Assembly (NCBI GenBank): GCA_019695345.1
Contig: JAIBAE010000041.1
Location: 1-37,707 of the forward strand
Source of the DNA: Bacteroidota bacterium
GTDB lineage: Bacteria > Bacteroidota > Ignavibacteria > Kapaibacteriales > NICIL-2
Reading direction: 5' to 3'
DNA: 37,707 nucleotides
Numbering within the stretch: position 1 is the stretch's first letter; each line of letters opens with the position of its first letter. The notes below the pieces were generated by a model. That model was not told where the DNA came from. It saw only the letters and a list, made by a program, of their open reading frames with translations, and searched no databases. Shown here piece by piece: positions 1 to 37,707 of the stretch. A program made the translations under genes and the position numbers.

Positions 1-76
1 GGTTTATGAGTTTTGATTTGTAAACCTTTAGGAACTTGAAACGCTGATAACAAATGATAAGTTTCTTTTAAGCATT

Positions 77-808
77 ATGGCGGCAAATAATGAAACAGGT
101 GTTATACAAGATATTGAAGCCATAGGGAGCATCTGTAAAAAACACAGTGTTCTTTTTCATACAGATGCAACACAAGCCGTTGGGAAAATACCGTTTGATG
201 TTGTGAAGAGTAATGTTGATTTGTGTTCTTTTACAGCACATAAGTTTTACGGACCAAAAGGTGTTGGGTGTTTGTATAGAAAAAAGACATCACCTAAAAT
301 TGAAATGGTGCCACAAATTGATGGCGGGGGACACGAGTTTGGTTTGCGTAGCGGTACATTGAATGTTCCCGGGATTGTTGGGTTGAGTTCTGCTTTACAA
401 CTTGCTGTTGGGAATTTGAATCAAGAGATTTCGGAGACAGCTCGTTTACGAGATACATTGTACAATGGGCTATCACAACAAGTAGGAGATGTTGTAGTGA
501 ATGGACCTCATCCGTTGTTGGATTCATGCCATCGGCTTAGTGCAAACTTGAATATCAGTTTTCTTGGTGCGCCCAGTTCGGTGTTAATGATGGGAATTAA
601 AGATATAGCATTTAGTGCTGCCGCAGCATGTGGCACAACAGGCGCAGCGTATTCACACGTGTTGAAAGCAATGAATGTAGGCAATGAACGCGGTGAAACA
701 GCAATACGATTAAGTGTTGGAAGTTACACAACCGATGAAGAAGTAGAATACACAATTGAGCGTATAGTTCAAGAAGTACAATCAATACGAAAACAAGTTT
801 ACAATTAA
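77..808 (+). CDS. Cysteine desulfurase (NifS/IscS family), C-terminal part; 5' end outside the window or broken
   Basis: PLP enzyme that removes sulfur from cysteine and hands it on for Fe-S cluster assembly. Counting from the ATG at 77, the MAANNETG segment, the cofactor-contacting D30-A-T-Q33, the Schiff-base lysine in AHKFYGPKG (K56) and a loop cysteine in AAACGTTG (C185) followed by SHVLKAM are all visible. Family members have about 380-400 residues; only 243 follow this ATG, so about 140 N-terminal residues are missing. The reading frame continues upstream with family-like residues (ELETLITNDKFLLSI just before M1), but it holds TAG at 29-31 and TGA at 14-16. Either the gene is decayed at its 5' side, or the edge sequence has errors, or a truncated protein starts at 77. 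It lies 24 bases before an A-type Fe-S carrier, which fits its role. Family assignment is firm; intactness is not. Confidence 0.85.
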   Translation: MAANNETGVIQDIEAIGSICKKHSVLFHTDATQAVGKIPFDVVKSNVDLCSFTAHKFYGPKGVGCLYRKKTSPKIEMVPQIDGGGHEFGLRSGTLNVPGIVGLSSALQLAVGNLNQEISETARLRDTLYNGLSQQVGDVVVNGPHPLLDSCHRLSANLNISFLGAPSSVLMMGIKDIAFSAAAACGTTGAAYSHVLKAMNVGNERGETAIRLSVGSYTTDEEVEYTIERIVQEVQSIRKQVYN

Positions 809-832
809 TACATTTACCAAAAGAGGTAGAAG

Positions 833-1249
833 ATGAATATTGATTTGAATGTTCCGGCAATAGAAGAAGTTACCGGTATTATTAGCGTAGGAACCGGAAT
901 TAACGGTGCCGATGAAGGTGATAATATTAATATCACACAAAAAGCTATTAGCGAAGTAAAGAAAATTAAAGAGCAAAACAACATACCTGCTGATTACGGT
1001 TTACGCGTTGGTGTAAAAGGCGGAGGATGTTCGGGCTTAAGTTATACGCTTGGTTTTGATGCCGCGGCAAAAGAAAAAGATATGGTATTGGAAGCAGAAG
1101 GCGTTAACGTGTTTATTGATGCCAAAAGCATTTTTTATCTAATGGGTGTAACGCTTGATTACAGCGATGGTTTAATGGGTAAAGGATTCACCTTTAATAA
1201 TCCAAATGCTACTAAAACTTGTGGTTGTGGTAGTTCGTTTGGTGTATAA
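833..1249 (+). CDS. Iron-sulfur cluster assembly accessory protein (IscA/SufA/HesB family)
   Basis: A-type carrier that binds Fe or an Fe-S cluster and passes it to target proteins in the cytoplasm. The three cluster-binding cysteines are in place: C66 in GGGCSGLSY and C130/C132 in the C-terminal CGC motif. At 138 residues it is longer than the usual 105-120 because of an N-terminal extension of about 35 residues that lacks family motifs; the conserved domain begins near NITQKAISEVKK. The ATG at 833 is supported by a purine-rich ribosome binding site (AGAGGTAGAAG directly before it). It is 24 bases downstream of the cysteine desulfurase and 3 bases before a small membrane protein, so the genes are probably cotranscribed. 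No IscU-type scaffold gene is seen in the window. Confidence 0.93.
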   Translation: MNIDLNVPAIEEVTGIISVGTGINGADEGDNINITQKAISEVKKIKEQNNIPADYGLRVGVKGGGCSGLSYTLGFDAAAKEKDMVLEAEGVNVFIDAKSIFYLMGVTLDYSDGLMGKGFTFNNPNATKTCGCGSSFGV

Positions 1250-1252
1250 ACA

Positions 1253-1471
1253 ATGTATTACCTTATTGCAATATTAGAAGTGATTTCTATTGCTGCAATC
1301 ACGGTGTTTTGTGCCATGTTGTTTTTCCGCAGAGAGCCAAACACCAAAGTATTTTACGCATTGTTTAACACAAAAGGAATATTACCGGCATACCGCAAAG
1401 TGTATGTGTATTCCAGCATGGTGTTTTTTATTAGCAGAGTACTTGTTCTCATTTTTGAATCATATTTCTAA
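1253..1471 (+). CDS. Small membrane protein, unknown function
   Basis: 72 residues with two hydrophobic segments (about residues 3-24 and 51-68) separated by a basic loop, as in a two-pass inner-membrane hairpin. I do not recognise the family. The case for a real gene is position: it starts 3 bases after the stop of the Fe-S carrier gene and ends 17 bases before the superoxide dismutase start, filling the gap between two genes of the same strand. An overlapping frame at 1290-1508 would run into the sod gene and has a less protein-like composition, so this frame is preferred. Confidence 0.6.
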   Translation: MYYLIAILEVISIAAITVFCAMLFFRREPNTKVFYALFNTKGILPAYRKVYVYSSMVFFISRVLVLIFESYF

Positions 1472-1488
1472 AGATACAGGAGTTTACA

Positions 1489-2112
1489 ATGGCAGAATGG
1501 AAATTTAACGCACGTCCATATTCGGATGAAGAAGCAAAAGAATTATTATCAAGCGTAATGTCGCCCGAAACAACCGATTGGCATTACAACACGCACCACA
1601 AAGGATATGTTACATTCCTAAACAAAATTGAAGGCGAGTTACCAAACGCGGATAAATCCGCTGCAAACGGTAACTGGTCGAACTTTGGCGAACTTAAACG
1701 CCGTTTAACCTGGAACCACGCAGGCACAGTGTTACACGATGTGTATTGGGAAGTTCTTGGCGGTGATGGCGATACAAGTAAAGGTCCTGAAGTTGTAGCG
1801 GCAATAGAAAAAGAATTTGGTTCCATTGATAATTGGAAGGCAGATTTTAAAGCAACTGCTACCGCTGCTAAACTAAGTGGTTGGGGCGTTCTGGCGTTCG
1901 ACCAATTGTACAGCGGACGTTTGCTAAATGTGCTTGTTGATGAGCATCATTATGGTGCAATTTGGGGTGGAATTCCTCTTATTTCGTGCGATGTTTTTGA
2001 ACACGCGTACTACCACAAAGATGGTCCGGGACGTGTTAAGTACATCGAGAATTTCTTGAACAACTTGCATTGGGGAAGAATCAACGAGCGTTACCTGAAG
2101 TTTGTTCGGTAA
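1489..2112 (+). CDS. sod: Superoxide dismutase, Fe/Mn family
   Basis: Converts superoxide to oxygen and hydrogen peroxide. All four metal ligands of the family are identifiable by alignment to E. coli SodA/SodB: H32 (WHYNTHH), H83 (LHDVYW), D168 and H172 (CDVFEHAYY). Length of 207 residues is normal. The residue four before the second ligand is Gly (G79), as in Mn enzymes, whereas E. coli Fe-SOD has Gln there; a His near 153 sits where Mn-SODs place Gln and where mycobacterial SodA has His, so Fe or Mn use cannot be read from the sequence. No signal peptide, so cytoplasmic. An AGGAG site precedes the ATG. The upstream Fe-S genes suggest a shared role in protecting or rebuilding clusters (inference). 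Confidence 0.95.
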   Translation: MAEWKFNARPYSDEEAKELLSSVMSPETTDWHYNTHHKGYVTFLNKIEGELPNADKSAANGNWSNFGELKRRLTWNHAGTVLHDVYWEVLGGDGDTSKGPEVVAAIEKEFGSIDNWKADFKATATAAKLSGWGVLAFDQLYSGRLLNVLVDEHHYGAIWGGIPLISCDVFEHAYYHKDGPGRVKYIENFLNNLHWGRINERYLKFVR

Positions 2113-2117
2113 TATGA

Positions 2118-2185
2118 TTCCCGCCTCTGCCGAAGCGAACCATACTGCGCCGCAACCCGGTCGGGAACGTTCCTTCAGCATCGCA
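2118..2185 (-). repeat. Interspersed repeat family B, copy 1
   Basis: About 68 bp, GC-rich, just after the sod stop. On the minus strand it contains TTCCCGACCGGGTTGCGGCG followed by GCGCAGTATGG and GCTTCGGCAG. Related copies lie at 22066-22137, 25213-25284, 25416-25488 and 32153-32222. The ends are partly complementary (CTGCGATGC against GCTTCGGCAG), so it can form a hairpin. Confidence 0.8.
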
Positions 2186-2206
2186 GTTTAAAGTAAATTA
2201 ATATGG

Positions 2207-2237
2207 TGCCTGTGAAAATTTCACGGGCATTTTATTT
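2207..2237 (+). terminator. Rho-independent terminator after sod
   Basis: Stem TGCCTGTGA (2207-2215) pairs with TCACGGGCA (2221-2229), one G-T pair, loop AAATT, followed by a T-rich run. It would end transcription of the Fe-S/sod operon. Confidence 0.75.
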
Positions 2238-2278
2238 TAATCACGATAATGGTGTATTTTTACAGCAAAGGATTTATC

Positions 2279-2332
2279 CCGCACTACAACGGTGTTTATG
2301 GTAATACGGCTGGGTGCGGTTTGCGATAGCAA
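2279..2332 (+). repeat. Interspersed repeat family M, copy 1
   Basis: Stem CCGCAC (2279-2284) with GTGCGG (2314-2319), then the tail TTGCGATAGCAA. The stem pairs carry compensatory changes relative to CGGCAC/GTGCCG of other copies. It lies just upstream of the LON-domain gene. Confidence 0.75.
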
Positions 2333-2356
2333 AGCATATACTGTTAAGAGATTTAT

Positions 2357-2998
2357 ATGGCTGAGATGATTGAGAAAATACCGTTGTTCCCGTTGAGTAT
2401 TGTGTTGTTTCCGGGTTCGTTTTATCCGCTACATATATTCGAGGACAAATACAAAGAACTGATTAACACGTGTATTCAGGAGAGTACATACTTTGGGATA
2501 AACCTTGTAAACAGTAACAAGATGTTTAATGTTGGATGCACAGCTAAGGTTGCCAAAGTGTTGGTAAAGTTTGATGACGGTAGAATGGATATTATGATTT
2601 CGGGGGGCAGACGTTACGCCTTGCAAACCCTACACGAACAAGAGAAGACGTACTTAACTGCTCATGTTGAATACTTCGACGACAACGATACCACTCCTAT
2701 TGACCCGCAATTATTTGATGAATGTGTAGAGATGTACAACAAAGTTATGGAAGTGATTTACAACGGAGAAGGTGAGTTGTTTTTGCAACATACATACGCT
2801 GGCGAAGCGAACTTATCATTCCTGATGGCACAGAAAGCCGGATTGCAAGCCAACCAAAAACAAGACCTGTTAGAAATGCGTAGTGAAAACGAAAGACTAA
2901 CGTACCTGCATACCCATTTAAGTGGCGTTATACCCCGAATAAAAGAGGCGGAACAAATTCAGAAGTTGATAAGTATGGATGGATATTTCCGTCCGTAA
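2357..2998 (+). CDS. LON peptidase substrate-binding domain protein
   Basis: 213 residues that match the stand-alone N-terminal (substrate-binding) domain of Lon proteases: it opens with IPLFPLSIVLFPGSFYPLHI and has the FEDKYKELI helix, a GGRRYAL strand, and a C-terminal helical part with PRIKEAEQIQKLI. There is no AAA+ ATPase or Ser-Lys protease domain, so it is not a protease by itself. Its role in bacteria is not well defined; substrate recognition or an adaptor is a guess from the domain. It is flanked by repeat M copy 1 upstream and by the thioredoxin-like lipoprotein gene downstream, and appears to be a single-gene unit. Confidence 0.88.
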   Translation: MAEMIEKIPLFPLSIVLFPGSFYPLHIFEDKYKELINTCIQESTYFGINLVNSNKMFNVGCTAKVAKVLVKFDDGRMDIMISGGRRYALQTLHEQEKTYLTAHVEYFDDNDTTPIDPQLFDECVEMYNKVMEVIYNGEGELFLQHTYAGEANLSFLMAQKAGLQANQKQDLLEMRSENERLTYLHTHLSGVIPRIKEAEQIQKLISMDGYFRP

Positions 2999-3075
2999 CA
3001 GACCGTAATTCTACGGATTGTTTGATGTGAAATACATTATTAGTTTATATCATGTTTAATGTTTATGTACTTCGC

Positions 3076-3636
3076 ATGAAACGTATTCTTGTTTTTCTAT
3101 TAGTTTGTTTGTCTATACCATTTGCAAACTCGTGCTCATCATCAACCGATTATCCTGTTAACACTACCAACACCGGCAACACCTGGGCAAACACAAAACC
3201 AGTTGGTACTAACATTGGCGAACAAGCCCCTGAGATTTCTATGAATGATATTAACGGTAGCTCGTTTAAGTTATCGGCTAAACGTGGAAACATAATGTTG
3301 TTAGACTTCTGGGCTTCGTGGTGTCCGCCGTGTAAGACATCGTCGGTTACTTTAAAAAACCTAAAAAACACTTTTGCCGGAAAAGCATTTGATATTGTAA
3401 GCGTATCATTTGATTATAGTAAAGAAGATTGTAAACAATATGTTTCAGATAATAATATGAGTTGGAACCATGTGTATGGTGGTTATGATATGAGTTCAGG
3501 GTTTGGTCCTTTATCTCAAACATATAAGATAACCGGAATACCACAGTTTGTATTACTTGATAAATACGGAACTATCATTTACAAAGGTAGTAACGATAGA
3601 GACCTACAAAGTGAAATTGAAAAAGCACTGAAGTAA
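3076..3636 (+). CDS. TlpA/ResA-like thioredoxin-fold lipoprotein
   Basis: Thiol-disulfide oxidoreductase of the AhpC/TSA-TlpA type, anchored outside the inner membrane. From the ATG at 3076: hydrophobic signal peptide, lipobox ending at C20 (FANSC), a Ser/Thr/Asn-rich linker to about residue 45, then the domain with IGEQAPEISMNDINGSSFKL and the redox motif W-C83-P-P-C86 and the cis-proline segment TGIPQFVLLD. An upstream in-frame ATG at 3052 adds eight residues in front of the signal peptide; 3076 gives a normal MKR start, so I prefer it. Likely roles are cytochrome c maturation or periplasmic disulfide reduction; no cytochrome genes are nearby to decide. 186 residues from this start. Confidence 0.88.
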   Translation: MKRILVFLLVCLSIPFANSCSSSTDYPVNTTNTGNTWANTKPVGTNIGEQAPEISMNDINGSSFKLSAKRGNIMLLDFWASWCPPCKTSSVTLKNLKNTFAGKAFDIVSVSFDYSKEDCKQYVSDNNMSWNHVYGGYDMSSGFGPLSQTYKITGIPQFVLLDKYGTIIYKGSNDRDLQSEIEKALK

Positions 3637-3642
3637 AAAAGT

Positions 3643-3669
3643 AAAGTCAGGTTCCGCCTGACTTTTTTG
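3643..3669 (+). terminator. Rho-independent terminator
   Basis: Perfect 9-bp stem AAAGTCAGG (3643-3651) / CCTGACTTT (3657-3665), loop TTCCG, followed by T residues. It closes the TlpA-like gene and separates it from folP. Confidence 0.9.
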
Positions 3670-3725
3670 TTTTTAAAGGGATATGTAAATTGTAGTTCAT
3701 TAAACAACCTTCAACACAAACAATT

Positions 3726-4517
3726 ATGAACTTCCCAAAGATAATGGGTATTGTTAATGTAACGCCGGATTCAATCAGCGATGGCGGCAAATATAATACG
3801 GTAGAACAAGCTATAAGCCACGCTTTGCAATTAGTTGATGAAGGTGCTGATATACTTGATATTGGTGGCGAGAGCACACGCCCTGGCTCGGAATCTGTTA
3901 TGTTAAAGGATGAACTTGAAAGAGTAATTCCTGTTATACAAGGTATTCGCGCTGTTAACAAAACTATCCCAATATCCATTGACACCATGAAAGCAGAAGT
4001 TGCCCAACAAGCATGTAATGCAGGGGCTACTATAATTAATGATGTCAGTGCCGGAAGATTTGATGAAAACATGTTTACAGTTGCTGCACAAGCTGATGTA
4101 CCAGTTGTGCTAATGCACATGCTTGGGAAGCCAAAAACCATGCAGGAAAACCCAACGTACGGCAATGTGGTACAAGATGTGTATTCGTTTTTAGAAGAAA
4201 GAGTTACAACAGCACGAAACGCAGGTGTTACAAATGTTATGATTGATGTTGGAATTGGTTTTGGTAAAACACTTGAACATAATCTTGAGCTACTTCGTAA
4301 CCATGCAGAGTTTGCAAAACTCAATGTACCTGTTGTGTTGGGGATTTCGCGTAAGACATTTATTGGTGCATTAACCGGAATAGAAAATGCCGCAGACCGA
4401 GATACGGCTACGGCATTACTTCATGCGTTATTACTTCAAGCCAAGGCAGACATTATTCGTGTACACAATGTTGCGCTGTGCAATACTCTGCGAACACTAA
4501 CAGGTGCTTTAAACTAA
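3726..4517 (+). CDS. folP: Dihydropteroate synthase
   Basis: Joins 6-hydroxymethyl-dihydropterin diphosphate and p-aminobenzoate in folate synthesis; sulfonamide target. 263 residues in the TIM-barrel layout: MGIVNVTPDS loop near the N-terminus, DIGGESTRPGS (pterin/diphosphate loop), SIDTMKAEV, IINDVSAG, LMHMLGKPKTMQ, DVGIGFGKTLEHN, LGISRKTFIGAL and the final IIRVHN. The first loop reads PDSISDGG: Ile17 replaces the Phe that is nearly invariant in the family (Phe28 in E. coli, where changes to Leu or Ile give sulfonamide resistance). The final motif is RVHN rather than the usual RVHD. The stop codon touches the stop codon of the convergent gene on the minus strand with no base between. Confidence 0.95.
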   Translation: MNFPKIMGIVNVTPDSISDGGKYNTVEQAISHALQLVDEGADILDIGGESTRPGSESVMLKDELERVIPVIQGIRAVNKTIPISIDTMKAEVAQQACNAGATIINDVSAGRFDENMFTVAAQADVPVVLMHMLGKPKTMQENPTYGNVVQDVYSFLEERVTTARNAGVTNVMIDVGIGFGKTLEHNLELLRNHAEFAKLNVPVVLGISRKTFIGALTGIENAADRDTATALLHALLLQAKADIIRVHNVALCNTLRTLTGALN

Positions 4518-5666
4518 TTATGATATATGCTTTAAGGCATTAAGGATATCATCTTGTAAATCTTCGTAATCTTCTATTCCAACCGATAGGCGTACTAAGC
4601 CGTCGGTAACACCCAAACGCTCGCGTTGTTCTTTAGGTATTGAACCATGCGTCATACTAACGGGATGGCATACTAACGATTCCACTCCACCAAGTGATTC
4701 ACCCAATGTAAACACGTTCAAATTTTTAGTAAAGGCAACAGCTTTTTCAAGCGAGCCAAGCTCAATAGAAATCATTCCGCCAAAGCCGGACATCTGTTGT
4801 TTAGCCAGCTCATGTTGTGGATGTGAGGGAAGTCCCGGATAATAAATTGCTTTAATAGCCGGATTATTTTCCAACATTGCGGCAATCTTCATAGCGTTTT
4901 CGGTGTGTTGTTTCATGCGCACGGCAAGCGTTTTTATTGAACGCAAACACAACCAACACTCAAACGGACCCGGAATAGCTCCGGCAGCATTTTGTATAAA
5001 CTTTAAACGTTCTGCAATCTCAGTACTGTTAGTTACAACAACACCATGTACCAAATCGGAGTGCCCACCCAGATACTTTGTAGCAGAGTGTAACACCATA
5101 TCAGCACCAAGTGTAATCGGCTTCTGGAAATATGGCGAAGCAAATGTATTATCAACTACCATCCACGCGTTAACCGATTTTGCAATAGCCGAAACCATGC
5201 GCAAATCGGTAAGGTTCATCATGGGGTTGGTTGGAGTTTCGGTGTACAGCATTTTAGTGTTGGGTTGAATTGCCGCTTTAATGGCTTGCTCGTCGCGCAT
5301 ATCAACCGCTGTAAAGGTTAGCCCAAAGTTTGTTAAGATTTTATCAAACAAACGGAATGTACCACCATACATATCCTCAGCCATTACCACATGGTCGCCC
5401 GATTTTAGAAGCTTCATTACAGAATCAATTGCAGCCAGACCGCTACCAAAAGCAAATCCGGCAATTCCTTCTTCTAAGGTTGCAATGTTTTCTTCCCATG
5501 CAAAGCGCGTGGGGTTTTGCGTGCGGGCATATTCAAATCCTTTGTGCTTTCCAATTTCATCTTGTGCGTAGGTGGAAGTTTGGTACAACGGAACGGTAAC
5601 GGCTCCGGTTAATTCATCTGGTTCTTGTCCGGCATGAATCGCCTTGGTGGCAAATCCTATATACAT
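4518..5666 (-). CDS. Cystathionine gamma-synthase / beta- or gamma-lyase family PLP enzyme
   Basis: Trans-sulfuration enzyme acting between cysteine, cystathionine, homocysteine and methionine. 382 residues, the normal family length, complete from ATKAIHAGQEPD to the C-terminal RLSVGIED. Visible motifs: EYARTQNPTR, GSGLAAI (phosphate loop), DMYGGT, VDNTFASP, the PLP lysine K197 in HSATKYLGGHSD, and GESLGGVESLVCHP. The family splits into synthases and lyases that cannot be told apart safely by eye, so no gene symbol is given. The C-terminal H-x-S-I-P-x-E-x-R segment is typical of MetB/MetC/CGL enzymes. It is convergent with folP and its stop abuts the folP stop. Confidence 0.92.
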   Translation of the reverse strand: MYIGFATKAIHAGQEPDELTGAVTVPLYQTSTYAQDEIGKHKGFEYARTQNPTRFAWEENIATLEEGIAGFAFGSGLAAIDSVMKLLKSGDHVVMAEDMYGGTFRLFDKILTNFGLTFTAVDMRDEQAIKAAIQPNTKMLYTETPTNPMMNLTDLRMVSAIAKSVNAWMVVDNTFASPYFQKPITLGADMVLHSATKYLGGHSDLVHGVVVTNSTEIAERLKFIQNAAGAIPGPFECWLCLRSIKTLAVRMKQHTENAMKIAAMLENNPAIKAIYYPGLPSHPQHELAKQQMSGFGGMISIELGSLEKAVAFTKNLNVFTLGESLGGVESLVCHPVSMTHGSIPKEQRERLGVTDGLVRLSVGIEDYEDLQDDILNALKHIS

Positions 5667-5855
5667 AAATGCTGTAAATGAAGTAAAACATGCCGCGAAA
5701 ATACAACAAGAGTTTCAAGCGGAACATATTCATTATGGTTTTGAGCGAGAGTGGCTACTTGCAAAACTGCGTTGTGGTGCTTCTCATATATGTTCAGTTT
5801 CAGTCTGCCGTTAGCCAGCTAAATCCAAAAGGTGCGGGATGAGTGACAATGTTTC

Positions 5856-6386
5856 CTAAAAAATTTTTAACACGAACTTTAAATCAACATGGAAGCTTTC
5901 TCTACCATCATACTGACCCAACATATCACTAGTATATATCAACTCATCAATTCCGAAACCAAATGAGTAGTATACATATCTCGATAGTTTTCTTTCATAA
6001 TTGATATAAACAGATACATATTTATTTTGGTCATCGTGAATATCAAATCCTTTTAGCTCAGCATATGATGATCCTATATTTATGTACTTACTTAATTTTA
6101 AAGGAATCTCTAAAAAAAGTGACATAGAGTATTCCCCATTCAAAGGAGCAAAAAAACCTAAAGGCGCCATTACACCGTATCCTTTACACCCACCAAATCT
6201 AAATCCATATACATCAACATAACATCCTATTCTTGTACCCTGATGACTACCAATCCCGGCAAGTACACCAAAATGAATTGATAGGTTAGTTGAATCAGTT
6301 GACTTTGAAATATAAGTTGTACCTGATGTCTGAGCAGAGGCATATGTAAGTATAGTGCAAAAAATTAACCCAAGTAATAGTTTCAT
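5856..6386 (-). CDS. Hypothetical secreted protein, possibly an outer-membrane beta-barrel
   Basis: 176 residues with a clear signal peptide (MKLLLGLIFCTILTYASA, cleavage likely before QTSG). The mature part has alternating aromatic and polar residues (SMSLFLEIPLKL, YVSVYINYERKL, YYSFGFGI, FHVDLKFVLKIF) and ends in Phe, as outer-membrane barrels do. I do not recognise a family. The codon use is visibly more AT-rich than in the neighbouring metB-like and gyrA genes, which fits a lineage-specific orphan. The 189-bp gap between it and the metB-like start holds no feature I can support. Confidence 0.6.
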   Translation of the reverse strand: MKLLLGLIFCTILTYASAQTSGTTYISKSTDSTNLSIHFGVLAGIGSHQGTRIGCYVDVYGFRFGGCKGYGVMAPLGFFAPLNGEYSMSLFLEIPLKLSKYINIGSSYAELKGFDIHDDQNKYVSVYINYERKLSRYVYYSFGFGIDELIYTSDMLGQYDGRESFHVDLKFVLKIF

Positions 6387-6612
6387 ATCCCCTAACCTTT
6401 AAAGTTTTTTAGTTACAAAGCTATGACATTAATAATCGAAGTCTGTTTCAACATATAAAGAACCCAAATATTTGATGATCTCATATTCACAAGATTAGTT
6501 AAAGAGCCACTTACAGTTTCGATAATGACAATTGATGGATAGCAGTCAATTCTCACGACAAATTTTCAGGGTAATTTACGATAAACATTTGGTTGAAAAC
6601 TGTGGGTTCTAT

Positions 6613-6668
6613 CCGGCAAAACCGACGGTGTTTTGAAGTTTGTTATTTGGTGCCGTTTGCGTTAGCAG
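6613..6668 (+). repeat. Interspersed repeat family M, copy 2
   Basis: CGGCA (6614-6618) pairs with TGCCG (6651-6655); tail TTTGCGTTAGCA. The segment after the first arm (ACGGTGTTTTG) resembles the same place in copy 1. Confidence 0.7.
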
Positions 6669-6726
6669 AATATCCCCCGAATACCTATATTTTATGCGGG
6701 GTTGCGGCTTGCAGAAAGTTGTTATA

Positions 6727-6735
6727 TGTGGATAA
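6727..6735 (-). promoter_or_regulatory. DnaA box
   Basis: TGTGGATAA on the plus strand is TTATCCACA on the minus strand, an exact match to the DnaA consensus. It is single, about 30 bases upstream of the gyrA -7 element. Confidence 0.4.
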
Positions 6736-6765
6736 CTAAAGCCCTGATTTCTCGCTTTTTTTCGG

Positions 6766-6774
6766 TATTTTTGC
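6766..6774 (+). promoter_or_regulatory. Bacteroidota-type -7 element for gyrA
   Basis: TATTTTTGC matches TAnnTTTGC, the -7 element of Bacteroidota sigma factor. It lies 44 bases before the gyrA ATG. I see no convincing -33 TTG at normal spacing. Confidence 0.5.
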
Positions 6775-6818
6775 CGCTCAAAATTACACGAATTTCCACG
6801 ATTGAGTAAAGTGAGAGT

Positions 6819-9302
6819 ATGGCTTTATTGAGCGAAAAAATACAGCCCGTAATGCTTGAAGACCAGATGCGCGGCTCGTACCTTGATTATTCTATGTCGG
6901 TTATTGTTTCGCGTGCGTTGCCCGATGTGCGCGACGGCTTAAAACCTGTTCACCGCCGCATTTTGTATGCTATGCAGGAACTGGGTTTGGCACCTAACAG
7001 ACCGTACAAAAAATCCGCACGTTTGGTGGGGGAAGTGCTTGGTAAGTACCACCCACACGGCGATAGCTCGGTATATGATGCGATGGTTCGGATGGCGCAG
7101 GATTGGTCGATGCGTTATACATTGGTTGATGGGCAAGGGAATTACGGTTCAGTAGATGGTGACCCACCGGCGGCTATGCGTTATACAGAAACACGTTTAG
7201 CACAAATAACAACCGAAGTACTTCGCGATATTGATAAAAACACCGTTGACTTTCAATCGAACTTTGATGACTCGTTAGAAGAACCCAAGATATTACCTAC
7301 AACAATTCCTTTGTTATTGGTAAATGGTGCAGGCGGTATTGCCGTTGGTATGGCAACAAATATCCCACCCCACAACCTGAAAGAAGTTGTTAGCGGGATT
7401 AAAGCTCTGATTGCAAATCCTGAGTTAACCAGTGCAGATTTAATGCAACATATTACCGCCCCCGATTTCCCAACCGGTGGTGTGATTTACGGCTACGAGG
7501 GAGTTCGCGATGCGTACTTAACAGGTCGTGGTAAAGTGTTAGTTCGTGCAAAGGCAAGTATTGAAACAAACAAGAATGGTAAAGAATCCATTGTTGTTAC
7601 AGAGTTACCGTATCAGGTGAACAAGGCATCGTTAATTGAAAAGATTGCCGACCATGTACGCGATAAAGTATTAGAAGATATTGCAGACGTTCGCGATGAA
7701 TCTGACCGCGACGGAATGCGCATTGTGATTGACTTAAAGCGCGATGGCGTTCCACTTGTTGTGTTGAACAACTTGTACAAACACACCCAAATGCAAAACA
7801 CGTTTGGTGTGATTATGCTTGCGTTAGTAAACGGCCGCCCAAAGATTATGGAACTACGCGAAATGCTTCAGCATTTTATTGAGTTCCGTAACGAAGTTGT
7901 GGTGCGCCGTACACAATATGAACTTGATGCCGCAGAACGCAGAGCACACATTTTAGAAGGTTTTATTATTGCTCTTGATAATATCGATGAAGTAATTAAA
8001 ACCATCAAAGAATCGCGTAATGTTGAAATTGCTAATGCAAACCTGCAATCGAAATTCAAACTCAGCGAAATTCAATCGAAAGCAATTCTTGATATGCGTT
8101 TGCAACGCCTTACCGGCTTGGAACGCGAGAAGATTATGCAGGAATACCGTGATATTATTAAACACATTGAACGTTTGAAATCAATTCTTGCAAGCAGAGA
8201 ATTACAGTTACAAATTGTTAGCGAAGAATTAACCGCTGTTGTTGAACGATTTGGCGATGCACGCCGTACGGACATTGTTTTTGATGCACGTGACTTCACC
8301 ATTGAAGACATGATTGCAAACGAAGACGTGATTGTTACTATATCGCACAAAGGGTTTATTAAACGTACACCTGTTAATAACTATCGCCGTCAGGGTCGTG
8401 GCGGGCGCGGCTTGAGTGGGGCAGGCACGTATGATGACGATTTTGTAGAAAATCTCTTCCGCGCACAAACGCACAATTACTTGTTGTGCTTTACTGACCA
8501 AGGAAGAGTGTTCCGCGTGAAGGTATATGATATTCCTGAAGGAAGCCGTAATGCAAAAGGTCGCTCCATTGCCAACGTTATACAAAAAAGTAACGATGAA
8601 AAAGTAACAGCGTACTTGTTGGTACAAGGAGAATTCACCGATGACCAGTTTATCTTTATGTGTACAAAACAAGGTACCGTTAAGAAAACAACATTATCTG
8701 AATTTGAGAGTGTTCGCCAAAATGGAAAGATTGCGCTTACGCTTGATGAAGGCGATATACTTCTATCGGCTCGGTTAACCGATGGCACAAATGATATCAT
8801 TATTGGTACACACGAAGGTATGGCGTGCCGTTTCCGCGAGAGCGATGTACGCTCGATGGGACGTAACGCAACCGGCGTTCGCGGTATAGATTTACAAGAC
8901 GACGATTATGTTGTATCAATGGTTGCAATCAAACGCAGCGACTCGCAAGTATTAGTAATTGGTGCTAATGGTTATGGAAAACGTACTCGCTACGAAGACT
9001 TCCGTTTAACTCGTCGTGGTGCAAAAGGAGTTTACTCCATGAATGTAACCGATAAAACCGGAAAAGTTGTTTCCATTATAGAAGTAACTGATAGCGATGA
9101 CTTAGTGGTAATGACGCAAGGTGGAATTCTTATACGGCAGCCGGCAAGTGAGATTCGCGTGATTGGCAGAAACACGCAAGGTGTACGGTTAATCCGTTTG
9201 GATGAAGGTGATACCATTGCCGACATCACCAGCGTACCGCGCGATGAAGAAGACGAAATGGGTGATGAAACAGAAAGCACAACACCTGTTTTAGCTGAAT
9301 AA
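6819..9302 (+). CDS. gyrA: DNA gyrase subunit A
   Basis: Breaks and rejoins DNA in the GyrA2GyrB2 complex that adds negative supercoils. 827 residues. The N-terminal winged helix holds the catalytic Tyr122 ([10 protein letters not shown]). The quinolone-resistance region reads [10 protein letters not shown] with Ser83 and Asp87, the same residues and numbers as wild-type E. coli, so no classical resistance change. The GyrA box QGRGGRG is present at the start of the C-terminal beta-pinwheel, which marks it as gyrase rather than topoisomerase IV. The C-terminus ends in an acidic tail ([13 protein letters not shown]), common in gyrases. It appears monocistronic with its own promoter and terminator; gyrB is not in the window. 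Confidence 0.97.
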
Positions 9303-9339
9303 AATAAAGTATCGGTTACAACAACAGGAACAAAAAAAT

Positions 9340-9371
9340 AAAGGCATCTGCAATTTTGTAGATGCCTTTTT
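9340..9371 (+). terminator. Rho-independent terminator after gyrA
   Basis: Stem AAAGGCATCT (9340-9349) with AGATGCCTTT (from 9360), extended inward by TGCA/TGTA-type pairs, followed by T residues. Confidence 0.88.
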
Positions 9372-9383
9372 AATTAGTGGTTC

Positions 9384-9446
9384 CCGCCACAGCCGTAGCA
9401 ACCCTCAAGCGCGCAGACCCGGCGCGAGCCAAGCGTTTGTGCTGCG
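9384..9446 (+). repeat. Possible diverged copy of repeat family C
   Basis: GC-rich stretch in an AT-rich gap. It shares CAACCC and GAGCCAAGCGTTTG with the C copies near 15475 and 16084, in the same order, but the overall match is weak. Confidence 0.35.
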
Positions 9447-9447
9447 C

Positions 9448-10257
9448 TTAATTTAGTGTAAACGACAACAATATATACAACACTAAACTTGACATTATAA
9501 CAATACTTACGTTTTTTAAGCTAACGTTAAATAGCTTACGGATACCTTTGCCGTTCATAAGAATTAATAAAATGACACATTCTAGTATAGTATTTAATTC
9601 TGTATAAACATCATTTAAAAGTAACTGATCATATAAGCCAAATATGTCAGTTTCTGGCGTATCCAACTTGTTTTGAAAATAAAACTTCGAAATATCCTCA
9701 AAACTATACATTCCGTTATGGTATGAAAAATATATGGAGTTAGCTATCAGGCACAACGACAAAACAGTGTATAGATATAACAACCACCAACCAAGCTTCT
9801 TTCTCAATAGGAAGAGAATAAAAATTACAGTAATAAAAAGTAGTTGAACCAATGGATAAACAACATCCACAGAAGTAAAGTAATTATATTTGGTTGTGTT
9901 ATTAAATAACAACAAACTGAGTTGATAAATGTTAGTCACGATTTGGGTAAAGAACACTAGTCCGATAATGACAATAAATGATATTGGCGTGCTTTTATTG
10001 AATGTTAGAAGTTCATATCCTCTTTTTAGAATTTCTAAAACCTGTGTTCCTACGTGTTGATTGTTACCTAATTTTTCTGAAAGTTTAAGAGTATGATAAG
10101 GTAAACCCACGGAATTCTCAACCGGACTTAATCCTCGTTCTTGTATTATTGCTTCAACAAACTTTATTACCTCTGCATTATACGTTTCACGTTCACGAAG
10201 TATCTTGTACAACTCATCATCAGAATACGTTTTGTAGACGTCGTAGTATTTATTCAT
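9448..10257 (-). CDS. Multi-pass membrane protein, unknown function
   Basis: 269 residues. The first 90 or so are soluble and contain YSDDELYKILRERETYNAEVI, a helical motif often found at the N-terminus of small Bacteroidota membrane proteins. Then come four hydrophobic segments, roughly residues 93-117, 130-150, 155-175 and 245-268, plus a shorter one near 222-235. I do not recognise a family and no catalytic motif is seen. It follows the lamin-tail-domain gene on the same strand after a gap of 66 bases that contains repeat M copy 3. Base composition is AT-rich compared with gyrA. Confidence 0.65.
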   Translation of the reverse strand: MNKYYDVYKTYSDDELYKILRERETYNAEVIKFVEAIIQERGLSPVENSVGLPYHTLKLSEKLGNNQHVGTQVLEILKRGYELLTFNKSTPISFIVIIGLVFFTQIVTNIYQLSLLLFNNTTKYNYFTSVDVVYPLVQLLFITVIFILFLLRKKLGWWLLYLYTVLSLCLIANSIYFSYHNGMYSFEDISKFYFQNKLDTPETDIFGLYDQLLLNDVYTELNTILECVILLILMNGKGIRKLFNVSLKNVSIVIMSSLVLYILLSFTLN

Positions 10258-10267
10258 GTTGTTGCTT

Positions 10268-10322
10268 CCGGCAATTTGAGGTTGTTTTGTTGTTGAGACT
10301 CGGTGCCGTCATGCGATAGCAG
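10268..10322 (+). repeat. Interspersed repeat family M, copy 3
   Basis: CGGCA (10269-10273) pairs with TGCCG (10304-10308); tail TCATGCGATAGCA. It ends one base before the stop codon of the minus-strand gene at 10324. Confidence 0.78.
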
Positions 10323-10323
10323 A

Positions 10324-11970
10324 TTATTCACCAATTACCAACAACAATTTTTCCGAATGTGTTTGTTGCGTTGATTCATCTACTGCTTCCATTAACACAA
10401 TGTATGCGCCCGATGCAAGTGCAAAGTTCACATCGTTTCTTCCATCCCACACAAATGTTCCGGTTGCTCCTGTAAAGTGATTGTTGAGCAGTGTTTTTAC
10501 CTGCATTCCATTTACATCGAATACCGTTGCTGTTATATGCGCTTGCTTGAATGGCAATGAGTAAGAGCAAATTGTACTTTGTTTTGCGCCAACTGTACTT
10601 CTGGGTGAAAATGGATTTGGAGTTGCTGTTAATGTTGTTGTGGTTGGGAGTTCTCGAGCTACACTGTTAATTACGGCTGGCGTAGCTCCTTCTGTAAGCG
10701 CGCAAGTCGTCCAGGAACTTTGTGAGTTTGATGGCAACATGGGGGAAAGTTTTTCGAGTGATTTTCCTTTTGTAGTTGGTATATCCGTTAAGTGCCACTT
10801 ACTACTGTAATACAAGTAATCAATCTCTTTGTTATACGGAGTACGCAGGGTAATTGCATCGCCATCGCTGTTTAGAGAAAATGATGACTTTTGTACTGCA
10901 ACATTTGATTGAATTCGTAGCAAAGGAAATTGCGTTAGGAATGATGAATCGGTTGCTATTACACAATACCCTTTAGGTGGTGCATGGAGTTGTGATGTAA
11001 TTGATAATGCTGTTGTGGATGCATCGTGAATGTCCATTCCTTGCAGGTTAAGTGTATCTGTTGTTGTGTTGTAAAACTCGATAAACTCACTTCCTCCTGA
11101 TTGCGGGTCGAACATAAACTCGTTTACCAACAAGGCACCAACTGGTGGCGAAATAAACACAGTGGTTGCAATGGTGTCATTGGTGTGGCGAACATCATTA
11201 GCGGCTGAAACAAAGAGTACAAGCGGTGTGTAGCCGTATTTCTTGGTAGTGGAATAGAGGGAGTCAATACTAAGAGTAAATAAAACAGAATCACCTGATA
11301 CAAGTGTTTGATGACTAAACTGATGTAACGTAGTCTGTTGGTATTGAACTGAAGTAGTAAGCGATGCAATTGATGACTTACCACTATTTTGAACAAAGAT
11401 TCGCAACGTAGATGTTGAAGAGTCAATCTCCAGACGTGATAACTTGGCATCTACATCGGTTGGTGCTACGCTATTGGTAAACCCACACGTGGCACTATCG
11501 GGATGCTCGCATCGTTTAAGATTAGCATTACTTAAAGCAGGTAACATTGGGTCAACACGTTCAATGGAGATGCCTTGCGCGCTCCATTTTACATCGTAAT
11601 AGATTGAATCAATTATTAATGAATCTTTTGTTGTTAGATACACCGACTCGGTTGTGTTGTTGAGCGATGGCAAAGAGATTTTATAGACAGGTACTTCTTG
11701 TGGGATTATGCGCCGTTCAAGCAACGCTCCCGAATCTTTAACCAATATGGCTAAGCCCTTTGGTTGTAGAGTGATTTCAGTAATGGCGGCACGGGAAGTT
11801 TTATCGCGAAGATAAATGTTCTTTAATGTAACGGCAGTATCCTGCGGATTAAACAACTCAACCCATTCAGGTTCGTTGCCAACAGGGTAGGGTTGAATTT
11901 CGTTGATAACAATTTGAGAATAAGCAATACTGTTAATAAACACGAGCAAGAAAAAAGCAAGAGATTTCAT
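10324..11970 (-). CDS. Secreted protein with two lamin-tail domains and a FlgD-like C-terminal domain
   Basis: 548 residues. Signal peptide MKSLAFFLLVFINSIAYS, then a lamin-tail domain (about 19-130: IVINEIQPYP...EWVELFNP), a middle beta-rich stretch, a second lamin-tail domain (about 280-390: LVNEFMFDPQSGGSEFIEFYN), and a C-terminal FlgD-Ig-like domain (about 445-548: ATPNPFSP, TATVFDVNGMQVKTLL, WDGRNDVN, ASGAYIVLMEA). This last type of domain is found at the end of many T9SS-exported proteins in the Bacteroidota/Ignavibacteriota group, so export to the surface is likely (inference). Function is probably structural or adhesive. The start lies 8 bases after the stop of the msrC-like gene, so the two are probably cotranscribed. 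Confidence 0.85.
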   Translation of the reverse strand: MKSLAFFLLVFINSIAYSQIVINEIQPYPVGNEPEWVELFNPQDTAVTLKNIYLRDKTSRAAITEITLQPKGLAILVKDSGALLERRIIPQEVPVYKISLPSLNNTTESVYLTTKDSLIIDSIYYDVKWSAQGISIERVDPMLPALSNANLKRCEHPDSATCGFTNSVAPTDVDAKLSRLEIDSSTSTLRIFVQNSGKSSIASLTTSVQYQQTTLHQFSHQTLVSGDSVLFTLSIDSLYSTTKKYGYTPLVLFVSAANDVRHTNDTIATTVFISPPVGALLVNEFMFDPQSGGSEFIEFYNTTTDTLNLQGMDIHDASTTALSITSQLHAPPKGYCVIATDSSFLTQFPLLRIQSNVAVQKSSFSLNSDGDAITLRTPYNKEIDYLYYSSKWHLTDIPTTKGKSLEKLSPMLPSNSQSSWTTCALTEGATPAVINSVARELPTTTTLTATPNPFSPRSTVGAKQSTICSYSLPFKQAHITATVFDVNGMQVKTLLNNHFTGATGTFVWDGRNDVNFALASGAYIVLMEAVDESTQQTHSEKLLLVIGE

Positions 11971-11978
11971 AGGTAACT

Positions 11979-12494
11979 CTACATAGTTTCGGAATTAAAT
12001 GTGGAAGAAGAAGCATACACAACAGCATGGACAATCTTTTCCAGATAATGAGCATCAGTTTCATCAAATCGCCCAATAATGGGGGAGTCAATATCCAGCA
12101 CACCAAGTACGGCATCATCAAACATCATAGGTACAACAATCTCGGAGCGGGATGCGGAGTCGCAGGCAATATGTCCGGGGAATTGTTCAACATCTTGAAC
12201 TACCAATGTACATTGTTCCTGAACTGCTGCACCACAAACGCCGCGTCCTACTGCAATTCTAACACAGGCAGGTTTGCCTTGGAATGGTCCAAGCACTAAC
12301 TCTTCCTTCAAGAAGTAAAAACCACACCAGTTCACTTTTTCCAATGTATGGTAAAGTAATGCAGCGATGTTTGCACAGTTTGCTATCAGGTCGGTTTCGC
12401 CTTGCAATAACGCAAGTGCATTGCGTGTTACCTCTTGGTAAAACTCGTCTTTGCCGGATGTTAAAGGTAATTGTGTGTATTGTGCTTCGTTCAT
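11979..12494 (-). CDS. msrC: Free methionine-(R)-sulfoxide reductase (fRMsr, GAF domain)
   Basis: Reduces free methionine-R-sulfoxide in the cytoplasm. A single GAF domain of 171 residues. The three redox cysteines fall at C77 (GKPACVRIA), C87 (GRGVCGAA) and C111 (HIACDSASRSEIVVP); their spacings of 10 and 24 residues equal those of E. coli fRMsr (C84, C94, C118). The ATG at 12494 is taken as start; a TTG three codons upstream (12503) would overlap the previous gene. It is the third gene of a minus-strand run after a PIN toxin and its partner, separated by only a few bases, an unusual place for a methionine repair enzyme. The symbol follows the yeast/E. coli family name and is approximate. 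Confidence 0.92.
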   Translation of the reverse strand: MNEAQYTQLPLTSGKDEFYQEVTRNALALLQGETDLIANCANIAALLYHTLEKVNWCGFYFLKEELVLGPFQGKPACVRIAVGRGVCGAAVQEQCTLVVQDVEQFPGHIACDSASRSEIVVPMMFDDAVLGVLDIDSPIIGRFDETDAHYLEKIVHAVVYASSSTFNSETM

Positions 12495-12499
12495 AGTAA

Positions 12500-12688
12500 T
12501 CAATGCAAGTGTTGAGTGTCTTCTTTTGTATTTGCCAATCGAACTGCTTCCACGAACTTACCTTCCTTAAAAAGTTCGCCAATTCGGTTAGCTTTTTCAT
12601 TTAATACATTCATATCGTTGTTAGAATCAAATAATATTTGTTCTCTGATTCTGTGTATATCTTCGATAATTTGTTCTGACTCTTTCAT
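12500..12688 (-). CDS. Small partner of the PIN-domain toxin, putative antitoxin
   Basis: 62 residues, mostly helical and charged: IIEDIHRIREQI, then NEKANRIGELFKEGKFVEAV. The opening pattern (I-x-E-x-I-x-x-I-R-x-x) is one I associate with small proteins encoded next to PIN proteins of this type, which supports a toxin-antitoxin pair. Its ATG overlaps the toxin stop by 4 bases (ATGA), so the two are translationally coupled, with the toxin gene first. No DNA-binding fold is recognisable, so autoregulation is uncertain. Confidence 0.65.
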   Translation of the reverse strand: MKESEQIIEDIHRIREQILFDSNNDMNVLNEKANRIGELFKEGKFVEAVRLANTKEDTQHLH

Positions 12689-13161
12689 GGTTTCTCCATT
12701 AGTTCTTCAGGGGATAATATACGAGGTGTTTTAAGATTGTTTTCTAGATTTATTTTTTCAATCAATTTCCTAACATGCTCATTAACAATATGTTTAAAGT
12801 TCCATGAAACTATGTAGTCTATGTTGTGATGTACTGCTACAGCTAAATGAGCTGCATCAACTTTCGACTTTTCAGGAATAGGCAGTTCAGTAAAGTATAG
12901 ATTTGCTAATAAATCAGTTTCATTGCTGATGGGTAATAGTGGCAAGCCTTGAACCGATTCAAGCCTCTTTACGGAAGCGTACAAATCACCTCGGGAAATT
13001 TCTGTTACTACATAATTTGAGATATAACAATCATAGTAATCTTTATAATTCTCCCACCAATCATAAGTAGTCTGCTGATGACCGGCAATCACAACGTTAT
13101 TACTAGGTCTGCTACAGTAATAACTAATTACACTTGTTTCTATGTAAACTGTTGGTTTCAT
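12685..13161 (-). CDS. PIN-domain ribonuclease toxin (VapC-like)
   Basis: 158 residues from the ATG at 13161, which directly gives MKPTVYIETSVISYY. PIN-fold acidic residues: E8 (YIETSV, where many VapC have Asp), E54 (VVTEISRG), D102 (KVDAAHLAVA) and the closing strand DYIVSWNFKHI, where N121 stands in for the usual fourth Asp. Family members cleave RNA and are held inactive by a small antitoxin. The reading frame is open further upstream to 13299, but that extension lacks family residues. Gene order toxin-antitoxin is the reverse of classical vapBC. Catalytic substitutions are common in this subgroup, so activity cannot be judged. Confidence 0.85.
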   Translation of the reverse strand: MKPTVYIETSVISYYCSRPSNNVVIAGHQQTTYDWWENYKDYYDCYISNYVVTEISRGDLYASVKRLESVQGLPLLPISNETDLLANLYFTELPIPEKSKVDAAHLAVAVHHNIDYIVSWNFKHIVNEHVRKLIEKINLENNLKTPRILSPEELMEKP

Positions 13162-13355
13162 TAGTACAAAAGTAGAGTGTGGAAAGTTCGTGTGCAATAG
13201 TTGATTTAATGTGTTGTAGATTTGACCATTGGTTCTCTGCTCCAAACCGTAATGCATTATACAACCAATGCGTTGCATGGATAGAACCGTCAGTTTCAAT
13301 GTACCATTTCTGTGGGACGCACACGATAACCACTGTTGAATAAACAGACAATCTT

Positions 13356-15460
<2,105 letters not shown>

Positions 15461-15474
15461 AGAGCTATTGGTTC

Positions 15475-15537
15475 GCTAACAGTATTTCACAGCGTTCAGC
15501 GCGGCAACCCAGTCCGAACCGAGCGTTTGGTTGAAAG
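15475..15537 (+). repeat. Repeat family C, left copy flanking hicBA
   Basis: Contains CACAGCGTTCAGCGCGGCAA and CGAACCGAGCG. It matches 16084-16145 with about five differences over 61 bases in the same orientation. Confidence 0.88.
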
Positions 15538-15563
15538 TAGATTTAATTCATAGAGTAATTTCC

Positions 15564-15572
15564 TATTTTTGT
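15564..15572 (+). promoter_or_regulatory. Bacteroidota-type -7 element for hicBA
   Basis: TATTTTTGT fits TAnnTTTGY and lies 28 bases before the hicB ATG, just inside the left C repeat. No clear -33 element. Confidence 0.4.
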
Positions 15573-15600
15573 TAGCAGTAACACTAAGTCAAAAATAAAT

Positions 15601-15810
15601 ATGAGTACTGAGTTAATTTTTCAAGTTGAAGAATCGCCGGAAGGTGGCTTTGAAGCAAGTGCCTTAGGCGAATCAATATTTACAGTTGGAAACACAATAG
15701 ATGAACTTCGTGCTAATATTCGTGAAGCTGTTGAATGCCATTTTGACGAAGATGTAAAGCCCAAAATAATACGATTGCATTTTGTACGCGACGAAGTTTT
15801 TGTGCTATGA
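15601..15810 (+). CDS. hicB: HicB-like antitoxin
   Basis: 69 residues of the partial-RNase-H-fold HicB family: LIFQVEESPEGGFEASALGESIFT, then TIDELRANIREAVECHFDED and the end PKIIRLHFVRDEVFVL. It would bind and block the HicA RNase encoded next to it. There is no C-terminal DNA-binding domain, as in the short HicB form. Its TGA stop overlaps the hicA ATG by 4 bases (ATGA), so translation is coupled. The module sits between two direct copies of repeat C. Confidence 0.85.
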   Translation: MSTELIFQVEESPEGGFEASALGESIFTVGNTIDELRANIREAVECHFDEDVKPKIIRLHFVRDEVFVL

Positions 15811-16049
15811 AAATTCCTCGGGATATATCTGGAAGGAAGTTTATTCGATTACTTGCGAAGTACGAATATGAAGTTACTCGTCAGGTTGGCTCGCATATTC
15901 GTTTGACGACCCATCGTAATGGCACTCATCATATAACGTAGCCAAATCATAATCCTATCAGAATTGGCACTCTGAATTCTATACTTCAAAGCATCTCACT
16001 TCATCTTAACAAAACAAAATCAGAAATAATTGATGAACTCTTTACTTAA
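15807..16049 (+). pseudogene. hicA: HicA mRNA interferase toxin, interrupted by an in-frame TAG
   Basis: The frame starts with MKIPRDISGRKFIRLL and KYEYEVTRQVGSHIRLTT, which is a typical HicA double-stranded-RNA-binding fold with the catalytic histidine (H30 in GSHIRL). At codon 45 (15939-15941) there is TAG, right after HHIT, where the family continues with I/V-PNHNP. The same frame then goes on with PNHNPIRIGTLNSIL and ends at TAA (16047-16049) after 80 codons, the normal HicA length. So the second half is still conserved but lies behind a nonsense codon. A 44-residue product would lack the second half of the fold and is probably inactive. The gene is too short in either part to be obvious as an open frame. 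Confidence 0.85.
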
Positions 16050-16083
16050 ACTCAGTAATAAGAATACTCCATAATATGTTTTT

Positions 16084-16145
16084 ATCTAACAGTAATTCAC
16101 AGCGTTCAGCGCGGCAACCCTGTACGAACCGAGCGTTGGTGGAAA
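16084..16145 (+). repeat. Repeat family C, right copy flanking hicBA
   Basis: Direct repeat of 15475-15537, starting at TCTAACAGTAATTCAC. The two copies are 609 bases apart and enclose hicB and hicA only. Confidence 0.88.
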
Positions 16146-16262
16146 TTCACTGATAGGACATATACAGTTCGATCACAATTAAAAAAGTCGTATTTGATTC
16201 TCAATATTAGATTGGCTTGTTACTTTTTCGTAAATAGTTAAACAGTTTCTCAGGGGTGGTAG

Positions 16263-16874
16263 ATGGGTAATTCTGCGTTCAAGTTGTTCGTATCATTTAT
16301 AATAATGATTTTTATATCATCATGTCAATCACTTAGAGATAAAAGTATTAGTTTACAAAAAAGTTATGAGGAAAGAGTTTTAGTAATTAAAAACCAGTTG
16401 TTAAAAGAATCCAAGGACTATTTTCAAATCTCATCAAATCATTCACCAATAATGTTTCGATGTTTTGACTTTACACTTTTTCTTGTTAATAATAAGCAGG
16501 ACTCTACTGTATCAGTTATCAAATTGAACTGTGACAATACAATTGAATCTAAACATGATTATGATCTATGGAAAAAGTACTCTATTCTATTTTTAGGATT
16601 GAATAGTTATAATTGTTGGAAAGATACTGCAATTGAGCTTTCTCCGGATCAATGGCCAAATACATTTACTATTATCAAGTTTCAAAACAACATTTTAGAT
16701 TCGTCGGTTACATTTGAAGATCAATGGGTGCAATCCTATTATTTCGATTCAACAAGGTATGCTAATGATCTTGCAATAAATTATGCAAAGTCAGTTTATC
16801 GCGTACAAGAATCAAAGATTCTATCACAGCTTACATATGATCTTGTTTGGGGAGAATTAAAAAATGTTAGATAA
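16263..16874 (+). CDS. Hypothetical lipoprotein
   Basis: 203 residues. Signal peptide with lipobox FISSC (C21), so probably a membrane-anchored lipoprotein. The rest is a charged, aromatic-rich globular stretch with no motif I recognise (pieces such as DLWKKYSILFLGLNSYNCW and SPDQWPNTFTIIKF). A good ribosome binding site (AGGGGTGG) precedes the ATG. The gene is distinctly AT-rich compared with ligA and gcvP on either side, as for the other orphan genes of the window, which suggests a lineage-specific or acquired gene. Confidence 0.7.
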   Translation: MGNSAFKLFVSFIIMIFISSCQSLRDKSISLQKSYEERVLVIKNQLLKESKDYFQISSNHSPIMFRCFDFTLFLVNNKQDSTVSVIKLNCDNTIESKHDYDLWKKYSILFLGLNSYNCWKDTAIELSPDQWPNTFTIIKFQNNILDSSVTFEDQWVQSYYFDSTRYANDLAINYAKSVYRVQESKILSQLTYDLVWGELKNVR

Positions 16875-16912
16875 TGTAGTTGTTGGCTTATTTCCTAAGC
16901 GTTAATTTCTCT

Positions 16913-16966
16913 CCCGCATAGTGAGTTTATTTGAAAAATGAGGTTCGGCGCGGTCAGCGATAGCAA
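16913..16966 (+). repeat. Interspersed repeat family M, copy 5
   Basis: CCGC (16914-16917) with GCGG (16950-16953); tail TCAGCGATAGCAA. The body resembles copy 6, which lies inverted on the other side of gcvP. Confidence 0.7.
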
Positions 16967-17025
16967 AAAATACAAAAATATCTTTTGAATGGCAGGGGAA
17001 CGTGGTTTGAACGAACTTTTCCTCG

Positions 17026-17034
17026 TAGTTTTGT
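17026..17034 (+). promoter_or_regulatory. Possible -7 element for gcvP
   Basis: TAGTTTTGT fits TAnnTTTGY, with TTTG at 17006-17009 upstream (16 bases between, shorter than usual). It lies inside the frame upstream of the chosen gcvP ATG, which argues against the longer start. Confidence 0.35.
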
Positions 17035-17083
17035 GTTCAATTCAATGAGAACACAATTTTATGTACCTTACTCACCAAATGTT

Positions 17084-19966
17084 ATGAATTCGGTATTTGA
17101 ACATTACGACAGATTTGTAAACCGCCATATTGGTCCCACCGAGGCCGAAGCAGCTAAAATGCTTGAGGTAATTGGTGTGGGTTCGCTTGATGAATTAATA
17201 GAAAAGACAATTCCAAATTCTATCCGATTAGAAAAACCGTTACAGCTATCGGCACCTGTTAGCGAGTTTGATTTTTTACGCTCGTTACGTGGTGTTGCCG
17301 CTAAAAATAGAGCGTTTAAATCGTATATCGGGATGGGATATTGTGATACAATTACACCAACAGTGATTTTACGGAATATTTTGGAGAATCCGGGTTGGTA
17401 CACACAATACACGCCATATCAGGCGGAAATCTCGCAAGGACGTTTGGAAAGTTTGCTGAACTACCAAACAATGGTTATGGACTTAACCGGAATGGAAATA
17501 GCTAACGCATCGTTATTGGATGAAGCTACCGCAGCGGCTGAAGCAATGCACTTAATGCACGCTTTAGATAAAGGTAATGCAACCAAGATATTTGTAGCTG
17601 AGAATGTTTTCCCGCAAACGTTAGACGTTTTGTACACACGTACCGAACCGCTTGGTTTGGAGGTTGTTGTTGGAAATCCGTTAACTACAGAGCTTGATAG
17701 TTCATTCTTTGGTGCCATACTTCAATATCCTGATTCAACAGGTTCCATTGAAGATTACCGTGCTTTTTGCGATGCCTGCCATGCAAAGAACATCTTAGTT
17801 GCTGTTGCTTGTGATTTGTTATCTCTCACACTTCTAACACCTCCGGGTGAGTTTGGTGCCGATGTTGCCTTTGGTTCTGCACAGCGTTTTGGCGTGCCGA
17901 TGGGGTATGGCGGACCTCACGCAGCGTTCTTTGCGACAAAGGATGCCTACAAACGCCAAATGCCCGGACGCATAATTGGTGTATCCATTGATGCACAAGG
18001 GAATCCTGCTTTACGCATGGCATTACAAACCCGCGAGCAACACATTAAACGCGATAAAGCTACATCGAACATTTGCACAGCACAGGCACTCTTAGCTAAC
18101 ATAGCTGCTATGTATGCTGTATACCACGGACCAAAAGGATTGAAGGCAATTGCAGAGCGTGTACATGCTTGTACAAAAGTTTTGGCAAAAGGATTGGAAA
18201 CCCTTGGATGTTCAGTGAATACATCGTTCTTTGATACACTTAGCGTAACATTACCAAATGAGATTCCGGTTGCAGCATTACAAACAGAAGCATTAAATAA
18301 TGAAATTAATGTCCATTATGTTAGTGGGCAAACTATTCAGATTTCATGCGATGAAACTACCTCGTTGGCGGATATTCAAACGTTGTTTAATGTGTTTATT
18401 AAAGCTAAAACATCCAACGGCGTTTCGCTCGATGCAGCTACTGTAGCTCAGTCAATTGGAACAGTTATTCCTGAATTTGCTCAACGTACCAGTGCATATT
18501 TAACACATCCCGTGTTTAATAAATATCATAACGAAACAGATATGCTTCGTTACCTAAAACGCTTAGAGAACAAAGACCTCTCGTTAGCACATTCCATGAT
18601 TGCACTTGGTTCGTGTACAATGAAACTCAACGCAACAACCGAGATGATTCCAGTTACGTGGGGTGAGTTTGGCGGGTTGCATCCGTTTGCGCCGCTCTCG
18701 CAAACAAAAGGGTATGCACAGATATTCAAAGAATTAGAAAACGACCTTTGCGAGATTACCGGTTTTGATGCAATGTCGTTACAACCAAATGCCGGCGCAC
18801 AAGGTGAGTATGCCGGGTTGTTGGTAATTCGCGAGTATCATAAACATCACGGTCAAGGACACCGGAATGTTGCTCTTATTCCGGCATCGGCACATGGAAC
18901 CAATCCTGCAAGTGCAGTGATGGCAGGAATGAAAGTGGTAGTAGTAGCAAGTGATGCACGCGGTTATGTTGATATTAATGACTTTAAAGCAAAAGCTGAA
19001 CAATACAAAGATTCACTTGCATGTTTAATGGTAACATATCCATCAACACATGGTGTATTTGAAGAACACATTAAAGAATTGTGTGATATTATCCATGCTA
19101 ATGGTGGATTGGTGTATATGGATGGCGCTAACATGAACGCACAAGTTGGATTAACAAGTCCACGTATGATTGGTGCCGATGTTTGCCACTTGAACTTACA
19201 CAAAACATTCTGTATTCCTCACGGTGGTGGCGGACCGGGAATGGGACCTATTGGCGTTACTAAAGAGTTAGAGCCATTCTTACCCGGTCACGTAGTAATC
19301 CCAATTAATGGCATCAGAAACAAACAAGCTGTTAGTGCAGCTCCGTGGGGTAGTGCAAGTATCTTGTTGATTTCCTATGCGTACATCAAAATGATGGGCG
19401 GTGCCGGGTTAACTCTTTCTACAAAGATTGCTATTCTAAACGCAAACTATATCAAAGCCCGGTTAGAAAAACATTACGATATGTTATACACCGGCACACA
19501 CGGAACATGTGCCCACGAAATGATAGTTGATTTACGCAAGTTCAAAACTCTTGGCATAGAGGCAGAAGATATTGCAAAACGTTTGATGGATTACGGTTTC
19601 CACGCGCCAACATTATCGTTCCCGGTTCCGGGCACCATTATGATTGAGCCAACTGAAAGCGAACCCAAAGAAGAGCTCGACCGTTTCTGCGATGCTTTGA
19701 TAAACATTCGTAAAGAAGTGGAAGCAATTGAGAATGGTTCGGCACATGCAACCGATAACGTGTTAAAAAATGCACCGCATACACAACATGTTATCACTGC
19801 CGATGAATGGCAACACGCATACACCCGTACACAAGCGGCGTTTGCTTTGCCGTTTGTTCGTAGCAACAAGTTCTGGGCAACGGTTGGAAGGGTGAACAAT
19901 ACGCACGGCGATAGAGTTTTAGTATGTGCTTGCCCGCCAATTGAAGAATATATGAGTGCAGAGTAA
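17084..19966 (+). CDS. gcvP: Glycine dehydrogenase (decarboxylating), P-protein of the glycine cleavage system
   Basis: PLP enzyme that decarboxylates glycine and loads the aminomethyl group on the H-protein lipoyl arm. 960 residues from the ATG at 17084, the full fused form (E. coli 957). It starts with [13 protein letters not shown], has the N-terminal half motifs SFIGMGY-like ([11 protein letters not shown]), [20 protein letters not shown], and the C-terminal catalytic half with [21 protein letters not shown], the PLP lysine K707 in [16 protein letters not shown], and the [11 protein letters not shown] end. The frame is open upstream to a TTG at 16985 and includes an ATG at 17045, but family length and a possible promoter in this stretch favour 17084. 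gcvT, gcvH and the L-protein are not in the window. Confidence 0.97.
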
Positions 19967-19989
19967 ACTTTTACTTAAGATTATTCTCA

Positions 19990-20020
19990 GGGATAGATGT
20001 ATTCTGTCCCTTTTTTTTTG
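19990..20020 (+). terminator. Rho-independent terminator after gcvP
   Basis: Stem AGGGATAGA (19990-19998) / TCTGTCCCT (20004-20012), one G-T pair, then a run of nine T. The T run flows directly into repeat M copy 6. Confidence 0.9.
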
Positions 20021-20076
20021 CTATCGCGTGACCGCTCCGCGCCTCACATTCCAAACAAGCATACTATTGCGAGAGA
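20018..20076 (-). repeat. Interspersed repeat family M, copy 6
   Basis: On the minus strand it ends with CGGTCACGCGATAGCAAA. The body (CTCTCGCAATAGTATGC, TTTGGAATGTGAGG) aligns with copy 5. The stem arms are poor in this copy. Confidence 0.65.
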
Positions 20077-20162
20077 GTAGGTTGCATTATCAAATCTGCA
20101 ATCATTCATCAGTATTTAGATACCAACATAGAAATAGTTATGGATTGTGATTAATAACGGCA

Positions 20163-20435
20163 CTAGTTGTTCATTACCTTGATAACCTCAGATAACAATT
20201 TCTCAGGGGTAATTTGTAAGTTGTTTGCAATCTTGATAAAATTTACCAAGCAAACTTGATTCTTGCCAAGTTCTAACTTTGAAATATAGGATCTATCAAT
20301 ACTCTCGTCATCTTCTAAGTCTTCTTGTTTTAACCCCTTTTCTACCCTCAATCTACGAAGCACTATTCCAAATGCAACATTTGGATTTGTAACATCAACT
20401 TTATTTTGGTTAATATGCTTAGGGTTTCTTGACAA
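20163..20435 (-). CDS. XRE-family helix-turn-helix regulator
   Basis: 90 residues, nearly all one Cro/CI-type HTH domain: FGIVLRRLRVEKGLKQEDLEDD, recognition region IDRSYISKLELGKNQVCLVNFIKIANNLQITPEKLL. The only start in frame is TTG at 20435; a stop lies 15 bases upstream and there is no internal ATG before the domain, so the start is somewhat uncertain. It is divergent from the LamG gene. The 113-bp gap between them holds a short palindrome GGGCG-CAAA-CGCCC near 20479, a possible operator (inference). Confidence 0.8.
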   Translation of the reverse strand: MSRNPKHINQNKVDVTNPNVAFGIVLRRLRVEKGLKQEDLEDDESIDRSYISKLELGKNQVCLVNFIKIANNLQITPEKLLSEVIKVMNN

Positions 20436-20548
20436 TCGTTTTTAATCAAAGGTAAACCCATCCATTTTGATATAAAGGGCGCAAACGCCCATTTAATATT
20501 TTTTCGTAATTTAGTTCATCACAATTTATTCATTTCTATGGTGGACCC

Positions 20549-21721
20549 ATGCTACATCTATTTTATCGCATAGCTTTTGCGATTCTACTTTCCTTTTCTC
20601 TCCAATGTTTTTCACAAGTACCTACAAATGGGTTAATGCTTTGGATGCCATTTTCGGGTAATGCAAATGACCAGAGTGGTAACGCACGAAATGGTACTGT
20701 AAATGGAGCAACTTTAACAACAGACAGGTTTGGAAATGCAAATAGTGCCTATAACTTTAATGGTACTAGTAACAATATTTCTATTGCTAATTTTCCACTT
20801 ACAACTGCTAGGATAACTGTCTCATTTTGGTTTAACACAACTGATGTTAATAGGAATCAAAGGGTAATTAACCATTTATGGCCAACAGGCTCATTTTCAA
20901 CTGCTGTTCAACCTAGCGGAGTAATAAGAGCGTCTATTATAAGTGATACTTCAGGTCAAGTTGAAACTTACTACAATGCTTCCGTAGCGGCAAATACTTG
21001 GCATCACTATGTAATTGTTTACGATGGTACAGCACTAAAATTATATTATGATAACCAACTAGTTGGAACTACAAATGCACAGAAAGCACTTGGTAGCACA
21101 ACTAAAACTTTATTCATTGGGGGTGGTAATGGTTACGAGTTTTTAGGAAAAATTGATGACATTAGAATTTATAATAGGGCTTTAAACACAACAGAAATAA
21201 ATGCAGTTTATACAGAAACACCTTGTACCTACATTGTTTACAATACCGTAACAGATACGGTTCGGGTAACTGTTAGAGATACGATTAGAACTACTGTAAG
21301 AGACACACTTAAAATAACACAACGTGATACAATCAAAGTCACTGTTCGTGATACTGTTAAGTTTACTATACGGGACACATTGCGCATTACATTTAGAGAT
21401 ACTGTAAAAGTTGCAGTTACCGATACTTTAATTATCAAGTTGAAAACCACAGATGTTCCTGTTGAGCAATTCACTACTATAAAGGTTTATCCGAACCCAA
21501 GTACAGATAAAATATTCGTGGATATTGGGGATGTAACAAAGTTATCGGGGTATCTGATAAAGTTTTACAATTCTTTAGGTCAATTAGTAGTAAGTAAATT
21601 AGTCACCCAACCTCTAATAGAAGTTGAAGTAAAAGAATTGGGTTCTAAAGGTGCATACAATATTGAGGTACTTGACTCATCAAATAAGGTGGTTGCATTA
21701 CGAAAAATTCTAATTTACTAA
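20549..21721 (+). CDS. Secreted LamG-domain protein with repeat stalk and T9SS sorting domain
   Basis: 390 residues. Signal peptide to about FSLQCFS, a LamG/concanavalin-like domain (about 25-225: GLMLWMPFSGNANDQSGN, FNGTSNNISI, WHHYVIVYDGTALKLYYDNQLVG, IDDIRIYNRALNTTEI), then eight tandem 8-residue units of type T-x-R-D-T-x-x-x (about 233-296), and a C-terminal T9SS type A sorting domain (about 312-390: IKVYPNPSTDKIFVDI, LIKFYNSLGQLV, KGAYNIEVLD, ending RKILIY). Export and attachment to the cell surface by T9SS is expected. The LamG domain likely binds sugar or protein. It is preceded by a divergent XRE regulator and followed after 9 bases by a small protein. Confidence 0.88.
   Translation: MLHLFYRIAFAILLSFSLQCFSQVPTNGLMLWMPFSGNANDQSGNARNGTVNGATLTTDRFGNANSAYNFNGTSNNISIANFPLTTARITVSFWFNTTDVNRNQRVINHLWPTGSFSTAVQPSGVIRASIISDTSGQVETYYNASVAANTWHHYVIVYDGTALKLYYDNQLVGTTNAQKALGSTTKTLFIGGGNGYEFLGKIDDIRIYNRALNTTEINAVYTETPCTYIVYNTVTDTVRVTVRDTIRTTVRDTLKITQRDTIKVTVRDTVKFTIRDTLRITFRDTVKVAVTDTLIIKLKTTDVPVEQFTTIKVYPNPSTDKIFVDIGDVTKLSGYLIKFYNSLGQLVVSKLVTQPLIEVEVKELGSKGAYNIEVLDSSNKVVALRKILIY
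21245..21436 (+). repeat. Tandem 24-bp repeat encoding an 8-residue stalk
   Basis: Eight units of 24 bp within the LamG gene. Each encodes T-[VIQF]-[TR]-D-T-[VIL]-[RK]-x with minor changes. The DNA is far more diverged than the protein pattern, so selection acts on the protein. Confidence 0.9.
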
Positions 21722-21730
21722 GAGGCGTTT

Positions 21731-21973
21731 ATGAAAGAGAAAAATAGAAAGGTAACATTGATAAAAATGCCTCATACTGAAGTTAAAAATTCACCTTGCA
21801 TTTTTGAAATAAAGGTTCCAGATGATAAAGGTAAGCCTGAATTAATTGGAACCTTTGAAGTGAGAGGTGCATCCGTAACTTGGAGAGATAAGGATCATTC
21901 TAAAAAAAGGTATCAACTAAGTATGGAACAATTACCTGATGTAATTAAGAAATATGGCAAGTTAATTAAATAG
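21731..21973 (+). CDS. Small hypothetical protein
   Basis: 80 residues, basic (many Lys), no signal peptide or membrane segment. The pattern of short strands (VTLIKMPH, CIFEIKVPD, ELIGTFEVRGASVTW) followed by a helix (SMEQLPDVIKKYGKLI) looks like a compact alpha/beta protein. I do not recognise it. It starts 9 bases after the LamG gene stop, with GAGGCG as a possible ribosome binding site, and a terminator follows, so it is probably cotranscribed with the LamG gene. Confidence 0.65.
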   Translation: MKEKNRKVTLIKMPHTEVKNSPCIFEIKVPDDKGKPELIGTFEVRGASVTWRDKDHSKKRYQLSMEQLPDVIKKYGKLIK

Positions 21974-22006
21974 TAAAGTAATCAAAATAGTACTTGTTAT
22001 AACCAC

Positions 22007-22038
22007 AGCTCTACAGCTTAAAGTTGTAGGGCTTTTAT
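22007..22038 (+). terminator. Rho-independent terminator
   Basis: Stem AGCTCTACA (22007-22015) / TGTAGGGCT (22026-22034), one G-T pair, extended inward by about three pairs, then TTTT. It ends the LamG/small-protein unit. Confidence 0.82.
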
Positions 22039-22065
22039 TTTGTTGATGTCTAGTGATTAAATTTC

Positions 22066-22137
22066 CGCGATGCTGTAACGCTGTTTCCCGACCGGGTTGC
22101 GGCGCAGTATTGTTCGCTTCGGCAGTGGCTGGGACCA
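22066..22137 (+). repeat. Interspersed repeat family B, copy 2
   Basis: Contains TTTCCCGACCGGGTTGCGGC, GCGCAGTATTG and GCTTCGGCAG in the family order. Nearly the mirror of copy 1. Confidence 0.82.
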
Positions 22138-22233
22138 ATTTTATGGATTCTTATTGAAGCCAAAAGCACTATGATGGCATCTCATTCGTAAATTGCATTT
22201 CAGAAGTTACTTCACTTTAAAAAATAACGTGTT

Positions 22234-23199
22234 ATGAATACTCATTATGATGTGTTGATTATTGGTTCCGGTCCGGCGGGTTTTACTGCGGCAATTTATG
22301 CCTCGCGTGCAAATATGAAGGTTGCTGTGTTTGAAGGTTTACAGCCCGGAGGTCAGCTTACTATTACTACCGAAGTTGAGAATTATCCCGGATTTGAGCA
22401 TGGTATTATGGGTCCGGAAATGATGGAGGTATTCCGCAAACAGGCACAGCGTTTTGGAGCTGTTTCGGTGTACGAAAGAATTGAGACGATTGATGCTACA
22501 AACCGCCCGTTTACGTTAACATCCGATAGAGGAACAGCCTACACCGCCAATGCTATTATTGTTGCAACGGGTGCAAGCGCAAAACTGTTAGGTTCGGTGG
22601 GAGAGGATGCGTACATGGGATATGGAGTATCGGCTTGTGCCACGTGCGATGGCTTCTTTTTCAGGAACCAGAATGTGTTTGTAATTGGTGGTGGCGATAC
22701 CGCAATGGAAGAAGCAAACTATTTAACAAGATTTGCAGCACAGGTTACGTTAGTTCACCGCCGTGATGAATTCCGTGCTTCAAAAATTATGGTGGATAGA
22801 GCAAAAGCCAACCCCAAAATTAAGTTTATCACAAACGCAGAAGTTGCTGAGTATTGTGGCGAAACATTACCAACAGGAATTAAACGCCTTACACACCTTA
22901 AACTACGTAACACGGTAACGGGAGAAGTTTGGGAAGAAAAAGGCGACGGAGCTTTTGTTGCCATTGGACATAAACCTAATACAGATATTTTTAAGGGTTT
23001 ATTGGAAATGGATGAGAATGGATATATTGTTACGAACGGTAAATCCAGCTATACAAATGTTGATGGAATCTTTGCCTGTGGCGATGCACAAGATAGCGTG
23101 TACCGTCAGGCAATTACTGCCGCCGGAAGCGGTTGCGTTGCTGCTATTGATGCGGAACGTTGGTTAGAACTTCAGCACCATAATGCACAACACGCTTAG
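22234..23199 (+). CDS. trxB: Thioredoxin reductase
   Basis: NADPH-dependent flavoenzyme that keeps thioredoxin reduced. 321 residues: FAD-binding GSGPAG (11-16), GQLTITTEVENYPGF, redox pair C135-A-T-C138 in ACATCDG, NADPH-binding GGGDTAMEEA, and the C-terminal VDGIFACGDAQDSVYRQAITAAGSG. Length and layout are those of low-molecular-weight bacterial TrxB. No thioredoxin gene is adjacent, although it could also serve the TlpA-like or Msr proteins of the window indirectly. The gene stands alone between repeat B copy 2 and a hairpin. Confidence 0.96.
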   Translation: MNTHYDVLIIGSGPAGFTAAIYASRANMKVAVFEGLQPGGQLTITTEVENYPGFEHGIMGPEMMEVFRKQAQRFGAVSVYERIETIDATNRPFTLTSDRGTAYTANAIIVATGASAKLLGSVGEDAYMGYGVSACATCDGFFFRNQNVFVIGGGDTAMEEANYLTRFAAQVTLVHRRDEFRASKIMVDRAKANPKIKFITNAEVAEYCGETLPTGIKRLTHLKLRNTVTGEVWEEKGDGAFVAIGHKPNTDIFKGLLEMDENGYIVTNGKSSYTNVDGIFACGDAQDSVYRQAITAAGSGCVAAIDAERWLELQHHNAQHA

Positions 23200-23215
23200 T
23201 ATTTTTATTATGTAT

Positions 23216-23261
23216 TGGCTACATTAATCATGTCCGTTGTACGGAGTGGCGAGTGTAGCCA
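23216..23261 (+). promoter_or_regulatory. Hairpin between trxB and the OmpA-family gene
   Basis: Outer stem TGGCTACA (23216-23223) / TGTAGCCA (23254-23261), perfect; inner stem TCCG (23233-23236) / CGGA (23242-23245), loop TTGTA. No T run follows, so it is not a standard terminator. It overlaps the -33 region of the next promoter. Confidence 0.5.
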
Positions 23262-23271
23262 TTATATTTGT
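23237..23271 (+). promoter_or_regulatory. Promoter of the OmpA-family lipoprotein gene
   Basis: TTG (23237-23239), 23 bases, TATATTTGT (23263-23271), matching the Bacteroidota TTG/TAnnTTTG pattern with the same spacing as the tRNA-Ser promoter. Confidence 0.55.
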
Positions 23272-23313
23272 ATGTAATTAGTAGGATGCTCTTCACGAAT
23301 TTGGAATGATTCC

Positions 23314-25203
23314 ATGAACACAAGGCGATTTTTAGTGTTGTTAGCCGTTGTAGCTGTATTGACGGGGTGTTCGGGTGTACCAATTATGCTTGAAACTGTG
23401 GGCGGACAAAAAGAGATTGCCCGCGGTGAAAAAGTAACATTTTACTGGCGTTTCCAAAATGCAGATTATGTAAAAGTTAGTGGAGATACAAACCAATATC
23501 AACCCAAAGACCAAACCACTGTTTCCCCAACCGAATCTACCAATTATACAATTACAGCCTTTTCAAATGGTGGTAAAGACTCGTTAAGTACAGTATGGAA
23601 TGTTCGGGTGTATGAGTTAGAAACTCCTAAAACAGTACAGCGGGGCAATGAACCCGAGAATACACAAACCGGCAAAGTGTTTATTCCTACTCCATCTGTT
23701 TCAACCCAGAAGAGTTCCTTTTATTCCGGCTATAAAACAGTTAACGGCGATGCCAAACCATCTCAACTGAAAATCGTTCGTGTTAGTTATCCTCAGGAAA
23801 AATCTCAAGTGTTTACCGTTGATGTTGTAGCAATGGACGACAACGGTAATTCGCTATCCGGTTTAATGGCAGACGACAAACACACATGGTCAATCAAAAC
23901 TCAACTAACCGGTAAAGAAGAGGAGTTCCGCCCCGAGGTTAAAGAACAACGCTGGAGTAAAAACAGCGATATCATGAAAATGGCGTTATGTGTTGAGCGT
24001 TCTGCTACGAGTTTAGATTACGATGAAACTATCCGCAAAGCTATTGGTGCATTTCCATTCCAGATGACATCGGTTGATAAGTTATCGGTTATAACTTTTA
24101 ATCAGGAATCCAATGTGCTCACACCTTTCACCACTAAAGACCAACTTAATTACTTAGCCGAAAAGTTTGGTAACACACCGCCTAAAGGCTTGAACTCAAT
24201 GTATAAGATTGGGTACAACACTTTACAACAATTTTCAAGGCAGAATAATGTTCGCAACACAATGGTTATGGTTGTATCAAGTACGGATAATTCATCATTG
24301 ATATATACTGCCGAGGATATTATCAAACGTGCCCGAGAAACCAATACAAAAGTATATACCATTGCCGTTGGAGAAGGTGTTGAGAATTATCCGTTAAAGT
24401 ATATCTCTGCACAAACTGGTGGTCGGTTTTATTATGTAGCACAAGAACGCATGTCTGAGATAACAGAAGTGTTACGCGAAGTCAGCTTTAGCGTTCATGG
24501 GTATTATCAGTTACAGTTCACAGCTTCCGAAACTATCATGCATCAGTGTAAAAGCATGAAGGTTGTGTACGAATCTGAACTTGGCAGAACAGAAGAAAAA
24601 ATCAATTTGCCAACCGACGATGATAACGTAAGCCCTATGTATCAGGCACTCAGCATGTTTTCCTTCAGGCAAACCATTGTTACCGATGAGTATAAGCCAT
24701 TGCTACAAAGTTTAGCACAGGTGTTAAAGGATAACCCCGATAAAGTTATTGAATTGGTAGGGCATAGTAGTGCCGAAGGCGAAGACGACGAGATGCGTAA
24801 ACTTGCCCTGGAACGCACTCAATCTGTTCGTAGAATGTTAAGCGAAATGGGAGTAAACCCAACACAAGTACGTGCCCGCGCTTTAGGGGATTTAAAACCG
24901 TTGTATTACTTCCAACAAGCAGAGTGGCAAAAAGATTACAACCGCCGGGTAGAGTTACGTTGGTTAGATGCCTCAGTTCAACCATTCGAGATTGTAGCTG
25001 AATACGTCTATGCTGAAACAGAAGCAATTAAGTACACCGAACAATGGGAAAAGCGCGGCTACAAAGCATACTACGAGCGCGTGTACATGAATTCCAACTC
25101 AGGTTACCGCGTAAAACTTTGGGGCTACGCAACGGAAGACGCTGCAAACTCTGAAGCAAAAACAATAGAGAAAAAATACGCTACAAAGGTTAGTGTAGAA
25201 TAA
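23314..25203 (+). CDS. Lipoprotein with vWA-like, OmpA and SPOR-like domains
   Basis: 629 residues. Signal peptide with lipobox VLTGC (C19), then an Ig-like region (about 25-100), a stretch of unclear fold, a von Willebrand A-like domain (about 215-400: MKMALCVERSAT, LSVITFNQ, TMVMVVSSTDNS, KVYTIAVGEGV), an OmpA peptidoglycan-binding domain (about 460-550: VIELVGHSSAEGEDDEM, LERTQSVRRMLSEMGV, RRVELRW), and a SPOR-like C-terminus (about 560-629: ...YRVKLWGYATEDAANSEAKTIEKKY). The MIDAS-type motif reads E-R-S-A-T instead of D-x-S-x-S. It is probably tethered to the outer membrane and bound to peptidoglycan, with the vWA part for a protein partner (inference). Confidence 0.85.
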   Translation: MNTRRFLVLLAVVAVLTGCSGVPIMLETVGGQKEIARGEKVTFYWRFQNADYVKVSGDTNQYQPKDQTTVSPTESTNYTITAFSNGGKDSLSTVWNVRVYELETPKTVQRGNEPENTQTGKVFIPTPSVSTQKSSFYSGYKTVNGDAKPSQLKIVRVSYPQEKSQVFTVDVVAMDDNGNSLSGLMADDKHTWSIKTQLTGKEEEFRPEVKEQRWSKNSDIMKMALCVERSATSLDYDETIRKAIGAFPFQMTSVDKLSVITFNQESNVLTPFTTKDQLNYLAEKFGNTPPKGLNSMYKIGYNTLQQFSRQNNVRNTMVMVVSSTDNSSLIYTAEDIIKRARETNTKVYTIAVGEGVENYPLKYISAQTGGRFYYVAQERMSEITEVLREVSFSVHGYYQLQFTASETIMHQCKSMKVVYESELGRTEEKINLPTDDDNVSPMYQALSMFSFRQTIVTDEYKPLLQSLAQVLKDNPDKVIELVGHSSAEGEDDEMRKLALERTQSVRRMLSEMGVNPTQVRARALGDLKPLYYFQQAEWQKDYNRRVELRWLDASVQPFEIVAEYVYAETEAIKYTEQWEKRGYKAYYERVYMNSNSGYRVKLWGYATEDAANSEAKTIEKKYATKVSVE

Positions 25204-25212
25204 TATTATTAC

Positions 25213-25284
25213 TTCCCACATCTGCCGAAGCAAGCCATACTGCGCCGTCACACGGGCGGGGGATAGCGTTACAACGGCGCGGGT
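25213..25284 (-). repeat. Interspersed repeat family B, copy 3
   Basis: On the minus strand: GTTGTAACGCTATCCC, a diverged core, then GACGGCGCAGTATGG and TGCTTCGGCAGA. The core differs from copies 1, 2 and 4. Confidence 0.72.
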
Positions 25285-25415
25285 ACCTCTTTATTTTGTA
25301 TGTTTTGCTAAGAGGATTTCGCTCCTAAGGAGCTTGTACGTATAGTATATAGCTACAGAGTAGCGAGATGCTAGTAGTGATTTAGTTTATTCCAACTACC
25401 TTTACATTTTAATAT

Positions 25416-25488
25416 CTGCGAAGCTGTAACGTTCGTTCCCGACCGGGTTACGGCGCAGAAGGATTGCTTCGGCAGAGGAGGGAAACCC
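25416..25488 (+). repeat. Interspersed repeat family B, copy 4
   Basis: CTGCGAAGCTGTAACG, TTCCCGACCGGGTTACGGCG, then ATTGCTTCGGCAGAGG. The outer ends CTGCGAAGC and GCTTCGGCAG pair with one bulge. Confidence 0.82.
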
Positions 25489-25556
25489 ATATCCGTTCTT
25501 TAAAACATCGTGCTAAACCAAGAAAAATCATAGAGTTTGGAAAATCATTTACAAAG

Positions 25557-25591
25557 TTGACGTTCGTAAACAGTTTCAGCCGTATATTTGC
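25557..25591 (+). promoter_or_regulatory. Promoter of tRNA-Ser
   Basis: TTG (25557-25559), 23 bases, TATATTTGC (25583-25591), followed 22 bases later by the tRNA 5' end. Confidence 0.6.
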
Positions 25592-25613
25592 GCGCCAAAA
25601 ATGAACGGAATTC

Positions 25614-25700
25614 GGAAGGTTGCAAGAGCGGTTTAATTGGCACGCCTGGAAAGCGTGTGTACTCGAAAGGGTACCGAGAGTTCGAATCTCTCACCTTCCG
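25614..25700 (+). tRNA. tRNA-Ser (anticodon GGA)
   Basis: 87 bases. Acceptor stem GGAAGGT (25614-25620) pairs with ACCTTCC (25693-25699), discriminator G. The anticodon loop CTGGAAA between CACGC and GCGTG gives anticodon GGA, reading UCC/UCU. A long variable arm (TGTAC ... GGTAC region) is as expected for serine. The T loop is TTCGAAT. CCA is not encoded and must be added after transcription. Confidence 0.95.
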
Positions 25701-25742
25701 CTTCTCTCTCTACATACCATACACACGAAGCATTTTCGTATA

Positions 25743-26369
25743 ATGGAGATTACTGAAACACACGATTCACCTTTAGCTCCCGAGCCGAGCGAAGATTGTC
25801 TTGTGATTCAAGAAATCCTTTCGGGCAATACAGCCGCCTTTAAAGTCCTCCAAAAAAAGTATCAACGCCAGATTACATCATTATTACGCCGTATGGTTCG
25901 CGACCATGACGATGTGCAGGATTTGGTTCAGGAGACGTTTATAAAAGCATATCGTGCCTTGGCATCGTTTCAGTGCGAGCATTCCTTTGAGAAATGGTTG
26001 TATAAAATTGCATCGAACAACTGCATAGATTACCTGCGAAGGAAACGTTTTAATATCATCTCGATGGATAAACCCATAGGCACTAGCGATGGCGGTGAAA
26101 TGATGATGGAGTTGGAAGACCCGGATTCCCCGCAACCCGATGCCGAGATGTTACAGCGCGAAAGAACTATACGTTTGCAGGAAGCATTTGAAGCACTACC
26201 GCCTAAATATAAAGAGGTAATCCGCATGCGCCACGAAGAAGAAATGGATTATCAGGAAATTGCAGACAAGCTTGATTTACCGTTAGGAACCGTAAAAGCA
26301 CATATCTTCCGCGCACGCCAGATGATGTACAAAAAGCTGCAGAAGCATGTGTATTTGTTTGAGTCCTAA
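25743..26369 (+). CDS. ECF-type RNA polymerase sigma factor
   Basis: 208 residues with sigma region 2 (about 30-100: GNTAAFKVLQKKYQRQITSLLRRM, DVQDLVQETFIKAYRAL, FEKWLYKIASNNCIDYLRRKR) and region 4 (about 145-200: LPPKYKEVIRMRHEEEMDYQEIADKLDLPLGTVKAHIFRAR). It directs polymerase to a specific set of promoters. The ATG at 25743 is used; the frame is open back into the tRNA gene, which cannot be coding. No gene for an anti-sigma factor is recognisable next to it. The downstream solute-binding lipoprotein starts 34 bases after the stop on the same strand. Confidence 0.93.
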   Translation: MEITETHDSPLAPEPSEDCLVIQEILSGNTAAFKVLQKKYQRQITSLLRRMVRDHDDVQDLVQETFIKAYRALASFQCEHSFEKWLYKIASNNCIDYLRRKRFNIISMDKPIGTSDGGEMMMELEDPDSPQPDAEMLQRERTIRLQEAFEALPPKYKEVIRMRHEEEMDYQEIADKLDLPLGTVKAHIFRARQMMYKKLQKHVYLFES

Positions 26370-26403
26370 CCCAGTTTATTTACAGACCCTCTACTTAATA
26401 TTT

Positions 26404-27657
26404 ATGAACATGGATTGTAGTTTCTATCGAACAAACAGAGCATTTGTTTTTACTATTGTTATTGTATTTAGCACCTTGTTGTTCTCGTGTGGGAAAGGTG
26501 AAAGCACGCCATCTAATACAATTACTTTTTGGCACTTCTGGAGCGAGCCATCGCAACGTGCAGCTTTGCAACAAATGATTGCAGAGTTCGAAAAACAAAA
26601 CAACTGTAAAGTTGAAGTAACGGAACTTAGTTGGAACGATGGCAAAACAAAATTACTTGCTGCGTTTAATTCAAAAACCGCACCCGATGTAATGGAATTT
26701 GGGAGCGACTGGGTAGCGCAGTTTTCCAGCAGTGGAGTGTTAAAGGAAATTCCAAAAGACCTAGCACATTTGGATAACTTTATTGAGTGGTCAACACAAC
26801 CATGTATGTGGAAGGATAAAATTTACGCAATGCCGTGGGTGGTAGATACACGAGTGTTGTATGTAAACAAGGCGTTATTAGAACAAGCCGGAATAAACGG
26901 TATGCCCGCTACTATGAATGATGTGCTAATCATGAGTGAGAAAGTTCAGGCAGAAAGTGGTAACAACGGTTTTGGCGCCAATGGTGCCGACCCACATAAA
27001 GTGTATAAAAAGATATTACCATTTTTCTGGAGTAACGGTGGCGATGTGTTTAACACGTCCGGTGGTTGCGTAATTAACTCACCGGAAAACATTGCCGCAT
27101 TAGAACTCTATGTGCAGTTATCGCGCGCAGGATTGATAGACACGCAAAAACAACTCGATGCAGCATTTGCACAAGGTAAACTTGCGTTTTGGAATTCAGG
27201 CGGATGGCTTGCCGATAAAATAGGAAGAGAAAATCCGTTGCTCGATTATACTGTAATTCCACTTCCAGCAATTGCAGGTGAGCACGGTACTTCATTTGCA
27301 GGTGGTGAATATCTTTCCATCAATGCCGCCACAGAAAAGCAAGAGTTAGCAACAAAGCTTTTGCAATACCTTACAAATGGTAAAACCGCGCTTGGCTTCT
27401 GCAAACAAATCACCGAAGCAGGTTTCCCTGCCGATAAGGTTGCATTTAAGGATACCTACTTTGCGTCGCATCCAATCCGCAGTATTTTTTCTAAGCAGTT
27501 ACAAAACGCAAAGATGACTCCTGTCCATGCAAAGTGGCTGGATGTTGAAGTTGTGATTGAAAACGCTGTGGTTGATGCTCTGTACGGCAACAAAACCCCC
27601 GAGCAAGCATTAAACGATGCTGCATATTTGATATCTAAATTAAAGCCGGCAATGTAG
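26404..27657 (+). CDS. Extracellular solute-binding lipoprotein (family 1, sugar type)
   Basis: 417 residues. Lipobox LLFSC (C29), then the family-1 pattern: ITFWHFWSEPSQRAALQQMIAEFEKQN, TAPDVMEFGSDWVAQFSSSGVLKEI, YAMPWVVDTRVLYVNKALLEQAG, FAQGKLAFWNSGGWLADKI, and GGEYLSINAATEKQELATKLLQYL. Such proteins bind sugars or glycerol phosphates for an ABC importer. No permease or ATPase gene is near, so its transporter must be elsewhere or the protein acts alone. It lies just behind the ECF sigma gene and may be cotranscribed. A second ATG at 26410 is equally possible as start. Confidence 0.9.
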   Translation: MNMDCSFYRTNRAFVFTIVIVFSTLLFSCGKGESTPSNTITFWHFWSEPSQRAALQQMIAEFEKQNNCKVEVTELSWNDGKTKLLAAFNSKTAPDVMEFGSDWVAQFSSSGVLKEIPKDLAHLDNFIEWSTQPCMWKDKIYAMPWVVDTRVLYVNKALLEQAGINGMPATMNDVLIMSEKVQAESGNNGFGANGADPHKVYKKILPFFWSNGGDVFNTSGGCVINSPENIAALELYVQLSRAGLIDTQKQLDAAFAQGKLAFWNSGGWLADKIGRENPLLDYTVIPLPAIAGEHGTSFAGGEYLSINAATEKQELATKLLQYLTNGKTALGFCKQITEAGFPADKVAFKDTYFASHPIRSIFSKQLQNAKMTPVHAKWLDVEVVIENAVVDALYGNKTPEQALNDAAYLISKLKPAM

Positions 27658-27660
27658 TTT

Positions 27661-27715
27661 TTGCTAACGCATGACGGCACCGTACCGCCACGTATAAACA
27701 ACCGTGTTGTGCCGG
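27661..27715 (-). repeat. Interspersed repeat family M, copy 7
   Basis: Arms CGGCAC (27675-27680) and GTGCCG (27709-27714). The conserved end TTGCTAACGCATGACGGCAC begins 3 bases after the stop of the solute-binding protein gene. Confidence 0.82.
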
Positions 27716-27757
27716 AGAGAACAGTTCATTCCAATTAATCGTAACAGAGGTGACCGT

Positions 27758-28507
27758 ATGAAATCATTCGTAATACTTGTGTTGATAGTTTGTTCGATAA
27801 CTATTACCGGATGTTTGGATTGGAATATTAATATCAAAGTTAATAGTGATGGCAGTGGACTCATTACCGAGACAACGATTATTCCGATTGCATCGCCAAT
27901 GGCAGAAGGGGATGATACTTTTGTGTTGGATTCCATAAAGAAAAGTGCTGTAGAGAGATTTGGAGCTGTAGATGTAAAAGACTTCAAAGAGAATAAAGAA
28001 AAAGGGAAGATTATCCGAGTAGTACATTACTCATTTAAGAATATTAACGATGTATATATGAACATGATGGGAAGTGATGTTCCTAAAGAACAATATCCAT
28101 ATCGTTTTCGTTATACTTCAAACAACAACGGCACACACTCCTTGGCTGTTATTGCCGATTCAACTCGTTTTAATTCGTACAAAGAGGGAATGGAAGCAGA
28201 TGATGCTAATATGCCAAGTAAGGAAACACGAAAAATGGCACTGAACATGGTAAAAGGATTCAAGTTCCATTTTTCTCTTTCAACCGAAACTCCAATTAAA
28301 AATACCAATGCAGTGTTTACAAAGAATAATACTGTTGAGTTTATTGATGTGGATTTGTATAACATCACAAAACTGAGTTATGATAACAAACAGTTTCGTA
28401 AAACTATGAAGAACATGAACGATAAACTCACACCAGAACAAACTGCATTAATGAAAAAACACAAGTTTATAGTTGAAACTCAAAACGTAGTGAATATTAC
28501 ATACTAA
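27758..28507 (+). CDS. Lipoprotein, unknown function
   Basis: 249 residues from the ATG at 27758, which follows a good ribosome binding site (AGAGGTGA). Signal peptide with lipobox TITGC (C19). Directly after the cysteine comes LDWNINIKVNSDGSGLITE, a pattern shared with many Bacteroidota and actinobacterial lipoproteins of DUF3153-like type (resemblance only). The rest has alternating strand and charged-helix segments and no catalytic motif. The open frame to 27704 reads through repeat M and is rejected as start. The gene is enclosed by two inverted M copies (7 and 8). Confidence 0.75.
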   Translation: MKSFVILVLIVCSITITGCLDWNINIKVNSDGSGLITETTIIPIASPMAEGDDTFVLDSIKKSAVERFGAVDVKDFKENKEKGKIIRVVHYSFKNINDVYMNMMGSDVPKEQYPYRFRYTSNNNGTHSLAVIADSTRFNSYKEGMEADDANMPSKETRKMALNMVKGFKFHFSLSTETPIKNTNAVFTKNNTVEFIDVDLYNITKLSYDNKQFRKTMKNMNDKLTPEQTALMKKHKFIVETQNVVNITY

Positions 28508-28558
28508 CATCGTAACTACGTGATACTTTTGCCGAGGTTCTGTTCGGCATAGAAACGC

Positions 28559-28587
28559 AAAAGGGGTAATGAACATTACCCCTTTTT
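28559..28587. terminator. Bidirectional terminator between convergent genes
   Basis: AAAAGGGGTAAT pairs with ATTACCCCTTTT around the loop GAAC. A and T runs on both sides let it serve the plus-strand lipoprotein and the minus-strand SBBP gene. Confidence 0.9.
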
Positions 28588-28601
28588 ATTTTGCTGACGT
28601 T

Positions 28602-28623
28602 CGGTGCCGTCATGCGATAGCAA
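28602..28623 (+). repeat. Interspersed repeat family M, copy 8 (conserved end only)
   Basis: CGGTGCCGTCATGCGATAGC, followed by AAA. It ends 3 bases before the stop codon of the minus-strand gene at 28627. The partner arm is unclear because the terminator lies where the body should be. Confidence 0.7.
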
Positions 28624-28626
28624 ATG

Positions 28627-31600
28627 TTACTTTACTAATACTACCTGATAACGATACCACGAGGTACCCATCTGGAAGCGAACAAAGTACAAACCTGTTG
28701 TTGCCTCAAGAGGAGTGATACTAATACAATCCGGACTTATGGTAGATTGAGTAGAAGGTATTACTACACCTTGGATGTTACACACTTCCAAATTCTTAAT
28801 GTTCTCAGTCATGTTTGTTTTGTTGCAAACTTGAATCTGTGATTGAGTCGGGTTTGGATAAACAATCCAGTCTGCATTACTACTGTAATCGGGAACACTA
28901 CTTGTTGTAACCGATAAGGTAGATTCATCGGATGTATCTATACCACAATTGTTTGCGATAATAACTCGATACTTACCTTCATCAAATTTTTGAGTTGTGT
29001 TAATAGTATAGGTTGTGCTATTGGGTGCGTTGGTAATGTTAACCCAAGCCGCACCTTTTTTCACTTGCCATTTATAATCTATGGCAGTTGCATTTGTTTG
29101 TACAGTAAACTCTGCTTTTGTGCCTTCAAATGCCGTAACATCTTTTAGGTTAGTTATAAATTGAGGTGCAGGGTTTACCGTTACAACCATATTGCCGGAA
29201 GCCAACCCAGTTGTACACCCGGCTGTGATTTTTACTGCATACGTTCCGGCTGTTGAGTTGTCAACTTGAGAGACTGAGTAGATGGCGTTTGTAGCACCAT
29301 CAATGTTGCTGTTATTCTTCGTCCATTGATATTTTACATCCGAGCCATCCACCGAGACTACTAAACGCATCAATGTGTTTTGGCAAAGAGTCGTGTCGCT
29401 AGACTGTGATGTTATAGTTGCTGCTTTACGAATGGTAAATGGTGCAGGATTCAGGATTGCAAAGCCCGTAGCATTGTGCGTAACACGTACTCTGTAGTTT
29501 GTTGAACCTGTTTGGGTATTAGGAATAATCCAGTTGTAGTTCTTTGCAACAACATTGTTTTTTACTACCTGCCATGTTGCTCCGTTATCGGGGGAGACTT
29601 CGATTGTGTAAGAATCAGTGGATGCAAAATTTGAAACATCCCAAAGTATATTTATAGGTGTTCCGGCACATGGTTTATCGGTAGCAACAGGTGTATTCAC
29701 CTTAAACGATGAGTAAGTGTATTTAGCAACGTATCCATCGCTGATACCATTCATGTTTTGTTGGTACGGTAAGCCGGGTGTTGGTAAACCATTTGATGTT
29801 GTTACACCTGCCACGTACGACACCATGCCGTTTGTTGCAACAACCGAACGTAGTTCATCGTTGCCTGTTCCGCCAAGGTAGGAGCTGTAAAATACTGTGC
29901 TATATCCAATGCTTGCAATAAAACCATCACCTCCCAATTTGTTCTCAGCCTGCCCGGCATCGTTAGTAACAGGGAAGTTGTTAGATGTTGTTTTTCCTGC
30001 TACAATCAGGTTGGTGCCATCAAACTTTAAATCTAAAATTGCATCGTCGCCATCGCCGCCAAAATAGGTTGTATAGTTAAACAGTTTACCTTCTAAATCT
30101 GTCCCGCATAAAAATCCATCCTTGCCATTTTTCTTTCCCTGTGGAAGGTTCCGAATAAGATTAAGATTGCTAGAAGATGTCGTCCCACCGATAATTGGTT
30201 TACTGCCATTATCAACATAAATAGTATATCCTGTTTCATCGCCATTACCGCCAAAGTATGTACCAAGTACAAGTTTACTGCCTAAGCCATTAAAGCGAGC
30301 AATAAAGGCATCGGTGGTTGCTGTTGCACCTGTTCCATTTATTTTTGTTTGGGCACAATTTGGGTTACCCCACCAATCTGCCGGTGCCAACGGTAAGTCT
30401 GCACTTTTGGTTTCGCCTGTTACAAATGCTTCATTCTCTGCCGTTACCGAGGAAGCTATATCTAAACATCGGTCTCTTCCTGTACCACCATAAAATGTTG
30501 AATACGCCAATTGGTTGGTCGATGCTATACATGCTACAAAGCCGTCTCCCTGACCACTATAAGTTGTTTTAAATGAACCTACTTTAATCATCATGTTCGA
30601 TGAAAACGTTTCCCCACAGAAGTAAATGCTGTTCTGGTCGTCGGTAATTACACCATATGCTCTGTCATCTTCGGCACCGCCAAAATATGTACCGTATAAA
30701 AGTGTTGTTCCGGCATTATTCAGCTTTGCAATAAATGCATCTGTCTTCCCTAAGTTATTTTGGCTTAAAAACCCCGTGGTAGTTGGGAAGTTAGTGGAGG
30801 ATGTTTCGCCTACTACAATTATGTTTTTATTATCATCGGTTGATAAACACACATCATACGCTTTGTCTGTACCCGACCCACCAAAGTATGTTGCAAAAAG
30901 TAGTGTGTTAAAGGAATTATCAAACTTTGCAACAAACACATCCTCGTTACCACTGACTGGTGATGTATATGTGCCGGTAGTTTTGGGGAAGGTTGATGCC
31001 GTTGTATATCCTACAACAATTACATCACCGTTATTAGGCATTTGCTTAACAGCATTGATTTCTTCGTAGCCATCAGTGCCCAGATAGGTAGCAAACACAG
31101 TAGGGTCAATAATCAACTCTTGATTTTTATTATAGGCACCAACTTTAAATTGTACTGTACTGCCGTTAATTTGTAACGAACATTGAACGGGCTTTGTTTG
31201 TAAAATTCCATCTTGCTGATATGCCTTTAGGCTACCTTGTTGAATAACCCCGCATGAGGTTTTAATTGCTAACACTTCGCTGTTAATGTATTCTAACGAA
31301 GTTGCCCCGGTATATCGTACTGAAATATTCCGCACATCTGTGTTTGGTTTTACTATAAAATCAAACCGAGGTTTTCCATTATCGGTTGTAAACAGTACGC
31401 TGTACCCTTTATCTGTTTCAAGTGCAACAGATTTAAACGAAGCTGCATTTGTTATCCACTTGGATGATGAATTTCCAATAACGTAATTATACGTTGATAC
31501 GCACTGTTGCTGAGGTATGTATGATGTTATAGCAGCACCTGCAAAGTCCATCCGAACACAGTGCTTTTGTAGTATCATTTCGTCGGTTAGTTCTTCCTTC

Positions 31601-31869
31601 ATGCCTCTAAACTTAGAGGGGGAGAGAATCTTGTTCCCGGTAGAAATCGTACCGCCAACAAAATCAAAGTACACAGCATTGTTGGTAATCCAAACACTTG
31701 CGCCGGGATACTGTGCTTTGTAACGAATTGAGTCAGCCCATTGTCCTTTATTCTCAATATAATGTTGTGGTTGAACCGTAGGCATTGTAGTGCTTAAACT
31801 TTGCACCCAACTTGAGGCCCACAATAGTAGTATAAAATACCAGAAATGTTGTGGTGTATTTTGTTTCAT
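28627..31869 (-). CDS. Large secreted SBBP beta-propeller/Ig protein with T9SS sorting domain
   Basis: 1080 residues. Signal peptide, then an N-terminal domain (about 35-255) opening with HYIENKGQWADSIRYKAQYPG and ending at ELIIDPTV; this is the domain usually found ahead of SBBP repeats. Seven SBBP repeats follow (about 258-745), each starting like ATYFGGSGTDKAYDV and containing GET/GYT-S-x-x-FP: enough for one seven-bladed propeller. Next come Ig-like or fibronectin-like domains (about 750-985; SYTIEVSPDNGATW, YQWTKNNSNIDGATN, FTVQTNATAIDYKWQ) and a T9SS type A sorting domain (about 1000-1080; VYPNPTQSQIQV, GLYFVRFQMG). An AGGAG site precedes the ATG. A surface-exposed adhesin or structural role is likely. 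Confidence 0.9.
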   Translation of the reverse strand: MKQNTPQHFWYFILLLWASSWVQSLSTTMPTVQPQHYIENKGQWADSIRYKAQYPGASVWITNNAVYFDFVGGTISTGNKILSPSKFRGMKEELTDEMILQKHCVRMDFAGAAITSYIPQQQCVSTYNYVIGNSSSKWITNAASFKSVALETDKGYSVLFTTDNGKPRFDFIVKPNTDVRNISVRYTGATSLEYINSEVLAIKTSCGVIQQGSLKAYQQDGILQTKPVQCSLQINGSTVQFKVGAYNKNQELIIDPTVFATYLGTDGYEEINAVKQMPNNGDVIVVGYTTASTFPKTTGTYTSPVSGNEDVFVAKFDNSFNTLLFATYFGGSGTDKAYDVCLSTDDNKNIIVVGETSSTNFPTTTGFLSQNNLGKTDAFIAKLNNAGTTLLYGTYFGGAEDDRAYGVITDDQNSIYFCGETFSSNMMIKVGSFKTTYSGQGDGFVACIASTNQLAYSTFYGGTGRDRCLDIASSVTAENEAFVTGETKSADLPLAPADWWGNPNCAQTKINGTGATATTDAFIARFNGLGSKLVLGTYFGGNGDETGYTIYVDNGSKPIIGGTTSSSNLNLIRNLPQGKKNGKDGFLCGTDLEGKLFNYTTYFGGDGDDAILDLKFDGTNLIVAGKTTSNNFPVTNDAGQAENKLGGDGFIASIGYSTVFYSSYLGGTGNDELRSVVATNGMVSYVAGVTTSNGLPTPGLPYQQNMNGISDGYVAKYTYSSFKVNTPVATDKPCAGTPINILWDVSNFASTDSYTIEVSPDNGATWQVVKNNVVAKNYNWIIPNTQTGSTNYRVRVTHNATGFAILNPAPFTIRKAATITSQSSDTTLCQNTLMRLVVSVDGSDVKYQWTKNNSNIDGATNAIYSVSQVDNSTAGTYAVKITAGCTTGLASGNMVVTVNPAPQFITNLKDVTAFEGTKAEFTVQTNATAIDYKWQVKKGAAWVNITNAPNSTTYTINTTQKFDEGKYRVIIANNCGIDTSDESTLSVTTSSVPDYSSNADWIVYPNPTQSQIQVCNKTNMTENIKNLEVCNIQGVVIPSTQSTISPDCISITPLEATTGLYFVRFQMGTSWYRYQVVLVK

Positions 31870-31980
31870 AAGTACTCCTGTATGTAGTGTTTAGCGAATA
31901 TATTCAAGTTATTTTTTGAAAACAAGATAAATTAGACAAAATTGTCTTTAATTGGTGTTTCTATCTTATTTTATTATTTG

Positions 31981-32034
31981 TTGCTACCGCAGACGGCACC
32001 ACAGGTTTCTACACATCAGAGCCTTCCTGTGCCG
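31981..32034 (-). repeat. Interspersed repeat family M, copy 9
   Basis: Arms CGGCAC (31994-31999) and GTGCCG (32029-32034); an alternative pairing CACAGG (32000-32005) / CCTGTG (32026-32031) lengthens the hairpin. Conserved end TTGCTACCGCAGACGGCACC. Confidence 0.78.
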
Positions 32035-32152
32035 ATGAAAACGGTTATAACAATACTCTCCTTACCGTTAATAAACGGGTGGAACGACAAAGACAGTTCT
32101 ACATAGAAAATGTCACGAAGGTAGGAGAAAACAGAAGTACATATTAACCATT

Positions 32153-32222
32153 TGCGCAGCAGAAGGATTGTTCCCGCCTGTGTGCCGGCGCTGTAGGATT
32201 GCTTCGGAAGAGGAGTTAAACC
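32153..32222 (+). repeat. Interspersed repeat family B, copy 5
   Basis: TTGCGCAGCAG, TTCCCGCCTGTGTGCCGGCG, GGATTGCTTCGGAAGAGG. More diverged than copies 1, 2 and 4 but in the same order. Confidence 0.7.
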
Positions 32223-32359
32223 AAAGTATCTATCTGTTTTAGCCTTTGTTTTGTATAATCCTACTATGAGAAGTGTAGTGTGTAAAACTTTTAAACTATT
32301 TTGTTTGGCGTGGTGTGTTGTAAATTGCCGTTCAATTCTATCCTTACTGTTGGCTTTCT

Positions 32360-35300
32360 ATGTCGGACTTTGTTCATCTTCACAATCATACTCATTATTC
32401 TATACTGGATGCCGCGTGTACTCCAGACCAGCTTATTCGCGCCGCAGTCGATGACGGGCAAACTGCATTGGCATTAACCGACCACGGTGTAATGTTTGGT
32501 TGCTACGAGTTTTACAAGAAAAGTAAAAAGGCAGGGATAAAACCAATAATTGGTTGCGAAGTGTACTTAGCTACGGGGTCTCGATTCGATAAAATCGCCA
32601 CAAACAAAAGTGCAAACCAACGTAATTACAACCATCTGGTTCTGTTAGCTAAAAACGATGTTGGCTATAATAACCTGATGAAGTTGGTTTCATTAGGTCA
32701 CACCGAAGGTTTCTATTATAAACCTCGCATTGATAGAGAACTTTTGGTTCAATATAAAGAAGGTCTGGTTGCATTAAGTGCATGCCTTGCCGGTGTTGTT
32801 AATGAACCACTTATGCGTGGTGATTACGCAACTGCTAAAGCAAATGCTAAGTGGTTTAAAGATCAATTTGGTGAGGATTGGTACATTGAACTTCAAGACC
32901 ACGGTTTACCCGAAGACAAACTGATATTAGAAGGCGCACCACGCATTGCAGAAGAGTTAGGAATAAAAATGATTGTTTCTAACGACTGCCATTATATTAA
33001 TAAAGAACATGCTGTTCCGCACAACGTGTTCCTAATGATTAAAGATTCTAATGCGGCAAATAGTGGAACAATGGATGTACATAAGCTACGGTATAGAGTA
33101 CCGGAAATGTACTTCAAATCGCGCGACCAGATGAAGGAGTTGTTCAAGAAATTTCCGCAAGCGATTGACAACACAAACGAAGTAGCTGATAAATGTAACG
33201 TTAGCTTAAAGACTGACTTGAAGATGCCTATCTTTCCAATCCCACCCGAAAGTAAGGCTACCAACTTAGATGAGTACCTTGAAGAAATTACCATGGAGGG
33301 ATTGGAAAAGCGCTATCCAACGTTAACTGCATCTGTACTTGATAGAGCAAAGTTTGAATTGGATGTTATTAAAAAAATGGGGTACGCCGGTTACTTCTTG
33401 ATTGTGCAAGATTTTATTCGCGCAGCAAGAATGCGCGGTGTAAGTGTGGGCCCGGGTCGTGGTTCGGCGGCGGGTTCGTTGGTAGCCTATGCATTAGAAA
33501 TAACAAACATCGACCCTATCCCTTTTGAGTTACTTTTTGAGCGTTTCTTAAACCCCGACCGTGTATCAATGCCCGATATTGACATTGATTTTAACGATGA
33601 AAAGCGTGACGTAGTAATTGATTACGTAAAAGAAAAGTACGGCGAAGAAGCTGTTGCTCAGATAGTAACTTTTGGTACGTTAAGTTCGCGCGCGGTATTA
33701 AAAGATGTTGGACGAGTTTTAGGTGTTCCATTATCAACGATTAATTCAATTACAGAAAAAATTCCTGTGATAATGGGGAAGGTAACCAAGATAAAGGACG
33801 CATTAGATTTACCTGAACTCCGCTGGGTTAAAGAAAACGAAGACCCAAAGATTAAGCAGATGATTGAATATGCAATGGTGTTGGAAGGGTTTGCACGAAA
33901 CACATCATTACATGCCGCCGGTGTTGTTATAGCGCCCGGTCCAATCACTGATTACGTTCCATTATATAAAACGCCAACAACAAACGCCGCTACCATGTTC
34001 ACCATGAAAGACCTGGAAGACGCAGGTTTGCTGAAGATGGACTTTTTGGGTTTGGCAACACTGTCAATCATTGATAGAACTCTTGAAATGATTGAGAAGA
34101 ACTATGGAACAAAGATAGATATTGAGAAAATAGATTTTAACGATGAAAAAGTATATGAGATGATTGGTAAAGGACATACCCTTGCCATCTTCCAGTTTGA
34201 GTCGGATAAAATGACGGAGTACCTACGCGGGTTAAAGCCAAAGAACCTTGAGGAATTAACTGCTATGAACGCGTTATACCGTCCGGGACCGATGGATAAT
34301 ATTCCGGACTTTATTGATAGAAAATACGGACGAAAAGAGATTACCTATTTACACGATAAAATGCGCGACTCGCTTGAGAAAACGTATGGTATTATTGTGT
34401 ATCAGGAACAGGTGATGCAGTTGGTGCGAGACTTAGCGGGGTTTACCCTTGCACAAGCAGATTTAATGCGTCGTGCTATGGGTAAGAAAGACGATAAACT
34501 CATGGCAGAACAACGTGCAATCTTTGTTGAAGGTGCTAAGAATGTACAAAATATAGATCCCGAATTAGCAGGTCAGATTTTTGATTTGATTCAGAAGTTT
34601 GCATCGTATGGATTTAATAAATCGCACTCGGCTGCGTATAGTTATCTGGCATATCAAACCGCTTGGCTTAAGTGCCATTACACTGCCGAGTTTTTGGCAA
34701 GTAACATGACATCAGAGCTAAATAATCTCGATAAAATTACCGCGCTAATTGAGGAAGCAAAGAAGTTTAACATCCGAGTATTACCACCCGATGTAAATCG
34801 TTCAGGTGTTACCTTCCAAGCGGCGGAGCCAACCACAATAGTGTTTGGTATGGCTGGTATTAAAAATGTCGGTGTGCCCGCTGTTGAAAGCATTATTGCT
34901 GCTCGTAAACACGGTGACTTTACAACCTTTTTTGATTTTGTAAAGCGTGTTGATAGCAGATTGGTAAACAAGCGTGCCTTGGAAGCACTTATATCAACCG
35001 GTGCATTTGATTCACTGAAGAATAACCATCGCGCGCAGTTGTTCGAGGCGATTGATTCTGCGTTGTATTACACAAAAGCATTTGCCGATAAAAATGCTAA
35101 CACTATGGATTCACTGTTTGGTGATGATGTTCATGCAACTATAATCGAACCTCAATTACCTGATGTAGAGCCGTGGAGCGAATCTGAACGTTTAGAAAAA
35201 GAGTATCAATATCTGAACTTCTATATCAGCGGACATCCCTTACAAAAATATCAGGTGCATATAAACTCTTTTGCTACAATTTATCTTGGCAAAACAGAAG

Positions 35301-35821
35301 CTTTAACCGAGAGCCGTTCTGCTCGCGTTTGTGGTATGTTAAGTGGAGTGCGTACCAGGTTAGATAAACGCGAAAAGACCATTGCCTTTGCAACCATAGA
35401 AGATTTTACTGGAAAAGCAGAAGCAATATTTTGGAGTGACACCTATTCACGTTTCTCACAACATATACAAGATGGTGCTGCCGTTATGCTGATAGGGAAG
35501 TGTGATAAAAAAGATGATGGAACGTTACGAATCACAGCCGATGAAGTTATTTTGCTGGATGATTCTATTGCGCGTTTTGGAAAAGGTTACATTATTCGAA
35601 TGGACATCAACACCGATGCTGAAAAGATACGAACAGTGCATTCGCTTTGTAGTACAAATGGCGAAAAAGGTGTGGTAGTTAGTTTCTCAATCCTAAAAGA
35701 TGACGCGCCATATGCACAGTATGTAGCAAAAGATATTAAACTATCTATCAACGAAACTGTAATGGAAAAACTTACATCCATGTTTGGAAGAACAAGTGTT
35801 AGGTTCTTAACAGAGAATTAG
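32360..35821 (+). CDS. dnaE: DNA polymerase III subunit alpha
   Basis: Replicative polymerase, 1153 residues. N-terminal PHP domain (HLHNHTHYSILDA, LTDHGVMFG, GCEVYLA, SNDCHYI) in which the metal-binding His, Asp, Glu and Cys residues appear kept, so a built-in 3'-5' exonuclease activity is possible. Palm domain with the catalytic aspartates D406 and D408 (PDIDIDF) and D561 (KMDFLGL), GPGRGSAAGSLVAYAL upstream of them, fingers, helix-hairpin-helix, and a C-terminal OB fold (ARVCGMLSGVRTRLDKREKTIAFATIED). The ATG at 32360 gives the expected MSDFVHLHNHT start. No clear Shine-Dalgarno sequence. It seems to be monocistronic. Confidence 0.97.
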   Translation: MSDFVHLHNHTHYSILDAACTPDQLIRAAVDDGQTALALTDHGVMFGCYEFYKKSKKAGIKPIIGCEVYLATGSRFDKIATNKSANQRNYNHLVLLAKNDVGYNNLMKLVSLGHTEGFYYKPRIDRELLVQYKEGLVALSACLAGVVNEPLMRGDYATAKANAKWFKDQFGEDWYIELQDHGLPEDKLILEGAPRIAEELGIKMIVSNDCHYINKEHAVPHNVFLMIKDSNAANSGTMDVHKLRYRVPEMYFKSRDQMKELFKKFPQAIDNTNEVADKCNVSLKTDLKMPIFPIPPESKATNLDEYLEEITMEGLEKRYPTLTASVLDRAKFELDVIKKMGYAGYFLIVQDFIRAARMRGVSVGPGRGSAAGSLVAYALEITNIDPIPFELLFERFLNPDRVSMPDIDIDFNDEKRDVVIDYVKEKYGEEAVAQIVTFGTLSSRAVLKDVGRVLGVPLSTINSITEKIPVIMGKVTKIKDALDLPELRWVKENEDPKIKQMIEYAMVLEGFARNTSLHAAGVVIAPGPITDYVPLYKTPTTNAATMFTMKDLEDAGLLKMDFLGLATLSIIDRTLEMIEKNYGTKIDIEKIDFNDEKVYEMIGKGHTLAIFQFESDKMTEYLRGLKPKNLEELTAMNALYRPGPMDNIPDFIDRKYGRKEITYLHDKMRDSLEKTYGIIVYQEQVMQLVRDLAGFTLAQADLMRRAMGKKDDKLMAEQRAIFVEGAKNVQNIDPELAGQIFDLIQKFASYGFNKSHSAAYSYLAYQTAWLKCHYTAEFLASNMTSELNNLDKITALIEEAKKFNIRVLPPDVNRSGVTFQAAEPTTIVFGMAGIKNVGVPAVESIIAARKHGDFTTFFDFVKRVDSRLVNKRALEALISTGAFDSLKNNHRAQLFEAIDSALYYTKAFADKNANTMDSLFGDDVHATIIEPQLPDVEPWSESERLEKEYQYLNFYISGHPLQKYQVHINSFATIYLGKTEALTESRSARVCGMLSGVRTRLDKREKTIAFATIEDFTGKAEAIFWSDTYSRFSQHIQDGAAVMLIGKCDKKDDGTLRITADEVILLDDSIARFGKGYIIRMDINTDAEKIRTVHSLCSTNGEKGVVVSFSILKDDAPYAQYVAKDIKLSINETVMEKLTSMFGRTSVRFLTEN

Positions 35822-36117
35822 TTTCTTAGTTCACAGCACCAAGTACCCTGCTAAGCCACACCACAACTTGCATTGCAGGTGGTTCTGCTGCTATGTAGCT
35901 TAAACCTGCTATTCCTAAACGGTGCGGAACATAACTAACGACATTGCTATTCTGCACCATAGAAGTTATCGGGTACAACCTACCTAGTAGAACAAGAACC
36001 TGAGATGCAAAAATATGGTTTGGTAGCGTAGTTATGACTTGGTGCACAAACCAAGAAAATTATTCAGTACATTTTCTATTTTTGCCGCAACAAATTATTC
36101 ACTAATAGGGGAACGCT
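35822..36117. other. Intergenic region between dnaE and the FadL-like gene
   Basis: 296 bp. The minus strand has an open frame of 73 codons (35826-36047) with a faint likeness to the end of PstS-type phosphate-binding proteins, which I do not accept as a gene. The last 50 bases hold the promoter of the next gene. No terminator for dnaE is evident. Confidence 0.5.
36077..36085 (+). promoter_or_regulatory. -7 element for the FadL-like gene
   Basis: TATTTTTGC, exact TAnnTTTGC, 32 bases before the ATG. No -33 TTG at the usual distance. Confidence 0.5.
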
Positions 36118-37380
36118 ATGAGACGACTACGAATGTATGTACTCATTGCACTGTGCTTGCCTACTATGGTTTGGGCAGGCGGATTTCAATTAAATGAGTC
36201 CGGAGTGAAAGCAGTTGGTATGGGTGGGGCTTTTAGTTCCGGGTATGGTGGAGATGCAACAACTCTGTTTTATAATCCCGCTGGAATGACTCAATTATCC
36301 AATGGTTTACATCTTAGCGCGGGACTTGCTAATATATCTCCGGGTGCAAAATTCTTCCACAACGAAACTCAAACCACTACCGAACTTGAACCATGGTCCT
36401 TCCAGATTCCTAATTTTTATGCGGTGTATAATATGAAGGATATGCACTTAGCATTTGGGGTTGGTGTGTTTGTACCATTTGGATTAGGTACACAGTGGGC
36501 AGATAATTGGGTTGGACGATACATAGCAGTTCGATCTTATTTGGAAACGGTAAGTATCAATCCTAATGTCGCCTATTCTTTACTGGATGATAAACTTACT
36601 TTAGCAGCAGGTATAAACTACACCATGGGTAACGTTGAATTGAAACAGAAAGTACCCATCAGTATTGGAAACGAAGGGGAAATGAATATGAAAGGTGATG
36701 GCAATACCATCAGCTGGAATGCCGCTTTAAGTTACTTAATTACTCCTAAGATGAGACTTGGTGCATCGTACCGTTCTAATATAAAATTAGATATGAATGG
36801 TGATGCAACATTTACCTTTAACCCACCTTTGCCAACGTTGTTTGCAGATGGACCAGGTGGTGCAACAATAAATTTGCCGTATGATTTACGCACCGGTTTA
36901 AGTTACGAAGTGGATAACAATCTCCGTGTTGAACTGGGATTCCAAATGGTTGGTTGGTCTAGCTATGATACTCTTGCAATACGTTTTGAGAAAGGTCCGG
37001 GAAATCCTGCTGTAGCTGATACAGTTAAAAACCCTCGGATGTATAAAGACAGTTGGATTCTACGCTTTGGGGCTGATTATAAAATTAGCGATGATTTCAG
37101 CGCACGTGCCGGCGTTAATTATGACCCAGCTCCGGTAGATGCAAAATATACTCAACCATTTTTACCCGATGCTGACCGTTTAGGTTTTACACTTGGTGTA
37201 AGCTATAACATAACCAAACAATTTACCGTGGATGCAGCGTACTTCTATGTTAACGGTGCAGACCGGGTGGTAAAAGGTGAAGCCCGCGAGGCAGGCGAAC
37301 CAACAACCTCAAATAACTTTGATGGCACATATAAAGCATGGGCAAACATTATGGCAATTGGTCTTAACTTTTCTTTTTAA
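36118..37380 (+). CDS. FadL/TodX-family outer-membrane transport protein
   Basis: 420 residues. Signal peptide ending MVWA, mature N-terminus GGFQLNESGVKAVGMGGAF, then GGDATTLFYNPAGMTQL: these are the hallmarks of the FadL family, whose N-terminus plugs a 14-stranded barrel and leads hydrophobic molecules across the outer membrane. The rest is alternating barrel strands (LGASYRSNIKLDMNG, LRTGLSYEVDNNLRVELGFQM, FSARAGVNYDPAPVD, LGFTLGVSYNITKQFTVDAAYFYVNG) and it ends in Phe (ALNFSF-like GLNFSF). The substrate (fatty acid, hydrocarbon or other) cannot be told. AGGGGA precedes the ATG. An SGNH lipoprotein gene follows 31 bases later. Confidence 0.92.
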   Translation: MRRLRMYVLIALCLPTMVWAGGFQLNESGVKAVGMGGAFSSGYGGDATTLFYNPAGMTQLSNGLHLSAGLANISPGAKFFHNETQTTTELEPWSFQIPNFYAVYNMKDMHLAFGVGVFVPFGLGTQWADNWVGRYIAVRSYLETVSINPNVAYSLLDDKLTLAAGINYTMGNVELKQKVPISIGNEGEMNMKGDGNTISWNAALSYLITPKMRLGASYRSNIKLDMNGDATFTFNPPLPTLFADGPGGATINLPYDLRTGLSYEVDNNLRVELGFQMVGWSSYDTLAIRFEKGPGNPAVADTVKNPRMYKDSWILRFGADYKISDDFSARAGVNYDPAPVDAKYTQPFLPDADRLGFTLGVSYNITKQFTVDAAYFYVNGADRVVKGEAREAGEPTTSNNFDGTYKAWANIMAIGLNFSF

Positions 37381-37411
37381 CTAAACAGTATAATTAACGG
37401 AGCAACTATCT

Positions 37412-37707
37412 ATGAAAACAATAAACAAGATACGGTATGCAAGTAGTATTGTACTGTGTGCCGTAGTAACCGTCCTTTTTACATCATGTAGTACGGAAAT
37501 AGCAAATCCCAATTCAGGACCTGAACTTGGTACACTGGTTAACTCCGGTGAACAAGTACGGTATGTGTCAATTGGAAATAGCTTAACAGCTGGGTATATT
37601 TCAGGTGCATGTTTCGAAGCAGGACAGAAAAATTCATATCCTAGCATTTTAGCTCGCCAGTTGGGTGCAGTTGATTTTGTACAGCCATTGTATGGCGGAG
37701 AAGGTCA
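37412..37707 (+). CDS. SGNH/GDSL-hydrolase-like lipoprotein, cut by the window end
   Basis: The first 98 residues are in the window. Signal peptide with lipobox LFTSC (C26), then YVSIGNSLTAGYISG: the block I motif of SGNH esterases with Asn in place of Asp (GNSL), followed by NSYPSILARQLG. The nucleophile Ser is present. The frame is open to the last base, so the 3' part is missing. It sits 31 bases behind the FadL-like gene, with GGAG before the ATG; FadL-type porin plus SGNH lipoprotein suggests that one hydrolyses an ester and the other moves the hydrophobic product (inference). Confidence 0.82.
   Translation, partial: MKTINKIRYASSIVLCAVVTVLFTSCSTEIANPNSGPELGTLVNSGEQVRYVSIGNSLTAGYISGACFEAGQKNSYPSILARQLGAVDFVQPLYGGEG

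Follow-up and report, generated by a model that had tools for sequence, protein, structure and literature searches.

Class 2 loci are the commonest bicistronic form of the hicBA toxin-antitoxin module, and in these loci a small HicB without a DNA-binding domain is encoded upstream of hicA (PMC10865869). Antitoxins also occur alone: solitary hicB genes are mentioned in the same work, and a Klebsiella survey described degraded toxin-antitoxin pairs as one source of orphan antitoxins (PMC7192599). We analysed a 37,707-nucleotide stretch of DNA from a Bacteroidota bacterium (hereafter the window) that carries a hicBA locus with the Class 2 arrangement, in which hicB precedes and overlaps hicA and encodes a small HicB lacking a DNA-binding domain. 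The gene sizes are likewise those of Class 2, with 69 residues for HicB relative to a range of 63-103 codons, and 80 codons for hicA relative to a typical 60-85 residues (PMC10865869). What sets the window apart from Class 2 pairs is an internal stop in its toxin gene, which leaves the pair non-functional as it stands; a functional type II toxin-antitoxin pair has both genes intact, and here hicA is interrupted by TAG at codon 45. The locus thereby resembles orphan and solitary antitoxins in having an intact antitoxin without a functional toxin, but differs from them in that the remnant toxin is recognisable over its whole length (PMC7192599, PMC10865869). Overall, we consider it very probable that this is a minimal Class 2 hicBA pair with a recently inactivated toxin gene, an ordinary disarmed locus.

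The antitoxin gene, hicB (15601..15810, plus strand, as are all hicBA features given below), is an open frame encoding an intact minimal antitoxin of 69 residues. In a 15-row alignment of the window HicB and 14 relatives, every invariant column of the family is kept, which bears out the claim of a sequence-only reading of this DNA that HicB is intact. The hicB stop and hicA start share the four bases ATGA (15807..15810), an overlap that likely couples translation of the two genes, and the hicB-then-hicA order is found in nearly all relatives. The Pfam family HicB_lk_antitox gave a weak match to the window HicB (E 0.012, below the cut-off) and the Pfam search yielded no further domain; a search of NCBIfam with HicB and HicA returned no family for either protein. 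The HicB family profile, 68 positions long, accounts for all 69 residues and matches T. thermophilus TTHA1756 (2yzt, 67 residues, E 0.00088), the nearest solved relative by sequence. Because this profile fills the whole of HicB, there is no room for a DNA-binding domain, and RHH, HTH and Phd domains were all absent from the Pfam and family-profile searches.

The frame at 15807-16049 translates as MKIPRDISGRKFIRLLAKYEYEVTRQVGSHIRLTTHRNGTHHIT, an internal stop, PNHNPIRIGTLNSILQSISLHLNKTKSEIIDELFT and a terminal TAA (16047-16049), corresponding to an 80-residue HicA with a single interruption. As translated, hicA covers 15807..15941, or 44 residues followed by the in-frame TAG of codon 45 (15939..15941), while the untranslated remainder (15942..16049) comprises 35 codons and TAA, is still conserved and encodes the closing portion of the fold, including both C-terminal helices. 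With the stop masked, Pfam HicA_toxin (PF07927) spans residues 9-62 across it at 46.4 bits against a cut-off of 27; the 44 residues upstream of TAG, taken alone, score 26.5 bits, slightly below that cut-off. A profile from 21 relatives aligns to residues 1-79. The catalytic His30 (15894..15896), within a GSHIR motif, is invariant in an alignment of 21 relatives, and it aligns with the position occupied by Ala in 4c26 and 6g26, structures of B. pseudomallei HicA in its inactive H24A form. The frame thus shows both marks of the HicA family, a profile score above the curated cut-off and a catalytic His in a GSH motif. These results uphold what had been read from the letters, namely an 80-residue HicA frame with catalytic His30, broken in frame at codon 45 and otherwise kept.

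A structure model of an intact HicA relative (pLDDT 94) places helices at residues 9-19, 53-67 and 71-79 and strands at 22-27, 30-35 and 41-46. The model matches HicA structures 1whz (TTHA1913; Z 9.3), 5yrz_B (8.1), 6g26_F (7.2) and 4p78_C (6.9). The fold of the intact relative and the position of its catalytic His are like those of these solved toxins (1whz, 5yrz_B, 6g26 and 4p78), whereas the window allele ends after codon 44, before the complete helix-strand-strand-strand-helix fold has been translated. According to the model, the fragment is predicted to retain the first helix, the first two strands and His30, whereas strand 3 would be cut short at its end and the two C-terminal helices would be missing. 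The 35 codons past TAG contain no in-frame ATG, GTG or TTG, so translation restart is not expected and was ruled out. Given the incomplete fold and the lack of a plausible restart codon, the 44-residue hicA product is almost certainly dead, with RNase inactivity predicted from the fold.

Over the 33 columns past TAG, the window scores 80.8 bits, compared with a mean of 72.3 for 42 intact relatives (sd 8.8, range 52.7-89.0), and by this measure the similarity is far beyond chance. Since conservation of the post-stop half matches that of intact relatives, the loss appears to be recent, and an old pseudogene is ruled out by the absence of excess decay past TAG. We simulated neutral decay, without indels, and counted runs that retained the window score with no further stop: 18% did so at 0.02 substitutions per site, 5% at 0.05, 0.3% at 0.10 and 0 of 4000 at 0.20. 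These values fit a recent hicA loss at roughly less than 0.1 substitutions per site, a bound that is rough because the window hicA is above average upstream of the stop as well, and its initial score may have been high. Continued constraint would also be compatible with the conserved post-stop half.

Loss of the toxin beside a retained antitoxin was found repeatedly among relatives. Across 395 genomes of the phylum, 27 loci belong clearly to this HicB family (E 1e-22 or better), and five of them, besides the window, have an intact HicB with hicA broken or missing. In three of these (G207, G235 and G079) hicA is frameshifted or partly deleted, and in two (G186 and G231) no hicA was found, which may mean that the genes were never paired; at a further locus (G104) both hicB and hicA are damaged. 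The family's other clear hicA genes (E 1e-20 or better), 20 in all, each adjoin an intact HicB. A second set, 31 loci fetched by similarity to the window hicA, includes two with intact HicB and broken hicA (L042 and L052), two with both genes broken (L045 and L051) and none in which hicA is intact and hicB broken. Leaving out the window, toxin-lost/antitoxin-kept loci number seven versus zero for the reverse (sign test, two-sided p = 0.016), although these events are not all independent, with G235, G079 and G104 belonging to one family. Partial second copies of hicB lie slightly downstream of the broken hicBA in G079 (locus L163) and in L051, a sign of tandem duplication and decay. For toxin-antitoxin pairs in general, losing the toxin first is harmless and losing the antitoxin first is not, and antitoxins left behind by degraded pairs are a familiar finding (PMC7192599). 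Judged from these genomes, loss of hicA with retention of hicB is a recurrent and ordinary end for such pairs, and the window locus offers a clean example of toxin-first decay.

The course of events at a pair disarmed in this way can be outlined. The hicBA locus most likely arrived as a complete module, because its relatives are scattered over phyla and because the locus (37% G+C) and its neighbour (29%) are poorer in G+C than the flanking ligA (44%) and gcvP (43%). Translation of hicB would pass into hicA by way of the ATGA overlap and halt at codon 45. After its arrival the module would have lost the toxin while HicB stayed, an order of decay that is safe for the cell. HicB would still be made if the operon is transcribed, now without its cognate partner, as a leftover or, at most and speculatively, as a free antidote to a related incoming HicA. 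Since it has no DNA-binding domain, HicB cannot autoregulate by the known route. An orphan role had been suggested for it from the sequence, and as far as that means a regulator the suggestion is not supported for so minimal a protein; the roles that remain are binding of another HicA, or none.

HicB might have been kept by selection as an orphan antidote that counters HicA toxins other than its own, serving anti-addiction or defence evasion. HicB is intact here and in the seven loci with broken or missing hicA, and orphan antitoxins have been proposed as anti-addiction modules (PMC7192599). However, after a recent death of hicA an intact hicB is expected even without selection, and the other hicBA of this genome, on contig C142, encodes a very different HicB and HicA, making cross-protection at home unlikely; as an account of this locus, we find selection for an antidote unlikely. 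A general form of the idea, that minimal non-DNA-binding hicBA pairs regularly lose the toxin first and that HicB is then selected as a free antidote against phage or plasmid HicA, with the window as a recent instance, strikes us as distinctly unlikely. If the toxin-first asymmetry of this small sample holds widely, it would bear on the status of solitary HicB proteins, as relics or as retained antidotes.

The origin of the TAG itself was considered at the level of codons. Position 45 is Ile in 42 of 50 relatives, Val in 6 and Leu in 2, and relative to TAG the codon differs at three bases in 48 relatives, at two bases in the other 2 and at one base in none. In light of this comparison, TAG is not a single step, whether a nonsense mutation or a miscalled base, from the conserved family codon. 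The sequence-only reading had offered a recent nonsense change that disarmed the toxin; the conserved post-stop half supports its recent inactivation, but a simple nonsense change is not supported because none of the 50 relatives lies one substitution from TAG. Possibly the ancestral codon was a rarer one, such as the Leu codon of 2 of the 50 relatives, or a complex change took place. Otherwise, a very recent loss fits awkwardly with a codon that differs from the usual one at all three bases. Copying of the flipped triplet from nearby DNA was rejected, as neither ACGTAGCC nor its reverse complement is repeated elsewhere in the window. Two tempting readings are corrected by this analysis, that the locus is one base away from a working hicA and that the remaining HicB acts as a regulator.

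The same comparison bears on whether hicA is intact in the organism and the TAG a product of sequencing or assembly. The draft genome consists of 163 contigs, and the half of hicA past TAG shows no decay, as would be expected of an error. A sequencing error had been proposed; an error of one base is nevertheless improbable, since none of the 50 relatives has a codon one substitution from TAG, and at least two bases would have to be wrong, unless the organism's actual codon is unusual for the family. Furthermore, the same type of damage is present in named isolates, Spirosoma fluviale (L042) and Moorella mulderi (L052). No other genome from this genus was found, and neither the relatives' genomes nor viral contigs contained an independent copy of the locus. 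We see little chance that the stop is an artefact.

Finally, UAG is read through at low background by near-cognate tRNAs, and the conserved half of hicA past TAG would be consistent with readthrough that makes a little full-length HicA, the stop acting as a damper on toxin dose. This possibility, also raised from the sequence, is extremely improbable, as TAG is an ordinary stop here (closing 5 of the window's 25 long frames, one of 1153 codons), none of 41 tRNAs carries a CTA anticodon, PylS falls far under its family cut-off (22.4 versus 178 bits) and the stops of broken relatives lie elsewhere. The tRNA count combines 40 found with RF00005 and then typed (150 of 236 candidates scored), none with CTA, and a tRNA-Ser (GGA) detected by ARAGORN at 25614-25701 of the window, which is absent from the RF00005 list and shows that list to be incomplete; reassignment of the stop was rejected within these limits of the tRNA scan. 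A conserved recoding site was rejected likewise, as stops in damaged hicA genes are scattered along the gene, at codons 19 (L042), 26 (L045), 22 together with a frameshift (L052), and 35 and 37 (G183).

A genome-wide search found the window HicA once, together with one other HicA, which is intact and lies on contig C142. There, an intact hicBA of another lineage (L122, G000 contig C142, 13200-14300) stands beside a YoeB toxin gene and likewise has an ATGA-type overlap. In the window, hicBA is bracketed by 52-base direct repeats (15476-15527 and 16086-16137, 49 of 52 bases identical) that are each other's closest copies. The core of this repeat occurs 21 times in the genome at three or fewer mismatches, mostly between genes, and the hicBA locus may have entered, or may exit, by recombination between such copies. 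DNA folding of the two repeats was no stronger than that of shuffles, so we refrain from describing them as hairpins. Promoter and terminator scans near hicBA were at chance level, and an Rfam scan of the window gave no family. A second repeat family of ~50 bases is present in both orientations at 2115-2167, 22077-22136, 25213-25260, 25428-25487 and 32163-32222, and a third, with core CGGTGCCGTCATGCG, in both orientations at 10282-10324, 27651-27685 and 28583-28633. Between hicBA and gcvP, 16263-16874 encodes a 203-residue protein with a lipoprotein-like N-terminus, 29% G+C and no Pfam match. Across ligA from hicBA, a PIN-domain protein is encoded at 12685-13299 on the minus strand and is possibly a VapC-type toxin.
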